A stretch of 64,000 nucleotides of DNA from Acuticoccus sp. MNP-M23 (GTDB lineage Bacteria; Pseudomonadota; Alphaproteobacteria; Rhizobiales; Amorphaceae): positions 1,116,001 through 1,180,000 of the forward strand of contig NZ_CP133480.1 of the NCBI RefSeq assembly GCF_031195445.1, given 5' to 3'. Position 1 is the stretch's first letter; each line of letters opens with the position of its first letter. The position numbers and the translations under genes were made by a program. This document shows, piece after piece, positions 1 through 64,000 of the stretch. The notes under the pieces were generated by a model that was given only the letters and a program-made list of their open reading frames with translations, was not told the origin of the DNA and did not search any database.

Positions 1-30
1 CAGACACAATCCAACGACGGAGTGAGATCA

Positions 31-1014
31 ATGCGCAAGTTTGCGACCCTTACCGCGGCCGCCCTGGTGGCCGGTGCCCTCGGGATGGCTGGCGCGCAAG
101 CGCAGACACCGCTCCGCCTTTCGGTGGAAACGCCGCAGGGCGAGCCGCTGAACTTCATGCTGCGCTCCTTCGCCGAAGCGCTTGAGGAAGAGGCGCCGGG
201 CGCATTCGACGTGGAGATCTTCGACGGCGGCGTTCTTGGCGACGAAATCGCCCAGATGGAGCTGGTCCGCGCCGGCCAGGTCGACGTGGTGCCGATGGGT
301 TCCGACGTGGTCGAGATCGACGATCATTTCGCCCTTTTCGATGCACCGTTCTTCTTCCCCGACGCAAAGACGGCACGCACCGCGCTCGACGGTGAACTGG
401 GCGCCATGTACGCCGAGAGCCTGCTCGAGCGCACCGGCCTGAAGCTTCTCGCCTTTGGCGAACTCGGCTTCCGGATGATCACCAACAACGTGCGCCCTGT
501 GGTGGTGCCGGCGGATCTGGACGGGCTCAAGCTGCGCACGCCCGGCTCCTCCACCCGCATCATGGCCTTCGAAACGCTGGGCGCTGCCCCCACGCCGATG
601 AACCTTGGCGAAGCCTACCTCGCCATGCAGCAGGGTGTGCTCGACGGGCAGGAAAACCCCTTCGGTACCATCCGCGAAATGTCGTTCCACGAGGTGCAGA
701 AATACCTGTCCCTCTCGCGCCACGTCTATACGCCGATCACGCTCGTCATGAATGCGAAGACCTGGGACGGCCTCAGCGCCGAAGAGCAGGACGCCGTGAT
801 GGCGGCGGCAGAAACGGCCAAGGAAGCCTCCCGCGCACAGTCGGATGACAACACCGCCAGCCTGCTCGACGAGTTCAAGGCCGCCGGCATGGAAGTCAAC
901 GAGATCGACCTTGCCGCCTTCAAGGAAGCCGTGCCGCCGATCTACGACGAAATCGGCAGCATTGTCGGCCCGGACTTCATGGACAAGGCAACCTCCACCA
1001 TCGAAGGGAACTGA
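31..1014 (+). CDS. dctP: TRAP transporter solute-binding protein, DctP family
   Basis: Periplasmic receptor that delivers an organic acid to a TRAP-type secondary importer. Residues 1-27 form a Sec signal peptide ending in AQA. The DctP hallmarks are present: the LKLRTPGS stretch with the substrate-carboxylate Arg, and the QQGVLDGQENPF stretch. The length of 327 aa is normal. ATG at 31 is preferred over GTG at 22 because GGAG at 19-22 is then correctly spaced. It is the first gene of a four-gene unit with an AMDase-like enzyme, dctQ and dctM. The ligand cannot be read from sequence, but the neighbouring enzyme suggests a malonate- or maleate-like dicarboxylate. Its promoter lies outside the window. 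Confidence 0.93.
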   Translation: MRKFATLTAAALVAGALGMAGAQAQTPLRLSVETPQGEPLNFMLRSFAEALEEEAPGAFDVEIFDGGVLGDEIAQMELVRAGQVDVVPMGSDVVEIDDHFALFDAPFFFPDAKTARTALDGELGAMYAESLLERTGLKLLAFGELGFRMITNNVRPVVVPADLDGLKLRTPGSSTRIMAFETLGAAPTPMNLGEAYLAMQQGVLDGQENPFGTIREMSFHEVQKYLSLSRHVYTPITLVMNAKTWDGLSAEEQDAVMAAAETAKEASRAQSDDNTASLLDEFKAAGMEVNEIDLAAFKEAVPPIYDEIGSIVGPDFMDKATSTIEGN

Positions 1015-1019
1015 GCGAG

Positions 1020-1805
1020 ATGGCATTCGAGCGAGGCGTAGATCCCGCACGCCTCATGCCCGACGGGTGGGGGGACAAGGGCCGGATCGGGCTCGTCTAC
1101 CTCCACTCGTCCGTGGTGATGGAAAACGAGATGTGGGCGATGGCGGCACCCGGCGTGTCGGTCCACACCTCCCGCATTCGCATCGGCAAGATCAACGTGC
1201 ACGACATTGGCGCGATGGTGGAATCGCCTGAGTTCGAGACCAGCATCCGTCTTGTGGCGGGCGCGCCGGTCGATGTCGTGCTGTTCGGCGGCACCAGCGC
1301 GTCCTTCCTCCACGGCAACGCCTGGGACGAAGCGACGACGGCGCGGATGCAGGGCTGGTCCGGCGGCACCCCGGCGCTGACGACGGCAACCGCCTGCGTT
1401 CGCGCGCTGGAATCGCTTGGCATCGGCAAGGTCGCGCTTGCAACGCCCTATGTCGAGGAAGTGCACGAGCGGTGCGCCGCATGGCTCGGCGCCAACGGCC
1501 ATCCGGTGACCGACGGGCGCTTCCTGTCGATCACCGAAGACCAGGCGCTGGCGGAAGTCCCGCTCGACGACATCTGGGAGCTTTGCAAGGCCGTCGACAC
1601 GCCGGATGCGGACGCGGTGTTCATTTCCTGCACCAACTTCCGCTCCATCGCGCTCATCAAGGCGCTGGAGGAGGAGCTGGGCAAACCGGTCATCTCGGCC
1701 ATCCAGGCGTCGATGTGGGGCGCTTTGAACGTGATGGGCGTAGCCGGCGCACGGCCCGGCTACGGGCGGCTGATGGCGGACGTCGAGGCGGAGTCCGAAT
1801 TGTGA
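1020..1805 (+). CDS. Asp/Glu racemase superfamily enzyme, arylmalonate decarboxylase / maleate isomerase type
   Basis: A 261-aa cytosolic enzyme of the aspartate/glutamate racemase fold. Members use one or two Cys in pseudo-symmetric positions. Here the N-terminal position reads GGTS (G91-T92-S93, no Cys), the C-terminal catalytic Cys is C204 (FISCTNF), and Y144 follows ATP. A Gly plus a single C-terminal Cys is the arrangement known from arylmalonate decarboxylase (G74/C188), whereas maleate isomerases and racemases carry two Cys. The gene lies 5 bp after dctP and overlaps dctQ by 4 bp, so it probably acts on the TRAP substrate. A decarboxylase is my best reading; an isomerase with altered chemistry is the alternative. 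Confidence 0.75.
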   Translation: MAFERGVDPARLMPDGWGDKGRIGLVYLHSSVVMENEMWAMAAPGVSVHTSRIRIGKINVHDIGAMVESPEFETSIRLVAGAPVDVVLFGGTSASFLHGNAWDEATTARMQGWSGGTPALTTATACVRALESLGIGKVALATPYVEEVHERCAAWLGANGHPVTDGRFLSITEDQALAEVPLDDIWELCKAVDTPDADAVFISCTNFRSIALIKALEEELGKPVISAIQASMWGALNVMGVAGARPGYGRLMADVEAESEL

Positions 1806-2350
1806 CGAAGGGGTCCTCCTACGACGACATCGCGCGCGAGGTCGCCCACGTCGGCGAGGGGGACCATGTGGAGCGCCCCGCTTTGCCGGGGCCTCTGGCA
1901 TTCGTCGACAAAGTGGTGGAAGTGGCCGGTGTTCTCGCTCTCGGCCTCATCGTCGGGCTCGTCCTCATCAACGCGTGCGGGCGCTATCTCTTCTCTCGTC
2001 CGCTGGTGTGGACGGAAGAGATTGTCGCGACGTTGCTCATCTGGGTTGTGATGATCGGTGCCTATCTGGCGCTGGAGCGCGGGCAGATGATCGCTTCCAC
2101 CGCGTTTCTGGAAAAATTCGCGCCGCCCGTTCGCAAGACGATCGTGGTCGCGTCCAACGCGCTGGCGGCCGTGACGTTCGCGTTCATCGCAAACGTGGGC
2201 TGGCAATATTTCGGCCTCTTCGGCACCGACAAAACGCCCTATTTCGGCTTTCCCAAAGGCGTCTACATTGCAGCGCTCCCGCTGGCTGCGGCGGCCATGG
2301 CGCTGGTTGCCATCGGGGTCGCCGTTTTCAAGATCCGCAGGTTCCGATGA
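1802..2350 (+). CDS. dctQ: TRAP transporter small permease, DctQ family
   Basis: Inner-membrane small subunit of the TRAP importer, 182 aa, with four hydrophobic segments (about residues 35-55, 70-90, 105-125 and 150-172). The short WTEEI motif after the first segment is typical of DctQ. GTG at 1802 overlaps the stop of the preceding gene (GTGA), which suggests translational coupling. A second GTG at 1868 behind a GAGGGGGA stretch would remove a poorly conserved leader and is a realistic alternative start. The stop overlaps the dctM start by 4 bp (ATGA). Confidence 0.88.
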   Translation: MTKGSSYDDIAREVAHVGEGDHVERPALPGPLAFVDKVVEVAGVLALGLIVGLVLINACGRYLFSRPLVWTEEIVATLLIWVVMIGAYLALERGQMIASTAFLEKFAPPVRKTIVVASNALAAVTFAFIANVGWQYFGLFGTDKTPYFGFPKGVYIAALPLAAAAMALVAIGVAVFKIRRFR

Positions 2351-3624
2351 TCCTTGCGGGCCTTGCCATGGCACTCCTGTGCCTCCTCGTGATCGTCGGC
2401 GTTCCGCTGGTGGTCTCGCTCGCCTCCATCACCGCCGGTTACTTCCTCATCACGGGCGCATGGCAGCTGGCCTTCGCGCAGCAGACCATCCAGGCGATCG
2501 ACGATTTTGTCCTCCTCGCCCTGCCGCTGTTCGTGCTCGCCGGTGCGATCATGAATGTCGGCGGCATCACGGCGCGGCTCTTCACCTTCGCGGCGGCGCT
2601 GGTCGGCCATTTCCGCGGGGGCCTTGCGCACGTCAACGTGGCGACCAGCGTTCTTTTCGGCGGGATGATCGGCACCTCGGTCGCCGATCTGGCGGGCACC
2701 GGCTCGGTCATCATTCCCTCCATGAAGGAGCGCGGCTATCCGCCCGCATTTGCGGCAGCGCTGTCGGCGTCCTCCTCCGGCATCGGCCCGCTACTGCCGC
2801 CAAGTTCGCCGATGATCCTTTATTCGGCCGTCACCGGGGTCTCGCTCTCCTCGCTCTTTCTGGCCGGTGTGGTGCCGGGACTGCTCCTTGCCCTCGTCTT
2901 CATGGGCGTGGTGGCGGTGATGGCCCGCGGCGGCCGCTTCGAGCGCGGCGCACCGTTCGAGATCCGGACCGCGCTGCGGGCGGGGCGGTCTGCAATCCCG
3001 CCGCTCGGCATGCCGGCGATCATCCTGTCCGGGCTCGTCCTCGGCGTGTTCACGCCGTCGGAGGCCGGAGCATTCGCCGTCGCCTACGGGATCATCCTCG
3101 CCGGCCCGCTCTACCGCCAGCTCACCTTCGCGCGGCTTTACAAGGCAGCTGTCGACACGGTCATCCTGACGGGCGAGATCATGCTGGTGGTCGGAATCTC
3201 GGCAGCCCTCGGCTGGGCGCTGTCGCTTGCCAAGGTGCCGGCCGAACTCACCGCCCTGATCGATACCGCAAATATCGCAGACAGCCCGTTCCTGACGCTG
3301 TGTGCGCTCCTTCTCGTCGCGCTGATTGCGGGCATGTTCCTCGATCCGCTGATCCCGGTGATCGTGCCGATCCTCCTGCCGACGCTGATCGCGCTGGATG
3401 TGGATCTTCTCCACTTCGGCATTCTCATCGTGGTCACGGTGGTGATCGGCCAGGTGACGCCGCCCGTTGCGCTCTCCCTGGTGGTGGCGGCGAAGATCGC
3501 CAGGGTGGACGTGATGTCCGCCCTGCGGGCCAACACGCCCTTCCTCGTTGCCACCATCGCGCTGCTTCTGCTGCTTGCCGCTCAGCCCGGCTTCGCACTC
3601 TGGCTCCCCCGCGTCCTCGACTGA
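2347..3624 (+). CDS. dctM: TRAP transporter large permease, DctM family
   Basis: Ion-coupled translocation subunit of the TRAP importer, 425 aa and almost wholly hydrophobic, as expected for DctM (about 12 membrane segments). Family motifs are visible: GGMIGTSVADLAGTGS near residue 100, SSGIGPLLPPSSPM near 150, and the C-terminal duplication ending in a Gly/Pro-rich VIGQVTPPVAL loop. ATG at 2347 overlaps the dctQ stop by 4 bp. The gene converges with the enolase-superfamily gene, leaving 17 bp between the two stops. Confidence 0.92.
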   Translation: MILAGLAMALLCLLVIVGVPLVVSLASITAGYFLITGAWQLAFAQQTIQAIDDFVLLALPLFVLAGAIMNVGGITARLFTFAAALVGHFRGGLAHVNVATSVLFGGMIGTSVADLAGTGSVIIPSMKERGYPPAFAAALSASSSGIGPLLPPSSPMILYSAVTGVSLSSLFLAGVVPGLLLALVFMGVVAVMARGGRFERGAPFEIRTALRAGRSAIPPLGMPAIILSGLVLGVFTPSEAGAFAVAYGIILAGPLYRQLTFARLYKAAVDTVILTGEIMLVVGISAALGWALSLAKVPAELTALIDTANIADSPFLTLCALLLVALIAGMFLDPLIPVIVPILLPTLIALDVDLLHFGILIVVTVVIGQVTPPVALSLVVAAKIARVDVMSALRANTPFLVATIALLLLLAAQPGFALWLPRVLD

Positions 3625-3641
3625 CGCGGGGGGAATTGCTC

Positions 3642-4730
3642 CTAGATCAGCGTGCCGCGCAGCACGTCCGCATCGAGGGTCACGCCAAAACCGGGACCGT
3701 CGGGCAGGGCCGATCGCCCGCCTTCAACGCGCGGCGCTTCGGTGAAGAGCTGGCGCTCCAGATGAAGCGTGCCGAGATGGACCTCGGCAAGGGTTGCACC
3801 CGGAAACGCCGTCATGTGGTGGAGGCAATAGATGCCCCCGCCGCCTGCATCCGACAGCGGCCGCTCGTTGACGTTGGCGAGCGCCGCGACGCGCTGCGTC
3901 TCGCTCATCCCGCCATTGTACATGCTGTTGGGCATGTAGAGGTCGAGTGCGTCGTGCTCGGCAAACTCGCGGAAGCGGCGCGCGTGGCCATCCATCTGGC
4001 CCGCGCCGACGGCAATGCCGGTCGCAGCGCGCAGCCGGCCGAGATCGCGCGCGTCGTTGTTGAAGACGGGATCCTCGAACCAGGCGATGGGTTCGCCATC
4101 CAGCATCTGGCACAGGCGAAGTGCGGTGGCGTAGGAGAACTTCTCGTTGGCGTCGATCGCGATGCCGACGCCCTCGCCCACCGCCGCCCGGATCGCACGG
4201 ATGCGCGCGACGTCCTCGGCAAGTCCGTCCTTGTGCCCCACCACCATCTTGATGGTCCCGTACCCTTCCCCCACCATCGCCTTGCAGAGCGCCGCCTGCT
4301 CGTCACGATCAAGGTTCGGGAAGCCGCAGGTAACGTAGGCGGGTGCATCGTCGGCGAAGCCGCCGAAGAGGTCCGAGACCCGCGCGCCAAGCGCCTTGCC
4401 GGTAATATCCCAGAGCGCCAGATCGATGCACGACAGCGCCGCGCGGTTGACGCCATTGGCGATGCCGCGCTCTGAGACGAGCGGCATCAGGCGGCCCGTC
4501 ACCATGGCCGGCCGGCACGGGTCGAGGCCGACAATGGCCGGGCCGAGGTGGCTTTGGATCGCCGCCGCCACGGCCGCAGGCAGAAAGCGCGCCGTCATCC
4601 CGGTGCCTGTGAGGCCAGTGTCGGTGGAAATCGTGCAGATCACGCGCACCTCGGACGGGCCCGGCCGATCCACCACCGGCAGCACAGTGTCAAAACGGTG
4701 CGTGCTGACCGAAACGTCGGTAATCTTCAT
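3642..4730 (-). CDS. Mandelate racemase/muconate-lactonizing enzyme (enolase superfamily), substrate unknown
   Basis: A 362-aa enzyme with an N-terminal capping domain (about 1-120) and a TIM barrel. Enolase-superfamily members abstract a proton next to a carboxylate using Mg2+. Visible residues are K161 (TIKMVV), the metal ligands D193 (DAN) and E219 (WFEDP), and a late His pair at 304-305. The third metal ligand, normally Glu in a GE motif, is replaced here by Gln (GAGQ, Q245), and the usual PD dyad position reads PN. The enzyme is therefore either a dehydratase/racemase subgroup with a Gln ligand or functionally altered. It is the last gene of the long minus-strand catabolic run. Confidence 0.8.
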   Translation of the reverse strand: MKITDVSVSTHRFDTVLPVVDRPGPSEVRVICTISTDTGLTGTGMTARFLPAAVAAAIQSHLGPAIVGLDPCRPAMVTGRLMPLVSERGIANGVNRAALSCIDLALWDITGKALGARVSDLFGGFADDAPAYVTCGFPNLDRDEQAALCKAMVGEGYGTIKMVVGHKDGLAEDVARIRAIRAAVGEGVGIAIDANEKFSYATALRLCQMLDGEPIAWFEDPVFNNDARDLGRLRAATGIAVGAGQMDGHARRFREFAEHDALDLYMPNSMYNGGMSETQRVAALANVNERPLSDAGGGGIYCLHHMTAFPGATLAEVHLGTLHLERQLFTEAPRVEGGRSALPDGPGFGVTLDADVLRGTLI

Positions 4731-4784
4731 GGGTGGTTCTCCAAGGTGTTGGATTTTCAGCCGGACGCAGGCGTCTTGCCCGGT

Positions 4785-5972
4785 TCAGGAGGCGAGGGCC
4801 GGTGTTCCGCCCTCTTCCAGGGCATCGGTGATTGCAAAGAGGAGCCTCTCGCACTCGGCAAGCTGGTCCACGCTGACAAACTCGTCCGGCTTGTGGCCCT
4901 GCGCCATGTGACCCGGACCGCAAACCAGCACCGGGACGTCCAGCGCCTCCTGAAACAGGCCGCCCTCGGTCCCGAAAGCGACCTTGATGAGGGGATCGTT
5001 GCGCCCCAGGAGCGATTGCAGGAGCGCCACCGCGGGGCTGTCTGCCGCGGTTTGGAGGCCGGGATAGCCGGAGACCGCCTCGACCTCGATCCGCGCATCC
5101 GCAAAGCGGTTGCGGTGGGGCGCTGCGACGGCTTCGGCGTCTTCAAAAATGCCGGCGAGGATCGCGTCGGGATCTTCGGCGGCAACGTTGCGGATCTCGA
5201 ATTCGAGATCGCAGCGGTTGGGGACGATGTTGAGCGCGGTACCGCCGTGCATGATCCCGACGTGGACGGTCGAGTAAGGGATGTCATACGCATCGTCGCG
5301 CGCGCCGGTGGCCTTGAGCTGGTCCTGCCGGTCCTGAAGGCGCGCGATGAACGCTGCTCCCAGATGAAGCGCGTTGAGCGCGTCGGGCGCCATGGCCGAA
5401 TGGCCTTCCTGCCCGTGACAACAGGCCCGCAGGGCGCGCTTGCCCTTGTGGCCGTTGGCAATGCGCATCCCCGTCGGCTCGCCGATGATGCAAAGCGCCG
5501 GATGCTCGGGCCGGGTGCCAAGCACGTCGAGCATCCCGCGCACACCGAGGCAGCCGATTTCCTCATCATAGGAAATCGCCAGATGAAGCGGCAGGGCGAG
5601 CGGCCGTGACGCTGCACGGAGCATCGCGTGGATCGCCACCGCCAGAAAGCCCTTCATGTCGGCGGTGCCGCGACCGAACAGCCTGTCCCCCTCCGCACGG
5701 AGCGCGAAGGGATCGCCGGTCCAGTCCTGTCCCTCGACGGGGACAACATCGCAATGGCCGGAGAGAACCACCCCGCCCGATCCCGCGGGGCCGAGACTGG
5801 CCCACAGGTTGGCGCGGGTGCCATCTTCGCTGTGGAACCGCTCCAGTCGAACGCCGGCTGGGGCGAGCAAGCCCTCCACCATGCCCAGAAGCGCAAGGTT
5901 CGACTGGCGCGAGATGGTGGGGAACGCCACGAGGCGGGCGAGAATGTCGGCAACGTCGGGGATCGGGGGCAT
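4785..5972 (-). CDS. M20 family metallopeptidase, acetylornithine deacetylase (ArgE)-like
   Basis: A 395-aa zinc-dependent amidohydrolase that removes acyl groups from amino acids or related amides. M20 motifs are clear: SGHCDVVP with a metal His and Asp, GRGTADMKG with the bridging Asp, and YDEEIGCLG with the catalytic and metal Glu pair. A dimerisation domain occupies about residues 180-295. The length matches ArgE-type deacetylases. Its place between a LysR regulator and an enolase-superfamily enzyme in a transport/catabolic operon, with no other arginine genes nearby, argues for a catabolic N-acyl substrate rather than arginine synthesis. The start gives a normal N-terminus (MPPIPDVADIL). 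Confidence 0.85.
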   Translation of the reverse strand: MPPIPDVADILARLVAFPTISRQSNLALLGMVEGLLAPAGVRLERFHSEDGTRANLWASLGPAGSGGVVLSGHCDVVPVEGQDWTGDPFALRAEGDRLFGRGTADMKGFLAVAIHAMLRAASRPLALPLHLAISYDEEIGCLGVRGMLDVLGTRPEHPALCIIGEPTGMRIANGHKGKRALRACCHGQEGHSAMAPDALNALHLGAAFIARLQDRQDQLKATGARDDAYDIPYSTVHVGIMHGGTALNIVPNRCDLEFEIRNVAAEDPDAILAGIFEDAEAVAAPHRNRFADARIEVEAVSGYPGLQTAADSPAVALLQSLLGRNDPLIKVAFGTEGGLFQEALDVPVLVCGPGHMAQGHKPDEFVSVDQLAECERLLFAITDALEEGGTPALAS

Positions 5973-5975
5973 GGT

Positions 5976-6902
5976 TCAGCTCACGAGGCCGGGGAGTTTG
6001 CCGGCGTCGGCGGCTTCATGGCAGTGGTCGATGAAGGCCTGGATCGTGCGCGAGACGTGCGCGGCGCGCGCCATCGCAATGCCGAGCCGAAGCGGCGGCA
6101 CGTCGGTTGTCAGCGGGATGAATTTCAGCGGTTTGCCGTCCATCGACGATTGAGAGACCGTGCGCATGTTCGATATGCCAAAGCCGAACCCGTTGGCGAC
6201 CAGGCTGCGCTGGATGGAGATTCCGCCGGTGCGTTCGGCAATCCGCGGGCGGCGCCCGAGGGTCCGGAACAGCGACAGGAAATAGTCGGCGCTGTGCGGC
6301 AGGTCGAGCAGGACCATGGCGTGATCGGTCAGGTCCTCGACAGTCACCTGTTTGCGCCCGGCGAGCGGATGCGCCTCGTCGACCATCACGAAGGGCGGCA
6401 GCGACTGAAGCGGCTGAAAGTCGATGTCGCTGGTCAGCGACAGATCATAGGTGAGCGCAAGGTCGATCCGGGCCGATCCCAGTGCCTCGAAGATCTGCGC
6501 CTGATCCAGCTCCACCTGGGCGAAATCGACGTCGGCGTATTTTTCCTCAAAACTGCGGCGCAGCTGCGGCACCATCAGCTGGACGAACGTGCGCATGCAG
6601 CCAACCCGCAGCGAACCGCGGACGCTGCCGGTGTAGATGTTCGCCATGTCGTTGAGCGCGGCGGCCGCCTTCAGAACCTCGCGCGCCTGTTCGAGGAACC
6701 GCTCTCCGGTGGGGGTCAGGACCGAGCCCTGCGAGTGCCGCCGGGTGAAAAGCTGGACCCCGAACCCGGCTTCGAGCTGCGCAATGGCCGATGACATGGA
6801 AGGCGCCGTCACGTTCACCTTGTCGGACGCCAGAGCGATGCTGCCGGCCTCACCGACGGCGATGAAATATTCCAGTTGTCGCAACGTGAACCTGAGGGGC
6901 AT
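5976..6902 (-). CDS. LysR family transcriptional regulator
   Basis: A DNA-binding activator or repressor of 308 aa. The N-terminal winged helix-turn-helix (residues about 4-63) starts with FTLRQLEYFIAVGEAGS, the standard LysR signature, and a periplasmic-binding-protein-like effector domain covers about 90-295. ATG at 6902 is chosen because it puts the HTH at the N-terminus; the frame is open further upstream but that extension is low-complexity. The gene is inside the 13-gene catabolic run, 3 bp upstream of the M20 gene, so it is probably co-transcribed with the genes it controls. Effector unknown. Confidence 0.9.
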   Translation of the reverse strand: MPLRFTLRQLEYFIAVGEAGSIALASDKVNVTAPSMSSAIAQLEAGFGVQLFTRRHSQGSVLTPTGERFLEQAREVLKAAAALNDMANIYTGSVRGSLRVGCMRTFVQLMVPQLRRSFEEKYADVDFAQVELDQAQIFEALGSARIDLALTYDLSLTSDIDFQPLQSLPPFVMVDEAHPLAGRKQVTVEDLTDHAMVLLDLPHSADYFLSLFRTLGRRPRIAERTGGISIQRSLVANGFGFGISNMRTVSQSSMDGKPLKFIPLTTDVPPLRLGIAMARAAHVSRTIQAFIDHCHEAADAGKLPGLVS

Positions 6903-6954
6903 GGAGCGACCTTGAGCCGGATGGGCGGTGGAGCCGAGCGCCTGCACAGATTAG

Positions 6955-7629
6955 TCACTGGTCGCCGGGAACGCCATAGGACGGGGCCTCCCGCGGATCG
7001 AGCGCGCGCGTGACGTAGGCGTCCATCTGCGGCTCGTAGACGGTCCATGCCGCAGCAAGGGCCGCAATCGGGCAGTCCTGCGTCCAGTCGATCCGCAATT
7101 CCGCCAGCGGCCAGCTCTGCTTGTCGACCAACAGGAGACCGGCCGAATGGACCGGCCCGGCCTCGCCGCCAGCGTCCAGCCCCGCCTGAAGCGCCCCGAG
7201 AAGGCGCGCCCCGAGGTGGCCCTTCGCCGATCCGAAATGCTGAACCATCTTTTCCGGCACCGCGGCGTCGGCCAGAAGGTTGCCGGCCGCGGCGCAGTCC
7301 TGCCCCTCCGTTTCGGACCACAGGCCAAGCACGTTGCCGCCGGAGTAGATCGCGCTCTCTCCCGTGCGGCCTACGGCAAGGACCTGCCTGTAGGCCATGT
7401 GCTGGCCGCTCCGCTCGATGATCGCCAGCGCTTCGGACGGGCTTGCGCCGCGCTCCATCAGGTCGAGCGCATGGGGGCCGAGGCGCGGGTCGGTGACGTT
7501 CTGCGTTGCCACCGCGCCAACGCCCGCACGGGCGAACGAACAACGCGCCGCCACCGCAGGCGACGAAGACGAGATAGCGACGCCGAACATGCCGGTGTCG
7601 GTGCAGTGGCCGATGATGGAAAACGTCAT
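6955..7629 (-). CDS. DUF1028 family protein (Ntn-hydrolase-like)
   Basis: A 224-aa protein of the DUF1028 family. It begins MTFSIIGHCTDTGMFGVAISS, and the sequence then reads SPAVAARCSF and ATQNVTDPRLG, all conserved in the family. The fold is related to N-terminal nucleophile hydrolases, but no reaction is firmly assigned. The genes on either side encode a RidA-like protein and, past the LysR regulator, an M20 deacylase. That company suggests hydrolysis of an N-acyl or amide intermediate in the pathway served by this operon. This is inference from context. The start has no better alternative. Confidence 0.8.
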   Translation of the reverse strand: MTFSIIGHCTDTGMFGVAISSSSPAVAARCSFARAGVGAVATQNVTDPRLGPHALDLMERGASPSEALAIIERSGQHMAYRQVLAVGRTGESAIYSGGNVLGLWSETEGQDCAAAGNLLADAAVPEKMVQHFGSAKGHLGARLLGALQAGLDAGGEAGPVHSAGLLLVDKQSWPLAELRIDWTQDCPIAALAAAWTVYEPQMDAYVTRALDPREAPSYGVPGDQ

Positions 7630-7684
7630 GAGAACTCCCGGGAGGATTGCGGTCTGCGCCGCCTTGTCAGGTGCGGTGGGGGGA

Positions 7685-8101
7685 TCAGTCGGGGATCACG
7701 GCGGTGGCGTCGATCTCGACCAGCCATTCCGGCCGCGCCAGCGCGACCACCACGAGACCGGTGCAGACCGGGTGCACGCCTTTGATGTATTCGCCCATCG
7801 TGCGGTAGACCGCCTCGCGGTGGCGAACGTCCGTGAGGTAGACCACAAGCTTGGTGACATGCTCCATCTGTCCGCCGCATTCCTCGACCAGCTGGCGGAT
7901 GTTGCGCATCACCTTGTGGGTCTGCTCGACCGGGTCGTTGCCCGTGATGTTTTCCGCCGTATCGAGATCCTGCGGGCACTGGCCGCGCAGGAAGATGGTG
8001 GTGCCGCCTCTGGCGACCACGGCCTGCGCCAGATCGTTGTCGAGTTTTTGCTCCGGGTAGGTGTCGCGGGTGTTGAACTTGCGGTGACGGAGATGCGCCA
8101 T
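7685..8101 (-). CDS. RidA (YjgF/YER057c/UK114) family protein with Arg-to-Cys substitution
   Basis: A 138-aa RidA-fold protein. RidA members form trimers and typically hydrolyse reactive imines/enamines using an Arg in a PARS-like motif (R105 in E. coli). Here the motif reads PVCT, so Cys replaces that Arg at position 113, while the downstream VEIDATAVI strand with its Glu is kept. Imine deaminase activity of the classic type is therefore doubtful. The same PVCT motif occurs in the RidA domain fused to the IclR regulator at 30844-32007. The gene lies between the quinone oxidoreductase-like and DUF1028 genes in the catabolic run. Confidence 0.87.
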   Translation of the reverse strand: MAHLRHRKFNTRDTYPEQKLDNDLAQAVVARGGTTIFLRGQCPQDLDTAENITGNDPVEQTHKVMRNIRQLVEECGGQMEHVTKLVVYLTDVRHREAVYRTMGEYIKGVHPVCTGLVVVALARPEWLVEIDATAVIPD

Positions 8102-8134
8102 GGATCGACTTTCGTGTGAAATGGAGGGGCCGGT

Positions 8135-9121
8135 TCAGGCGATGAGGGCGATCTTGCCGAGATTGCGCCCGCTCTCCAGCAACGTGTGTGCGGCGGCGGC
8201 ACCCGCCAGCGGGAAGGTTTCGGACATCACCGGACGCACCTTGCCGGGGCCGATCAGCGGCAGCAGGTGCGACCGCACGTCTGTCGCAATTGCGGCCTTT
8301 TCGGCATCGCTCTTCGGGCGCAGCGTGGACGAACTCAGCCACAGGCCCTTGCGCATCAGAAGGCCGAGATCCACCGGCGCGACCATGCCCGTCATGAAAG
8401 CAAGGCCGATGTGACGGCCGCCGGGGGCCATACAGGCGAGATGCCGGTTGATTGCGTCACCGCCGAGGATGTCGAGCACCACGTCGACGCCGCGCTCATC
8501 GGTCAGCCGCATCACTTCGGCGGCAATGTCGGCCTCGCGGTAGTCGATGGCGTCAACACCCATCGCTTCGAGCGCAGCGCATTTTTCCGGCCCGCCCGCG
8601 GTGACGATGACCTTCGCGCCCCTGGCGAGGGCCAGTTGCAAGGCAAGGGTGCCGATGCCGCTGGCACCGCCTTCGATCAGGACGCGATCACCGGCGCCAA
8701 GGCGGCCGCGATCGAAAAGGTTGTGCCAGATGGTGAAGAGGCCTTCGGGCAGGACCGCCGCCTCGGTGAGGCTGATCCCGTCTGGCACCGGCAGGCACTG
8801 GTCGGCCTTGGCAACCACCGCTTCGGCATAGCCGCCGCACTTCACCAGCGCCATGACCGTGCTGCCAACCGTGAGCCCGCCAGCGCCCTCCCCCACCGCC
8901 TCGACGTGACCCGCGACTTCGAGGCCGAGGATGTCGGAGGCATCGGCCGGCGCCGGCAGGGCGCCTGCGCGCTGCATGACGTCGGGGCGGTTCACCCCCG
9001 CTGCGGCGACGCGGATCAGCACTTCGCCGGGACCGGGCGCGGGCAACGGACGCTCGACCACGCTCAGGACCTCGGGTCCACCGGCGGAGGCGGCGATGAC
9101 GGCCTTCATGGTCTGGCTCAT
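8135..9121 (-). CDS. Zinc-free medium-chain reductase, NAD(P)H:quinone oxidoreductase (QOR)-like
   Basis: A 328-aa medium-chain dehydrogenase/reductase, most like the NAD(P)H-quinone oxidoreductase / enoyl reductase (PIG3) subgroup. GroES-like domain: residues about 1-125, with GVNRPDVMQR. Rossmann domain: about 130-270, with GGASGIGTLALQLA as the nucleotide-binding motif. The structural and catalytic zinc Cys clusters of alcohol dehydrogenases are absent. ATG at 9121 overlaps the stop of the upstream ABC ATPase gene by 4 bp, so it is translationally coupled to the importer. It probably reduces an unsaturated or quinonoid catabolic intermediate. Confidence 0.87.
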   Translation of the reverse strand: MSQTMKAVIAASAGGPEVLSVVERPLPAPGPGEVLIRVAAAGVNRPDVMQRAGALPAPADASDILGLEVAGHVEAVGEGAGGLTVGSTVMALVKCGGYAEAVVAKADQCLPVPDGISLTEAAVLPEGLFTIWHNLFDRGRLGAGDRVLIEGGASGIGTLALQLALARGAKVIVTAGGPEKCAALEAMGVDAIDYREADIAAEVMRLTDERGVDVVLDILGGDAINRHLACMAPGGRHIGLAFMTGMVAPVDLGLLMRKGLWLSSSTLRPKSDAEKAAIATDVRSHLLPLIGPGKVRPVMSETFPLAGAAAAHTLLESGRNLGKIALIA

Positions 9122-10242
9122 GCGGCGTCTCCTTCGGGGGCGAAGATGGCTGCGCCGTTTTCGGGCAGGTGGATGCCGACGGACGTACCGGCTGCAAGCG
9201 CCTCGCTGGCGGGAACACGCAGCATGACGCGGCCTTCCTCGGCAGCCGCACATTCCAGATGAAGCTCGGCGTAACTCCCCTGGTAGACCGACAGCGCCAC
9301 GGTCGCGGGGACGGCGCCGCCCTCACCTGCCGCAGTCAGGCGGCATTGCTCGGGGCGGACGAAGAGCGTCACGGGACCGGCGGCGGGAAGATCGTTCTGG
9401 TAGGGCGTGAAACCGTAGGACGTACCGCCGACGTCCACGGCCACCGCGGTTCCGGCGGCAGGCTGGCGTGTCGCCCGAAACATGTTGGCGTCGCCGACGA
9501 ACTGCGAGACGAAGTGGCTTTGCGGGTGGTCGTAGATTTCGCTCGGCGTGCCGATCTGGCGGATCTGGCCACGCGACATCACCGCAATCCTGTCCGACAG
9601 GCTGAGCGCCTCGCTCTGGTCGTGGGTCACGAAAACGGTGGTGAGGCCGAGGCGGGACTGGATCTCCTTCAGCTCCACCTGCATCGCGGTGCGCAGGTTG
9701 CGGTCGAGCGCGGAGAACGGTTCGTCCAGCAACAGCACGCGCGGGCGGATCACCAGTGCACGCGCCAGCGCAACGCGCTGCTGCTGCCCGCCCGAAAGCT
9801 GTTTCGGCCGGCGGTCCGCAAAATCCTGCAGCTTGACCAGCGCCAGCGCCTCGCGCACCCGTTCGGCGGTTTCAGCGCGCGGAACCCGTCGCGTCCTGAG
9901 GCCGTAGGCGACGTTCTGCGCCACGTTCATGTGCGGGAAGAGCGCATAGTTCTGGAACACGATGCCGATCTCGCGGCGGTGCGGCGGCACCTGCGTGACC
10001 AGCTCATCGCCGATGAAAAGCTCGCCCCGATCAGCCTCCAGAAAGCCCGAAATCAGGTTGAGGAGCGTCGTCTTCCCGCAGCCCGACGGGCCGAGCAGCG
10101 TCAGGAACTCGCCGCGGCGGATCTTCAGCCACACCGGTTCGAGCGCCACCGCGCCGGAAAACGACTTCGCGACGCCGTCGATCTTGACGGCGGGCGACTC
10201 CTCGGATGCTTGCGGCATCTCGTGCGCGATTTCACTCGACAT
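9118..10242 (-). CDS. ABC transporter ATP-binding protein, spermidine/putrescine (PotA) type
   Basis: Cytoplasmic ATPase of the importer encoded at 9118-12987, 374 aa. The nucleotide-binding domain (about 18-250) shows Walker A GPSGCGKTT, signature LSGGQQQR, Walker B VLLLDEPFSALD and the switch His in VFVTHDQSEA. A C-terminal TOBE regulatory domain covers about 285-370. ATG at 10242 was preferred over upstream in-frame codons because it fits the family N-terminus. Its start overlaps the end of the second permease gene by 11 bp. The PotA type includes importers for polyamines, opines, iron and small carboxylates, so the substrate is open. Confidence 0.9.
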   Translation of the reverse strand: MSSEIAHEMPQASEESPAVKIDGVAKSFSGAVALEPVWLKIRRGEFLTLLGPSGCGKTTLLNLISGFLEADRGELFIGDELVTQVPPHRREIGIVFQNYALFPHMNVAQNVAYGLRTRRVPRAETAERVREALALVKLQDFADRRPKQLSGGQQQRVALARALVIRPRVLLLDEPFSALDRNLRTAMQVELKEIQSRLGLTTVFVTHDQSEALSLSDRIAVMSRGQIRQIGTPSEIYDHPQSHFVSQFVGDANMFRATRQPAAGTAVAVDVGGTSYGFTPYQNDLPAAGPVTLFVRPEQCRLTAAGEGGAVPATVALSVYQGSYAELHLECAAAEEGRVMLRVPASEALAAGTSVGIHLPENGAAIFAPEGDAA

Positions 10243-11041
10243 TGAGAACCTTTTCGAGGCGGAAGAATTTGTGGACGACAATGAGCGTTGCGGCGACCAC
10301 AACGACGTAGAGGACGGACACTGCCGCCAGCGTCGGGTCGGCGTATTCGCGCACGTAATTGTACATGGCGACCGGCAGCGTCTGGGTGCTCTGGTTCACC
10401 ACGAAGAGCGATGCGGTGAACTCGTTGAACGACAGGATCGCGGCGAACATTCCGCCCGAGACGAGCCCCGGCAAAAGAAGCGGCAGCGTGATGGTGAACA
10501 AGATGTGCCGCGGCGTGCCGCCGAGGCTTTCGGCGGCATACTCGAACCGGCGATCGAAGTTGCGCAGCGAGACATAAACCGAGCGCACCACGAACGGCAG
10601 CACGATGATGACGTGAACCGTCACCACCAGCCAGAGCGAGCGCGGCAGGGACGCTGCGGCCGACAGGATCAGAAGCCCAAGTCCGATGGTGAAGTTGGGG
10701 ATGATGAGCGGCGACATCAGCACGCCGTTGAGGAGGCCTTTCAGCGCGAAGTCGTAGCGGTCGAGCACATAGGCGAAGCCGGCACCCGCGACCAGTCCGA
10801 TGGTCGCGCCGATGGCGGCAACCTTCAGCGAGTTGACGAAGCCCTCGGCGAAATCGCGATATTCGAAGACGTTGGCGTACCAGCGCAGCGACCAGTCCTT
10901 CGGCGGAAAGGACAAGATGGCGCTGTCGTTGAAGGACGCGATGGCGACCACCACGAACGGCAAGAGGACGAAGCCCAGGATTGCGGTGATCGCGATCCGG
11001 CCGGCCCAGTCGAGCACATGGTCGAGAAAGGTCTTTTTCAC
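10232..11041 (-). CDS. ABC transporter permease, PotC-like
   Basis: Second membrane subunit of the spermidine/putrescine-type importer, 269 aa with six predicted membrane segments. The EAA loop that contacts the ATPase is present near residue 180 (AAESLGGTPRHILFTITLP). GTG at 11041 is the probable start; it leaves one base after the stop of the preceding permease, and the N-terminus (VKKTFLDHVLDWAGR) fits the family. Confidence 0.88.
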   Translation of the reverse strand: MKKTFLDHVLDWAGRIAITAILGFVLLPFVVVAIASFNDSAILSFPPKDWSLRWYANVFEYRDFAEGFVNSLKVAAIGATIGLVAGAGFAYVLDRYDFALKGLLNGVLMSPLIIPNFTIGLGLLILSAAASLPRSLWLVVTVHVIIVLPFVVRSVYVSLRNFDRRFEYAAESLGGTPRHILFTITLPLLLPGLVSGGMFAAILSFNEFTASLFVVNQSTQTLPVAMYNYVREYADPTLAAVSVLYVVVVAATLIVVHKFFRLEKVLNVE

Positions 11042-11042
11042 G

Positions 11043-11894
11043 TCAGTGGGCTCCGATCTTTTCGAGGCGATGGATGCCGGTGTTGAAAACGGTGAGCACG
11101 GCGACCGTGAACAGCAGCCCGACCAGCGACAGCGAGGCCGCGAGCGGGAAGTTGAACGAGGCAAAACCGACCTGGTAGACCATGGTCGATATGGTCTGCA
11201 CCTTGCCGCCGCCGATCATCTGCGGCGTGGCAAAGGCCGAAAAGGTCCACGCGAACGCGGTCGAGGTCGCCGCCACGATGCCGGGGATCGAAAGCGGCAG
11301 CGTGACGGTGAGGAAGGTGCGGATGCGCCCGGCGCCAAGCGAGGTGGCGGCGCGTTCGAGGTTGCGGTCGATGTGAGAGAGCGCGGCGGCCAGCATCACC
11401 ACCACAATCGGCAAGGTGAAGTGCACCAGCGCGATCACCACGCCCGTCACCGTGAACATGAAGCTGATCGGCCGGTCGATGAGGCCCACCGATGTCAGGA
11501 CGGTGTTCACGAAACCGCGGTTCCCGAGCACGATCATCCACGAATAGGTGCGCACGATCTCGCCCAGAAAGAGCGGAGTGAGCGAAATCAGGAGGATGGC
11601 GCTGCGCAGCGTGGCGGACTTGGCACGGACCATCGCATAGGCCAGCGGGTAGCCGATGAGGAGCGTGAACAGCGCTGTCCAGAAGCAGAGCATCACCGTG
11701 GTGACGAAGGCCTGACCGTAGACCGCCTTCCACAGTGTCGTGAAATTTTCCAGCGTATAGCCGCCGGGGTCGAGTTCGCCCGCAATGTGGGCGCGCAGGC
11801 TGTACTGCACGATGGCGAGGAACGACGCCGCAATCGCCACCGCGATCAGGATCGACGGCGAGGCGAACCAGCCAAGGAAAGGGCGCTTCGACAT
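11043..11894 (-). CDS. ABC transporter permease, PotB-like
   Basis: First membrane subunit of the importer, 283 aa with six hydrophobic segments. The EAA-type coupling loop is visible as AATSLGAGRIRTFLTVTLP near residue 195. It partners with the PotC-like permease and the PotA-like ATPase encoded immediately downstream, and with the solute receptor gene upstream. The latter is separated by a 67-bp gap holding a strong hairpin (11928-11952). Confidence 0.89.
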   Translation of the reverse strand: MSKRPFLGWFASPSILIAVAIAASFLAIVQYSLRAHIAGELDPGGYTLENFTTLWKAVYGQAFVTTVMLCFWTALFTLLIGYPLAYAMVRAKSATLRSAILLISLTPLFLGEIVRTYSWMIVLGNRGFVNTVLTSVGLIDRPISFMFTVTGVVIALVHFTLPIVVVMLAAALSHIDRNLERAATSLGAGRIRTFLTVTLPLSIPGIVAATSTAFAWTFSAFATPQMIGGGKVQTISTMVYQVGFASFNFPLAASLSLVGLLFTVAVLTVFNTGIHRLEKIGAH

Positions 11895-11927
11895 CGCGTC
11901 GGGTGCTCCTGAAATTGCGGACGGGGT

Positions 11928-11952
11928 GTCCCGGCGGGGGTGCCGCCGGGAC
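11928..11952 (-). terminator. Intercistronic hairpin after the solute-binding protein gene
   Basis: A perfect 9-bp GC-rich inverted repeat (GTCCCGGCG / CGCCGGGAC) with a 7-base loop lies between the stop of the solute-binding protein gene and the start of the first permease gene. No U-tract follows on the minus strand, so it is more likely an mRNA-stabilising or attenuating stem-loop than a full terminator. Such hairpins commonly let the receptor outnumber the membrane subunits. Confidence 0.55.
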
Positions 11953-11961
11953 GGGTTGTGC

Positions 11962-12987
11962 TCAGTTGCCGGAGATCATGTTTTCCGTGAACCACTGGCG
12001 CCATTCGGCGGTCATCTTCGCGCGCAGCTCGTGCGGGATGATAAGGGTCTGGCTTTCCCACTGCTCGGGCGTCGTGAAGATGCCGGGCAGCGCCGCAAGC
12101 TCTGCCGGCAGCTCGACATTGGAGACAACCGGGCTGCCCTTCTTGATCTCGGCGATCCTGGCCTGGACCTCGGGGTCGAGCGCGGCGTTGAGGAACTTGT
12201 AGGCAAGCTCTTCCTTGTCGGTGCCGGTGGTGATGCCCATGGTGTCAACGCCGAGGACAGCGCCTTCCTTCGGGATCGCAAGCTGCACGTCGAGGCCCTG
12301 CGACTGCATGTAGTAGGCATTCATCGACAGGAGGATCTGCACCGGGGTCTCGCCGGTTGCCAGCAGCTGCTGCGAGTTGGCGTCGTTGGTGTAGAACGCC
12401 TTGAAGTTCGGCTTCAGCGCCAGGAGCTTGCCGGTCGCCTCTTTCCAGTTCTCGATGCTGACGCCATCGAGCTTGGCTGCAACGGCGATGATGTGCGACG
12501 GGTCGAAGTCGGGCGCTGCGATCATGTCCTTCAGCTCGGGCGACCACAGGTCGTTCCAGCTCTCGAAGGTGATGCCTTCGGGCACCATGTCCGGCAGGTA
12601 GCCGATGGTGTAGACGTAGGCCCAGGCGCCGATGTGCGAGGGGCTGATCTTGGCCTGCTCGACAAGGTTTGCGGCGTTCGGGATCTTCGACAGGTCGAGG
12701 TCTTCGAACAGCCCGTCATTGCGGTAGAGCCAGCCGATGTGGGACGTGGTGAAGGTCACGTCGCTTTCGGAGTTGTCGCGGCTCAGCTTGGCCTGGTTCA
12801 GCCGGTCGATGGTGCCGCCGGTGATGAACTCGACCTCGACGCCGGTGTCTTCGGTGAACTTCTTGCCGATGGTGTCGGCAATCAGGTCGCGGAAACTGCC
12901 GCCCCAGCTTGAGACGACGAGGGTTTCGGCGGATGCGGCCTGCGCAAGGAGCGTAAGCGCGGCAGCGGTAGCGAGGAGACGTTTCAT
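11962..12987 (-). CDS. ABC transporter solute-binding protein, PotD/spermidine-putrescine type
   Basis: Periplasmic receptor of the Pot-type importer, 341 aa. The signal peptide runs over residues 1-20 (MKRLLATAAALTLLAQAASA), and the mature protein opens with ETLVVSSWGGSFRDL, typical of this binding-protein cluster. ATG at 12987 is chosen to begin directly with the signal peptide; the in-frame extension upstream is not protein-like. The transporter genes share a run with a hydroxyacid dehydrogenase, an AroQ-like enzyme and a flavin monooxygenase, so a catabolic substrate rather than polyamine is possible. Confidence 0.9.
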   Translation of the reverse strand: MKRLLATAAALTLLAQAASAETLVVSSWGGSFRDLIADTIGKKFTEDTGVEVEFITGGTIDRLNQAKLSRDNSESDVTFTTSHIGWLYRNDGLFEDLDLSKIPNAANLVEQAKISPSHIGAWAYVYTIGYLPDMVPEGITFESWNDLWSPELKDMIAAPDFDPSHIIAVAAKLDGVSIENWKEATGKLLALKPNFKAFYTNDANSQQLLATGETPVQILLSMNAYYMQSQGLDVQLAIPKEGAVLGVDTMGITTGTDKEELAYKFLNAALDPEVQARIAEIKKGSPVVSNVELPAELAALPGIFTTPEQWESQTLIIPHELRAKMTAEWRQWFTENMISGN

Positions 12988-13059
12988 TCGCAGTATCCTT
13001 CTGGTTGACGAGTTTGATGCGGCATTCCAGCGGCTTGCCGCCTGTGCGCCAGTCACGGC

Positions 13060-13995
13060 CTAGTAACCGCGCACCCGGGAGACCTGATTGATGACTTCGC
13101 CGCCGGTCTGAACGGCGCGGATGTTGGCGGCGATTTGCGGCGCGGCGCTTTTCGGCAGTGCGACCGAGGCGAGGTGCGGCGTGATCAGCACGCCGGGGAG
13201 CGTCCACAGCGGGCTGTCTGCGGGAAGCGGTTCGGCGGCGAAGACGTCGAGTGTTGCGCCGGAAAGGTGCCCCGACCGAAGCGCCTCCACGAGTGCCGGC
13301 TCGTCCACCACAGCGCCGCGCGACACGTTGACGAATGCGGCGCCCGGCTTCATCGCCGCGAAGGCCGCCTCGTCCATGAGGTTGCCGGTGCCGGATGTGA
13401 GCGGCAGCATGCAGACCACGATGTCGGCGATGGCGAGAAGCCCGCCGAGAGCATCGTCGCCGGTGTGGACCGTCACCCCTTCAAGATCTTTCGGCCGTGT
13501 CGCCCAGCCGTGGGTGTCGTAGCCCTGCCGCGCAATTTCGGTTGCGGCCAGCGCGCCGAGTTCGCCAAGGCCGAGGACTGCGACTGTGGTCTCGCTTGCG
13601 CCACGCGGGTGCTTGTAGGCCCACTCGCGCCGGGTCTGCGCCGCCTGGAAGTTCGGAATGTCGCGGGCATGGCGCAGAACCGAGAAGAGCACGAAGCCGG
13701 CCATCATCCGGCCCATCTCGGGGTCCGACAGGCGCGTGATCGGCACGTCGGGCAGATCGTCCCGCGCGACAAGCCGGTCCACCCCGGCGCCAAGGTTGAT
13801 GACCAGCTCGAGGTTCCGGTAGCCGGCAAAGAACCCCGCAGGCGGCATCCACACCAGCGCAAAGCGAACCGCTTCGGGGTCGGTGACGGCCCCCGCCTTC
13901 TCGATCCGCACATGGTCGCCCAGATGCGGCAGAAGCGCGTCCCGCCAGACCTCGAACGGGTCCGGTTCGCTGTAGAAAACGAGCGTGTCCGTCAT
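13060..13995 (-). CDS. D-2-hydroxyacid dehydrogenase, glyoxylate/hydroxypyruvate reductase type
   Basis: A 311-aa NAD(P)-dependent oxidoreductase of the D-isomer 2-hydroxyacid dehydrogenase family, closest in style to GhrA. Residues visible: the nucleotide-binding GLGELGALAATEIARQG (about 145-161), the catalytic region NVSRGAVVDEPALVEAL with its Arg, and the late TPHLASVALP with the catalytic His. ATG at 13995 overlaps the stop of the AroQ-like gene by 4 bp. It probably interconverts a 2-oxo and a 2-hydroxy acid in the pathway of this operon. The substrate is not inferable from sequence. Confidence 0.87.
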   Translation of the reverse strand: MTDTLVFYSEPDPFEVWRDALLPHLGDHVRIEKAGAVTDPEAVRFALVWMPPAGFFAGYRNLELVINLGAGVDRLVARDDLPDVPITRLSDPEMGRMMAGFVLFSVLRHARDIPNFQAAQTRREWAYKHPRGASETTVAVLGLGELGALAATEIARQGYDTHGWATRPKDLEGVTVHTGDDALGGLLAIADIVVCMLPLTSGTGNLMDEAAFAAMKPGAAFVNVSRGAVVDEPALVEALRSGHLSGATLDVFAAEPLPADSPLWTLPGVLITPHLASVALPKSAAPQIAANIRAVQTGGEVINQVSRVRGY

Positions 13996-14438
13996 TGGGC
14001 GGGCTCGTCGATCAGTTCGCCCATTGCGGCGAGACCGAGGAGATAGCCCCTGAGGCCGAGGCCGGCGACCACGCCGGTTGCAGCCTTGGAGATGAATGAA
14101 TGGTGGCGGAAGGGCTCGCGCTTCCAGATGTTGCTCATGTGGCACTCGATGATCGGGCCATCGAAGGAGAGCAGCGCATCGAGGATCGGGATCGAGGTGT
14201 AGGTCAGCCCCGCGGCGTTGATCAAAAGGCCGGCGCAGCTCTGCCGCGCCTCCTGGATCCAGTCGATCAGCACGCCTTCATGGTTCGACTGGCGAAAGTC
14301 GAGCGCAAAGCCAAGCTCGGCGGCGCGCGCAAGGCAGGCCGCCTCGATCTGGGGAAAGCTGTCGCTCCCGTAGGTGCCGCTGCGGTCGAGGCCATAAAGG
14401 TTGGCATTCGGACCGTTGAGGAACATGACCTGCTTCAT
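13992..14438 (-). CDS. Divergent type II 3-dehydroquinate dehydratase (AroQ)-like protein
   Basis: A 148-aa protein of the AroQ fold. AroQ dehydrates 3-dehydroquinate through an active-site Tyr with Arg, Asn and His residues. The Tyr (Y23, in SGTYG), Asn (N74) and a late His (H100, ECHMSN) are kept, but the loop Arg is displaced by one residue (LDRS instead of the usual TREP-like order). The THTS motif also reads TYTS, and LNGPNLNLLG reads LNGPNANLYG. Its position between a flavin monooxygenase and a hydroxyacid dehydrogenase points to catabolism: either quinate/shikimate-type breakdown or a related dehydration. It is unlikely to be the housekeeping copy. Confidence 0.78.
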   Translation of the reverse strand: MKQVMFLNGPNANLYGLDRSGTYGSDSFPQIEAACLARAAELGFALDFRQSNHEGVLIDWIQEARQSCAGLLINAAGLTYTSIPILDALLSFDGPIIECHMSNIWKREPFRHHSFISKAATGVVAGLGLRGYLLGLAAMGELIDEPAQ

Positions 14439-14466
14439 GCAAGTGATCCTTGGGTGTGAGTGCGGA

Positions 14467-15714
14467 CTAGGCCTTTTCGTAGGCGACGTAGGCGCGCTGA
14501 ACCCCGATGTGGGTCGCGATATACTTTGCGTCGTACCAACAGCCGTAGATGAACGACGATGCGCGGTTGGTGAGTTCGGGCAGGCCGAGAAAGTAGATCC
14601 CGGTCTCGGCAGAAATGCCGCGTTTGTGAAACGGCGTTCCGTCCTCGTGGAACGCATTCACCTGAAGCCAGCTGAAGTCGAACTTGAAGCCGGTCGCCCA
14701 GATGATCGTTTTCACGTTGGCTTTCGCCAGATCCAGTTCGTGGAGCGGGTTCTTCACGCAGTCCGGGTCCGGCTCGATGGTCCAGGCCTCCGGCTCCGGC
14801 GGCAGGTCGATGCCGTTACGCTCCACATAGGCGTCGGCCTCGCGCAGAACGTCGAGATAGGCTTCGTCGCCGAACTTGATGTTTTCGATGAGGTCGTCGG
14901 CGATCTGGAGCACGCCGTCATCGTAGGCAACGGTCATGCCAAGGACGGTGATGCCGGCGTGGCCGAGCCGGCGGAAATCGACCGTGCGGCCGCCATCATA
15001 GCCGCTGACCGCGAAGGCGATGTGCTTCTTCGGGGTTGTCTTGATCTCGTCCCACTTGCCCAGAACGCCCAGCCACCAGACATAGTCGCGGTTGCGATAG
15101 GACCGCGGCGGGCGATAATGCTCACCGATCGACAGATAGACCTCGCGACCGGCGCGCCGCAGTTCCTCGGCAATCTGGCAGCCCGATGCGCCACCGCCGA
15201 CGACGAGGACGGCGCCGTCTGCCAGCGCATCCGGGTTGCGGTAGCTTGACGAGTGGATCTGATCGAAGCCCGCGTCTTCCGGAACGATCTGCGGATAGGA
15301 CGGAACCTGGAACGGGCCGGTGGCGGCCACCACACGCTGCGCCTCGATCTCGCCCTTTGACGTCTCCACGATGAAACCCGGACGGCCTTCGCACCGGCTG
15401 ACGCGCTTGACTTCGACGTTGGTGCGGATCGGCGCGTCGATCATTCCGGCGTAGTCCTCGAAGTAGCGCGCCATGCGCTCCTTCGGCGGAAAAGTGTCTG
15501 GCCCCACGTCGTCGAACTCGAGGTTCGGGAAGCGGTCGTGCCAGGCGGGGCCGTTGGCGACGAGGGAATCCCAGCGCTGCGACCGCCAGCTTTCCGCGAC
15601 GCGCCTGCGCTCCAGGACGATGTGGGGAATATCCATCGCCGTCAGGTGTTCGCTCATCGCAATCCCGGCCTGACCTGCACCGACGATAAGCGTGTCAGTC
15701 TTTTCGGCAGTCAT
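14467..15714 (-). CDS. Flavin-dependent monooxygenase / FAD-NAD(P) oxidoreductase (CzcO-like)
   Basis: A 415-aa flavoprotein of the FMO / Baeyer-Villiger monooxygenase group. The FAD-binding motif GAGQAGIAMSEHL lies near the N-terminus (about residue 12). The NAD(P)-binding motif GGGASGCQIAEEL lies near 180, and the family ATGF motif occurs as WATGFKFDFSWL near 365. Such enzymes insert oxygen into ketones or oxidise N or S centres. ATG at 15714 is chosen because upstream in-frame sequence is not conserved-looking. It is the first gene of the 13-gene minus-strand run, with a 17-bp palindrome about 95 bp upstream. Confidence 0.86.
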   Translation of the reverse strand: MTAEKTDTLIVGAGQAGIAMSEHLTAMDIPHIVLERRRVAESWRSQRWDSLVANGPAWHDRFPNLEFDDVGPDTFPPKERMARYFEDYAGMIDAPIRTNVEVKRVSRCEGRPGFIVETSKGEIEAQRVVAATGPFQVPSYPQIVPEDAGFDQIHSSSYRNPDALADGAVLVVGGGASGCQIAEELRRAGREVYLSIGEHYRPPRSYRNRDYVWWLGVLGKWDEIKTTPKKHIAFAVSGYDGGRTVDFRRLGHAGITVLGMTVAYDDGVLQIADDLIENIKFGDEAYLDVLREADAYVERNGIDLPPEPEAWTIEPDPDCVKNPLHELDLAKANVKTIIWATGFKFDFSWLQVNAFHEDGTPFHKRGISAETGIYFLGLPELTNRASSFIYGCWYDAKYIATHIGVQRAYVAYEKA

Positions 15715-16132
15715 TTTCACGTCCTGGATTGGGAGTCTCGCCACGGCGCAAACGCGGCCCCCCTCTGCTGCACGCTCGGCGCTGAGGACTGCGGTTGCTG
15801 CCATCGAATTTTCGCTAAACGAAAAGTGCGGGCTTCGGCCTCAGGAGGAAAGAAGTAAATTCCTTATCAAGGCGCAGGAAAAATGCGCGTTTGCCCGTCG
15901 CTTGCCTCGATGCAGAAGCGATCCTCCTCCGGGTTCTTCCTTTTCCAACTGATAGCGGCATCCTTTGATGGGATCAGCGGCGCCACGCCGGAAGTTCTCA
16001 TGCCGGCCGCAAACGCGGAGGGATCAATGCCTGCCGCGCAGGAGCACTGAACCGTATGCGCGCCGTTCTGGGCGGAAAATCCTGCTGCGGGATCGCTTGT
16101 GCGCGGCGCTGCGAGTTTGTACCTGATCGGCC
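15715..16132. other. Divergent intergenic region with candidate operator
   Basis: This 418-bp non-coding stretch separates the flavin monooxygenase (minus) from trhO (plus). It holds the palindrome at 15809-15825 and an AT-richer segment around 15850-15890. I see no convincing ORF, RNA gene or repeat beyond these. The promoters of both genes should lie here. Confidence 0.6.
15809..15825. promoter_or_regulatory. 17-bp palindrome TTTTCG-CTAAA-CGAAAA, candidate operator
   Basis: A perfect inverted repeat (6-bp arms, 5-bp spacer) lies 95 bp upstream of the start of the flavin monooxygenase gene. Dyads of this size and spacing are typical binding sites of dimeric regulators such as the IclR, GntR or LysR families. 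The operon itself encodes a LysR protein, and an IclR fusion is encoded 15 kb away. Which regulator binds is inference. Confidence 0.5.
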
Positions 16133-17053
16133 ATGATCACCGTCGCTGCACTTTATCATTTCGCGAGGGTCCCTGACCCCGAAGCACTTGCCGCAACGCT
16201 TCGCGCCGAGGCGGAAGCCGCTGCGGTCAAGGGCTCGCTGATCCTCGCCGGCGAGGGGGTCAACGGCACCATCGCCGGGACCGCGGATGGGGTCCGTGCC
16301 GTCATCGACGCCGTCCGCCGCGAACCCGGTTTCGGCACACTGAGCTGGAAGGAATCCGCGGCGGCCGAGATGCCGTTTGCGCGGCTGAAGGTGCGTGTGA
16401 AGGCTGAAATCGTCACGATGGGACAACCTTCGCTGAACACCGAAACCGGCGGCTCCTATGTGCCGCCCGAGGACTGGAACGCGTTGATCCGGGAGCCCGA
16501 TGTTGCCGTCATCGACACGCGCAACGCCTACGAGGTGGACATCGGCACCTTTGCTGGCGCGGTCGACCCCGGAACCCGGCGTTTCCGCGACTTTCCCGCC
16601 TGGTGGGACGCAAACCACGCCGAGTTTGCCGGCAAGCGCATTGCAATGTTCTGCACCGGGGGGATCCGGTGCGAAAAATCGACGGCGTTTCTCAAATCGC
16701 GCGGCGTGGAGGACGTCTACCATCTGAAGGGCGGCATCCTGAAATATCTCGAAACGGTGCCGGAGGCGGAAAGCGACTGGCGCGGCGCCTGCTTCGTCTT
16801 CGACGAACGGGTTGCCCTCGGCCACGGGCTGGAGGCGATGCCATTTGCCCTGTGCCGCGCGTGCGGTCATCCGCTCAGCGAAGAGGACCGCGCCCATCCC
16901 GACTTCGAGGAGGGCGTCGCCTGTCATCATTGTGCGGAGTCTTACACCGAGAGCGACCGCGCCCGCTTCCGAGAGCGCCAGCGCCAGACCGAACTGGCGC
17001 AGGCGCGGGGCGGCTCCCACCTTGGCCCGCCCCGCGACCCGTCCGGGGCATAG
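16133..17053 (+). CDS. trhO: tRNA uridine(34) hydroxylase TrhO (rhodanese family, formerly YceA)
   Basis: Oxygen-dependent enzyme that hydroxylates uridine 34 of certain tRNAs to ho5U. At 306 aa it shows the N-terminal acylphosphatase-like region (about 1-90), a rhodanese domain (about 115-215) with the active-site loop CTGGIRCEKSTAF, and a C-terminal Cys-rich segment (CRACGHPLS then CHHC) usual in alphaproteobacterial members. ATG at 16133 gives the conserved N-terminus. It is a single transcription unit between two minus-strand gene runs. Confidence 0.9.
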   Translation: MITVAALYHFARVPDPEALAATLRAEAEAAAVKGSLILAGEGVNGTIAGTADGVRAVIDAVRREPGFGTLSWKESAAAEMPFARLKVRVKAEIVTMGQPSLNTETGGSYVPPEDWNALIREPDVAVIDTRNAYEVDIGTFAGAVDPGTRRFRDFPAWWDANHAEFAGKRIAMFCTGGIRCEKSTAFLKSRGVEDVYHLKGGILKYLETVPEAESDWRGACFVFDERVALGHGLEAMPFALCRACGHPLSEEDRAHPDFEEGVACHHCAESYTESDRARFRERQRQTELAQARGGSHLGPPRDPSGA

Positions 17054-17112
17054 GCTCTGAGAACGGCACACCGCTCTCCGCCTGATCCGGCGCGGCCTGC
17101 CCGAGCGCACCC

Positions 17113-18570
17113 CTACAGCTTGATGCAGATATTCCGCGTCTCTGAATAGAAATCGAACGAGTAGGCGCCGCCCTCTCGGCCGATGCCGCTCTGCTTTGCA
17201 CCGCCAAAGGCCGTGCGCAGGTCCCGCAGGTTCCAGGTGTTCACCCAGATGATGCCCGCCTCCAACGCCGCTCCAACCCGGTGCGCGCGCGACAGATCCC
17301 GCGTCCACAGCGTGGCTGCAAGTCCGTAGCGGGTGTCGTTGGCAAGGGCGATCGCCTCCGCCTCGCTGTCGAACGGGGCGATGTGGGCCACCGGGCCGAA
17401 CACTTCCTCGCGCACCGCAGCGCTGTCCTCGGCAAGGCCGGTCCAGAGCGTCGGCCGCACAAAGAAGCCGCCTTCGTGGTCGCCGGGGAGCGCAAAGGCA
17501 CTGCCGCCGGTGACAACCGTGGCGCCGTCCGCCGCAGCGGTCTCAAAATATCCCATGACCTTGGTGCGGTGTTCGGCGCTGATCAGCGGGCCGATTGTGG
17601 TGGCGCTGTCGAAAGGGGCGCCGGGCACCAGCGCCTCTGCCTTCGCCTTCAGCCCGGCCACAAATGCGTCGAAGATCGGCCGCTCCACGTAAAGCCGCTC
17701 AGTGCACAGGCACACCTGCCCGCAATTGGTGAAGGTGGAGCGCGCCGTGCCTTCGATCGCGGCCTCAAGGTCGCAATCGGCAAAGATCACGCCGGCATTC
17801 TTGCCGCCGAGTTCTGACGAGATGTCGCGCGTGCCGACCGCGGCCGCCTTCATGATCGCCTCGCCGGTGCGCGTTTCGCCGGTGAAGGTGATCGCGTCGA
17901 CATCCGGATGGGCGGTGAGGAAAGCGCCTGCGCTCCCCGGCCCGAAGCCGTGGACCACGTTGAACACCCCGTCCGGCAGGCCAACCGCGCGCATCACTTC
18001 GCCCAGAAGCGCGCAGGTGGAGGGCGTCTCCTCGCTCGGCTTGCAGACGACGGCGTTCCCGCACGCCAAGGCTGGCGCCACCTTCCACGTCATCAGGAGA
18101 AGCGGCAGGTTCCACGGGCTGATGACGGCGACAACGCCTTTGGGGCGGCGGATGGCGTAGTTCAGCGCCCCTGCGCCGTCCGGCGTCGCCATTTCGTAAA
18201 GACGCTCCGCCTCCGCGCCGATCATCTTGGCGAAGATGCGGAAGTTGGCGGCGCCGCGCGGGATATCGACGGTGCCGGCAAGGCTCAGCGGCTTGCCCGT
18301 GTCGGCAATTTCGGCGGCGAGAAAATCTTCGGCGCGGCGGTCGATCTCGTCGGCAATGGCGTTCAGCATGGCGGTGCGGTCCGCCTCGCTCGTGCGGCCC
18401 CAGGGGCCTGCCATCGCGCGGCGGGCGGCGGCAACGGCGCGGTCCACGTCGGCCTCGGCGGCTTCAGAGGCACGGGCGTGGGGCTGGCCAGTGGCGGGGT
18501 TCACCACGTCGAACCAGCGGCCGCCGCCAGCCACATACGCACCGTCGATGAAGTTGAGGATGTCGCTCAC
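17113..18570 (-). CDS. Aldehyde dehydrogenase, 2-amino/2-hydroxymuconic semialdehyde dehydrogenase type
   Basis: A 485-aa NAD(P)-dependent aldehyde dehydrogenase. The catalytic Cys lies in FTNCGQVCLCTERLYVE and the general-base Glu in ELGGKN. The GQVCLCTER signature followed by a VERPIFD-like stretch is characteristic of the 2-hydroxymuconic and 2-aminomuconic semialdehyde dehydrogenases (XylG/DmpC/AmnC). These oxidise the aldehyde left by extradiol ring cleavage. That fits the ring-cleavage dioxygenase genes at 25303-27164 in the same operon. ATG at 18570 overlaps the stop of the permease-LigB fusion gene by 4 bp. It is the last gene of the operon. Confidence 0.87.
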   Translation of the reverse strand: MSDILNFIDGAYVAGGGRWFDVVNPATGQPHARASEAAEADVDRAVAAARRAMAGPWGRTSEADRTAMLNAIADEIDRRAEDFLAAEIADTGKPLSLAGTVDIPRGAANFRIFAKMIGAEAERLYEMATPDGAGALNYAIRRPKGVVAVISPWNLPLLLMTWKVAPALACGNAVVCKPSEETPSTCALLGEVMRAVGLPDGVFNVVHGFGPGSAGAFLTAHPDVDAITFTGETRTGEAIMKAAAVGTRDISSELGGKNAGVIFADCDLEAAIEGTARSTFTNCGQVCLCTERLYVERPIFDAFVAGLKAKAEALVPGAPFDSATTIGPLISAEHRTKVMGYFETAAADGATVVTGGSAFALPGDHEGGFFVRPTLWTGLAEDSAAVREEVFGPVAHIAPFDSEAEAIALANDTRYGLAATLWTRDLSRAHRVGAALEAGIIWVNTWNLRDLRTAFGGAKQSGIGREGGAYSFDFYSETRNICIKL

Positions 18571-20597
18571 GCTTTATCTCCGTTGCCCGGCGCCAACCGG
18601 AAGGCTGCCACGGCGGCGCCTGCCCCCATGGTTGCGCCATAGGCGAGAATGTCGGCCCCCAGCGCGCGGCCCTCCACGGCACCGGCAAGAAACGCGATGT
18701 GCGCGCCGTCCCCGTCAACGCGCACCCCGGCGTCGGGCGCAAGGCTTGCGAGCGCGCCGGTGCGGCCGGCTTCCATCAGGCCCAGCACCCGGCGGTTGAA
18801 TGTATCGCTGGCGGCCGTGTCGATCGCATCGTGCGCGGCGTTCGCCTCCGGCGCTGTGGGCGGCACGGAGAGTGCGCCGACGCCCACCACGGCGATCCGC
18901 TTGCCTGCCGCCCGTGCCGCAGCGGCAACAGCCGCGCCCAGCGGTGCGGCGTCCGCCGTTGCGGGGCGGCCGATCACCACAAAAGGCGTTGATCCTGCGG
19001 CGAGCCATTTTGCGGCGAGGATGATGCCCATATCCACGGCGTAGTGGGTGTCATCCACCAGATGCGCAGCGGCATTGCGGCCTGCGCTGCTGCCAGCGAT
19101 GGCGCGGGCAAGGTCCCGGTCGATGCGCAGGTCGTAATCGATGGGGCCGAAGGCGTGGAACGTGTCATCGGTGCGCGCGCCCTTGAGGCGAGACTGCGCC
19201 ATCAGCGGCACGCCGCTGGCGGTGGTCCAGCCGTTCACCATCAGCACGATGGCATCGGGGCTGGCTGCACCGATGCGCCCGGACGCGGCACGGCTTGCCC
19301 GCGCCAGAGCCGCCCACGGCTTGGCCTCGGGCTTCAGATAGGGGAGCGGGCTTGCCGGCAGCAGGAGTGCGGCTGCAACGCCGCCGGGGCCAGTGCGCTT
19401 TTGCCGTGCAGCAGGCGGGGCGGGCGCTGCCTCGATGTCCGCACCTGCCCCCGGCGCGTCGCCGTCCCCCGGCTGCGCGACCCGTGCAGCGTTGCGGCGA
19501 TCCGCGATGAAACCGGCAATGCCGCGCGGCAGGATGAGGATCAGCGCCACCGCCGCGATGCCGAGCGTCAGCTCGCCGCCGCCCCACACGCCCACCAGAA
19601 TGCGCTGGACAATGACGAACAGCACCGCGCCGATCAGCGGCCCTTCCAGCGTGCCCATGCCGCCGGCAACCACAATGAACACCACATAGGCCGACCAGCG
19701 GATGTGGAACGCATCCGGCGGCGTGATCGTCACCTGGTCGATATAGTAAAGCCCTGCGGCCATGGCGGCCATCGGCGCGGAGATGACGAAGACCATCGTC
19801 TTCACGCGGCGAATGTCGATGCCGATGGAGGATGCGGCCTCGTTGTCGTCGCGCACCGCCGTCAGCGCCAGCCCGTAGCGGCTTTTCAGGAGCCACCACA
19901 CCACCGCCGTCGCCAGCACCACCAGAATGAGCGCCGCATAGTAGCGCTGGGTGATGGTGGTGTCGGAGGCGATTGTCATCCCCCCGCCCGCGCCCACGAC
20001 ACGCCATTCGTTGAAGATGGAGGCGACAGCCGCCGCAATCAGCCACGTTGCAACCGCAAAATAGGCACCCTCCAGCTTGAGGAGCGGCAGCGCGTAGAGG
20101 AACAGGCCGAACAGGATGATGACCCGGCGAATGTAGGCCCCGCCGAACACGTCCGCCGCCGGCACCTGCGCGATCACGATCTCGTAGATCACCCACAACG
20201 CAACGCCCACCGCGATGCCGATCCACGTGCTGCGCTGTCCCTTGCGGTCCGACACGGGTGCCGCCAGGAGCCACGCGAACAGCGCCGCAACCACGCCGCC
20301 CATCAGCATCCCGAACCAGACCGACGCGCCGAAATAATAGCTGAGGATCGCCACCGTGAAGCCGGAGAGGCCGACGTAAAGCTGCGTGCCGAAGGAGAGG
20401 AGGCCGCAGAAACCGGCAAGGAGGTTCCACGAGTGGCCTAGCACGGCGAAGATGAACACCGTCATCAGGAGCACGGTGTAGTACTGGCCGGCTTCGCCCA
20501 GCAGCCACGGCATGGCGATGAGGAAGACGAGCAGCGCCGCAAGGAGCCAGCGTCCGACGCGGGGTTCGAACAGGGTATTGAGCGTGCGGCCAATCAT
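18567..20597 (-). CDS. Fusion: branched-chain-type ABC permease (LivM) with C-terminal non-catalytic LigB-like domain
   Basis: A 676-aa protein made of two unrelated parts in one uninterrupted frame. Residues about 1-360 are a LivM-type permease with some ten membrane segments and the conserved AVRDDNEAASSIGI loop that contacts the ATPases. Residues 366-406 are an Ala/Pro/Gly-rich linker. Residues about 407-676 match the small subunit of 2-aminophenol 1,6-dioxygenase-type enzymes, sharing LPASPLPYLKPE and ILAYGATMGAGAAVAAF with the free paralogue at 25303-26115. The iron-ligand His are absent in this domain. No start codon precedes the LigB part, so it is not a separate gene. The gene overlaps livH and the ALDH gene by 4 bp each. 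Confidence 0.88.
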   Translation of the reverse strand: MIGRTLNTLFEPRVGRWLLAALLVFLIAMPWLLGEAGQYYTVLLMTVFIFAVLGHSWNLLAGFCGLLSFGTQLYVGLSGFTVAILSYYFGASVWFGMLMGGVVAALFAWLLAAPVSDRKGQRSTWIGIAVGVALWVIYEIVIAQVPAADVFGGAYIRRVIILFGLFLYALPLLKLEGAYFAVATWLIAAAVASIFNEWRVVGAGGGMTIASDTTITQRYYAALILVVLATAVVWWLLKSRYGLALTAVRDDNEAASSIGIDIRRVKTMVFVISAPMAAMAAGLYYIDQVTITPPDAFHIRWSAYVVFIVVAGGMGTLEGPLIGAVLFVIVQRILVGVWGGGELTLGIAAVALILILPRGIAGFIADRRNAARVAQPGDGDAPGAGADIEAAPAPPAARQKRTGPGGVAAALLLPASPLPYLKPEAKPWAALARASRAASGRIGAASPDAIVLMVNGWTTASGVPLMAQSRLKGARTDDTFHAFGPIDYDLRIDRDLARAIAGSSAGRNAAAHLVDDTHYAVDMGIILAAKWLAAGSTPFVVIGRPATADAAPLGAAVAAAARAAGKRIAVVGVGALSVPPTAPEANAAHDAIDTAASDTFNRRVLGLMEAGRTGALASLAPDAGVRVDGDGAHIAFLAGAVEGRALGADILAYGATMGAGAAVAAFRLAPGNGDKA

Positions 20598-21526
20598 TTC
20601 GAAAACAGCCCCTCGCGGAAGAAGGCGAGCACGCCGAGCACCAGCATGTAGCCGCCCACAAGCTGCGCCGACGGCCCGAAATAGGTGCCTGCCAGCACCT
20701 GCGTGACACCAAGCAGGATGCCGCCGATCAGGCTCCCCGGCAGCGAGTTGAGGCCGCCGATGATGACGACGCCAAACGCAATCAGGATGAACTGCGGCCC
20801 GTCGAACGGCTGGAAGGTGCGCGTCATCCCGATCATGAAGCCCGCGAGCCCCGAGATCGCCAGCGAGATGCCGAGCGCCACCGCGAAGATGTGGTCGGTT
20901 CGGATGCCCATGAGGGCGGCATATTCGGGGTCGTCTGCCGCGGCGCGGATCGCGCGGCCGGTGAGCGTGCGTTTGAGGAACAGCGTGAGGACGATAAGCG
21001 TCGCGATGGCGACGAAGAAGAAGATGAGGCGCAAGGTCGAGATCGACAGGTCCTGCGTCAGCCGGATGGCGGAGAAGGCGAGACCGTTCTTGATGCTCAT
21101 CGCGTCGGACGCGAAGATCGCGAGGAGCAGGTGCGAGATGAAGATGCCGAGACCGAAGGTGACGAGGATCGGCGCCATCAGCCCGAAATTGGCCGACATG
21201 CCGCGCCGCTCCATTGCCTGCACCGACACGCGGTTGAGGAGAAACCGCTGCAGGCCGTAGCCGATGCAGAACATGATCGGCACCACCACGATCAGCACCA
21301 GAAACGGCGGCACCGGCACCACCTGCAAGATGACCGAGGACAGATACGCGCCGACCACCAGAAACTCGCCGTGCGCGAGGTTGACGAGCCGCATCACGCC
21401 GAACGACAGCGCGAGGCCGAACGCCAGCATCGCGTAGTAGCCGCCGATCATGGTGCCGGTCAAAAGCGCGTTGGCGATGTCGATGAAGGTCCAGTACAGC
21501 GCTTCGTTGAAGGGGAGCGGCTCCAT
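20594..21526 (-). CDS. livH: Branched-chain amino acid-type ABC transporter permease, LivH family
   Basis: Inner-membrane subunit of the importer encoded at 18567-25257, 310 aa with about eight hydrophobic segments. The LivH signature GYYAMLAFGLALSFGVMRLV near residue 30 and the loop AADDPEYAALMGI near 190, which corresponds to the EAA coupling motif, identify the family. The start overlaps the livF stop and the end overlaps the permease-LigB fusion start. Importers of this class also carry aromatic acids and amides, which fits the surrounding ring-cleavage genes. Confidence 0.9.
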   Translation of the reverse strand: MEPLPFNEALYWTFIDIANALLTGTMIGGYYAMLAFGLALSFGVMRLVNLAHGEFLVVGAYLSSVILQVVPVPPFLVLIVVVPIMFCIGYGLQRFLLNRVSVQAMERRGMSANFGLMAPILVTFGLGIFISHLLLAIFASDAMSIKNGLAFSAIRLTQDLSISTLRLIFFFVAIATLIVLTLFLKRTLTGRAIRAAADDPEYAALMGIRTDHIFAVALGISLAISGLAGFMIGMTRTFQPFDGPQFILIAFGVVIIGGLNSLPGSLIGGILLGVTQVLAGTYFGPSAQLVGGYMLVLGVLAFFREGLFSK

Positions 21527-22257
21527 CAGTGCCCGCCCTTCTTGGAGCCGAAATAGGCCGCGACAATGTCTTCCTCGGCGAGCGAGCCCGGCGATCCGTC
21601 CAGCACGACGCGGCCCTCCAGCATGACGAGAACGTGGTCGGCGACGGCAAGCGCCCGGCGCATGTCCTGCTCGATGACGACGCAGGTGACGCCGGCGGCA
21701 TTCACCTCGCGCACCTTGGCGTAGATGTCGTCGACGATGATGGGCGCGAGGCCGAGCGACAGTTCGTCGAAGAGGACCAACTGCGGCGAGGACATCAGCG
21801 CGCGGGCAATCGCCACCATCTGCTGCTCACCGCCCGACATCTGGCTGACGAGCTGGTCCCGCCGCTCGGCAAGACGCGGAAAGAACTCGAACATTTCCAC
21901 AATCCGCTCGCGGGCCGCCTCGCGCACGCGCGGCAGGTGGGCGCCGACCATGAGGTTGTCGGCCACCGTCATCCGCGGAAAGAGCTTGCGGCCCTCCGGC
22001 ACCATGGTCACGCCGGTTTCAACGATCCGCTCGGTGCGGAGCTTGTCGAGCCGGCGGCCCTGAAACTCGATCATCCCCTCGATGTGGGCGGTGCGGCCGC
22101 GGTTCATCATGCCGACGATTGAGCGCAGGAGCGTCGACTTGCCGGCCCCGTTGGCGCCGATGATCGCCAGCACCTCGCCCGAATTGACGCTGAAACTCAG
22201 CTCGTGCAGCGCCTTCAGCTCGCCGTACCAGGCGCTGAGCCCCTCCACGGTGAGCAT
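21526..22257 (-). CDS. livF: Branched-chain-type ABC transporter ATP-binding protein, LivF family
   Basis: One of the two ATPases of the importer, 243 aa. Motifs: Walker A GANGAGKSTLL, signature MSGGEQQMVAIARAL, Walker B LVLFDE. The LivF-specific run ELSLGLAP follows. ATG at 22257 gives the usual family start (MLTVEGLSAWYGE). An alternative GTG at 22308 would add 17 residues and overlap livG by 8 bp, so it could be translationally coupled; neither start has a strong ribosome-binding site. Confidence 0.88.
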   Translation of the reverse strand: MLTVEGLSAWYGELKALHELSFSVNSGEVLAIIGANGAGKSTLLRSIVGMMNRGRTAHIEGMIEFQGRRLDKLRTERIVETGVTMVPEGRKLFPRMTVADNLMVGAHLPRVREAARERIVEMFEFFPRLAERRDQLVSQMSGGEQQMVAIARALMSSPQLVLFDELSLGLAPIIVDDIYAKVREVNAAGVTCVVIEQDMRRALAVADHVLVMLEGRVVLDGSPGSLAEEDIVAAYFGSKKGGH

Positions 22258-22300
22258 CGGGACGCGGCCGCCGCGTCCGGGTTTGGCAAAAAGGCTCCCC

Positions 22301-23017
22301 TTACGCACCGAGATACACCCGCCGTACGCCGGGGTCGGCGATCACCACGTCCGGCGCGCCTTCCGCAATGATCTCGCCGCCGGCAAGCGCGATCAGCCGG
22401 TCGGTCGCCTTCAACATCGTCTTCATGACGTGCTCGATCCAGACCACGGTGATGCCCGCGCCCTTGATGCGGCCGACCAGTGCGATGAAGTCGTCCACCT
22501 CGCCGTCCGTCAGGCCCGCTGCCACCTCGTCGATGAGGAGAAGGCTGGGGCGGGTGGCGAGCGCGCGGGCAAGCTCATGCCGCTTGCGGTCGAGCAGCCC
22601 CAGCCGGCCCGCCAGAAGCGGTGCGCGCGTGGTGAGGCCGGTGAAGGCGAGCACCTGCGCCACCCAGTCGTCGCATTCCGCCTCGTCGAGATCGCCGCCG
22701 AAAATGGCCGCAACGCGCAGGTTCTCCGCAACCGTCATGTGGGTGAACGGGCGGGGCACCTGGTAGGTGCGAGCGATCCCGGCGCGCGCTCTGGCATGGT
22801 TGGGAAGGCCCGTCACGTCCAGTCCGTCGAAGCGGATGCGGCCCTTGTCGAGCGGCACGTTGCCTGAGAGGAGGCCGAACAGCGTGGTTTTTCCCGCGCC
22901 GTTCGGGCCGATGATGCCGACCACCTCGCCCTCGGCCACGGTGAAGGAGATATCGGCCGCGATCTTCACGGCGCCGAACGCCTTGTGCAGACCTTCTGCT
23001 GCCAGCAGCGCCGCCAT
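22301..23017 (-). CDS. livG: Branched-chain-type ABC transporter ATP-binding protein, LivG family
   Basis: Second ATPase of the importer, 238 aa. Walker A is GPNGAGKTTLF, Walker B is LLLIDEVAAGLT and the switch region reads VVWIEHVM. The signature sequence is non-classical: LGLLDRKRHELARAL stands where other LivG proteins have a YGQQR-type motif, a variant also found in a LivG subgroup. ATG at 23017 overlaps the stop of the alpha/beta hydrolase gene by one base (TGATG). Confidence 0.88.
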   Translation of the reverse strand: MAALLAAEGLHKAFGAVKIAADISFTVAEGEVVGIIGPNGAGKTTLFGLLSGNVPLDKGRIRFDGLDVTGLPNHARARAGIARTYQVPRPFTHMTVAENLRVAAIFGGDLDEAECDDWVAQVLAFTGLTTRAPLLAGRLGLLDRKRHELARALATRPSLLLIDEVAAGLTDGEVDDFIALVGRIKGAGITVVWIEHVMKTMLKATDRLIALAGGEIIAEGAPDVVIADPGVRRVYLGA

Positions 23018-23955
23018 CAGGATGCGGTTCGCATGAGGCTGGCAACGCTCGGCACCGCGCTGCGGCATCCGGTCGGAACCCGGCGCGGCGTGTGGCCCAT
23101 GAAGTCGAAGATCGCACGGCAGAGCGTGCTTGCGGGATCGGCAAGCTCGGTAATGGCAGTGAAATGGTTGCGGCCGAGCTGGGGGAGAAAGCTCGCGCGG
23201 TTGCCAGCCTTCCGCCACGCGGCAAGAAACTCGTCCGACTGGCGCAGGAACTCGGACGGCTCGTCGGAGCCATAGGTGAGGAGCGTTGGCGGCTGGCCAC
23301 CTCGCACATGGGCGGCAGGGCTGTGGGCGGCAACGTCACCGTCCGTCAGCCGCAGATCGGGCTGGACGAAGGAGAGGAGTTTGATGGGTTCGAGGTCGAA
23401 CAGGCCGCTGATGGGGATGCCACCGCGGATGAGCCCGGGGGGCAGGCCGTAGTCGCGCGCCCAGTCGGTCAGCATCATCTCGGCGGTCAGATGCCCGCCT
23501 GCGGAATGGCCACAGACGTAGATTTCGCTCTCATTGCCACCGATGTCTTTGGCATGGCGGAAGGTCCATGCCACCAGCGCGCGCATCTGGCGGATGATCT
23601 CGCCCATGGTGGCCTTCGGCGCCAGCGTGTAGTTGGCGACGACGGTGGTGATCCCGGCGCGCTGCGGGCCTTCGGCGCAGAACGAGAAGTCGCCCGCCGA
23701 AAGCGACCGCCAGAACCCGCCATGGATGAAGATGAGGATCGGCGCCCCGCGGCGATCCGCCGGAAAGATATCGGCGTATTCGTCCACCGTCGGCCCGTAG
23801 CGCACGCCGAGTCTGCACCTTGTGCGCGCGCGAAACTCGGCCGAACCCGTCACGAACTGGCGCGCGTAGGCCATGAAGTCGGGCACGGCGGCCTCGACAT
23901 CGTAAGCGGCGTCCAGATCACGCTGCGTGGTGAAGTTACGGTAGAGCGCTGTCAT
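23017..23955 (-). CDS. Alpha/beta hydrolase, kynurenine formamidase (arylformamidase)-like
   Basis: A 312-aa serine hydrolase. The oxyanion motif HGGFWRS (about residue 78), nucleophile elbow GHSAGGH (Ser about 151), Asp in YGSDEPSEF and His in GRNHFTAI complete the triad. The HGGFW plus GHSAGGH pair is typical of bacterial arylformamidase/N-formylkynurenine formamidase-like enzymes. In an operon for cleavage of an aminated ring, a role in releasing the amine from an N-formyl or N-acyl aromatic compound is plausible. It sits between the solute-binding protein gene and livG, so it is physically embedded in the transporter genes. Confidence 0.82.
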   Translation of the reverse strand: MTALYRNFTTQRDLDAAYDVEAAVPDFMAYARQFVTGSAEFRARTRCRLGVRYGPTVDEYADIFPADRRGAPILIFIHGGFWRSLSAGDFSFCAEGPQRAGITTVVANYTLAPKATMGEIIRQMRALVAWTFRHAKDIGGNESEIYVCGHSAGGHLTAEMMLTDWARDYGLPPGLIRGGIPISGLFDLEPIKLLSFVQPDLRLTDGDVAAHSPAAHVRGGQPPTLLTYGSDEPSEFLRQSDEFLAAWRKAGNRASFLPQLGRNHFTAITELADPASTLCRAIFDFMGHTPRRVPTGCRSAVPSVASLMRTAS

Positions 23956-23975
23956 GGCCTGTCGCGGTCGGAGGG

Positions 23976-23999
23976 GGAGACGGGGCGAACCCCGTCTCC
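23976..23999 (-). terminator. Perfect 10-bp hairpin downstream of the solute-binding protein gene
   Basis: GGAGACGGGG and CCCCGTCTCC flank a 4-base loop (TTCG on the transcribed minus strand). It stands between the stop of the solute-binding protein gene (24007) and the start of the alpha/beta hydrolase gene (23955). There is no U-tract after it, so an intercistronic attenuating or 3'-protecting stem-loop is likelier than a full terminator. The Pot-type operon has an analogous hairpin at 11928-11952. Confidence 0.6.
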
Positions 24000-24006
24000 T
24001 TCAGCC

Positions 24007-25257
24007 TTATTGCTGGTAGAGCTTCATCTCGCCGGTGATCTTCACCTCCGGGTAGACTTCGTTGAAGACGTTCTGCTTCACGAGGTTGCCGTCTTCGTCC
24101 TTCTGCCACTGCGCGCCGCCGAGCGGGGACACACCGAAGTTCTGGTCGTTGAACTTGATGTTGCCGACGACAGTGTCGAGGTCGGTCTCGTGGATCGCCT
24201 TGAGGAGTGCGTCGCGATCGGTGGTGCCGGCACGCTGGAGCGCGTCGAACAGCACGTCCCAGGAGGCGTCGGACCAGGCGAGCGGCGGCGAGTACATCTT
24301 GCCGGGGTTCTGGCTTTCGTAGGCTTCCACCAGCGCGGCGCCGTCATAGTCGCCATATTTCGACGTGCCGGGGAAAGCGGGGGACCAGAAGTTCACCGAC
24401 AGGATGTCGATGCCGAAATCGCCCAGTGCGCGCATCGGCTCCGGATAACCCGTGCCCTTGTCGATGATGTACATCTTCGGCTTGAAGCCGGCCTGCGCAG
24501 CCTGCTGCAAATAGTTCTGCAGGTCGGGCGGGGCGAGGACGCCGGTGACGACTTCCACGCGGTTGCGCTTGAACTGGTTGATGATCGCCGAGAAGTCCGG
24601 CAGGCCCTGCTCGAAGCGGCCCGGGTCGACCGGGCTCCAGCCCTCGCCCTTGTAGGCGGGGTCGAACAGGGAGGCGAACACCACGCCGTCCGGGTCGTTG
24701 GGGTAGAGGTAGCCGATGCGGCCGTTGAAGTCGCCCGGCAGCGCCTTGATCATGCCGATGTGGTTCTTGACGAGATCCGGCACCGAAAAGAAGAAGTGGT
24801 GCGTGTACTTGTATTCTTTCGGCTTGCCGTCGGGGCCGTAGAGCCAGGCCTCGATGGGCGTGTCGGAGGTGATGCAGGGGACCTCGTAACGCTCGCAAAG
24901 GTCGGACGGGGGGTTGGTGGTGTCGGGCGTGCCCTGCGCCATCACCACGTCGACCTTGTCGTCCAGGATCGCACGCTGGGCGGCTTCGCCGGCGCCGGCC
25001 GCGGTGCCCTTGGAATCGTAGATCGTGTATTCGATCTTGCACTTCTGGTCGCCGACCTGGAGGCCGCCGGCCTCGTTGATCGGGTCGACCTTGTTCTCGT
25101 CGAGCCATGGGGTTTCGCGACCCATGTCGAGCAGCGGGCCGGTGATCGGAACGACGCGGCCGACCTTGATCACGCATTCGTCCTGCGCGGCGGCAGGCAC
25201 CGCGCTTGCGGCCAGCATGGCGGCCGCAGCCGCCACTCCCGTTACAGTCAATCTCAT
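24007..25257 (-). CDS. ABC transporter solute-binding protein, LivJ/LivK (periplasmic-binding type I) family
   Basis: Periplasmic receptor of the branched-chain-type importer, 416 aa. The signal peptide ends AAAQ near residue 25. The mature protein begins with IKVGRVVPITGPLLDMGRE, the usual opening of the family, and continues with the VDVVMAQGT and PCITSDTPIE segments of the first lobe. It is longer than leucine-binding proteins (about 370 aa), as is common for receptors of aromatic or amide ligands. It lies directly downstream of the dioxygenase genes and is followed by a strong hairpin. Confidence 0.9.
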   Translation of the reverse strand: MRLTVTGVAAAAAMLAASAVPAAAQDECVIKVGRVVPITGPLLDMGRETPWLDENKVDPINEAGGLQVGDQKCKIEYTIYDSKGTAAGAGEAAQRAILDDKVDVVMAQGTPDTTNPPSDLCERYEVPCITSDTPIEAWLYGPDGKPKEYKYTHHFFFSVPDLVKNHIGMIKALPGDFNGRIGYLYPNDPDGVVFASLFDPAYKGEGWSPVDPGRFEQGLPDFSAIINQFKRNRVEVVTGVLAPPDLQNYLQQAAQAGFKPKMYIIDKGTGYPEPMRALGDFGIDILSVNFWSPAFPGTSKYGDYDGAALVEAYESQNPGKMYSPPLAWSDASWDVLFDALQRAGTTDRDALLKAIHETDLDTVVGNIKFNDQNFGVSPLGGAQWQKDEDGNLVKQNVFNEVYPEVKITGEMKLYQQ

Positions 25258-25302
25258 TGGTACCGTCTCCCTGTTGTGGGCGTGGCGTCCCGGATTTGAG
25301 GC

Positions 25303-26115
25303 TTAGGGGCGAAACTCCACCACCGCGGCGCCGGACCCGTAGGTGGCGCCATAGGCATGGATGCGTCCGCCGTTGATGCGGCCGCCAAGGGCGCCGAGGA
25401 TCCAGGCGAAGTGCTTGAACCCCATGTCCGCCTTGGCATTTTTCGCGTAGTCCTTGGAGAATTCGACGAGGTCGTTGCCGCCGCCGCGCTCCAGCCGCGC
25501 CAGCATCTTGCGGTTCCACTCGTCATCGTTGGCGGTGGCGATGCCGTCGGTCGCAATGTCGATCTCATGGCGGAAGATCGAGCCCGAGAGGCCGCCGACG
25601 CCCACCACCGCAACGCGGCGGCCCATCCTGTCCGCGGTTTTTGCGGCCATCTCGCCAAGGCGCATGGTGTCCTCGAACGAGTGGTAGAGGTTGTTGGCGC
25701 CGATGGTCAGCGGAATGCGGCTGCCGGGGTTGAGGAACCCGTTGGCGACGATGGTACCGGTGTCGATCGGGAACTTGTCATAGTCGACGCCTTTGGAGGT
25801 GATGCCGATGCCTTTCGAGCCCTCCACGCACGCTGCGGCGAGCTCGACGTCGCAGGTCAGCTCGTAGGGCAGGTCGCCATATTCGTACCAGTTCTCGTCC
25901 ACGTGCACGTCGTTGAACGAGCGGCGGAGCTGCCACAGCTCGTCCAGCACCGCCATCCACTGGGTGGAGTAGACGAGAATGGTGTCCGGCCGGGAGGCGG
26001 CGAGGTTGCGCCCTGCCGCGCGGCAGGCCTGCGCGATGACGCTCCAGGGCGGGTTCTCGGGCTTCAGGTACGGCAGCGGGGAACCCGGAACGATAAAGGC
26101 GGAAACGACGCTCAC
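25303..26115 (-). CDS. LigB-superfamily dioxygenase small (non-catalytic) subunit, 2-aminophenol 1,6-dioxygenase AmnA-like
   Basis: A 270-aa member of the class III extradiol dioxygenase (LigB) fold. The segment holding the iron-ligand His in active subunits reads VPGSPLPYLKPE here, and the second ligand region reads VYSTQWMAV, so no metal site is visible. This matches the structural subunit of 2-aminophenol 1,6-dioxygenase, which pairs with a catalytic subunit. That partner is encoded 8 bp upstream (26124-27164). A homologous domain is fused to the permease at 18567-20597. The C-terminus IHAYGATYGSGAAVVEF is shared with that fusion. Confidence 0.85.
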   Translation of the reverse strand: MSVVSAFIVPGSPLPYLKPENPPWSVIAQACRAAGRNLAASRPDTILVYSTQWMAVLDELWQLRRSFNDVHVDENWYEYGDLPYELTCDVELAAACVEGSKGIGITSKGVDYDKFPIDTGTIVANGFLNPGSRIPLTIGANNLYHSFEDTMRLGEMAAKTADRMGRRVAVVGVGGLSGSIFRHEIDIATDGIATANDDEWNRKMLARLERGGGNDLVEFSKDYAKNAKADMGFKHFAWILGALGGRINGGRIHAYGATYGSGAAVVEFRP

Positions 26116-26123
26116 GATGGCTC

Positions 26124-27173
<1,050 letters not shown>

Positions 27174-27635
27174 CTATTCGGCGCTGGTGGGCGACTGGGC
27201 GATGTAGGCCGTGGCCCGGATTTCGATCAGTAGCTGCGGATGCGGGAGCTGGTGCACGGCAACTGTGGTGCGCGCCGGCCCGCTCTCGGAGAAATACTGG
27301 CCGTAGACTTCGTTGTAGCCGCCGAAGTCGTTCATGTTGACGAGGAAGGTCGACAGCTCGACGAGGTTTTCAAGGTCGCCGCCCGCTTCCTGTAGGACGG
27401 CGCGCACATTCTCGATGCACGCTGCGGTCTGCTCGCGAATGTCGAGCGTGGTCGTGCCCATCTCGTCAACGCTGGCGCCGGCGATGGTGTTGTCCTTGCG
27501 GCGCGAGCTGGTGCCCGACACGAACACCAGCGGCCCCGCCCGGCGAAAATGCGGGTAGGCGCCGCGCGGCGTGGCGAGGTGCTTGACCACCCGTCCGTTG
27601 GCGTCCCGCGTCTCGGGTGCGGCGATGTCGGTCAT
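27174..27635 (-). CDS. 2-aminomuconate deaminase-type RidA protein (AmnD/NbaF-like)
   Basis: A 153-aa RidA-fold enzyme. The combination VSGTSSRRKDNTIAGASV, NMNDFGGYNEVYGQYF and VAVHQLPHPQLLIEI is that of 2-aminomuconate deaminases, which release ammonia from the ring-cleavage product of aminophenols or hydroxyanthranilate. Key residues are present: Arg R122 in PARTT and Glu E138 in LIEI. ATG at 27635 follows the stop of the other RidA gene by 4 bp. The dioxygenase catalytic subunit gene follows 9 bp downstream. A close relative of this protein is fused to the IclR regulator at 30844-32007. Confidence 0.88.
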   Translation of the reverse strand: MTDIAAPETRDANGRVVKHLATPRGAYPHFRRAGPLVFVSGTSSRRKDNTIAGASVDEMGTTTLDIREQTAACIENVRAVLQEAGGDLENLVELSTFLVNMNDFGGYNEVYGQYFSESGPARTTVAVHQLPHPQLLIEIRATAYIAQSPTSAE

Positions 27636-27639
27636 TCGT

Positions 27640-28038
27640 TCAGGCTCCGGAAGGTGCGGCGCGCCGCGCCAGCGTGAAATCGGCTTCGACCGCGGCGCCG
27701 ATGGGCAGCGCGCTGACGCCGACAGATGTGCGCGCGGGCAGCGCGGCGTCATCGTCGAAAAAGGCGTCCCAGATTGTGTTGATGGCGCCGAACGCAGCAA
27801 AATCGGTGACGAAAATGTTGGCGGCGAAAACGTCGCGCCGGGAAAAGCCATTCGCCGCGAGGAACGTGCCAAGATTTGCAAGGATCTGACTGAACTCGGC
27901 GGCTGCGCCACCTTCGGCAAGTTTGCCGGACGCAGGGTCGAGACCGACCATGCCGGCTGTCCGCACCATGCCGGCCGCTTCCACCGCGGGGGCATAGCGG
28001 AACTTGGGTGCAGGAAGGCCGGTGAAATCGAGTGCCAC
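27640..28038 (-). CDS. RidA family protein (imine deaminase-like)
   Basis: A 132-aa RidA-fold protein, distinct from the neighbouring aminomuconate deaminase type. The active-site motif LPARTSVGV keeps the Arg, and a VEADF strand keeps the Glu, so hydrolysis of a reactive enamine or imine is plausible. It starts at GTG 28038, with GAGG seven bases upstream. It is the first gene of the ring-cleavage/import operon. Two 11-bp direct repeats lie in the divergent region upstream. Confidence 0.85.
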   Translation of the reverse strand: MALDFTGLPAPKFRYAPAVEAAGMVRTAGMVGLDPASGKLAEGGAAAEFSQILANLGTFLAANGFSRRDVFAANIFVTDFAAFGAINTIWDAFFDDDAALPARTSVGVSALPIGAAVEADFTLARRAAPSGA

Positions 28039-28063
28039 GGAACGTCCTCAGTGCGGTCAACTT

Positions 28064-28094
28064 CGAGACTGTAACTCAAAGAGCGAGACTGTAA
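28064..28094. repeat. Pair of 11-bp direct repeats in the divergent control region
   Basis: CGAGACTGTAA occurs at 28064-28074 and again at 28084-28094, start to start 20 bp, that is about two helical turns. The pair is 26 bp upstream of the first gene of the minus-strand ring-cleavage operon and about 105 bp upstream of the flotillin-like gene. In-phase repeats of this kind suit a transcription factor such as the IclR fusion encoded at 30844-32007. That assignment is inference. Confidence 0.5.
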
Positions 28095-28198
28095 ACCGAA
28101 TATTGAGATGGACGCGTCGCAAGTGGGTGCCTACTGTGCCTGAACGGATGGCCAATCGTTAAAGCCCCGGCCATCACTCGCGAATGCGGAGCCGGTCC

Positions 28199-30823
28199 AT
28201 GGATGTTCTCCCCGCCGTGATCATGACGCTTGTCATCGTCGTGATCGTCATCGTCATCTTGTGGGTGTTGTTCTGGTGGCTCTACCGCCGCGCCACCAAG
28301 GAGGTGGCGTTCGTCCGCACCGGCCTCGGCGGGCAGACGGTGGTGCAGAACGGCGGCGCCTTCGTCATCCCCGTGCTGCACGACCTCACCCCGGTCTCCA
28401 TGTCCACCAACCGGCTGGAGATCACGCGGGAGGACGAAACCTCCATCATCACCCGCGACCGGATGCGGATCGACGTGACCGCCATGTTCTACGTCCGCGT
28501 CGCCAGCAGCCCCGAGGCCATCGCGCTGGCCGCACAGGCGCTCGGCTCCAAGACCGGCCGGCCCGAAGCGATGCGCGAGCTTCTGGAAGGCCGCTTCGTC
28601 GACGCGCTGCGCAGCGTTGCCGCCGAGATGACCATGGAGGAGCTGCACGAGCAGCGGGGCGACTTCATCCGCCGCGTGAAGGCGCACGTTGCCGCCGAAG
28701 TGGAGCAGACCGGCCTTGAGCTGGAGTCCGCGTCGCTCACCCAGCTCGACCAGACCAGCCGCGAATTCTTCGACCCCAACAACGCGTTCGACGCCGAGGG
28801 CCTGACGCGCCTGACGGCCGACATCGAGTCCCGCAAGCTGAAGCGCAACGCCATCGAGCAGGACAGCCGCGTCAACATCCAGACCAAGAACCTGGAGTCA
28901 GAGACCCGCCGGCTGGAGCTGGACAAGCAGGAAGAATACGCCCGCCTCGCCCAGCAGGAAGAGATTGCCGTGCGCCGCGCCGAGCAGGGCGCCACCATTT
29001 CGTCCGAGGAGGCGTCCCGCCGCCGCTTCTCCGAAGAGGCCCGCGTCGCCGCCCAGCTCTCCATCGACCTTGCCACAGCAAGAGCCGACCAGCAGCGCGA
29101 GGTGGAACGCCTCACGGTGCAGAAGGCCGTGGAGCGCGAGAACGCGCAGACCCGCCAGGCCATCGAGGATGCGCGCACCGAGTCCGAACAGATTGTCGAG
29201 CTCAGGCGGATCGAGCGCGAGAAGCAGACGGCGATGCACCTGGCCGCCAAGGACTCCGAGGTGGCGCGCGCCACCGCCGAGCGCACCCGCGAGTCCGAGG
29301 AAGCCCGCGTTGCCGCCGAGCTGGAGGTGCGGATCGCCACCCTGAAAGCCGACGAGCAGCGCGAGGTCATCCGCCTCGCCACCGAGCTTGCGGTGGCGCA
29401 GGAGAAAATGCGCATCCGCCGTGAGGTGGAAAACGTCACCATCGAGACAGATGCTGCCGTCCGCGTCCAGCGCGCCGCCAGCAACAAGGATGTCGCGGTG
29501 GAAGAGGCCGCGCGAAAGGCCGAGGTTGCCAAGGCGGAAGCCGAGAACCGCCGCGAGGCCGAAGAGGCTCGTGCTGCCGCCGACGCGCAGATCCGCGTCG
29601 CCAACGTGAAGGCGGACGAGGAGAACGAAATGGCCCGCATGGGGGCGGAGGCGGCCATTGCGGCTCAGCGCGAGAAAAACCGCGAGGCGGTGGACGGCGT
29701 CACCACCGGCGTCGACAGGGCGATCCGCCTTGCGCGGATTGCCAAGGAGCATGCCGTTGCCATGGAGGAGGCCGCCAGCCTCTCCGAGGTTTCGCAGGAG
29801 CAGGCCCGCCGCCAGCGCGAAGCCGATGCGGTCACCCTCACCACCGGCAACGAGCTGGAGCGGATCCGCGTCGAGCTCGCCCGCCTGCTCGACGTTGACA
29901 AGGAGGAGGCCGACCGCCTCGTCGCGGTCGCCCGCACCAGCCGCAAGGAGGCCGTCTCCCGCGCCGACATGGACTCGCGCCTCGCCATCGACACGCTCGC
30001 CATCGAGCAGCAGCGCCAGCTGATCGAGAGCGAACACCTGAAGGACGTCGCGCTGTCGGAAAGCGCCAAGGCACAGATCGAGGCGCTGGCGGACGTGGAG
30101 CGCGCCCGCCGCTCGCTGGTGGAAGCCGAAGAGGCGCTCACCCTCCTGCGTGCCCGCGAGCGGGAAGAGCGCGAAAAGGTCATCGCGCTCATCAAGGCGA
30201 ACTCCGCCGCCGAGAGCGACGTTGCGGCGCTTCTGGTCGCCGCCGAAGCCCGCGTGCGCGAGGCGACCGACACCGCGAAAGCCAACGAGGTGGAAACCCG
30301 CGCCAGGGCCGCGCGGATCACCGCCATGGCCGAGGCCGAGGCGGTCGCCGACAAGGCCCGGATCGACACCGACGCCCACCAGCGCGCGGTGGACGCCGAA
30401 GCCGTCCGCGCCCTCACCGAGGCGGAAAACACAATGTCCGACGAGCTGATGGCGCTGAAGGTGCGCCTCTCCGTCATCGACCACCTGAAGGACATCATCC
30501 GCGAAAGCGCCAAGCCGATGGAGAACATCGACGATATCCGCATCGTCGAGGTCAACGGCCTTGTCGGCGGCCAGCTCGCCCTTTCCGGCGGCGGCATGAT
30601 CGGTGCCGACGGCAACCCCGTTGGCCCGCAGAACCTGCCCGATCAGGTGGTCAACAGTGCGCTGCGCTACCGCACGCAAGCGCCCGTGGTCGACCAGCTC
30701 CTGAAAGAGGTCGGCCTTGGCAAGGCAGACGCCAGCGGCGTTTCTGCATTCCTCAAGGAAGGTCTGTCAGGCGAGGACCCGGAGGCGCCGACCCCGCCGC
30801 CTGCCAAGCCTGAAAACCCTTAA
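28199..30823 (+). CDS. Flotillin-like SPFH/band 7 protein with expanded repeat coiled coil
   Basis: An 874-aa membrane-anchored scaffold protein. Residues 3-30 form a strong membrane anchor, 35-200 an SPFH/band 7 domain, about 210-760 a highly charged Ala/Glu/Arg-rich coiled coil, and the tail has a QLALSGGGM motif and a Pro-rich end. Flotillins and YqiK are about 450-560 aa; the excess comes from three consecutive 88-residue repeats (residues 278-365, 366-453, 454-541). Flotillins organise membrane microdomains and assemble partner proteins. ATG at 28199 has GGAG eight bases upstream. It is divergent from the ring-cleavage operon and 20 bp ahead of the IclR fusion gene, probably an operon. 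Confidence 0.85.
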   Translation: MDVLPAVIMTLVIVVIVIVILWVLFWWLYRRATKEVAFVRTGLGGQTVVQNGGAFVIPVLHDLTPVSMSTNRLEITREDETSIITRDRMRIDVTAMFYVRVASSPEAIALAAQALGSKTGRPEAMRELLEGRFVDALRSVAAEMTMEELHEQRGDFIRRVKAHVAAEVEQTGLELESASLTQLDQTSREFFDPNNAFDAEGLTRLTADIESRKLKRNAIEQDSRVNIQTKNLESETRRLELDKQEEYARLAQQEEIAVRRAEQGATISSEEASRRRFSEEARVAAQLSIDLATARADQQREVERLTVQKAVERENAQTRQAIEDARTESEQIVELRRIEREKQTAMHLAAKDSEVARATAERTRESEEARVAAELEVRIATLKADEQREVIRLATELAVAQEKMRIRREVENVTIETDAAVRVQRAASNKDVAVEEAARKAEVAKAEAENRREAEEARAAADAQIRVANVKADEENEMARMGAEAAIAAQREKNREAVDGVTTGVDRAIRLARIAKEHAVAMEEAASLSEVSQEQARRQREADAVTLTTGNELERIRVELARLLDVDKEEADRLVAVARTSRKEAVSRADMDSRLAIDTLAIEQQRQLIESEHLKDVALSESAKAQIEALADVERARRSLVEAEEALTLLRAREREEREKVIALIKANSAAESDVAALLVAAEARVREATDTAKANEVETRARAARITAMAEAEAVADKARIDTDAHQRAVDAEAVRALTEAENTMSDELMALKVRLSVIDHLKDIIRESAKPMENIDDIRIVEVNGLVGGQLALSGGGMIGADGNPVGPQNLPDQVVNSALRYRTQAPVVDQLLKEVGLGKADASGVSAFLKEGLSGEDPEAPTPPPAKPENP
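29030..29821 (+). repeat. Three tandem 264-bp (88-codon) repeats in the flotillin-like gene
   Basis: Units start at 29030, 29294 and 29558 and are each exactly 264 bp. Each begins with a codon run for S/A-EEAR-A-A and ends with a T/N/Q-R-R/Q-E-type motif. Protein-level similarity is clear (EEARVAAQLSIDLATARAD, EEARVAAELEVRIATLKAD, EEARAAADAQIRVANVKAD at the same offset). Length 88 equals eight 11-residue turns, consistent with hendecad coiled-coil packing. The DNA has diverged, so the duplication is not recent. Confidence 0.75.
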
Positions 30824-30843
30824 GCGAAACGGACGCCGCTAAA

Positions 30844-32007
30844 ATGGCGACTCCCAAGAACAACTCGGTCATCAAGGCCTTCGACATTCTCAAGCTGTTC
30901 CTGTCGGAGACACGCCCGCTGTCGCCGCAGGAGGTGGCCGAGGCAACGGGACAGACCCTTTCCACCACCCACCGCTTCCTCCTGACGCTGGAAGAGGTCG
31001 GCGCGCTCGACCGGACCCCCGGCCCGCGCTACCACGTCGGCATGCTGATTTCCGAGCTTGGCCAGCAGGCCATGCGCACCGACATCGTGGCGGAACGCGC
31101 GCGCGGGACTGTCGACCATCTGTGCCAGAACCTGCGTGAAACGGTGTGTCTCTCGCTGTTCCACGGACCGGAAGCGCGGCCGCTGGTGTGGCAGGAAGCA
31201 AACCGCCCCCTCGCCTTTCGCATCCGCAGCGACCTCGACCGCCCGCTCCATGCCTCCGCCACTGGCAAGTTGCTGATGGCCTGCCTCAACCCGCTCGCCC
31301 GCGAGGAGGCGCTCGAGAAGATCGCGCTTCCCGCGCTCACGCCCGAAACGCGGACCGACATGCGTGAGGTACGGCGCGAGGCCCAGCGCATCGCCCTGGC
31401 CGGTCTGGCGGAGGATTGCGGCGAGATGGAAACCGGGCTCGACTGCCTCGCCGCGCCCGTCACCGGCGCCAACCTTGCCCCGCTCGGCGCGCTGGTGGTG
31501 AGCGCGCCCTCGGCCCGCCTTAGAAACGGCGACCGGGCCGACATCATCGCCCGCCTGAAAAGCGCCGCGCAGGCCCTGTCCAGCCAGCTCGTCATCGAGA
31601 ACAAGACGCTGGCGCACAAGGCGCGGCCGCGCGGAAGCTTCCCCCACGTCAAGCGGGTCGGCAACCTCGCCTTCGTGTCGGGCACAAGCTCGCGCCGGCG
31701 GGACGACACATTTGTCGGCGCCAGCGTGAATGAGACGGGCCGGGTGCTGATCGACACCGCCGTCCAGGCCGTCGTCACGCTCGGCAACATCGCCGATATC
31801 CTTCTGTCGGTGGGCGCGGGCCTCTCCAGCATCGTGAAGCTCGATGTCTACCTCACCCAACCGGACAAAGCCGACGCCGTGTACGCGGCGCTGGAGCGGC
31901 ACGGCCTTCCCGTGCCGCCGGTGTGCACGGTGACCGCCGTCAAGGGGCTGCCGCACCCCCATCAGGCGGTCATGATGAAGGCCGTGGCCGTGGTCGGTCC
32001 GCGCTGA
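30844..32007 (+). CDS. Fusion: IclR family regulator with C-terminal RidA (2-aminomuconate deaminase-type) domain
   Basis: A 387-aa protein. Residues about 5-65 are an IclR winged helix-turn-helix (SVIKAFDILKLF, STTHRFLLTLEEVG). Residues about 80-255 are the IclR effector domain, including the usual HASATGKLLMA. Residues about 259-387 are a complete RidA domain whose PRGSFPHVKR and FVSGTSSRRRDDT stretches closely resemble the aminomuconate deaminase-type protein at 27174-27635. The catalytic Arg is replaced by Cys (C361, PVCT) and the strand Glu by Met (AVMMKAVAV), so it probably binds rather than converts a ligand. IclR proteins are normally about 250-270 aa. It likely controls the divergent ring-cleavage operon; that is inference. 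Confidence 0.88.
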   Translation: MATPKNNSVIKAFDILKLFLSETRPLSPQEVAEATGQTLSTTHRFLLTLEEVGALDRTPGPRYHVGMLISELGQQAMRTDIVAERARGTVDHLCQNLRETVCLSLFHGPEARPLVWQEANRPLAFRIRSDLDRPLHASATGKLLMACLNPLAREEALEKIALPALTPETRTDMREVRREAQRIALAGLAEDCGEMETGLDCLAAPVTGANLAPLGALVVSAPSARLRNGDRADIIARLKSAAQALSSQLVIENKTLAHKARPRGSFPHVKRVGNLAFVSGTSSRRRDDTFVGASVNETGRVLIDTAVQAVVTLGNIADILLSVGAGLSSIVKLDVYLTQPDKADAVYAALERHGLPVPPVCTVTAVKGLPHPHQAVMMKAVAVVGPR

Positions 32008-32072
32008 CGGGTGTCACCCGGCGCAAAACCCCCTACCCTGCCGGCAGTTCAGAGCAACGAAGGAAATGCCCC

Positions 32073-33068
32073 ATGCCAGATGCCGCGCCAAACACGCACC
32101 GGACGATCCACGGGCAGACGGTCGGCGCCGTCGGACTTGGCTGCATGAGCTTCGGCGGCTTCTACGGCCCCACCACCGAGGCGGAAAGCCTTGAATGCCT
32201 CGCCGCTGCTGTGGACGCGGGGGTCGACCATTTCGACACCGCCGAGCGGTATGGCGCCGGCCGCTCCGAAGAGGTTGTCGGCAAGTTTCTGGCGCAAAGC
32301 GGCGCGAAGGTCTCTCTTGCCACCAAGGGCGGCATCTACATGAAGCCCGAGCGCCATTTCGGCAATGGACCCGAGGCCTTGCGCGGCTCACTGGAAGGCT
32401 CGCTGAAGCGCCTGGGCGTGGACCATGTGGACCTTTATTACGTCCACCGCCGCGAGCAGGCGATCCCCATCGAAGATGTGGTCGGAACGCTGAAGCGCTT
32501 CATCGACGAGGGCAAGATCGGCGCCTACGGCCTGTCTGAAGTTGCCCCGTCCACGGTGCGCCGCGCACATGCCGTTCATCCCGTCGCCGCCGTGCAGAAC
32601 GAATATTCGCTGTGGACCCGCCAGCCGGAACTGGGGCTCCTGCAGACCTGCGCCGAGCTCGGCATCACCTTCGTCGCGTTTTCACCCCTTGCCCGCGGCA
32701 TGTTCGGCGACAAGACGCCAGACCCCGCCACATTCGGCGATGGCGATTTCCGCCGCAACAACCCGCGTTTCGTGCCGCCCAACTTTGCGGCCAACGTGGC
32801 GTGGATCGAGCCCTACAAGGCGTTCTGCCGGGAACGCGGCTGGTCGCCGGCCGCCGCAGCGCTGGCGTGGACGCTGGACCAGGGCGACCACGTTCTCCCC
32901 ATCCCCGGCACACGCACCGCAACCCACCTGCGCGAGTTTGCCAAAGCGCGCGAGATTGCGTTCACCGATGCCGACCGCACCGAGATCGCGCGCCTCCTGC
33001 CCATCGGCTTTGCCCATGGCGACCGCTATTCCGACGCGCAGAATATCGGCATCGAGCGCTATTGCTGA
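32073..33068 (+). CDS. Aldo/keto reductase
   Basis: A 331-aa NADPH-dependent oxidoreductase of the AKR superfamily with a TIM-barrel fold. The catalytic tetrad is visible: Asp and Tyr in FDTAERYGAGRSE, Lys in LATKGG and His in YYVHRRE. Late motifs IPGTRTATHLREF and SPLARG are typical of YajO/YhdN-like members. ATG at 32073 has AAGGA about eight bases upstream; upstream in-frame sequence overlaps the regulator gene and is not conserved-looking. It follows the IclR fusion by 65 bp and may be co-transcribed. Substrate unknown. It converges with the FGE-like gene, leaving 11 bp. Confidence 0.88.
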   Translation: MPDAAPNTHRTIHGQTVGAVGLGCMSFGGFYGPTTEAESLECLAAAVDAGVDHFDTAERYGAGRSEEVVGKFLAQSGAKVSLATKGGIYMKPERHFGNGPEALRGSLEGSLKRLGVDHVDLYYVHRREQAIPIEDVVGTLKRFIDEGKIGAYGLSEVAPSTVRRAHAVHPVAAVQNEYSLWTRQPELGLLQTCAELGITFVAFSPLARGMFGDKTPDPATFGDGDFRRNNPRFVPPNFAANVAWIEPYKAFCRERGWSPAAAALAWTLDQGDHVLPIPGTRTATHLREFAKAREIAFTDADRTEIARLLPIGFAHGDRYSDAQNIGIERYC

Positions 33069-33079
33069 CTGGCGCGCTT

Positions 33080-33955
33080 TCAGGCGTCGGCGGCGCAGCG
33101 GAAGCCGAGGTTCGCCGCCGTTGCGGTAAACTCCTGCGGCGTGCGGGCCGGCGGGCGGTAGCGCTGACAATAATTCTGCGCGCAGAGAAACGAGCCGCCC
33201 TTGGCCGCCAGCACCTTGGCGGCCGACGGCGTCCGCCCTTCGGCCGCCGGAATGCAGCACGGCGCGACGGTCGCGCTCCGGTCGTAAAGGGAGGCCGTCC
33301 ACTCCCACACATTGCCGATCATGTCGAAAAGGCCGAATCCGTTGGGCTGAAACCGGCCGGCCGGCGTGGAGAATGGCCCGTCACCATGGCGCAGGTTGCG
33401 GTAGGGAAAATCGCCGATCCAGATGTTGGCCGGTGTGCCGCCGCCGGGGTCGAGCGCCTCGCCCCACGGATAGGTGGTCGCGCTGCCGCCGCGCGCTGCC
33501 CACTCCCATTCCGCCTCGGTGGGGAGGCGCAGGCCGGCAAAGCGGCAATAAGCCTCCGCATCGGCCAGTGAAACATGGGCGACCGGATGGTCCATCCGCC
33601 CGTCCAGCGTGCTCCCCGGCCCTTCCGGCGCGTCCCATCTCGCGCCGGGAACGAGCTGCCACCAATGGCGCGGGTCGTTCAGCGGCACAGGCCCTTTGGT
33701 GGGGCGGAAGACCAGCGAGGCCGGCTCGTAATACTCCGCTGGAAAGCCGGGGTCCTGCGCCGGATCAATGCCCGTTTCGGCGGTGGTCCGGTGCCCCGTC
33801 GCCGCCACGAATGCCTGAAACTGCGCGTTCGTCACCGGCGCCCGCGCGATCTGGAACGCGTCGACGCTGACCGGGCGCGCCGGGCGTTCCTCCGGGTAGA
33901 AATTGTCCGATCCCATCGAAAAGCGCCCGGCAGGAATGGCAACGAGATCGGACAT
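33080..33955 (-). CDS. Formylglycine-generating enzyme (SUMF1/FGE) family protein
   Basis: A 291-aa protein with the FGE-sulfatase domain across its whole length. FGE oxidises an active-site Cys of sulfatases to formylglycine using a copper-binding Cys pair. The pair is present here in KGGSFLCAQNYCQRYR, and the preceding GNVWEWTASLYD and GLRLPTEAEWEWAARGG motifs are canonical. Both active-site Cys distinguish it from the many SUMF1-like proteins that lack them. No sulfatase gene is in the window, so its target would be encoded elsewhere. No signal peptide is visible. Confidence 0.87.
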   Translation of the reverse strand: MSDLVAIPAGRFSMGSDNFYPEERPARPVSVDAFQIARAPVTNAQFQAFVAATGHRTTAETGIDPAQDPGFPAEYYEPASLVFRPTKGPVPLNDPRHWWQLVPGARWDAPEGPGSTLDGRMDHPVAHVSLADAEAYCRFAGLRLPTEAEWEWAARGGSATTYPWGEALDPGGGTPANIWIGDFPYRNLRHGDGPFSTPAGRFQPNGFGLFDMIGNVWEWTASLYDRSATVAPCCIPAAEGRTPSAAKVLAAKGGSFLCAQNYCQRYRPPARTPQEFTATAANLGFRCAADA

Positions 33956-34050
33956 GACGCGGATGTGGCCTTGCTTGGAACGAAGGGCGTGGCGGACCTT
34001 CCCACCCTACAAGCCGAACCAGCCGCCGGAAACCGGAAGGCGCCGCGCCG

Positions 34051-34881
34051 TCAGAACTCCCACCAGAAGCTGAGGGTGCCGCCAAGTTCGCGGATGGCGT
34101 TGCGGCCATGGACCGTGCCCACCACCCCGGCCTGAATGCGCAAGCGATCGTTGAAAGAATAGACGAGGCTGCCGGAGGCTTTGGTATAATGGGTCTCGCC
34201 ATCGGTCTCGACCGTGGTGAAGGTCTGCGCCAGAACCATCCAGCGCGGCAGAACCTGTGTGCCGAGCGTGACGTCGAGCAGGACTTCGTCGGCGTCGTCG
34301 TCGCGGAAGCGGTGGCGGTAGCCAACGGCAATGTCGGCATAGGCATTCCGACCGAGGATCGTGCGGCTGGCGCCCACCAGCGCCCGCGTTTCAAGATACG
34401 GCCCGTCCGACGGGGCGCCGAGGCCCGCACTGTCGAGACCGCCCGAACCAAGCAGCATCTCGCCCGACACAACCCATGGCGAGGCTTGCAGCAGCCGCAC
34501 CCGCGCCCCCACGCCGCCCGCGGCATAGCTCCTCGACGCGCGGTCGTAAAAGGTGACGTCGGTCACCTCCGTCGGGTCGAACAGCGGGCTTGGCAGACGG
34601 GTGGTGTAGACCGCATCCAGCATCCGTTCCTCGCGCAGTTCGGCTCGCAGCACCGCGGTCAACCACGGGCGAACGCCATACTCGAGCGCACCGGACAGCA
34701 CGAACTTCTGGTACTCCGGCACCTTGACGAGGTTGCCGTCATCGTCAAACCCGTGGTCGCCATAGGTGAAGGTGGACGCAACGAACGTCGACGTCTTGCC
34801 GCGGTCCAGCGTCCACGCGCCCGCCAGCACGGGTGCAGCCCAGAGCGCCGACAGAGTGCAGATGAAGAGGCCGAACCACAT
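34051..34881 (-). CDS. Predicted outer-membrane beta-barrel protein, function unknown
   Basis: A 276-aa protein that I do not recognise by family. It has a signal peptide (residues 1-20, ending VLAG), then alternating hydrophobic/polar strands with many aromatic residues at strand ends (for example ADIAVGYRHRF, TLGTQVLPRWMVLAQTF). It ends SFWWEF with the C-terminal Phe used for outer-membrane insertion. These features fit a 10- or 12-stranded barrel. A sigma70-like promoter precedes it at 34922-34949. Neighbours give no functional clue. Confidence 0.7.
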   Translation of the reverse strand: MWFGLFICTLSALWAAPVLAGAWTLDRGKTSTFVASTFTYGDHGFDDDGNLVKVPEYQKFVLSGALEYGVRPWLTAVLRAELREERMLDAVYTTRLPSPLFDPTEVTDVTFYDRASRSYAAGGVGARVRLLQASPWVVSGEMLLGSGGLDSAGLGAPSDGPYLETRALVGASRTILGRNAYADIAVGYRHRFRDDDADEVLLDVTLGTQVLPRWMVLAQTFTTVETDGETHYTKASGSLVYSFNDRLRIQAGVVGTVHGRNAIRELGGTLSFWWEF

Positions 34882-34921
34882 CGTTGACGCCCCTTGCCCT
34901 GGCCTGCAATCTTATGTGGAA

Positions 34922-34949
34922 ATCATATAACAACCTCTTGTTGTGTGAA
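34922..34949 (-). promoter_or_regulatory. Sigma70-like promoter of the outer-membrane protein gene, with spacer palindrome
   Basis: On the minus strand TTCACA (34944-34949) and TATGAT (34922-34927) are separated by 16 bp, each one mismatch from consensus. The start codon is about 40 bp downstream. The spacer contains AACAA-GAGG-TTGTT, a 5-bp-arm inverted repeat, which could be an operator. A second short dyad, TCACATTTGTGA, lies just upstream at 34960-34971. Confidence 0.55.
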
Positions 34950-35152
34950 AGCGCCAAAATCACATTTGTGACTCTTGCAGGCCCTTGCGCATCGGGCCGT
35001 CGTAGCCGCGCCGGGAAGCAACGCGAACAGACTTTCGCCGCGGCCGCGAACGGTGGTTGCAGTTGGGCCGGTTGAGGGGGTAGGAAAAGCGGCCGGAGAT
35101 GACGCGGCAGCGCGGCGCAGGGCCGGGTGGCCGTCAATATCGGCAAAGAGCC

Positions 35153-35239
35153 GCGGGCGTGGCGGAATTGGTAGACGCAGCGGACTCAAAATCCGCCGTC
35201 CTCACGGATATGTCGGTTCGAGTCCGACCGCCCGCACCA
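35153..35239 (+). tRNA. tRNA-Leu (anticodon CAA)
   Basis: A complete cloverleaf of 87 nt with an encoded CCA. The 7-bp acceptor stem GCGGGCG/CGCCCGC closes the molecule. The anticodon stem GCGGA/TCCGC presents loop CTCAAAA (anticodon CAA, reads UUG). A long variable arm follows, as in class II tRNAs, and the T arm carries GGTTCGAGTCC. It stands alone between the outer-membrane protein gene and the nitrile hydratase operon. I found no duplicated 3' end nearby to suggest an integration site. Confidence 0.95.
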
Positions 35240-35377
35240 TCTTTTGCTCTCCCCCAAAGCCTGCTTCACGCCATGGCAGAGCTGCCCGCCCGATCCATGG
35301 CAACGGGCGCGCTTGCCGCGGCGGGACCTGCGCAGTGCCGGCCTTTCTCAACGGGAATTCCGGCGGATGCGGTCCCC

Positions 35378-36013
35378 TTACCGGATGACGCCAATCAGCC
35401 TATCGCGGGTGACGAGGGCCTCCAGTTCACCGGGCGAGGCGGTATCAGCGTCAATCGGCGGCTCGGGGAGGACCAGATAGCGCATGTCGGCGTTGCTGTC
35501 GTGAACGATGACGTCGACGTCATCACCAAGGGCCGTGCCGAACTCTGCAAGAACCTTGCGCGGCTCGCGGACCGAGCGCGCGCGATACGCCTTGGAGATG
35601 TACCAGGACGGGGGCTGGCCGAGGATCGAGCGCGGATAGCACGAGCACAACGTGCAGGTGATGAGGTTGTGGACCTTCGCCGTGTTCTCGACGACGACGA
35701 TCTGCGCTTCACCAACGGCAATGCCGAGTTCCCCGATCGCGCTCTTGCCGTTGCCAAGAAGGCGCGCCTTGTAGTCCGCGTCCGTCCAGGCCCTTGCCAC
35801 AATGGCCGCGCCCTGGTGGATGCCGGGCGATTCCAGCTTCTCGATGGCCTTCGTGACTTCGGGCGCGGTGATGAGGCCGCGTGCAATCAGAACGTCCTGC
35901 AAGGCATCGACCATGATTTGCCCTTCCAGGTTGCCGGCGTCGTCCTCCACCACAAGCGCCTCGTGGGCGTCGTGGTCGTGGTCGTGCCCGTGGTCGCCAT
36001 GAAGTGCGGTCAT
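35378..36013 (-). CDS. Nitrile hydratase alpha / thiocyanate hydrolase gamma-type subunit (cobalt type)
   Basis: A 211-aa metal-binding catalytic subunit. The metal claw is CTLCSC (C120, C123, C125); Thr in the second position marks the cobalt type, Ser the iron type. It is followed by YPRSILGQPPSWYIS and YRARSVREPRKVLAEFG, both family hallmarks. The N-terminus is His-rich (about residues 5-17), as in many cobalt enzymes. Nitrile hydratase converts R-CN to R-CONH2; thiocyanate hydrolase uses the same site. The start overlaps the beta C-terminal-half gene by 4 bp. Because beta is split into two genes here, a thiocyanate hydrolase identity cannot be excluded. Confidence 0.87.
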   Translation of the reverse strand: MTALHGDHGHDHDHDAHEALVVEDDAGNLEGQIMVDALQDVLIARGLITAPEVTKAIEKLESPGIHQGAAIVARAWTDADYKARLLGNGKSAIGELGIAVGEAQIVVVENTAKVHNLITCTLCSCYPRSILGQPPSWYISKAYRARSVREPRKVLAEFGTALGDDVDVIVHDSNADMRYLVLPEPPIDADTASPGELEALVTRDRLIGVIR

Positions 36014-36354
36014 GCCTTAATCATCTCCTGCCCGGACTGGTTTACCCCTGCGGCCCCTGAGGTCGCGGTCAGCCAGTGGTCGTAGATTTCGGTGATCAGC
36101 TGGTCGGCGGCGGGGTGGCCGTCGCCGGGCCAAAGCGCGTTCTGGTCGAAGGCGACGCGGTAAAGGTCGACGCCGGGGCCGGACGTGACGCCGACCGCCA
36201 GATCTTCGGGGTTGAGGTATCGCCCGCAATATTGGACCACCGTCCCGGACCGCCCCCGCACATAATGCGGAATGCGCACATGGCCGGCCTTGCCAAGGTC
36301 GAGAACAGTCACCTGGTCGCCGACGGCGAAGCGATGGCGCGGCTCCCTCGTCAT
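36010..36354 (-). CDS. Nitrile hydratase beta C-terminal half (thiocyanate hydrolase alpha-like), separate subunit
   Basis: A 114-aa protein matching only the C-terminal SH3-like domain of nitrile hydratase beta: FAVGDQVTVLDLGKAGHVR, IPHYVRGRSGTVVQYCG, then a VDLYRVAFDQNALW stretch that contacts the alpha subunit. Usual nitrile hydratase beta subunits are about 220 aa in one chain. The start ATG at 36354 overlaps the stop of the N-terminal-half gene by 4 bp in a different frame. Both pieces have clean starts and stops, so this is an organised split rather than a decayed gene. Confidence 0.82.
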   Translation of the reverse strand: MTREPRHRFAVGDQVTVLDLGKAGHVRIPHYVRGRSGTVVQYCGRYLNPEDLAVGVTSGPGVDLYRVAFDQNALWPGDGHPAADQLITEIYDHWLTATSGAAGVNQSGQEMIKA

Positions 36355-36722
36355 TGCGACCCGCCGGTGACGGTATCCTCGGCGGCGGCACGGGTCCAAA
36401 CTTCGCGGCGCTCCGAAACCGCAGCGTCCAGCTCCTCGCGGGAGATGATCTCCTTCTCCACCAGAATGTCGATCATCGCATCCAGGCGGCGGCGATAGAA
36501 CGAGAGCGCCTTGTACTTGTCCGCGCCAAAACTCTCGAAGCCGCGGCGCATCTCGTCGAGCGAGACGATCCGGCGCGTTCCGTCGCCCAGAAGGTCGCGG
36601 ATCGCCTCGGTCTGCTTCTCCCAGTGCAGCCACGGCAGCTCGACCTTGGGAATATCGCCGGCGGGATCGCCTCCAATGTCGTGATAGCCGCGCAATCCGG
36701 TCTCCTTCGCGTCTTCGCTCAT
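36351..36722 (-). CDS. Nitrile hydratase beta N-terminal half (thiocyanate hydrolase beta-like), separate subunit
   Basis: A 123-aa protein corresponding to the N-terminal helical part of nitrile hydratase beta: GYHDIGGDP near the N-terminus resembles the HDMGG start of beta, and the helical part includes WEKQTEAIRDLL and SFYRRRLDAMIDILVEK. ATG at 36722 overlaps the ATPase gene stop by 4 bp. The order N-half, C-half, alpha equals the scnB-scnA-scnC arrangement described for thiocyanate hydrolase. The three-subunit toyocamycin nitrile hydratase is the other known precedent for a split beta. Confidence 0.8.
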   Translation of the reverse strand: MSEDAKETGLRGYHDIGGDPAGDIPKVELPWLHWEKQTEAIRDLLGDGTRRIVSLDEMRRGFESFGADKYKALSFYRRRLDAMIDILVEKEIISREELDAAVSERREVWTRAAAEDTVTGGSQ

Positions 36723-37588
36723 TGTGTGTCCACCCGTGCTTCGCGCTGGAAAATCTCCAGGCACCTGCTGCGAAGCGCCACGAATTCCGGCTGCGTCAGC
36801 ATCGCCAGATCACGCGGCCGCGGCAACGGGTTCCGGACGATTTCGGCGATCCGCGTCGGCCGCCGCGTCAGGAGAAGGACGAGGTCTGCCATCTGCACGG
36901 CCTCTTCAAGATCGTGCGACACAAGCATGATCGTCGTGTCCGTTTTCCGGTAGATCGCCTGAAGCTTCTCGCGCATCAGGAGCGTCATCTCGTAATCGAG
37001 CGCGCTGAAGGGCTCGTCCAGAAACAGAACCTCCGGCGCGGGGGCAAGGGCGCGCAGGATCGAGACCGCCTGCTGCTGGCCGCCGGACAGCATGTAGGGA
37101 TAGGTGTTGAGGTCGATGGTGATGCCGAAATCGGCGACCAGTTCCTCCACGCGGCGGTTGCGGTCAGCCTTCGACATGCCCATCAGCTTCAGCGGGTAGT
37201 GGATGTTGTCCACCGCCCGCAGCCAGGGGAACAGCGCCTCGCGATAGTTCTGGAAGACGTAGGAAATCCGCGTGTCGCGAATGCGCCGGCCGTCGTACAG
37301 CACCTCGCCGCCGTCCCGCGGCATGAGCCCGGAGATCATGTTGATCAGCGTGCTCTTGCCGCAGCCATTGGGACCGAAGACGCTGATGAACGAGCCGAGC
37401 GGCAAGGTGAGGTCGAAATTGTCGTAGACTACGGTCCGGTCGAACGATTTTCGCAACCCCTTGACGGTGAGCTGGCCCTTGCGGGTCGCCGGCGCGGCCC
37501 GCTCTTTCCCGGCAGGGGCGCTCTGCCGATCGCTGGCGGGCGGGGCGCTCTGGGCGAGATCCATCGTTTGCGCGCTCGTCTCGTTCAC
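36719..37588 (-). CDS. ABC transporter ATP-binding protein, nitrate/sulfonate/taurine (NrtD/SsuB) type
   Basis: A 289-aa ATPase. Motifs: Walker A GPNGCGKSTLI, signature LSGGQQQAVSILRAL, Walker B VLFLDEPFSALD and switch MLVSHDLEEAVQ. About 35 residues precede the domain. The gene starts 6 bp after the solute-binding protein stop and overlaps the split nitrile hydratase gene by 4 bp. The transporter and the hydratase are therefore translated from one message, and the hydratase substrate is probably the transported compound (a nitrile, cyanide-related ion or thiocyanate). Confidence 0.88.
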   Translation of the reverse strand: MNETSAQTMDLAQSAPPASDRQSAPAGKERAAPATRKGQLTVKGLRKSFDRTVVYDNFDLTLPLGSFISVFGPNGCGKSTLINMISGLMPRDGGEVLYDGRRIRDTRISYVFQNYREALFPWLRAVDNIHYPLKLMGMSKADRNRRVEELVADFGITIDLNTYPYMLSGGQQQAVSILRALAPAPEVLFLDEPFSALDYEMTLLMREKLQAIYRKTDTTIMLVSHDLEEAVQMADLVLLLTRRPTRIAEIVRNPLPRPRDLAMLTQPEFVALRSRCLEIFQREARVDTQ

Positions 37589-37594
37589 GGCCGA

Positions 37595-38587
37595 TCAGCT
37601 CTCGCCGAAGTCGGTCGGCTTGAGGATTTTCGTGCGCACGTCCATCGGCTCTTTCAGGACACCCTCGGTGTGGAAAACGTCGACGAACGCCTGATAGGAA
37701 TCGAGATCCGTCTCGTTCAGCTCAGACCACGGCCGCAGGTAGGGCTTGGCCAGAAGGTCGAGCTGTTCTTCACGGATTGCGGTGTATTTCGGGATGATCG
37801 CCTTGTACTTCTCGAAGTCAGCATTCGCGAGCAGCGTTGCCTCGTCGATGATCTCGACGATCTTGCGGGCAACCTCCGGCCGCTCCTCGATGAACTTGGT
37901 CGTCAGCACCGCAGCGCCGGAATAGAACGGATCGGCGATGACGGCGGCGACGGGGTTCACCATTGCCCGGTCCACACCGTCCGTGGCCGCGGCAATCGAG
38001 CCCACCGGCTCAAGCGACAACGTCGCGTCCACGCTGCCGCCCATGACGGCCGGCACCTGCTGCGGCACGGCAAGGTCGATCAGCTGGACATCCGAGTCCG
38101 GATCGAGGCCGGCTGCACGCACGAGGTGGCGCGAGATGGTGCGCCACTGAATGCCGGGCACGTGGCCGAGGGTCTTGCCGCTGAGGTCCGCGAACGACTT
38201 GATGTCACTGCCGGACTTCACGATCAGCGCATCGTTGATGAGATCGACCTCGATGCCGCCGCCCTGCAGGCCGAACACCTTGAACGTGCCGGGGAATTTC
38301 GCTTCGGCCAGCATCGCGATCCCGGCGGCTGCGCCCGGAGGGCCGAAGTCGGCGCGGCCGGACACCAGCGCATCGATGATGTGGTTGGGCGACTGCATCT
38401 TGTTCGATTCGACCTTGATGCAGTTCTTCTCGAACAGGCCTTCCTCGTGGGCGACGTAGTATGCCGTGGTCTGCATGATCGGCAGCCAGGCCGAGACGAC
38501 GGTCTCGTAATCGTCGCAGGCGGCGTGTGCGGCTCCGGTGCCGGCGATCGCGATCATCGCGCCGGCCAGTCCAAGATTTTTCATCAT
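37595..38587 (-). CDS. ABC transporter solute-binding protein, NrtA/SsuA-like
   Basis: Periplasmic receptor, 330 aa, with a signal peptide over residues 1-23 (ending AHA). It has the NMT1/SsuA-type fold: WLPIMQTTAYYVAHEEGLFE at the start, DALVSGRADFGPPGAAAG in the first lobe, and GGSVDATLSLEPVGSIA in the second. Receptors of this class bind small anions or aromatic and sulfonated compounds. Coupled genes suggest a ligand for the hydratase at 35378-36722. Which of two adjacent ATG codons starts it is immaterial. Confidence 0.88.
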   Translation of the reverse strand: MMKNLGLAGAMIAIAGTGAAHAACDDYETVVSAWLPIMQTTAYYVAHEEGLFEKNCIKVESNKMQSPNHIIDALVSGRADFGPPGAAAGIAMLAEAKFPGTFKVFGLQGGGIEVDLINDALIVKSGSDIKSFADLSGKTLGHVPGIQWRTISRHLVRAAGLDPDSDVQLIDLAVPQQVPAVMGGSVDATLSLEPVGSIAAATDGVDRAMVNPVAAVIADPFYSGAAVLTTKFIEERPEVARKIVEIIDEATLLANADFEKYKAIIPKYTAIREEQLDLLAKPYLRPWSELNETDLDSYQAFVDVFHTEGVLKEPMDVRTKILKPTDFGES

Positions 38588-38663
38588 GACATCGGTCCAT
38601 CTTTATGAAGGAGAGGGATTGGACGGTCTCCCACAGGCCGGCGCTCTGGCGGCGCCGTGCCCG

Positions 38664-39482
38664 TCATTTGCCCGACCAGTGGACGAGGTATTTTTCGGCA
38701 ACGAGGAAGAAGGCGTTCAGCCCGTAGCCGAGAGCCCCGGCGACGAGGATCGAGCCGTACATGTCAGTCAGTTCGTAGGAGATCTGCGCGTCGATGATCC
38801 GGTGGCCGAGCCCGTCGGTGGCACCGATGAACATCTCCGCGACAATGATCACGACGAGCGCGATGGAGATCCCGTTGCGCAGACCCACGAAGATCTGCGG
38901 CAGCGTTTCGAAGAAGACGACGTCGAAGAAGATCCTGAGCCGCGACGCCCCCATGGAGCGCGCTGCGAGGATGCGTGTGCGCCGCGCATTCATCACGCCG
39001 TAGGAAACGTTGAAGATGACGATCAGCCAGGCTGCGAAGCCGGCAACTGCGATTTTCGAGAAGTCGCCGAGGCCGAACAGCAGCAGGAACAGCGGGAACA
39101 TTGCCGTCGCCGGCGTGGATCGGAAGAAGTCGATGATGAACTCGACCGAACGGTAGACCTTCTGGTTCACGCCCAGAACGATGCCCACCGGCACGCCCGC
39201 GATGGCTGCGAAGAGAAACGCGTAGAACACCCGGATGAAGGTGAACCACACATCGTACAGCATGTTGCCGGAAACAATGTTGGTCCAGGTGTCGCGCAGC
39301 GTGGCGAACGGAGAGGGCAACAGGTTGGCATCGACGAGGTTGCCCGCGTAGGCGACCCACCAGAACGCGATGAGGATGAGCGGACCGCAGGCAAGGATGG
39401 CCGCCGACCCGAGCCATCCGAAATAACGGCGCGGCGAAGGCTTGTCGGCCCTGTGAGGTGACGCATCAGCGACCGCCGTCAT
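38664..39482 (-). CDS. ABC transporter permease, NrtB/SsuC-like
   Basis: Membrane subunit of the importer, 272 aa, with six hydrophobic segments from about residue 25 onward. The EAA coupling loop ARSMGASRLRIFFDVVFFE is at about 175-193, and the PLFLLLFGLGDFSK stretch is characteristic of this permease group. It is the first gene of the six-gene unit permease, receptor, ATPase and three hydratase subunits. The upstream 545 bp is non-coding and should hold the promoter. Confidence 0.88.
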   Translation of the reverse strand: MTAVADASPHRADKPSPRRYFGWLGSAAILACGPLILIAFWWVAYAGNLVDANLLPSPFATLRDTWTNIVSGNMLYDVWFTFIRVFYAFLFAAIAGVPVGIVLGVNQKVYRSVEFIIDFFRSTPATAMFPLFLLLFGLGDFSKIAVAGFAAWLIVIFNVSYGVMNARRTRILAARSMGASRLRIFFDVVFFETLPQIFVGLRNGISIALVVIIVAEMFIGATDGLGHRIIDAQISYELTDMYGSILVAGALGYGLNAFFLVAEKYLVHWSGK

Positions 39483-40027
39483 CGACTGCCTCCATGGATT
39501 TTCGCAGGGTCCGCCGACGCTATCGGGCCGGGTCCACGATTTCAGTGCCCTGTCGGGCGATGAACCAAGTACAGCATGGCTCTAGTGCTGCGGTCATCTG
39601 CTCAATTCGCAGCGGACCGCTACCGAATATGCATCAGTCGCAGTCGACAGGCCGGCGGTGCGGGCCGCATTTTTCGCTCGGAGTCCCGAAAACGGGGCGG
39701 ATTGATCGTTCGGGCCGGTGGCGGCACGACCGCCGGCCGTGCGCAAACGCGGCGCGCTCTGCACTTCAAGAAAGCGTGTAGCAGGAATGCAGGAGGTGCC
39801 GGAAAGCGCCGCGCTTGCCGCATTGCCTGCGGCGCGGTCGCCAATCAGGCGGAACCGGACTTCCGGGAGATCGGCCTCAGGCACAGGCCATGCGATCTGC
39901 TTCTTTCGCATTGATGGAAAGAGGCAAGGCGAAGCTGAGGCGCGAGGTCTTTGGCCAGCGGGCGCCGAGCGGCGCGTTCAGGCCGCTCGTGCGCCGCCTT
40001 GCCAAGGATCGGCGTGAATTGCGCCGC
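39483..40027. other. 545-bp intergenic region without a supported gene
   Basis: Lies upstream of the hydratase-importer operon and downstream of the DUF2950 gene, both on the minus strand. Open frames of about 100 codons exist on both strands but have no recognisable domain, no good ribosome-binding site and the composition of overlapping shadows. A GC-rich inverted repeat (GGCCGG ... CCGGCC) occurs around 39714-39739. No RNA gene or known riboswitch is apparent to me. Confidence 0.5.
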
Positions 40028-40963
40028 TCAGTCGACGGGGGTCCACTCTGCGTCTGGAAGAAACTGCGTGATTGCGGTTGCGCGATCCAGCGTTTCTTCG
40101 CCGAGGTCGGCCTCGAAGATCTGGCCGTTTTCGCCGATCATGAAGCTCATGATGCCCAGCTCGCCGTAAGCTGCCGGAAAGGCGAGCATTGCGTGGCCGG
40201 CCACCATGTTGCCGTTGATGGTATAATCGTAGGCGCCGCCGGGCGCGTCCGGCCCCTGCCCTTCCAGAATTGTGAAATAGTAGCCGAGATAGGGCTCCGG
40301 GGTTTCGTCCGTCCCGTCCGCGCTGTAGCCGCTGGCGGCGGCGCGGGCGACAAAGTCGCTGATCGGGCTTTCGGGCTCACCATCCTCGGTGGGCCAGTAG
40401 AGGCCGTTGCGTTCGCCCGGCGCACTCAGGATTGCGGCCGCGAACTCGCGCACGCCATCGCCGTCCCGGTCAGCCTCACGGTAGATGGCCTGCGCGCGGG
40501 TGTAGCCCTGCAACAGCTCCATCACGTCCAGCTCGTTGTTGCCGATCCGCCGTTCCAGCACGTCCTCGCGGGCGGCCTCCGGATCAAAGCGCCACTGCCC
40601 GTCGTCGCCCTTTTCCAGCGGCGCCGGGAAGGCCCACTCGTTCGCGCCAACCAGCAGCGTCGCGCCAGCGCCGTCGTCGCTGAAAATGAGGCGGTTGCTC
40701 TCCTGGTAGGCGCGCATGAACGTGCCCCAGGTTTCGCGGTCGCGCGCCACGTCTCCGCTCAGCGCAACGTCGCGGGCCTCCGGGCCGAACACGGCGACAA
40801 GCGCATCCGCATCGCGCGCATCCAGCGCTGCGATGATCGCCTCCACCGCCGCATCGGGCGAATTGTAGGCGGACGGTTCGGCGAGCGCGGAAGACGCGGC
40901 CAGCGTGGAGGCCGCAACCAGAAGCCCGGTGGTGAAGTGTGCCATGATGTTCTTGCCTGACAT
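40028..40963 (-). CDS. DUF2950 domain-containing exported protein
   Basis: A 311-aa protein of the DUF2950 family with a signal peptide (residues about 7-29, ending ALA). The conserved C-terminal part is visible: YLGYYFTILEGQGPDAPGGA, then GHAMLAFPAAYGELGIMSF. Function unknown; the family is widely encoded beside DUF3300 proteins, as here. ATG at 40963 is preferred over TTG at 40969, which would touch the stop of the upstream gene. The spacing implies one operon with the DUF3300 gene. Confidence 0.87.
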   Translation of the reverse strand: MSGKNIMAHFTTGLLVAASTLAASSALAEPSAYNSPDAAVEAIIAALDARDADALVAVFGPEARDVALSGDVARDRETWGTFMRAYQESNRLIFSDDGAGATLLVGANEWAFPAPLEKGDDGQWRFDPEAAREDVLERRIGNNELDVMELLQGYTRAQAIYREADRDGDGVREFAAAILSAPGERNGLYWPTEDGEPESPISDFVARAAASGYSADGTDETPEPYLGYYFTILEGQGPDAPGGAYDYTINGNMVAGHAMLAFPAAYGELGIMSFMIGENGQIFEADLGEETLDRATAITQFLPDAEWTPVD

Positions 40964-40965
40964 GA

Positions 40966-42501
40966 TCAACGACGCCCCCCGCCACGATGCCCAAAGCCGC
41001 CAGCGCGCCGGCCGCCTCGATTGCCACGAAATTCCCGACCGCCGCGGTGCATGCTGCGGTTGCCGCGCGCCCGCGCCGAGGCAGCCGGCCGCCGGTGGCG
41101 TTCCTGATGGAAGGCGGAACGCCGCTGCGGGGTCGCGCGCCGCGGCGCCTTTGCCCGCGCCGGACGCGAAACGTTTGCGTGGTGCGCCCGCGCTGCCGGC
41201 GCGCGCCTCGCCTGTGTCGTGCGGCGCGGCGCACCCGTGCGCTGGCGCTCCAGACTGCGCTCCATGCTGGCTGCGTTGGGCCGCTGGCGCTGGACCGGAC
41301 CCGCGCCACGGTCACGCCGCGGGACATCGCGAACGCCATTGCGCGTGTTGATGTTGTGCCGGGCACTGGCGCGCTGCTGCGGCGTCGGCCGCCAGGCACC
41401 GTTCGCCACGTTGTTGCCGACCCGGTTGCCCACATTCACGGTGTTGCCGACGTTGACGTTGCCAACGCGTACATTGGTGTTGCGAACGTTGGTGTTGCGC
41501 ACGTTCGGGCGGTAGCCGGGGCGCGGGTAAAAGTTGCCGTTGTTCCAGTTGATCCGGGGCGGCCCGTACCAATAATTGCGGTTCCAGTTGTTATCGAACA
41601 CGCTGCTGACGGCAAATCCCGCCGCGAACGAGATTGCCCCCGTCGCCAGTACGGCGCCGGCGTCGTAGCCCGTGTTGCCTGTCTCCACATAAACCGGCGC
41701 AGGGGCCGCTGTGGTGTAGACCGTGGCCGGGTTGTAAGTGGGCACGTAAATGGTGTCCGGCTTGGCGGGCGCGATGGTGATCTCGTTGTTGTTGTTGACC
41801 GTCACCGTCTGCGCTTGGTTGCTTGCCAGATTGCCGAGGTCCTTGGCTTTTTCGCGCTGGCGCTGGATCGCGGCCATCACGTCGTCGCTCTGCACGATCA
41901 CGGCGTTGCCGAGTTCCTGCGTGTTGTCGAGGTTGTTGCCCAGCTGGTCGATCACCGAGGGGAAGCCTGCTGCAAGGGTCGCCACGCTCTCGTTCCAGCC
42001 TTCGGCCTTCGTGGCAGCTGCGCGCTTGTCCGCTGCCATATCCTTGTTGGCGGCAACCCAGCGCTGGGCCTTCACGACATCGAGCGGCACGGTGACGGCG
42101 ACGAGGACCTGCGCCAGCACGGCATCCGGATAAAGTGCGACCGGCGCAACCAGCGTGTCCAGCTCATCGGCCGTATAGGCCGGCGCACTGCCCGAAGCGG
42201 AGCTCCCCCCGGAGCCGTCGCCAGAGCCGGAAGGCGCAGCAACGGTGGTCAGGGGCGCCTGTGACTGGAGATAATTCTGGCTGGCATAACCCGCTTCGCC
42301 GCCGACGGTGATGGCGCACCACCCGTTCGCGTCGCAGGTGCCGATGTCCACGTCCGTGCCATTCGGCAGCACGCCGAAGGACTTGTCCGATGTGCTGGGC
42401 CCGGCGCGAAAATTTACGTCAGCGGTGGTTATTCCCGGATCGGCTTGCGCCGACGCGATCCCGATAGCGGGGACCAGCAAGAGAGCGAGCGTGAATTTCA
42501 T
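40966..42501 (-). CDS. DUF3300 protein with N-terminal bacterial SH3 domain and basic, Asn-rich C-terminus
   Basis: A 511-aa exported protein. A signal peptide (residues 1-20) is followed by a bacterial SH3 domain (about 21-80, with CDANGWCAITVGGEAGY). A Ser/Gly linker leads to a DUF3300 domain (about 105-300: TLVAPVALYPDAVLAQVLVA, then a GFPSVIDQLGNNLD stretch). Next comes an Asn/Val-rich repeat segment (VRNT/VGN units, about 325-360), and the last 130 residues are very rich in Arg, Ala and His. The basic tail suggests contact with an acidic polymer such as peptidoglycan, LPS or nucleic acid (inference). ATG at 42501 starts directly at the signal peptide. Confidence 0.85.
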   Translation of the reverse strand: MKFTLALLLVPAIGIASAQADPGITTADVNFRAGPSTSDKSFGVLPNGTDVDIGTCDANGWCAITVGGEAGYASQNYLQSQAPLTTVAAPSGSGDGSGGSSASGSAPAYTADELDTLVAPVALYPDAVLAQVLVAVTVPLDVVKAQRWVAANKDMAADKRAAATKAEGWNESVATLAAGFPSVIDQLGNNLDNTQELGNAVIVQSDDVMAAIQRQREKAKDLGNLASNQAQTVTVNNNNEITIAPAKPDTIYVPTYNPATVYTTAAPAPVYVETGNTGYDAGAVLATGAISFAAGFAVSSVFDNNWNRNYWYGPPRINWNNGNFYPRPGYRPNVRNTNVRNTNVRVGNVNVGNTVNVGNRVGNNVANGAWRPTPQQRASARHNINTRNGVRDVPRRDRGAGPVQRQRPNAASMERSLERQRTGAPRRTTQARRAPAARAHHANVSRPARAKAPRRATPQRRSAFHQERHRRPAASARARGNRSMHRGGREFRGNRGGRRAGGFGHRGGGRR

Positions 42502-42787
42502 GAGGCAGTATCCATCCGAAATCATAATATTTGGGCCGCCATCCCGGCCTCATCGGGTTTTCAGCTTGCGTTGCGGCCACAAGTGCAATGCAGAAACGCA
42601 GCGATGAGAGAACCCCGGACGCGTCGACCGCGCAACCAGAGTATCGGACGATTCCCTTATCGCCCAGATTACGTCTCAGTCATGTTCGATAATTGCAAAA
42701 TTTCGAAATAACGGGCGCTTCATTGCGTCCCGCCACACGCCGGGAGCCAGCCAGCGCCCGGAGTGCCGGCCGGCAGATGCGGCGCTT

Positions 42788-43003
42788 TCAGTGCGCCTTG
42801 GGACGCAAATAGTTGCGAAGGGCCGCAAACAGGCTGCTGCCCGTCAACATGCCCACCACATAGACGGCCGCAATAATGAGCGCCATGGGCGCCTGAATGG
42901 AAAAGCCGAGGAAGCTGACGCCCACGGTCGTGAGGTTCTGCACGGCGAATATGACCACCGCCGCCAGGAAAACGAAAAATACGATCGTGTAAAATGCGCG
43001 CAT
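42788..43003 (-). CDS. lapA: LapA (DUF1049) family small membrane protein
   Basis: A 71-aa protein with two membrane segments separated by a short loop (about residues 3-22 and 38-60). FAVQNLTTVGVSFLGFSIQAP is replaced here only in part: the pattern FAVQN then VSFLGFSI is the LapA hallmark. In E. coli LapA works with LapB in LPS assembly control. ATG at 43003 is chosen over the ATG at 43012 because AGGA then lies eight bases upstream. It stands alone, 103 bp downstream of ugd. Confidence 0.82.
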   Translation of the reverse strand: MRAFYTIVFFVFLAAVVIFAVQNLTTVGVSFLGFSIQAPMALIIAAVYVVGMLTGSSLFAALRNYLRPKAH

Positions 43004-43106
43004 GGTCAGCATCCTTTTGTGCGTTTCAATCAGCGGCGTCCTAGCGCGGAAACCTTACACACCGATGAAGTGAACGCCCAGCGCAGCCAGCGTTCAGACA
43101 GCCGCT

Positions 43107-44411
43107 TCACGGGCGCCCGATGGACCGGTAGGTCAGTCCGGCGCGCGCTGCATCGTCCGCGCCATAAATGTTGCGCAGGTCGACGAGAACCTTGTCGGTG
43201 AGCAGTGCAGCGACGCGCCTGAGATCCAGCGCACGGAACTGATCCCATTCGGTGATGATCACCGCAATGTCCGCGCCCTCCAGGCACTCATACGGGCCGC
43301 TGGCGAACACCAGGCCCGGCAGGAGCGGCGCGGCCTCGTCCATCCCTTCGGGATCGAACGCACGGACGATGGCGCCGGCTGCCTGCAACGCCGGCACGAT
43401 TGAAAGGCTCGGCGCCTCGCGCATGTCGTCGGTGTTGGGCTTGAAGGCGAGCCCGAGCACCGCAACGGTCTTGCCGTCGACGGTGCCGCCGGCTGCCGCG
43501 ATCACCCGGTCGGCCATCGCCGCCTTGCGCGTATCGTTTGCGGCAATCACCGCATCCACAATGGTGAGCGGGGCGCCGGCATCGCGCGCCGTGCGCGACA
43601 GGGCCAGCGTGTCCTTGGGAAAACAGGAGCCGCCATAGCCTGGGCCTGCATGCAGGAATTTCGAGCCGATCCGCTTGTCGAGGCCGATCCCCTTGGCGAC
43701 CTGCTGGACGTTGGCCCCGGTCTCCTCGCAAAGATCGGCGAGTTCGTTGATGAAGCCGATCTTCAATGCCAGGAACCCGTTGGCGGCATACTTGATCAGC
43801 TCCGCGGTGCGGCGGCCGGTGACCAGAAGCGGCGTCTCGTTGAGGTAGAGCGGGCGGTAGAGTTCGCGCATCACCTCCGCCGCGCGCTCTGTCTCGGCGC
43901 CCACAATCACGCGGTCCGGCCGCTTGAAGTCGCCGATGGCGGCACCTTCCCGCAGAAATTCGGGGTTGGACGCCACATCGAACGCGGCCTCCGGGGCAAC
44001 CTGGCGCACGATGGCTTCCACCTCGTCGCCCGTGCCGACGGGGACGGTGGATTTGGTCACGATCACCGTATAGCCGCGGATCTGGCGGCCGATTTCCTCC
44101 GCCGCCGCGTACACGTAGGACAGGTCAGCATGACCATCACCGCGGCGCGATGGTGTGCCGACGGCCAGAAACACGACATCCGCCGCCGCAATGGCGTCGG
44201 CAGGGGTTGTGGTGAAGGACAAGCGGCCAGCGCGGACATTGGCGCTCACCAGAATGTCGAGCCCCGGCTCGTAGATCGGCATCACGCCATTGCGCAGGCC
44301 TTCGATCTTGTCGGAATTGGTATCGACGCAGACCACCTCGTGGCCGAAATCGGCAAAGCAGGCACCCGACACCAGGCCGACATATCCGGTGCCGATCATC
44401 ACAACGCGCAT
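43107..44411 (-). CDS. ugd: UDP-glucose 6-dehydrogenase
   Basis: A 434-aa enzyme that oxidises UDP-glucose twice to UDP-glucuronate for polysaccharide synthesis. The NAD site is MIGTGYVGLVSGACFADFGH at the N-terminus. The catalytic Cys lies in GPGYGGSCFPKDT, and the catalytic Lys/Asn region is AELIKYAANGFLALKI. The C-terminal UDP-binding domain begins near residue 315 (VLGLAFKPNTDDMREAPS). ATG at 44411 gives the conserved N-terminus; the open frame upstream is not conserved-looking. Divergent from the DhaK homologue. Confidence 0.94.
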   Translation of the reverse strand: MRVVMIGTGYVGLVSGACFADFGHEVVCVDTNSDKIEGLRNGVMPIYEPGLDILVSANVRAGRLSFTTTPADAIAAADVVFLAVGTPSRRGDGHADLSYVYAAAEEIGRQIRGYTVIVTKSTVPVGTGDEVEAIVRQVAPEAAFDVASNPEFLREGAAIGDFKRPDRVIVGAETERAAEVMRELYRPLYLNETPLLVTGRRTAELIKYAANGFLALKIGFINELADLCEETGANVQQVAKGIGLDKRIGSKFLHAGPGYGGSCFPKDTLALSRTARDAGAPLTIVDAVIAANDTRKAAMADRVIAAAGGTVDGKTVAVLGLAFKPNTDDMREAPSLSIVPALQAAGAIVRAFDPEGMDEAAPLLPGLVFASGPYECLEGADIAVIITEWDQFRALDLRRVAALLTDKVLVDLRNIYGADDAARAGLTYRSIGRP

Positions 44412-44646
44412 AGATGGAACGCTCCGAAAGAAGTCCGCCCACCACGTCCTGGGGCGGGCCGGCCCGCCCCTACTGGCACAGGCGCCCCAGCCGGGCAAAT
44501 CAGCGCAGCGACTGGCAGCTGACCGCACCGCGGCCCGTTGACAGGGCGCACCGCCCCGCCGGAAAGTCTCGCCCCCGCCGCGTGCCCGCACGCACCCCCA
44601 AGCCAAGGCCTTTGCCCTTGATGTCCGACCACACCGAGGAAGCGCC

Positions 44647-45624
44647 ATGAAATCATTCATCAACAGCGCCGACACCGCGCTCGACCAGAGCCTGTCCGGA
44701 TTCGGCCGCGCCCACGGCGATCTGGTCTCCGTGCATTTTGCCCCGCGCTTCGTCACCCGCCGGCAAAAGAAGAGCGGCAAGGTGGCGCTGGTGTCCGGCG
44801 GCGGCTCCGGCCACGCGCCCCTGCACGCCGGCTACGTGGGCACAGGAATGCTCGACGCCGCCTGCCCCGGCGAAATCTTCACCAGCCCGACGCCGGACCA
44901 GATCCTTGCCGCGGCCGAAGCGGCGGACGGCGGCGCGGGCATCCTTTTCATCGTGACGAATCATCCCGGCGACGTGAAGAATTTCGAGAGGGCCGCCGAA
45001 ATGATCGGCGGACCATCCGCCACCGTCCTCACCACTGACGACGTGGCAGGAGAAACCGACCCCCACAGCCAGGGACGCCGCGGCTTTGCCGGCACCGTGG
45101 TGGTGGAGAAAATCGTCGGCGCAGCGGCCGAGGAGGGCCGCGCGCTGGCAGACCTCAAGGCGCTGGGCGAACGGGTCAACGCCGCCTCGGCGACCATCGG
45201 CGTCGCGCTCACCTCCGGCACCGTGCCCGCTGCCGGCCGCGCCATGTTCGACCTTGGCGACGACGAGATGGCGTTCGGCGTCGGCATCCAGGGCGAACCC
45301 GGCCGCCGCGGCACGCTGAAGAGCGCGGACGACATTGTTGCCGGGATGATGGACGCGATCGCCGCATCGCTGCCCGCAGCGAACCGGGTTCTTGCCGTCG
45401 TCAACGGATTGGGCGGCACGCCGTTGATGCAGCTTTATCTGGTGATGGATGCTGTCGCCCGGCAGTGCGACGACCGTGACATCACCATCGCGCGGACGCT
45501 TGTGGGCAACTATTGCACGTCGCTGGACATGAAGGGCGCCTCGGTGACGCTCACCGCGCTGGACGACGAAATGACGGCATTGTGGGACGCACCGGTTCAC
45601 ACCCCGGCGCTCCGCTGGGGGTGA
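44647..45624 (+). CDS. DhaK-like kinase subunit lacking the substrate-binding His
   Basis: A 325-aa homologue of the dihydroxyacetone-binding subunit DhaK. GGGSGHAPLHAGYVG and PGDVKNFERAAEM correspond to the conserved His and Asp that orient the substrate. But the His that forms the covalent hemiaminal with dihydroxyacetone (GIHGEPG in the family) is Gln here (GIQGEPG, Q215), and the Lys before the GD motif reads Thr (VTNHPGD). No dhaL or dhaM gene follows. It may phosphorylate a different sugar with partners elsewhere, or act as a regulatory DhaQ-like protein. Confidence 0.8.
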   Translation: MKSFINSADTALDQSLSGFGRAHGDLVSVHFAPRFVTRRQKKSGKVALVSGGGSGHAPLHAGYVGTGMLDAACPGEIFTSPTPDQILAAAEAADGGAGILFIVTNHPGDVKNFERAAEMIGGPSATVLTTDDVAGETDPHSQGRRGFAGTVVVEKIVGAAAEEGRALADLKALGERVNAASATIGVALTSGTVPAAGRAMFDLGDDEMAFGVGIQGEPGRRGTLKSADDIVAGMMDAIAASLPAANRVLAVVNGLGGTPLMQLYLVMDAVARQCDDRDITIARTLVGNYCTSLDMKGASVTLTALDDEMTALWDAPVHTPALRWG

Positions 45625-45728
45625 GGGAGAAACGCGTCTAATTCAGACCGGGCGGGTTCCCATGCGCCCGGCGGGGTAGCAAACTCTCTTCCAAACGGCC
45701 GAAACGAGCCGAACGGGAGGAACCTCGA

Positions 45729-47528
45729 ATGCTGACAAAAAACCCGGAATCCGCCGTCACCGCCGTGCTGGATGCACTGGGCGACGCGCTCGGCGCCGGT
45801 GACATCGACCGCGCCGTCTCCCTGTTTTCGGATGAATGCTACTGGCGCGACCTTCTCACCTTCACCTGGAACCTCAAGACGGTTGAGGGCGCGGCTGAAA
45901 TCCGCCACATGCTGGAAAGCCAGCTTGCGGCGACCGCCCCGTCCGGCTTTGCACTCGATCCGCGATACGCCGTGGAAACCGATGGCGACATCACCAAGGC
46001 GTTCTTCACCTTCGACACGCCCGTTGCCGCCGGCGAAGGTTACATCCGCCTGAAGAACGGCAAGATCTACACCCTCCTCACCGCCATGGCCGCGCTGAAG
46101 GGCTTTGAAGAAACCGTAGGCGCGCGCCGCCCCCTTGGCGCCAAGCACGGACAGGGCAAGCAGCGCCCGTCGTGGCTGGAAGAGCGCCAGGCCGAAGCCG
46201 AATCGCTGGGCTCGCAGGAGCAGCCCTATGTGGTCATCATCGGCGGCGGCCAGGGCGGCATCGCGCTCGGCGCCCGCCTCAGGCAACTGGGCGTCTCTGC
46301 CATCATTCTGGAGAAGAACGCCAAGGCGGGCGACAGCTGGCGCAACCGCTACAAGTCTCTCGCCCTGCACGACCCGGTCTGGTACGACCATCTGCCCTAC
46401 ATGGACTTCCCGAAGAACTGGCCCGTCTTCGCTCCCAAGGACAAGATGGGCGATTTCCTCGAAATGTACACGAAGATCATGGAGCTGAACTACTGGACCA
46501 GCTCCACCTGCCAGTCCGCCAGCTACGATGAAGCCTCGAAGACATGGACCGTCGTCGTCAACCGCGACGGCACCGAAATGGTCCTCAAGCCGTCGCATCT
46601 GGTGTTTGCGACCGGCATGTCCGCCAAGCCCAACAAGCCTGAATTTCGCGGGATGGAGCGCTTCAAGGGGGAGCAACACCATTCCAGCGGCCACCCCGGA
46701 CCGGACAGATATGCCGGCAAGCGCGTTGTCATTGTCGGCGCCAACAACTCGGCCCATGACATTGCGGCCTCCCTGTGGGAGCACGACGCCGACGTCACCA
46801 TGATCCAGCGTTCGCCGACCCATGTGGTCCGCTCCGACACGCTGATGGAGCTTGGCCTCGGGCCGCTCTACTCCGAAGAAGCGCTCGAAAAAGGCATTAC
46901 CACGCACAAGGCCGACATGATCTTCGCCTCATGGCCCTACGCAATCATGCACGAGCACCAGAAGGAGCTGCACGACAGGATCCGCGCCCACGACAAGGAC
47001 TTCTACGATCGCCTTGCCGCCTCCGGCTTCCAGCTCCACTGGGGCGATGACGAGAGCGGCATCCAGATGCTCTATGTCCGTCGCGGCTCCGGCTACTACA
47101 TCGACATTGGCGCCTCGGAGCTGATCGCGTCGGGTGAGATCAAGGTGAAGCCAGGCGATGTGGAGGAGATCACCGAAGACGGCGTGATGCTGACCGACGG
47201 AACGTACCTTGCGGCGGACCTCATCGTCTACGCCACCGGCTACGGGTCCATGAACGGGTTCGTCGCCGACCTCGTTTCACCGGAGATGGCCGACAAGGTG
47301 GGCAAGGTATGGGGCCTTGGCTCCGGCACCTACAAGGACCCGGGCCCCTGGGAGGGCGAGCCGCGCAACATGTGGAAACCGACGGCGCAGGAAAATTTGT
47401 GGTTCCACGGCGGCAACCTGCACCAGTCGCGCCACTACTCGCTGTTTCTGGCGCTTCAGCTCAAGGCGCGGCAGGAAGGGCTCGACACGCCGGTCTATGG
47501 CGTGCCGCCGGTGCACCACACCGCCTGA
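45729..47528 (+). CDS. Flavin-containing monooxygenase with N-terminal NTF2/SnoaL-like domain
   Basis: A 599-aa two-domain protein. Residues about 8-125 have the NTF2/SnoaL-like pattern (SLFSDECYWRDLLTFTWNLK, VEGAAEIRHML). Residues about 165-590 are a flavin monooxygenase with FAD motif VVIIGGGQGGIALGARL and NAD(P) motif VVIVGANNSAHDIAASL. The family motif ATGYGSMNGF follows. This architecture is common in a group of FMO-like enzymes oxidising aromatic or indolic compounds. ATG at 45729 has GGAGG about ten bases upstream. It converges with glmM across 47 bp. Confidence 0.88.
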   Translation: MLTKNPESAVTAVLDALGDALGAGDIDRAVSLFSDECYWRDLLTFTWNLKTVEGAAEIRHMLESQLAATAPSGFALDPRYAVETDGDITKAFFTFDTPVAAGEGYIRLKNGKIYTLLTAMAALKGFEETVGARRPLGAKHGQGKQRPSWLEERQAEAESLGSQEQPYVVIIGGGQGGIALGARLRQLGVSAIILEKNAKAGDSWRNRYKSLALHDPVWYDHLPYMDFPKNWPVFAPKDKMGDFLEMYTKIMELNYWTSSTCQSASYDEASKTWTVVVNRDGTEMVLKPSHLVFATGMSAKPNKPEFRGMERFKGEQHHSSGHPGPDRYAGKRVVIVGANNSAHDIAASLWEHDADVTMIQRSPTHVVRSDTLMELGLGPLYSEEALEKGITTHKADMIFASWPYAIMHEHQKELHDRIRAHDKDFYDRLAASGFQLHWGDDESGIQMLYVRRGSGYYIDIGASELIASGEIKVKPGDVEEITEDGVMLTDGTYLAADLIVYATGYGSMNGFVADLVSPEMADKVGKVWGLGSGTYKDPGPWEGEPRNMWKPTAQENLWFHGGNLHQSRHYSLFLALQLKARQEGLDTPVYGVPPVHHTA

Positions 47529-47570
47529 AACGGGCCGAAGCGCCCGGCGGCGCAGGCCGCTTCCGGTGCC

Positions 47571-47597
47571 GGTGGTCAGCCGTTCGCGCTGACCACC
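47571..47597. terminator. Perfect 10-bp hairpin across the glmM stop codon
   Basis: GGTGGTCAGC and GCTGACCACC are exact inverted repeats with a 7-base loop, covering the last codons and stop of glmM between the convergent FMO and glmM genes. There is no T-run on either side. It may stall or protect both convergent transcripts; intrinsic termination is not demonstrated. Confidence 0.4.
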
Positions 47598-48922
47598 TCG
47601 CAAAGCTCGTCGACCAGCGCGCTGACGAGCGCAGCGTCGTCGCCCTCGGCCATGATGCGGATCAGCGGTTCGGTGCCGGAGGGGCGGATCAGCAGGCGGC
47701 CTGCGCTGCCGAGCTTCTCTTCGGCACTGCTGATGGCCGCGGTCACCGCCGGTGCTTCCAGAGGCTTGCCCCCGTTGAAGCGCACATTCTTCAGGATCTG
47801 CGGCACCGGCTCGAAGCGGTGACAGATTTCCGAAACTCGCTTGCCCGACTGGGCGACCACGGACAGGACCTCAAGCGCGGCAAGCAGGCCGTCGCCAGTG
47901 GTGGTGTAGTCGGTCAGGATGATGTGGCCTGATTGTTCGCCGCCGATATTGTAGCCGCCGGCACGCATTTCCTCGGCCACATAGCGGTCGCCCACCTTGG
48001 TGCGGATCAGGTTGACGCCGATCGATTCCAGATAGCGCTCCATGCCGAGGTTGCTCATCACCGTTGCGACCACGGTTGCGTGCTTGAGCCGCTCCGAGCG
48101 CAGCCACGAGGCGGCGATGACGGAAAGGAGCTGGTCGCCGTCCACCACCTTGCCCTTCTCGTCGATGATGATGACGCGGTCGGCATCGCCATCGAGCGCA
48201 ATGCCGATGTCGGCGCGCACTTCCAGCACCTTGGCGCGGATCGCCTCCAACGACGTGGACCCACAGTCGCGGTTGATGTTGAGGCCATCGGGCTCCACGC
48301 CCAGGGTCATCACCTCAGCGCCGAGCTCCCACAAAACGTCGGGCGCCACGCGGTAAGCCGCTCCGTTGGCGCAATCGACCACCACGCGCAATCCATCGAG
48401 GCTGAGGGTGCGGGGGAAGGTGCGCTTTGCAAACTCCACATAGCGGAAGCGGTCGCCCTCCACGCGCTTGGCACGGCCGATGTCGGCGCCGGTGGCAAGG
48501 CGGCGGGTGAGATCGCTGTCCATCAGCCGCTCGATGCGGGCTTCCACATCGTCGGACAGCTTGAAGCCGTCTGCGCCGAAGATCTTGATGCCGTTGTCGT
48601 CGTAGGCGTTGTGGGAGGCCGAAATCATCACGCCGATATCGGCCCGAAGCGAGCGGGTGAGCATGGCAACCGCCGGCGTCGGCATCGGACCGAGCAGGAA
48701 GACATCGGCCCCCACGGCCGTGAAGCCGGCCACCATCGCCGTTTCCAGCATGTAGCCCGACAGGCGGGTGTCCTTGCCGATCACGATGCGCTGGCGCCCT
48801 TCGTGATCGGCGGCGAGCACGAGCCCGGTCGCCATGCCGACGCGCATGGCAACCTCAGGCGTCATCGCCCTGCCGTTGGCACGACCACGAATGCCATCGG
48901 TGCCAAAATACTTTCGCGCCAT
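47576..48922 (-). CDS. glmM: Phosphoglucosamine mutase
   Basis: A 448-aa enzyme that converts glucosamine-6-phosphate to glucosamine-1-phosphate for cell wall precursor synthesis. It opens with [15 protein letters not shown]. The phosphoserine loop is [17 protein letters not shown] (Ser near residue 100), the metal loop is [10 protein letters not shown], and the sugar and phosphate loops include GGEQSGHI and [18 protein letters not shown] at 48922 has GAGG seven bases upstream; two extra Met codons precede it. It follows the glycosylase-fold gene by 9 bp and is part of the conserved ftsH-glmM neighbourhood. Confidence 0.95.
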
Positions 48923-48931
48923 CATCAACCC

Positions 48932-49522
48932 TCAATCCAGCTTCACGGGACTAAGCTGGTCTGGCGGATTCAAGTCAACCATCTGCCGCAGGGAGCGGAC
49001 TTCATCGGCCAGCGCCTGCCACATCGCCGCGTTCCAGTAGCGGCGCGCCTGACCGGACGGCGAGGGCAGCACGAAAAGGCGCGTCTTGCCGATTGCTTCC
49101 TCCTGAAAGCCAAGCGCCACCTTGCCGGTTGGCCTGCCCAGCGCCGCAGCCGCCGCGGCTTTCGACGTAAAGGCAAGAATCGCGGGCTGGTGCATCGCGA
49201 TCCTGTCGCAAAGTGCCGCCGCGTCGAATGCGCCGGCTGGAAGCTCGGCGTCATTGCCGTAGTGCGATTTCGAAACGTCCGTCAGGCCGATGCCGTGGTC
49301 GATCAGCGTCGGCCAATCCTCCGGCGAAAGGCGGACCGGCGTGAGGCCGGTGTCCGCCAGCGCACGCCAGAAGAAATTGCCGGGGTGGGCGTAATAGGCC
49401 CGGCGCTCGGCCGAAACGCGCCCGAGCGCCGTACCGCAGAAGACGACGTGAAGACCGGACGCGAGGAGGTCCGGCAAATAATCCGGCGGCAGAAGTCCCG
49501 CCTTCTCAGTCATCTTGTCCAT
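48932..49522 (-). CDS. Uracil-DNA glycosylase-superfamily protein, mismatch-specific (MUG)-like
   Basis: A 196-aa protein of the uracil-DNA glycosylase fold, which excises damaged or mismatched bases. The segment VVFCGTALGRVSAERRAYYA corresponds to the first active-site motif, AHPGNFFWRAL follows, and the second loop is LPSPSGQARRYW. Classic MUG/TDG proteins read GINPG in motif 1 and NPSG in motif 2; here they are GTALG and SPSG, so catalytic detail may differ. Starts at 49522 and 49513 are both possible. It is located between the sulfotransferase remnant and glmM. Confidence 0.75.
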   Translation of the reverse strand: MDKMTEKAGLLPPDYLPDLLASGLHVVFCGTALGRVSAERRAYYAHPGNFFWRALADTGLTPVRLSPEDWPTLIDHGIGLTDVSKSHYGNDAELPAGAFDAAALCDRIAMHQPAILAFTSKAAAAAALGRPTGKVALGFQEEAIGKTRLFVLPSPSGQARRYWNAAMWQALADEVRSLRQMVDLNPPDQLSPVKLD

Positions 49523-49597
49523 GGGCGAAATGTAGCACAGACCCGACGCGACAGCAGCCGCGCCAGCAGTTCTGCGGCCCGCACGCATCGGCTGGAA

Positions 49598-50144
49598 TCA
49601 GCCCGCCTGCATCTCCTCACGCCGCCGGGGGCACCAGCGGTAGATCTCGTAGTCCTGCGCGAGCCAGGCCTGAATGGCCTGTCTTGCGGTCTGCGAGAGG
49701 TCGCGGTCGGCTTCGGCCGGATTGCGATGCGCCCCGATGTCGTCGGTCGGCGGATAAATCGAAGACGCAATTCCGAGCCGCGTTTTGAGCCGCCCGATAT
49801 CAACGTCGAATGCCTCAAGACTGCCGATGAAGAAGATCCGGTCCGCCAGATCGCTGAGGGTGGCGACATCGTGGAGGTAAAACTTCAGCCCCTCGCGTGT
49901 GCAGGATCGCGTTCACCGCGCTTTGTGCACTGGCGTCGCCGTTCGCAAGGCCAATGCCCAACTGATCGACGGTCTGGAAGGTGGAGAATGCTGCGTCTTC
50001 AGCATCGCTCCAGGGTTCACTGGAGCGGGGTTGCCCTTTGCGCTGCCGGCTCAGGAACCCGGAAATGAACCGCTCCATCGGGCCGAAAGTTGCGCCGCCC
50101 GAGTGCGCCGTCAACCTCGGCGCTTTCGCAACCTGACCACACAA
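49598..50144 (-). pseudogene. Sulfotransferase-like pseudogene (5'-truncated and frameshifted)
   Basis: The minus strand encodes sulfotransferase-like fragments in two frames. The upstream part (down to about 49905) reads MERFISGFLSRQRKGQPR then PWSDAEDAAFSTF. The downstream part (about 49900 to the stop at 49598) reads IFFIGSLEAFDVDIGRLKTR, then DDIGAHRNPAEADRDLS and YEIYRWCPRRRE. The frame changes at or near the GCGAGGGGC run around 49890-49905, and the downstream frame has no start codon. The N-terminal part that would hold the PAPS-binding loop is absent; upstream sequence shows no homology before the ftsH terminator. It looks like a decayed carbohydrate-type sulfotransferase. Confidence 0.65.
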
Positions 50145-50182
50145 ATGAAACGACCGCCGGCAGCGGGGCTGCGGGCGGTCGT
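50140..50182 (-). terminator. Rho-independent terminator of ftsH
   Basis: On the minus strand, 31 bp after the ftsH stop, ACGACCGCC pairs with GGCGGTCGT (9 bp). Inside it GCAGC pairs with GCTGC, giving a long stem with one mismatch and a 3-base tip. The stem is followed by TTTCATTTGTG, a T-rich tract. Orientation and distance fit termination of the tilS-ftsH message. Confidence 0.75.
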
Positions 50183-50212
50183 CTGGTTCTCATAGAGCGC
50201 GGGTGGCGCTGA

Positions 50213-52135
50213 TCAGGACGGGGCCGGCTCCAGGCCGCCTTCACCGCTGGGACGGGGCCGGTTGCCGCCGGTGGTGGGCACGGCGGTGGAGCGCGGGGTC
50301 GACGAATCGTCGTCCGCATTGTCCCGCACGGGCGGCTTGCCCTTCAGGAGATCGCGGATCTCGTCGCCGGACAGCGTCTCGTATTCGAGCAGGCCGTTGG
50401 CGATGGTGTGCAGCTCGTCGATGTTGGTCTTCAAAACCGCGGTGGCGGTCTCGTAACCATCGTTGACGAAGCGCTTCACCTCGCGGTCCACCATCTCCTG
50501 CGTCTTTTCGGAGACGGACTGGCTGCGGGCGACGGAGTGGCCGAGGAAGACCTCGTCTTCGTTCTCGCTGTAGAGAAGCGGGCCCAGCTCGTCCGACATG
50601 CCGAACTGGGTCGCCATGGCGCGGGAAAGCTTGGTCGCCATCTTGATGTCGGCCGAGGCGCCGGACGTCACCTTCTCGTGACCGAAGATCATCTCTTCCG
50701 CCACGCGGCCACCCATGGCGACCGCAAGGTCGGCCTTGCACTTGGCACGGGTCAGCGAGATCTGGTCCCGCTCCGGCAGGCGCATCACCATGCCCAGCGC
50801 ACGGCCGCGCGGGATGATGGTTGCCTTGTGGATCGGGTCCGACGCCGGCATGTGGATCGCCACCAGCGCGTGGCCTGCCTCGTGGTAGGCCGTCAGCTTC
50901 TTCTCGTCCTCGGTCATGACGAGGGTGCGGCGCTCGGCACCCATCATCACCTTGTCCTTGGCGTCCTCGAACTCCTGGTGGGTGACGAGGCGCTTGTTGC
51001 GCCGCGCCGCCAGAAGCGCCGCCTCGTTGACGAGGTTGGCAAGGTCCGCACCGGCAAAGCCGGGCGTGCCGCGGGCAAGGGTCTTCAGGTTCACGTCAGG
51101 CGCCAGCGGCACCTTGCGGACGTGGACCTTGAGGATCTTCTCGCGGCCGACGAGGTCGGGGTTCGGGACGACAATCTGGCGGTCGAAACGGCCGGGGCGC
51201 AGGAGCGCGGGGTCCAGCACGTCAGGACGGTTGGTGGCGGCGATGAGGATGATGCCTTCATTGGCCTCAAAACCGTCCATCTCGACCAGAAGCTGGTTCA
51301 GCGTCTGCTCGCGCTCGTCGTTGCCGCCGCCGAGGCCGGCACCGCGGTGGCGGCCCACCGCGTCGATCTCGTCGATGAAGATGATGCAGGGCGCGTTCTT
51401 TTTCGCCTGCTCGAACATGTCACGCACACGGCTGGCGCCGACGCCGACAAACATCTCCACAAAGTCGGAGCCCGAGATGGAGAAGAACGGGACGTTGGCT
51501 TCGCCGGCGATGGCGCGGGCGAGCAGCGTCTTGCCGGTGCCCGGAGGGCCGACGAGGAGGACGCCGCGGGGGATCTTGCCACCGAGCTTCTGGAAGCGCG
51601 AGGGGTCCTTCAGGAAGTCGACGATTTCCTGGAGGTCTTCCTTGGCTTCGTCGACGCCTGCCACGTCCTCGAACAGGATGCGGCCATGGGCTTCGTTCAG
51701 AAGCTTGGCCTTCGACTTGCCGAAGCCCATCGCCTTGCCGGCGCCGCCACCCTGCATCTGCCGCATCAGGAACAGCCAGATGCCGAGGATCAGCAGCATC
51801 GGGAACCAGGTGGCGAGAATGCCCCAGAGGCTGATGCCGTCATTGGGCGGCTCGGCCTTGATGTTGACGTTCTGGGCCTCGAGCGCGGGGATATAGTCCG
51901 TGTCCTTCGGAACGTAGGTCTGGAACTGGCCGCCGGAGGCGTACTGGCCAGTGACTTCCTGATTCTGGATCGTGACCGCACGGACGTTGCCGTTGCGGGT
52001 CTCTTCCATGAACTGGGAAAACGATATCTCGGACGAATTCGTGCGCTGCCCCGGGCTCTGGAACAGCTGGAACAGGGCGAACAGCAGCAGCCCGATCACC
52101 ACCCACAGCGCCAAATTACGAAAATGGTTGTTCAT
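50213..52135 (-). CDS. ftsH: ATP-dependent zinc metalloprotease FtsH
   Basis: A 640-aa membrane-bound AAA+ protease that degrades misfolded membrane proteins and regulators such as LpxC. Two membrane segments (about 7-25 and 100-120) flank a periplasmic domain. The AAA module has Walker [16 protein letters not shown], Walker [12 protein letters not shown] and the second region of homology [20 protein letters not shown]. The zinc-binding HEAGH is near residue 420. ATG at 52135 gives the conserved [10 protein letters not shown] start. A terminator follows at 50140-50182. Confidence 0.96.
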
Positions 52136-52255
52136 AGCTGACCTTCGGTTGCGCCCGGTTCGGACGCGGGAGGCGGTACATACGCCGCCATCATGGAAAC
52201 CAACATAGGATGGCAACGAGGTGCTGCCAACAGCCTCGCGCGAAAGGAGGACTCT

Positions 52256-53485
52256 TCACCGCATGCGCCGCAGAGAAATCATCGCACGTTCAAACCCGTG
52301 ACGCACCACACCAAGCGTCGGCGCGGCAAGAAAGCGGCCGTCCCGGAAGATGGCCGGCGCGGTGGCTCTGGCCCGTGCGTGGCCGAGCGCCGGGCAGAGC
52401 GCAGCCGCCGCGCCAAGCGGTGCGACTTTGACAGCCGCAATACCCGCCGCCAGCGAAATTTCGTACCGCCCGTCGAAAACCACGATGCCGCCGGGCGCGA
52501 GATCGACCGGGCGGATGCCGCGCGCCTCACGCCAGAGAACAATGTCGGCCGGCCCCGCGTCCAGAACCGTTCGGCCCAGCGTGGTACGCCCCGCGCCGCG
52601 CAGCGCCATGTCGGCGGCAATGCTGAGCGCATCGAACCTTGGGCCATGGGCATTGCCGCCGGCCATCTGAACCGCGTCCGACAGAAGGCGGAGGCGAACC
52701 TCTTCGGCCGCGACCGCAAAGGGGGCGCGGGCAATGATGACGGCGCCCGCGCGGTCGACCCTGAGGGCGGCGGCGGCAAGGCTGGCAACCGCGTCGTCAA
52801 TGGCGGTGCTGGCGCGCGCAAGGTGCGCTGCCGCATCGGCAAGCCGGGCCGCCGTGAGGCCGGCAGCCTCCAGCGCGGGCGCGAGCTTGCGCACGGCAAC
52901 GCGGGCAAAGCGCGTGTCCACGTTGGAGGGATCGTCCCGCCAGCTGATGTTGCGGGCAACAAGGGCAGCGCGCAGGTCAGCCCGCCGGGCAGCCAGAAGC
53001 GGCCGCAGGATCCGCAATCCGTTCTGCACCGTGTCGGCACGGATGGCGCCGAGGCCACGCAGCCCGCTGCCACGCCCGAGGCGCAGGAGCAGCGTTTCGG
53101 CCTGATCGTCCAGCGTGTGCGCAGTGACAATGGCGGCAAGGCCCAGCCTTTGCGCCGCATCTCGTAACAAGCCATAGCGCACGTTGCGCGCCCAGGCTTG
53201 CACCGAGCTGCCGTCGTGCGGTCCGGCGCGAAGACAGTGGCAGGACAGGCCCAGCCGACCGGCAAGCGCGACCACCGTTCCGGCGTCCTCGGCAGAGCCG
53301 GGCCGGAGACCGTGGTCAACCGTCAGCACCACGGCGTCATGAAAACCCGCCTCGTGCGCCAGAGCCGCAAGCGCCGCGGAGTCGCTGCCACCGGAGACGG
53401 CAAGGCCAAGCGGCCCGCTGACGGCCGCAAGAAGCGCAACGTCGAACCCGGCCGGCCAGAAGGGGCTGGCCGCCGGCTGGCTCAC
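52256..53485 (-). CDS. tilS: tRNA(Ile)-lysidine synthase
   Basis: A 409-aa enzyme that modifies C34 of tRNA-Ile(CAU) to lysidine so that AUA is read as Ile. The PP-loop ATP motif AVSGGSDSAALAALAHEAG is near residue 30, VDHGLRP near 75, and the HTLDDQAETLLLRL motif near 120. The remainder is the C-terminal tRNA-binding region. The start overlaps the cpoB stop by 4 bp, and ftsH follows 121 bp downstream, the usual alphaproteobacterial order. Confidence 0.93.
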   Translation of the reverse strand: MSQPAASPFWPAGFDVALLAAVSGPLGLAVSGGSDSAALAALAHEAGFHDAVVLTVDHGLRPGSAEDAGTVVALAGRLGLSCHCLRAGPHDGSSVQAWARNVRYGLLRDAAQRLGLAAIVTAHTLDDQAETLLLRLGRGSGLRGLGAIRADTVQNGLRILRPLLAARRADLRAALVARNISWRDDPSNVDTRFARVAVRKLAPALEAAGLTAARLADAAAHLARASTAIDDAVASLAAAALRVDRAGAVIIARAPFAVAAEEVRLRLLSDAVQMAGGNAHGPRFDALSIAADMALRGAGRTTLGRTVLDAGPADIVLWREARGIRPVDLAPGGIVVFDGRYEISLAAGIAAVKVAPLGAAAALCPALGHARARATAPAIFRDGRFLAAPTLGVVRHGFERAMISLRRMR

Positions 53486-54366
53486 GCGCAGTTGGCGGCC
53501 TGCCGTTCGCGCTCAGCCTCGGCCCGCAAACCTGCGTCGGCGTTGGGATAGGCGCCGATCAACTCTTCCAGCGAAGAACACGCCGCCTCCTTCTCGCCAA
53601 GGCCATTGAGCGCCGTGCCGAGCTTGAGGAGGCTGGACGGCGCATGTTCGCTGTTGGGATCGGAGGTGTAATTTTCGAGGAAGAGGTTGGCCGCCGTGCG
53701 AAAATCCCCCTGCGCCATCAACGCTTCACCGAGGAGATAGCGCGCCTCGCCGGCCACCGGCCCGTTGGGGTTTGCGGCGAGAACGGCGCGCGCCTCGTCG
53801 GCCGCCATCGCAAAGCGGCCCGACTGCTGGAGCTGGCGCGCATTCGCGAGCGCGCCTGGCTGTGCGGACGCGGCCGGTTCTGGCGTGCTTGCTGCGGGCG
53901 CGGGGGTCGTTGAAAATTCGGCGGCAGAGCGGTTGAGCGCCGAAAGGTCGATCGGTCCGCCCGCTGCCGCACCGGCACTCTGGGTATTTTGCGCCGGGGC
54001 GGGTGCGGGTGCAGAGCTGCCAAGAGGGGCCGGCGGTGCGCCGGTGCCGGACAGCGAACCCTGCTGGCCGGGTGCGCGCTGTGCAGGCGCCGGCTGGTTC
54101 TGCAACGCACTTTCCAGCCGGCGGATGGTGAAGGTGAGCTGCTCCACCTGGCCGGTCAGGGAACGCACCTGCGTCTCAAGCTGGTCGAGGCGAAGCTGGG
54201 TGTTGTCGGGGGCGGCATTCTTGTCGCCACCGCCGAGGAAGCCCGGCAGAAAGCGGTTCTGCACCTCCACAACACCGGAACCCACCGTGGCGGGTGTTGC
54301 CACCGGTGGCAGCGCAAGCGCCGCGCCGGAAACAGAAACAAAAAGCACCGTGAGGAGCGTACGCAT
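53482..54366 (-). CDS. cpoB: Tol-Pal system protein CpoB (YbgF)
   Basis: A 294-aa periplasmic protein linking Tol-Pal function to peptidoglycan synthesis. It has a signal peptide (residues 1-18), a coiled-coil trimerisation segment (about 50-85, LDQLETQVRSLTGQVEQL), a Pro/Ala-rich linker (about 95-165) and C-terminal tetratricopeptide repeats (about 170-290). These include ARYLLGEALMAQGDFRTAA and LKLGTALNGLGEKEAACS. It lies between pal and tilS. Confidence 0.92.
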   Translation of the reverse strand: MRTLLTVLFVSVSGAALALPPVATPATVGSGVVEVQNRFLPGFLGGGDKNAAPDNTQLRLDQLETQVRSLTGQVEQLTFTIRRLESALQNQPAPAQRAPGQQGSLSGTGAPPAPLGSSAPAPAPAQNTQSAGAAAGGPIDLSALNRSAAEFSTTPAPAASTPEPAASAQPGALANARQLQQSGRFAMAADEARAVLAANPNGPVAGEARYLLGEALMAQGDFRTAANLFLENYTSDPNSEHAPSSLLKLGTALNGLGEKEAACSSLEELIGAYPNADAGLRAEAERERQAANCA

Positions 54367-54453
54367 TGGCGAACTCTCTCGTTTTGAGCGTTGACGCGCG
54401 CCTTATAGCGGCTCTGGCGCGCGTTTTGAACGCCCTTAACGGACGAGTTTCTG

Positions 54454-54936
54454 CTAGCCGCCGTTGAGGACGGTCACCGCACGCCGATTCTGCGACCAGC
54501 AGGACTCGGCATCGCAAACGGCGACAGGCCGCTCCTTGCCGAAGGAGAGCGTGCGCAGCCGGCTTGCGGCAACGCCGCGACTGGCCAGGAAATTCTTCGC
54601 CGCCTCTGCACGCCGCGCCGACAGCGCAATGTTGTATTCACGCGTGCCACGCTCGTCGGCATGGCCTTCCACGGTGATCTGGTAGCGGGGGTACTTGTTG
54701 AGCCAGGCGGCCTGCGCTGTCAGGATCTGCGCTGCAGACGGCTCGATCTGCGAGGAATCGACGAGGAACAGCACGCGGTCGCCCACATTCTGCGCAAAGT
54801 CTGCCTGCGACCCCGGCGTTGCGGCGCCGGCGGTGTTGACCGGGGGCTTCTTCGCACAACCGGCAATACCGAGTGTGAGAGACAGCGCCAGGACCGTGAA
54901 GGCCTGGGTCAGAAAACGTTTGGATAGGACAGCCAT
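54454..54936 (-). CDS. pal: Peptidoglycan-associated lipoprotein Pal
   Basis: A 160-aa outer-membrane lipoprotein that anchors the envelope to peptidoglycan and works with TolB. The lipobox LGIAGC places the acylated Cys at about residue 26. The OmpA-like domain follows with the peptidoglycan-binding ITVEGHADERGTREYNIALS and ARRAEAAKNFLASRGV. The end SCWSQNRRAVTVL is conserved in Pal. ATG at 54936 gives a proper lipoprotein signal; the open frame upstream is not conserved-looking. Confidence 0.95.
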   Translation of the reverse strand: MAVLSKRFLTQAFTVLALSLTLGIAGCAKKPPVNTAGAATPGSQADFAQNVGDRVLFLVDSSQIEPSAAQILTAQAAWLNKYPRYQITVEGHADERGTREYNIALSARRAEAAKNFLASRGVAASRLRTLSFGKERPVAVCDAESCWSQNRRAVTVLNGG

Positions 54937-55044
54937 CAACTCACTCCGATGGGAATACCGGCACGTGCCACGAACGCGGTTAAGATCTTCAGTGCGAAAC
55001 TGGTAAACGCCGGGTTTCCACAAAATGCAACGCCTGGCAGCGCA

Positions 55045-56352
55045 TCACTGCCGTGTGGGCGACCAGGCGGGATCGGAGGCAAGCGTGCCCGTGTCCAGCC
55101 GCCGCTCGTTGCGCCCCGTGATGTCAACCGTGTAGACGCTCGCCCCGCCGGACGGGCCGCCGCTTTCGCGGAAGAATGCCAGCACGCGGCCGTTGGGCGC
55201 CCAGGTGGGTCCTTCATTGTGGTAGCCGGTGGTGAGGAGGCGCTCGCCGCTGCCGTCCGGGGCCATCACGCCGATGGAAAAGCGCCCGCCACCCTGCTTG
55301 GTGAAGGCAATGAGGTCGCCGCGGGGCGACCACACCGGCGTCGAGTACCGGCCGTCGCCGAACGAGATCCGCGTGGCACCACCGCCGCCCGCGCTCATCA
55401 CGTAGAGTTGCTGTGAGCCGCCGCGGTCGCTCTCGAACACGATCTGCGAACCGTCCGGCGAATAGGACGGCGCGGTGTCGATGGCGGGCGTCTCCGTCAG
55501 CCGCCGCAGTTGCCGCGTGCCAAGGTCCATCTCGAACAGGTTGGAGTTGCCCCCCTCCTGAAGCGAAAGGACCACCCGCCGGCCGTCCGGCGAAAAGCGC
55601 GGCGCAAAGCTCATGTTGTCGAAATTGCCGAGGATCTGCCGCTGACCGGTCTCCACGTTCAACAGGAAGACCTGCGGCTGCGCGCCCTCGTAGCTCATGT
55701 AGGTGACGGTCTGCCCGGCGGGGCTGAACCGCGGCGTCAGCACCAGGCTGGACCCGTCGGTCAGATATTTGAGGTTGGCGCCGTCCTGATCCATGATCGC
55801 GAGGCGCTTGACCCGTGCCGTCTTGGGGCCGCTTTCGCCGACGAACACGATCCGCGTGTCGAAATAACCCTTCTCGCCAGTCATCCGCTCATAGATCGCA
55901 TCGGCCACAATGTGCGCCACGCGGCGCCAGTTGTCCGGCGTGGTGAAGAATTGCTGGCCGACAATCTGCTGCTCCTGCAGCGGGTCCCACAGGCGAAACT
56001 CCACCCGGAGGCGCCCGTCGGCCTCCGGAACCACCTGCCCCGTCACCAGGGCCTCGGCGCCAATGGCGCGCCAGTCGCCAAAGCGCGGCACGTCCGCCGT
56101 GCCCATTGTGGGAGAGATGAATGCCGCCCGGTCGACCGCGCGGAAGAGGCCGGAGCTGGTGAGGTCAGCCTCCACCACGCTGGCGATCTGCTGGCCCAGC
56201 GCCACCTCGTTGGGCGGTGCCGCAAAATAGGGAATGGCGATGGGCAGCGCCCGCGCCTGCCCCTCCGTCACATCGATCGAGACCAGCGCAGACGCCGGAC
56301 GCGGCAGTGCGAGCGTGACAAGAACCAGGAGCGCGGCGAGAAAACGCATCAT
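55045..56352 (-). CDS. tolB: Tol-Pal system translocation protein TolB
   Basis: A 435-aa periplasmic beta-propeller of the Tol-Pal system. A signal peptide (residues about 1-23) is followed by an N-terminal alpha/beta domain (about 25-165). A six-bladed propeller then shows repeated blades such as [39 protein letters not shown] and [19 protein letters not shown]. The start lies at the tolA stop (TGATGATG), and two adjacent Met codons are equivalent starts. Confidence 0.95.
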
Positions 56353-57350
56353 CAATACAAATCCCGAGGGTCGAAGTTGACTTGGACGTCCTTCCAGGCG
56401 GAGTGCTTTTCCGCCGGAAGCCGGTAAGGCTGGCACTGGATGACGGCGCGCTGCGCCGCGTCCGATGCCACATCGTAGAGCGGGCCGGTGCCGGACCGGC
56501 CTGTTTCGAAGACGGCAAGAACACTGCCGTCGATGCCAAGCGCAACCTGGACCGTCACCACGACAGACTGACCGTCGGCCAGCCCGATGGGCGGATTCCA
56601 GCAACGCTGCATCTGGCTTCTCAGCGCATCCTTTTCGGACAACGTCAAGGTTGCAGCGTTGCGCCCTTCGCTGGCGCCGAGCGAGGCCTGGGCCGATCCT
56701 GCACCGCCGCCGGACGGATCGGTGCGGTTGATGAGCTGAGACAGCCGGTCCGCGTTGAAGGCGTCTTCCACCGGAGGCTGCGTGCGCGCCTGCTGGCGCC
56801 GCGGCGGCGGGGTCGGCTTGCGGTTGGGCACCACGTTTACCGGGACGACCGGCGCAGGCTCGGCCGCCTCAGGCTCCGGCGTCGCCTCCGATTCCACCGG
56901 GGCGATGCTGGCCACTTCGGTCTCGGCGGCCGCTTCCGGCTCCGGCGCGGCCTCGGCCGGCGGCTCGGGCGTGACGGCGGGCTCCTCGGTCTCGGCCTCA
57001 GCCACCGGCTCGGGCTCGGCTTCGGGCTGCGGCGCGCTGGATTCGGCCGCATTCTCGCGGGCGGCAGCGTCGGTCGCGATCTCGTCGGCCGGCGTGTCGG
57101 TGGCGCCGGGCGTTTCCTCGGGCAACGGCGGCTCTTCGGCCTCCACCGTTTCGGGCGCGGCGTCCTCCACCACGGCCTCAGCGGTGGTCTCGCCGAGCGT
57201 CACGTCGGTCTCGTCGGCAATGGTCACAAGCTCGATGGGCAGTGCGGCCACGGGCTGCGTCGCAAAAGCGTCCGGCTGGCCGAGATTCAGGATCATCGCC
57301 AGCAGAAGCGAAAGATGCAGCACGGCCGATACGATCAGGGCCGTGCGCAT
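56352..57350 (-). CDS. tolA: Cell envelope integrity protein TolA
   Basis: A 332-aa protein spanning the periplasm between TolQR and Pal/TolB. It has a single N-terminal membrane anchor (residues about 5-24), then a long Glu/Ala/Pro-rich middle region (about 40-180). The C-terminal TonB/TolA-like domain (about 235-330) contains [19 protein letters not shown] and [11 protein letters not shown]. The acidic, Pro-rich middle is typical of alphaproteobacterial TolA, which lacks the Lys/Ala helix of E. coli TolA. Confidence 0.9.
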
Positions 57351-57351
57351 A

Positions 57352-57801
57352 TCATTGCTCCTCGGTCGTCACGAGGCCGATCCGCGTGAACCCGGCCTGG
57401 CTGAGCCGGCCCATCACGCGCATGATCGCCCCGTAGTTGGCCGTGGTATCGCCGCGCACCAGAATACGCTCCTCGTAACCGGCGCCGGCAATGGCTTCCA
57501 GCCGCGCAATCAGCTGCTCGATCTCGATGGGCTCTTCCTGCAGAAACACAGCACCCTCCGCGTCGATCGATACGGTCAGCGGGTCCACCGCGCCATCCAG
57601 CGGACTGGCCTTGGTCTCCGGCAGATCAAGCGGCACGCCCACGGTGAGCAGCGGCGCCGACACCATGAAGATGATGAGCAGAACCAGCATCACGTCAACA
57701 AATGGCGTGACGTTGATTTCCGACATGGGCTGAAAACGCGAGCGTCGGCGGCTTCCCCGCCGCCCGCCGCCCGGTCCGCCGCTGAACGAGGCCATGCCCA
57801 T
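57352..57801 (-). CDS. tolR: Tol-Pal system protein TolR (ExbD/TolR family)
   Basis: A 149-aa inner-membrane protein of the proton-driven Tol motor. The N-terminus is Gly/Arg-rich, then MSEINVTPFVDVMLVLLIIF forms the membrane segment with the protonatable Asp (FVDVMLVLL) at about residue 35. The periplasmic domain follows with GDTTANYGAIMRVM near the end. It is 1 bp from tolA and 1 bp from tolQ. Confidence 0.94.
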   Translation of the reverse strand: MGMASFSGGPGGGRRGSRRRSRFQPMSEINVTPFVDVMLVLLIIFMVSAPLLTVGVPLDLPETKASPLDGAVDPLTVSIDAEGAVFLQEEPIEIEQLIARLEAIAGAGYEERILVRGDTTANYGAIMRVMGRLSQAGFTRIGLVTTEEQ

Positions 57802-57802
57802 A

Positions 57803-58603
57803 TCAGATGCGCTCGTCGATCTCGCGGGAGAGGATCGCCAGAAACTCGTCGGCGAACCCTTCCATGTGCTGGGTGAGCCGGCTCACGTCGGTGGCCAGCT
57901 TGTTGTAGAAGATGGTGGCCGGAATGGCGGCCAGAAGGCCGAGCGCGGTGGCAAACAGAGCCTCAGCGATACCGGGCGCGACCACCGCAAGGTTGGTGGA
58001 TTCGGACGCCGCAATGGCCTGGAACGAGCTCATGATGCCCCACACCGTGCCGAACAGGCCGATGAACGGCGCCGCGGAGCCGACCGAAGCCAGCACCATC
58101 AGGCCGCGCTCCATCTCTTCGCCCTCACGCGACAGCGTCATGGTCATCACGCGGTCGATGCGGTTGGCGAGGGAGGACAGCGCGGGCTTGTCGCCCTCAT
58201 GGCTGCGCTTCCACTCCTTCATGGCCGCAACGAAGATCGATGCGATCCCGTCCGGTCGTTCGCTCGACTGGGCCTGGTAGAGCTCCTCCAGCGACTGGCC
58301 GGACCAGAAATCGTCCTCGAACCGATGGATGCGCGCACGCAGGCGGCGGAACGCGACCAGCTTGTAGATGATGATCGCCCAGCACCACACCGAGGCCGCG
58401 ATCAGACCGAGCATGACGATCTTCACGATCAGCTGGGCCTCAAGAAACAGGCCGATCAGCGAGAATTCGCCCGGTGCAGCCAGCTCGGCGCCCGCCTCCA
58501 CTCCGCCGCCCACCTGGGACAGGAGCCCCATATGGAAAACGTCAGGGATGGCGGACAGGATGGATGTGATCGTCTCAAGCACAGGAGACCGCCTGATAAT
58601 CAT
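57803..58603 (-). CDS. tolQ: Tol-Pal system protein TolQ
   Basis: A 266-aa inner-membrane motor protein of the MotA/TolQ/ExbB family. Three membrane segments are visible, at about 48-70, 165-185 and 200-220. The conserved [20 protein letters not shown] and [19 protein letters not shown] blocks line the proton path. ATG at 58603 or GTG at 58582 could start it; neither has a convincing ribosome-binding site. It heads tolQRAB. Confidence 0.94.
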
Positions 58604-58826
58604 TCGCGAGGAAAGGATGACGTGCGCTCAAAACAGACTCCAAGACGGCCGGCAGATGGCGTGGATTGCCCTTGCGGGCGCTCAGGAGCGTCTAACCCGA
58701 ATTTCGTGCACTTGTCAGCACGGCGTTAACTTCATGTTCTGCCACAACGGCACCATGAGCGCATAGACGCGGCCCCGCGGGCATGACCACGGACCAGCCG
58801 CGCATTACGCCCCTCGCGGCCCAAGA

Positions 58827-59222
58827 TCAAGCAGCCTGCAGACTTGCGGCGACCGCGGCCGGGGGGCGCGCCGGCCGGCCCGCCGCGTCGATCAGGCACA
58901 ATTCCACGCTTGCGGTCACGATCGCGCGATCCCCCCGGAAAATCTGCTGCGCCATGGTGAACACGGCGCGCCTTGTCCCGGTTGGCCGGGTCTCGACGGT
59001 GAGGAGATCGTCGATCAACGCCGGCCCGGCAAAGGACAGCGTCATTGCGCGCAGGGTGAAGAAGAGCGGCGGCGTGCCGGCTGCCAGCGCGGCGTGGTCG
59101 ATGCCGGTCTCCCGCAGAAATTCCGTGCGCCCCCGCTCCAGAAAGCGCACGAAAGCACCGTGATACACGCGGCCCGAAAAATCGGTATCCTCGAAATAAA
59201 CGCGGATGGTGTGCTTGTTCAT
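58827..59222 (-). CDS. ybgC: Acyl-CoA thioester hydrolase YbgC
   Basis: A 131-aa hotdog-fold thioesterase encoded at the head of the tol-pal cluster in many Proteobacteria. It opens with HTIRVYFEDTDFSGRVYHGA, carrying the catalytic Asp, followed by VRFLERGRTEFLRE of the YbgC family. The start overlaps the mutL stop by 4 bp, so it is coupled to mutL translation. The 223 bp before tolQ may hold the tolQ promoter. Confidence 0.9.
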   Translation of the reverse strand: MNKHTIRVYFEDTDFSGRVYHGAFVRFLERGRTEFLRETGIDHAALAAGTPPLFFTLRAMTLSFAGPALIDDLLTVETRPTGTRRAVFTMAQQIFRGDRAIVTASVELCLIDAAGRPARPPAAVAASLQAA

Positions 59223-61075
59223 CGCCGCTCAAACAGCTTTTCGATGTCGTGCAGGGTCAGCGATACGAACGTTGGCCGGCCGTGGTTGCACTGCGCGGCC
59301 GACGGCGTGGTTTCGATCTGGCGCAGGAGCGCGTTCATCTCGGCATGGTCGAGGCGCCGGCCGGAACGGACCGACCCGTGGCACGCCATGGTCGCGGCGA
59401 TCTTGTTGAGGCGGGTTTCCAGGCCTTCGGCGGCGCCCCATTCGGCCACCTCGTCGGCCAGTTCGCGCACCAGCCCCGCAATGTCGAAATTTCCCAGCGG
59501 CGCCGGCGTTTCGCGCACCACCACCGCGCCGCGGCCGAACGGCTCCAGCGTCAGCCCCAGCGCGCCGAAGGTTTCGGCATGATCGGCGAGATGGGAGACC
59601 TCTTCGGGCGTCAGCTCCACCACCTCGGGAATGAGGAGCCCCTGCGCCTTGGAAGCGCCGGCGGCCGCGGCGCTTTTCAAAGCCTCGTAGACGATCCGCT
59701 CGTGGGCGGCGTGCTGGTCGACCACCACCAAACCTTCGGCGGTCTGGGCCAGAATGTAGTTCTTGTGCACCTGCGCCACCGCAGCGCCGAGGAAATGCGC
59801 GGCCTCGTCCGCGTCCGGGCCGTCGGTGGCCTCCGGCATGGGCGCCATGGGGGCCGTGCGGGCGGCAGGCGGCGGGCTGAAGAAACGCGGTGCGTGGCGC
59901 GGCTCGGCCCGCAGGGGCGCCGGCCGGCCGTTGTCCCGCGCTGTGGCGAAGGCGGCTCCGGGTTCGGCGAACCCCGGCATGCGCTCTGGCGGACGCTCCG
60001 GCACCCGAACCGCGGACAGGGCGGCCGACGAGATTGCGCGGGTGGTGCGCGGCGCCATCTCGGCCAGCTGCTTGCGGATGGCCGACACGATCAGCCCGCG
60101 CACGAGGTTCGGCTCGCGGAAGCGAACGTCCGCCTTCTGGGGGTGGACGTTGACGTCCACGTCCTCCGGGCCGATGTCGATCGACAGGACGGCCATCGGG
60201 TGCCGATCCCGCGACATCACGTCCTGATAGCCCGCCCGCAGCGCCTGGCCGATCAGCTTGTCGCGCACCACACGCCCGTTCACGAACGCATACTGGTGCA
60301 GCGAATTGGAGCGCCCGTTGGTGGGAAGACCGAGAAGACCGGACACCCGCACCCCCTCCCGCTCGGCGTTGAGGTGGATCGCCTCCGCGGCAAAGTCCGG
60401 CCCCAGCACGTCGCGCGCGCGGTCCGCGGGCGTGCCTGCGGGATAGCGCATCGGCCGGCCGCCGGTGGTGAGCGAGAAGGCGACGGCGGGCGCCGACAGT
60501 GCAAGCCGCTTCACGATGTCGCTGACCGCAATCACCTCGCTGCGCTCGCTCTTCATGAATTTCAGCCGTGCCGGCGTGGCAAAGAAGAGGTCGCGCACCT
60601 CCACGGTGGTCCCGGGCGCGCGCCCCCGCGGCTCCACCGCCTGCACCCGGCCGCCCTCAACGCGGATCTCCGCGCCATCGGCCGCGCCGGACGCCCGCGA
60701 CGACACGCAAAGGCGCGCCACGGCACCGATGGACGGCAGCGCTTCGCCGCGGAACCCCATGGTCAGGATCGCCGCAAGGTCCGCCGCTGTTGTGAGCTTG
60801 GACGTGCAGTGGCGGGAGACGGCCAGCGGCAGATCGTCCACGCCGATCCCGTGCCCATCGTCGGCCACGCGGATCAACGCCGCGCCCCCTGCCTCGACCG
60901 CAATGTCGATGGCACTGGCGCCGGCATCGAGCGCGTTCTCGACCAGCTCCTTCACGACGCTGGCCGGCCGCTCGACCACCTCGCCCGCGGCGATCTTGTC
61001 GATCAGCGCATCGTCGAGACGGTGGACGCCCGGCTGCAGGGCCGTGCGCTCCAGTATGGCAGCCTTCTGGCGCAT
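59219..61075 (-). CDS. mutL: DNA mismatch repair protein MutL
   Basis: A 618-aa protein coordinating MutS and downstream repair factors. The N-terminal GHKL ATPase shows KIAAGEVVERPASVVKELVE with the ATP Glu, DAGASAIDI, DDGHGI and TMGFRGEALPSIG. The C-terminal dimerisation domain (about 430-618) ends with CNHGRPTFVSLTLHDIEKLF. The metal-binding DQHAAHERI motif is the alphaproteobacterial version and lacks the endonuclease DQHA-E-E-E motif of some relatives. ATG at 61075 is chosen to give the usual N-terminus. Confidence 0.93.
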   Translation of the reverse strand: MRQKAAILERTALQPGVHRLDDALIDKIAAGEVVERPASVVKELVENALDAGASAIDIAVEAGGAALIRVADDGHGIGVDDLPLAVSRHCTSKLTTAADLAAILTMGFRGEALPSIGAVARLCVSSRASGAADGAEIRVEGGRVQAVEPRGRAPGTTVEVRDLFFATPARLKFMKSERSEVIAVSDIVKRLALSAPAVAFSLTTGGRPMRYPAGTPADRARDVLGPDFAAEAIHLNAEREGVRVSGLLGLPTNGRSNSLHQYAFVNGRVVRDKLIGQALRAGYQDVMSRDRHPMAVLSIDIGPEDVDVNVHPQKADVRFREPNLVRGLIVSAIRKQLAEMAPRTTRAISSAALSAVRVPERPPERMPGFAEPGAAFATARDNGRPAPLRAEPRHAPRFFSPPPAARTAPMAPMPEATDGPDADEAAHFLGAAVAQVHKNYILAQTAEGLVVVDQHAAHERIVYEALKSAAAAGASKAQGLLIPEVVELTPEEVSHLADHAETFGALGLTLEPFGRGAVVVRETPAPLGNFDIAGLVRELADEVAEWGAAEGLETRLNKIAATMACHGSVRSGRRLDHAEMNALLRQIETTPSAAQCNHGRPTFVSLTLHDIEKLFERR

Positions 61076-61187
61076 GAGGTGGTGCCGCTTTCCCTTGACC
61101 GCCCTATCGTCTAGGCGTGGGGCGGCAGGCGCAAGGCTTGCCGTCCGCGTCCGCCCTCCGTCCACAGCGTACCACCCGAAAGCCAGC

Positions 61188-62039
61188 ATGACCGACGCTC
61201 CGATCTCCGGCCTCAGCGCCATCGCCGATGACTACGACGCCATCCTCTGCGACGTGTGGGGCGTTCTTCACAACGGCGTGGCCGCCCATGATGCGGCTTC
61301 CGACGCGCTGGCCCGCTTCCGCCAGACCGGCAAGCCGGTGGTGCTGCTCACCAATGCGCCGCGCCCTTCCGGCCCGGTCATCGACCAGCTGATGCGCCTC
61401 GGCGCCTTGCGCGATGCGTTCGACACCGTGGTGTCCTCCGGTGACGTGGTTCGCCAGCATTTGATCGACGAAGGCTTCCGCCGCGTCTACCACCTCGGCC
61501 CGTCACGCGACCTGACGCTCTATGACGGCACCGCCATCGAGCTGGTCAACTCCGCCGACGAGGCCGACGCCATCGTAGGCACCGACATGCGCTCCGACGA
61601 TGAAGTCCCCGCGGACTATTCGGACGAGATTGCGGCGCTGTCGGCTCTCTCCGTCCCCTTCATCTGCGCCAATCCGGACATTGTGGTCGAGCGTGGCGGC
61701 GACATCGTCTATTGCGGCGGCGCCCTTGCGAAGATCTACGAGGACATGGGCGGCATGGCCCGCCAGTTCGGCAAGCCCCATGCGCCCATCTACAAAATGG
61801 CCCTTGGCCGCATTGCCGAGATTGCGCCGGATGCCAAGCGCGTGCTCGCCATCGGCGACGGCCTGCCGACCGACATCACCGGCGCCAACCGGCAGGGGCT
61901 CGACGTTCTGTTCATCACCAACGGCATCCACGTTCACGAACTGGGCGAAAACGGCGTGCCGGACCCCGCCAAGGTGCGCGAGCGGCTGGGCAAGGAGGGG
62001 CTGTCCGCCAGCCACTTCATCGCCAAGCTTGGCTGGTAG
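61188..62039 (+). CDS. HAD-superfamily class IV hydrolase (TIGR01459 type)
   Basis: A 283-aa phosphatase of the NagD-like (class IIA) HAD group. Motif I is AILCDVWGVLHNG with the nucleophilic Asp, motif II is VVLLTNAPRPS, motif III is the Lys in IYKMALGRIAE and motif IV is AIGDGLPTDITGA. This subfamily is regularly encoded next to ribF in Rhizobiales. ATG at 61188 starts 112 bp from the divergent mutL gene. The physiological substrate is unknown; a sugar phosphate or a flavin-pathway phosphate is possible. Confidence 0.88.
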   Translation: MTDAPISGLSAIADDYDAILCDVWGVLHNGVAAHDAASDALARFRQTGKPVVLLTNAPRPSGPVIDQLMRLGALRDAFDTVVSSGDVVRQHLIDEGFRRVYHLGPSRDLTLYDGTAIELVNSADEADAIVGTDMRSDDEVPADYSDEIAALSALSVPFICANPDIVVERGGDIVYCGGALAKIYEDMGGMARQFGKPHAPIYKMALGRIAEIAPDAKRVLAIGDGLPTDITGANRQGLDVLFITNGIHVHELGENGVPDPAKVRERLGKEGLSASHFIAKLGW

Positions 62040-62046
62040 CGGCACG

Positions 62047-62991
62047 ATGGACGGCTTTGCCGTGGATCTCGGTGCTGTTCCGGCAGCGCTGGCCGGGGGC
62101 ACCGTCGCCATCGGCAACTTCGACGGGGTGCACCGCGGCCATCAGGCCGTGCTGGCGGCTGCGCTGGATGGCCCCGGCCCCGTCACCGCGTTGACATTCG
62201 AGCCCCACCCGCGCGCCTATTTCTCCGGCGCGCCCGTGTTCCGCCTGACCCCACCGGCCGAAAAGGCACGCCTCGTCAAGGCCGTTGGCTTGAGCGCTCT
62301 GGTGGTTGCACGGTTCGATGCCCCCCTTGCAGCCCTCACCGCCGACGCCTTCATCGACGACGTGCTGGTAGGCCAGCTGGGCGCCCGGCACGTGACCGTG
62401 GGGCACGATTTCAAGTTCGGCGCAAAACGGAGCGGCGACGCGGCGCGGCTGGCCGCCGACCCCCGCTTCGGCGTGACGGTGGTGGATGCCTACGGCGACG
62501 CCGGTGGCGAGGTGGTCTCGTCCTCGCGCATCCGGACCCTCCTCAGCGAGGGCGAGCCGGGTCTCGCGGCCACCCTCCTCGGCTACCGCTACACGGTGAC
62601 AAGCCCGATCATCCACGGCCAGAAGCGCGGCCGCGAGATGGGCTACCCCACCGCCAACCAGTGCCTCCCGCCGGAAACCGCGCTCCGCCACGGCATCTAT
62701 GCCGTGCGCATCCGGATTGACGGCCTCTGGCGCAATGGGGTGGCGAGCTTCGGCCGCCGGCCGACCTTCGACAACGGCGCACCGCTCCTCGAAACCCACG
62801 TGTTCGATTATGCCGGCGACCTTTACGGAGAAGAGCTGCCCGTGACGCTCGTATCGTTCCTGCGGCCGGAATTGACGTTCGACGGGATGGCGCCACTGAT
62901 TGCGCAGATGAACGAGGACAGCCGCAACGCCAGAGCGGCCCTTGCAGGCCTCACGCCGCTTTCTCCGCTGGACGCCGCAATCAACTTTTAA
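62047..62991 (+). CDS. ribF: Bifunctional riboflavin kinase / FAD synthetase
   Basis: A 314-aa enzyme that makes FMN from riboflavin and then FAD. The N-terminal nucleotidyl transferase domain shows AIGNFDGVHRGHQAVL and VGHDFKFGAKRSGD, then SSSRIRTLLSEGE. The C-terminal riboflavin kinase domain (about 180-305) shows HGQKRGREMGYPTAN and LETHVFDYAGDLYGE. The start is 7 bp after the HAD gene, one operon. Its stop overlaps that of the convergent SURF1 gene. Confidence 0.95.
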   Translation: MDGFAVDLGAVPAALAGGTVAIGNFDGVHRGHQAVLAAALDGPGPVTALTFEPHPRAYFSGAPVFRLTPPAEKARLVKAVGLSALVVARFDAPLAALTADAFIDDVLVGQLGARHVTVGHDFKFGAKRSGDAARLAADPRFGVTVVDAYGDAGGEVVSSSRIRTLLSEGEPGLAATLLGYRYTVTSPIIHGQKRGREMGYPTANQCLPPETALRHGIYAVRIRIDGLWRNGVASFGRRPTFDNGAPLLETHVFDYAGDLYGEELPVTLVSFLRPELTFDGMAPLIAQMNEDSRNARAALAGLTPLSPLDAAINF

Positions 62992-63755
62992 GCCTCGGGC
63001 GACTTGCGGCGGCGGCGCCAGAGCGCGGCGATCACGACGCCAACCAGCGCTGCGGCCAGGCCGAACCAGGTCAACGCATATTGCAGGTGGCTGTTGGCAA
63101 AGCTGATGTGGCTCTCGCCCGCCTGGGGGAGGCCGCCGGCTGGCGTTTCCGCTGCCACCAGATCCACCGAATAGGGCGCTGTGCGGGCCGGATCGCGGTC
63201 GAAGGCCGCCATCATGCCGGGAATGTCGCGCGAGAACCAGACCATGGTTTCAAGGTCTGGCGCCGGCGTCACGAAGTTGGGCGGGTCGTTCCGGCGGATC
63301 AGCCCCTCCACTGTCACCACGCCCGCGACGGGGCCGGACCCCGGCCGCGTGCCAGGCGCCTGCTGCCCGTCAGGTACGAAGCCGCGGTTGACGAGCACGG
63401 ACCAGCCATCCGTGGTGGTGAACGGCGCCACCACAAAATAGCCGGCGCCCGCATAGTCGCCGCCACGCGGTTCGGACAAATTGGTCCACGCATAGGCTTC
63501 GCCTGGGCCGAACGTGCCCGTCAGCCGGATGCGGCGATAATTCCAGTCGTCGAGGGAGAAGTCCGACCAAATGTCCGGGCCGGGAGCGGCTATCGCCGGA
63601 AGGGTCGGGCGCTCGGTGGCCGCTGCAATCAGCGCCTCTTTCCAGGCAAGGCGCTGGAGTTGCCACACGCCGAGGCTGATGAGCACCGCAAAGGCGGCCG
63701 CTGTCAGCAACGCGAGGACGACGCGTGCGCCGGTCGTTCTGGTCACGTTGCTCAA
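62988..63755 (-). CDS. SURF1 family cytochrome oxidase assembly protein
   Basis: A 255-aa membrane protein needed for haem a insertion into cytochrome c oxidase. Two membrane segments at the ends (about 10-30 and 225-245) enclose a periplasmic domain. SURF1 motifs: LGVWQLQRLAWKEALI after the first segment, GWSVLVNRGFVP in the middle and HLQYALTWFGLA at the second segment. It follows the ctaE gene on the same strand, in line with its role, and converges with ribF. Confidence 0.92.
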   Translation of the reverse strand: MSNVTRTTGARVVLALLTAAAFAVLISLGVWQLQRLAWKEALIAAATERPTLPAIAAPGPDIWSDFSLDDWNYRRIRLTGTFGPGEAYAWTNLSEPRGGDYAGAGYFVVAPFTTTDGWSVLVNRGFVPDGQQAPGTRPGSGPVAGVVTVEGLIRRNDPPNFVTPAPDLETMVWFSRDIPGMMAAFDRDPARTAPYSVDLVAAETPAGGLPQAGESHISFANSHLQYALTWFGLAAALVGVVIAALWRRRRKSPEA

Positions 63756-63809
63756 ACCATCCGATCCGATGGCGAGCGGCCACTCACGCGAGTGGCCACC
63801 CGCGCTTCG

Positions 63810-64000
63810 TTAATGGGCGATGGTGCCTGCGCCCCACACATAGATAGCCAGGAAGAGGAAGAGCCACACCACGTCCACAAAGTGCCAATACCAGGCCGCC
63901 GCTTCGAAGCCGAAATGACGCTGCGGCGTGAAATGATTCTTCGACGCCCGCCAGAGGCAGATGGCGAGGAAGATGGTTCCGACGAACACGTGGAAGCCGT
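63810..64000 (-). CDS. ctaE: Cytochrome c oxidase subunit III, C-terminal part (cut by window edge)
   Basis: Only the last 62 or so residues are inside the window; the 5' part lies beyond position 64000. The visible frame reads [18 protein letters not shown], then [20 protein letters not shown], ending [15 protein letters not shown] and [16 protein letters not shown] are diagnostic of subunit III of aa3-type oxidase. The SURF1 gene follows 54 bp downstream. Confidence 0.93.

Follow-up and report, generated by a model that had tools for sequence, protein, structure and literature searches.

The 64,000-nucleotide stretch of the Acuticoccus sp. MNP-M23 genome analysed here (hereafter, the window) contains an operon on the reverse strand in which importer genes stand together with aminophenol dioxygenase genes. 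In the direction of transcription, it codes for two RidA-family stretches (27174..28017; about 27198-27590 and 27601-28017), AmnB, the catalytic beta subunit with residues H14, H63 and E252 (26124..27164; 3vsg_B, E 4.4e-148), the free AmnA, the aminophenol 1,6-dioxygenase alpha subunit (25303..26115; 3vsg_A, E 1.5e-95), a periplasmic substrate-binding protein (SBP; 24007..25257; PF13458), an alpha/beta hydrolase resembling esterases and kynurenine formamidases (23017..23955; PF07859; PDB 9n8r, 2pbl and 4e11; motifs HGGFW and GHSAGGH), a LivG-type ATPase (22301..23020; PF00005; start placed after the Ensifer homologue), a LivF-type ATPase (21526..22308; PF00005), a LivH-type permease (20594..21526; PF02653), a LivM-AmnA' fusion (18567..20597) and an aldehyde dehydrogenase (ALDH) of the 2-hydroxymuconic semialdehyde dehydrogenase type (17113..18570; TIGR03216, 800.7 bits for a cut-off of 693.25), whose substrate is, by context, probably 2-aminomuconic semialdehyde. 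On the forward strand, a divergent flotillin gene (28184..30823; PF15975, PF01145) adjoins this operon, followed by an IclR regulator with a C-terminal RidA domain (30844..32007; PF01614, PF09339, PF01042), which is probably the operon regulator.

The fusion gene is a single 676-amino acid open frame with an ATG start, and it overlaps both neighbours: its start and the livH stop share ATGA, its stop and the ALDH start share GTGA. It codes for a LivM-type permease (residues 1-370; 19488..20597) with ten Kyte-Doolittle hydrophobic segments and the Pfam domain BPD_transp_2 (PF02653) at residues 43-356 (E 1.9e-26), an A/P/G-rich linker of ~36 residues (about 371-406; 19380..19487), and an AmnA-like LigB-fold domain without iron-ligand residues (18570..19379), in which PF02900 spans residues 428-662 (E 5.6e-10, above the gathering cut-off). 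The preliminary description of the locus had recognized this organization, with a linker given as 40 residues, and had seen that the domain has no start codon ahead of it. Both hold: from residue 356 to the domain start no ATG, GTG or TTG occurs in frame (V407 is encoded by GTT), and a second gene with its own start is ruled out in the window. A 1044-amino acid ORF at 18567-21701 is merely the fusion frame prolonged upstream through livH. The permease scores below the NCBIfam cut-offs for both LivM (88.5 bits, cut-off 366) and UrtC (78.4 bits, cut-off 296.2); judged by sequence, it is a member of their superfamily but neither of these named transporters, and it is LivM-type in combining BPD_transp_2 with an operon that includes an SBP, two ATPases and LivH. 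No solved relative of the permease part was found at E ≤ 0.01, and the AlphaFold2 model of the full-length fusion (mean pLDDT 45 from 5 sequences) was unusable.

As proposed in the preliminary description, the fused domain is related to the AmnA of its own operon, with 36% identity over 263 aligned codons. It matches the alpha chain 3vsg_A (E 1.5e-39) better than the beta chain 3vsg_B (E 6.5e-12), the best PDB fold matches of its AlphaFold2 model (pLDDT 85) are the alpha chains 8ihg_B (TMq 0.85) and 3vsg_A (0.86), and the top five ranks of the fold search are all alpha chains. By sequence and predicted fold, it is a homologue of AmnA, the 2-aminophenol 1,6-dioxygenase alpha subunit, rather than of the catalytic beta subunit. 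Residues H14, H63 and E252 of AmnB, presumably the iron ligands, are invariant in the 15 AmnB aligned. In the window domain these columns are occupied by A, G and D, so that the two His and one Glu that characterize catalytic LigB-type (type III) extradiol dioxygenases are missing. It had been called catalytically dead, and the ligand histidines are indeed missing, but this is nothing special: both His columns are without His in all 15 free AmnA and the Glu column is without Glu in 14 of them. In an alignment of 10 fused with 15 free AmnA, the H14 column has no His at all, the H63 column has a single one (fused copy L022), and Glu at the E252 column is limited to fused L014 and free L017a. Since free AmnA equally lack these ligands, being dead is the norm for an alpha subunit.

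When looked for in other genomes, the LivM plus LigB architecture proved not to be confined to the window: it is known in 14 genomes or records, the window included, and the 13 others carry it in the same importer operon. Because of this recurrence, the window fusion is real, and an assembly or frameshift artefact is ruled out. Fusions are spread over several bacterial families, the named members being alphaproteobacteria; the seven other genomes of the window's genus gave no match. A scan of genome contigs with the window domain alone gave no match, probably because that copy is so diverged. A contig scan with a two-fusion alignment found four fusions using two short patterns, so that further fusions may exist. 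With the permease part alone as query, the nine genomes matched at E ≤ 1e-60 were all fused and all previously known as such; in the two larger sets these permease-only queries scored at most 5 or 24 candidates per genome, so that unfused orthologues may escape, and most fusions came from fused queries. The fusion of the soil isolate Ensifer adhaerens M8 matched 405 plasmid records, of which its own record alone reached a query coverage of 80%. In 13 of the 14 fusion genomes there is a free AmnA gene next to a gene of the LigB family.

Conservation of the fused domain was gauged at the 64 columns invariant across 15 free AmnA, comparing 10 of the 14 fusions (L085, L086, L087 and L089 were left out). 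Seven fused copies keep 64, 64, 64, 63, 63, 62 and 60 of these columns, together with 29-31 of the 31 alpha-specific columns, and the Ensifer domain keeps 55; in a control, a free AmnA omitted from the set kept 64/64 to 64/68. The window domain keeps 33 and has lost 31, and L022 keeps 28, with 27 losses at identical sites in the two; this is about the level of AmnB, which keeps 26-28 (three checked). In six genomes of one genus, purifying selection acts on the fused domain as it does on free AmnA, with dN/dS of 0.044-0.135 (15 pairs) against 0.056-0.131 by the NG86 method, which is crude for GC-rich genes. Pairs with L089, excluded from this range, have higher values in the fused domain (0.218-0.403), LivM (0.186-0.404) and free AmnA (0.158-0.307). 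Between the window and Ensifer, differences by codon position were used instead: 0.47, 0.47 and 0.66 in the fused domain versus 0.20, 0.15 and 0.58 in free AmnA, which indicates relaxed constraint on the former. The tree places the fused domains of the window and L022, albeit on long branches, among free AmnA from the lineage of each (85/89), apart from the other fused domains, and the 10 fused domains do not form a single clade (3 changes). A single origin was thus not recovered, but the topology test does not speak against one clade (p-AU 0.369), and the fusion may have arisen once or several times.

The window and L022 domains might accordingly be seen as decaying passengers of an old functional fusion, the importer and free AmnBA being sufficient. 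Their many lost invariants, their long branches (2.63 and 4.12 changes per column, respectively), the weak excess of differences at codon position 3 and, in the window copy, the 26% alanine and a composition flagged as odd would agree with such decay. We nevertheless regard it as unlikely, given that the window frame is intact, with tightly overlapped neighbours, that the predicted fold is confident and close to 3vsg_A, and that PF02900 stays above its cut-off in both copies, though only just in L022 (27.8 vs 26.3 bits).

Two further features accompany the fusion. In genus g206, LivM, AmnA' and a hydrolase form one triple frame in all six genomes whose contig runs on (Pfam was run on three), and the hydrolase motifs are intact in the five complete frames. 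This fused hydrolase domain is homologous to the window gene at 23017..23955; in the window, L014, L020 and L022, the hydrolase is a separate operon gene. Moreover, the divergent flotillin gene is present at all 12 testable fusion loci, L019 and L021 being left out as the flotillin position was not reached, versus none of 12 comparison loci; the Fisher p value of 7.4e-7 is indicative only, since kin loci were counted as independent and comparison loci were hand-picked.

SulP anion transporters fused to carbonic anhydrase, which are secondary carriers, covalently bear a catalytic enzyme for their own substrate; in the window, the transporter is instead an ABC importer, and the partner subunit it carries is not itself catalytic but would bring in the catalyst. 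LivM of the HAAT-type branched-chain amino acid and urea importers is, as in the window, a full permease in an SBP-LivG-LivF-LivH-LivM operon. A C-terminal addition also has a LivM parallel in Paracoccus albus, where a homologue is annotated as an N-terminal permease followed by an ATPase, from which a cytoplasmic C-terminus can be deduced; in the fusion, by contrast, the added domain is a catabolic enzyme subunit, followed in one genus by a hydrolase. The alpha subunit of AmnBA (CnbCbCa; 2-aminophenol or 2-amino-5-chlorophenol 1,6-dioxygenase; PDB 3vsg, 8ihg and 7txy) is homologous to the fused domain and shares its fold, but in the solved structures the alpha subunit is a chain of its own, whereas the extra copy of the window is part of a permease. 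The window operon resembles the Comamonas CNB-1 plasmid in coding for RidA proteins and a semialdehyde dehydrogenase besides a complete pair of AmnB and AmnA. A literature search for transporter/dioxygenase-subunit fusions yielded none among the matches listed, which suggests that a permease carrying a dioxygenase alpha subunit is undescribed and leaves the initial claim of novelty uncontradicted among those matches.

On balance, we favour, with some reservation, the reading that these proteins are a new ABC-importer permease family whose aminophenol-dioxygenase alpha subunit recruits AmnB and couples import to ring cleavage. AmnA', on the presumably cytoplasmic C-terminus, would most likely bind AmnB, replacing free AmnA or beside it, and thereby anchor the ring-cleaving enzyme, and in g206 also the hydrolase, at the importer mouth, probably within a membrane patch organised by flotillin. 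The imported compound, possibly of the o-aminophenol type, would be deacylated, ring-opened and delivered to the dehydrogenase early enough to keep the unstable semialdehyde from cyclising to picolinate. According to passages of a study of the ARO bacterial microcompartment (PMC10470539), neither subunit is soluble by itself, beta subunits hold the tetramer together, and the ring-cleavage product cyclises to picolinic acid, which co-localisation was proposed to prevent; interface residues were looked for there, and no 'interface' passage was found. Docking of the catalytic subunit had been suggested from the window copy. The alpha-specific residues kept by its relatives argue for it, but it is less certain for the window copy itself, given the invariant positions lost; in this lineage the domain is eroding, and its anchoring role could by now be weakened or altered. 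Free AmnA is retained, so AmnB has a soluble partner regardless, which counts against anchoring. In Ensifer, amnBA lies ~14 kb away from the fusion operon, an observation that also speaks against anchoring, as does the lack of any match in the seven other genomes of the window's genus.

The fused domain could alternatively be a regulatory sensor, its dead LigB pocket binding cytoplasmic substrate or product and slowing or gating the importer, as C-terminal domains of some other ABC importers do in trans-inhibition. A fold retained without iron ligands would suit this role, and if the domain had turned from binding a partner to sensing, alpha-specific sites could be lost with the fold preserved, as in the window and L022. 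We consider it rather improbable, however, as seven of ten fused copies retain nearly all alpha-specific invariants, beyond the apparent need of ligand sensing, and the extra hydrolase domain of g206 looks enzymatic rather than regulatory. It is very improbable, finally, that linker proteolysis or internal initiation sets AmnA' free to serve as an additional soluble alpha subunit, the fusion being mere co-expression: linkers are long (29-57 residues) and several relatives have an in-frame GTG or TTG near the domain start, but the window linker has none, 13 of the 14 have a gene for free AmnA anyway and the hydrolase addition to the same g206 chain would be left without reason.

A bolder version of importer-anchored ring cleavage, which we put forward tentatively and hold to be possible rather than probable, is a catabolic entry complex built on the importer, in which AmnA' captures AmnB, sometimes together with a substrate-unmasking hydrolase, within a flotillin patch, making import, deacylation and cleavage vectorial. 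With beta subunits holding the tetramer together, a single AmnB pair could link two importers to each other, or an importer to a free AmnA; if so, AmnB bridging would itself cluster importers, and the vectorial sequence would outrun picolinate formation. In PMC10470539, the ARO bacterial microcompartment of Actinobacteria likewise confines the same dioxygenase and dehydrogenase chemistry to one site; that compartment is a cytoplasmic protein shell, whereas membrane anchoring to the importer, perhaps with flotillin, is proposed here. If true, the aminophenol microcompartment, thought to tackle the same unstable cleavage product, would have a counterpart at the membrane. Channelling from a transporter to a catabolic enzyme has often been proposed and is seldom visible in genomes; a covalent link in several families, with a second enzyme in one genus, opens this idea to testing. 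The retention of the fusion in relatives, some of which add a second enzyme, points to processing of a reactive aromatic compound at its point of entry into the cell.

The fusion gene (window 20597-18567, minus strand) is a single stop-free frame of 676 amino acids in which, as the preliminary description had proposed, a permease domain (BPD_transp_2, residues 43-356) and a LigB domain (residues 428-662), both over the Pfam cut-off, are joined by an Ala/Pro/Gly-rich linker, here measured at ~36 residues. The claim that the second domain has no start codon of its own is borne out: the linker contains no in-frame ATG, GTG or TTG, and the valine codon at the border of this domain (AmnA') is GTT. 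The gene overlaps the upstream livH at its start (ATGA) and the downstream dehydrogenase gene at its end (GTGA). Third-position GC is high over the whole permease part, with a slight drop in the linker and AmnA'.

Sequence searches agree with the proposed homology to the AmnA-like subunit. The best solved-structure match of the window AmnA' is 3vsg_A (E 1.5e-39), the alpha subunit of 2-amino-5-chlorophenol 1,6-dioxygenase, whereas the beta subunit 3vsg_B matches far more weakly (E 6.5e-12). The free AmnA (alpha, 25303-26115) and AmnB (beta, 26124-27164) match 3vsg_A (E 1.5e-95) and 3vsg_B (E 4.4e-148), respectively; these two and AmnA' are the 3 LigB-family places in the window's genome at E <= 0.001. 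An AlphaFold2 model of AmnA' (11 sequences; mean pLDDT 85, pTM 0.88) is most similar in fold to the alpha chains 8ihg_B (TMq 0.85) and 3vsg_A (TMq 0.86). H14, H63 and E252 of AmnB, which we take to be the iron ligands, are invariant in all 15 AmnB aligned, and the window AmnA' has A, G and D in these columns. The initial reading of the domain as catalytically dead thus stands as regards the missing ligands, including both His, but not as a peculiarity of the fused copy: all 15 free AmnA have G and Q at the H14 and H63 columns, with D (14) or E (1) at that of E252. Since free AmnA lacks the ligands too, their absence from AmnA' is to be expected of an alpha subunit and is no sign of decay.

The fusion is not confined to the window. 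On plasmid pC of Ensifer adhaerens M8, the operon recurs with its genes for SBP, hydrolase, both ATPases and LivH, and its last gene encodes LivM plus an AmnA domain, a protein of 679 aa annotated as ‘hypothetical protein’. Scanning genome contigs with an alignment of the window and Ensifer fusions yielded 4 further cases (L019-L022), and whole-genome searches showed that G461, G580, G673 and G750 are also fused. In a class sample of 385 genomes, 7 match the AmnA domain at E <= 1e-12, 5 of them fused (window included), with unfused AmnBA in G476 and G533. The family of G750 is fused in 8 of 11 genomes (adding G777-G780), with AmnBA only in one and no match in two. The total reaches 14 genomes or records, so that, rather than being absent from all relatives with the same operon, the fusion occurs in 13 besides the window. 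The phylum sample (398 genomes) has 5 matches, namely the window, unfused AmnBA in G932, G971 and G1098, and a weak single match in G462; the order sample (397 genomes) has 8 at E <= 1e-6, strong only in the window, and no match came from the 7 other genomes of the genus. With the permease part as query, 5/385 genomes of the class sample match at E <= 1e-60, all five in long, fused frames, and in the families of G1105 and G1103 the matches (1/81 and 3/24 genomes) are only the known fused ones.

Plasmids of Shinella sp. H4-D48 and Rhizobium sp. BG4 carry SBP-LivG-LivF-LivH-LivM with an unfused LivM (47-51% identical) directly followed by a hydrolase gene, and AmnA was not found on these two plasmid records. 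Ten loci (L015-L018, L046, L047, L090-L093) have AmnBA without this LivM within the fetched stretch. Free AmnA with an adjoining LigB-family gene is present in 13 of the 14 fusion genomes, on a different contig from the fusion in G1104; free AmnA was not found in G1102 (L019). Therefore, this LivM and AmnBA together meant fusion in 13/13 examined. AmnB measures 338-350 aa in the window (26124-27164), Ensifer (L014), L020 and L022, 295-320 in unfused operons and 317-322 in g206, the genus with the triple fusion; the longer C-terminal tail of the first four is not common to all fusion loci. Public records label AmnB and AmnA of L014 (33032-34887) and L018 (10001-11783) as ‘tRNA U-34 5-methylaminomethyl-2-thiouridine biosynthesis protein’, which is probably an annotation error. 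On the Comamonas CNB-1 plasmid (L015 9799-10818), a broken relative (73% identity) of the window operon's SBP lies between the dioxygenase alpha and dehydrogenase genes, as if these amn genes derived from an importer-linked operon.

Pairwise dN/dS within g206 (six genomes, 15 pairs) ranges over 0.044-0.135 in fused AmnA', 0.056-0.131 in free AmnA and 0.042-0.075 in AmnB; six pairs that involve the more distantly related L089 give higher values for fused AmnA' and LivM as well as for free AmnA. The 15 free AmnA share 64 invariant columns (when one of them is excluded from the reference set, it keeps 64/64 to 64/68), of which fused AmnA' keep 64, 64, 64 and 63 in L042-L045, 63 in L020, 62 in L021, 60 in L019, 55 in Ensifer, 33 in the window and 28 in L022. 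Among 31 alpha-specific columns, 29-31 persist in L042-L045 and L019-L021 and 25 in Ensifer; the window copy keeps 12 and that of L022 keeps 8. The window AmnA' thus represents its family poorly, with the fold kept and many alpha-specific positions lost. It and its L022 counterpart have 27 lost invariant sites in common (of 31 and 36). As the two come out as sisters (95/93), a functional shift or relaxed constraint, common to both, had probably set in before they diverged. In the tree both branch within the free AmnA of their lineage (85/89), apart from other fused domains; their very long branches make this placement unsure, and a single clade of all fused AmnA' is not rejected (p-AU 0.369).

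In g206, one frame each in L042, L044, L045, L085 and L086 encodes permease, AmnA', a second Ala/Pro-rich linker and an alpha/beta hydrolase (1013-1055 aa, L085 and L086 counted stop to stop), with all three domains found by Pfam in 3/3 frames tested (L044, L045, L085). G779, split over two contigs, has the same AmnA'-hydrolase frame (L087); in G580, and in G780 from another genus, the contig stops after AmnA'. The fused hydrolase is homologous (45-47% identity) to the separate operon gene of the window (23017-23955), and in all five complete triple frames it retains the HGGYW, GHSAGGH and NHFT motifs intact. Compared with the Shinella and Rhizobium gene order (L048/L049), AmnA' may have been inserted between LivM and hydrolase. 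Lipase 1 (9n8r), an esterase (2pbl) and kynurenine formamidase (4e11) are among the nearest solved relatives of the window hydrolase, so that the importer may reasonably be guessed to take up an N-acyl or ester form of an aminophenol.

A divergent flotillin gene (window 28184-30823, plus strand) adjoins the operon in 12/12 fusion loci long enough (window, L014, L020, L022, L042-L045, L085, L086, L088, L089), in Ensifer even though amnBA lies ~14 kb away, and was found in 0/12 fetched stretches of comparison loci (ten AmnBA, two unfused-LivM). PMC5718613 describes a scaffold role for bacterial flotillin. The window protein has 879 aa vs 690 aa in Ensifer, and BLAST pieces overlapping on the latter suggest repeats within the middle part. 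At 30844-32007 (plus strand) lies an IclR-type regulator with a C-terminal RidA-family domain, alike over its full length (48%) to a homologue at the same system in Ensifer and similar to a frame in the Novosphingobium locus L017; as a guess, it may respond to a pathway product of the imine/enamine type.

As a LivM homologue is annotated with an ATPase behind its permease part, the C-terminus of the fusion would by analogy be cytoplasmic. Mounted on the importer, the alpha subunit would keep AmnB where the substrate comes in, and the tetramer's other alpha site would remain available to free AmnA or to a second importer. According to passages of PMC10470539, the dioxygenase is made of two alpha/beta heterodimers in contact via their beta subunits, alpha or beta expressed alone is insoluble, and the ring-cleavage product, if not processed by the dehydrogenase, forms picolinic acid spontaneously; as a remedy its authors propose co-localisation in a microcompartment. 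Growth on 2-aminophenol yields picolinic acid, which inhibits growth (sections of PMC3790839). In the proposed working, direct observation covers only the anatomy of the fusion and its conservation. Among the matches listed in searches of open full-text papers, there was no precedent for an ABC-importer permease with a dioxygenase subunit. Secondary carriers fused to carbonic anhydrase exist. The fusion is therefore a variant of transporter-enzyme coupling, which is already known in kind, and the triple fusion and the flotillin linkage are the most unusual parts here.
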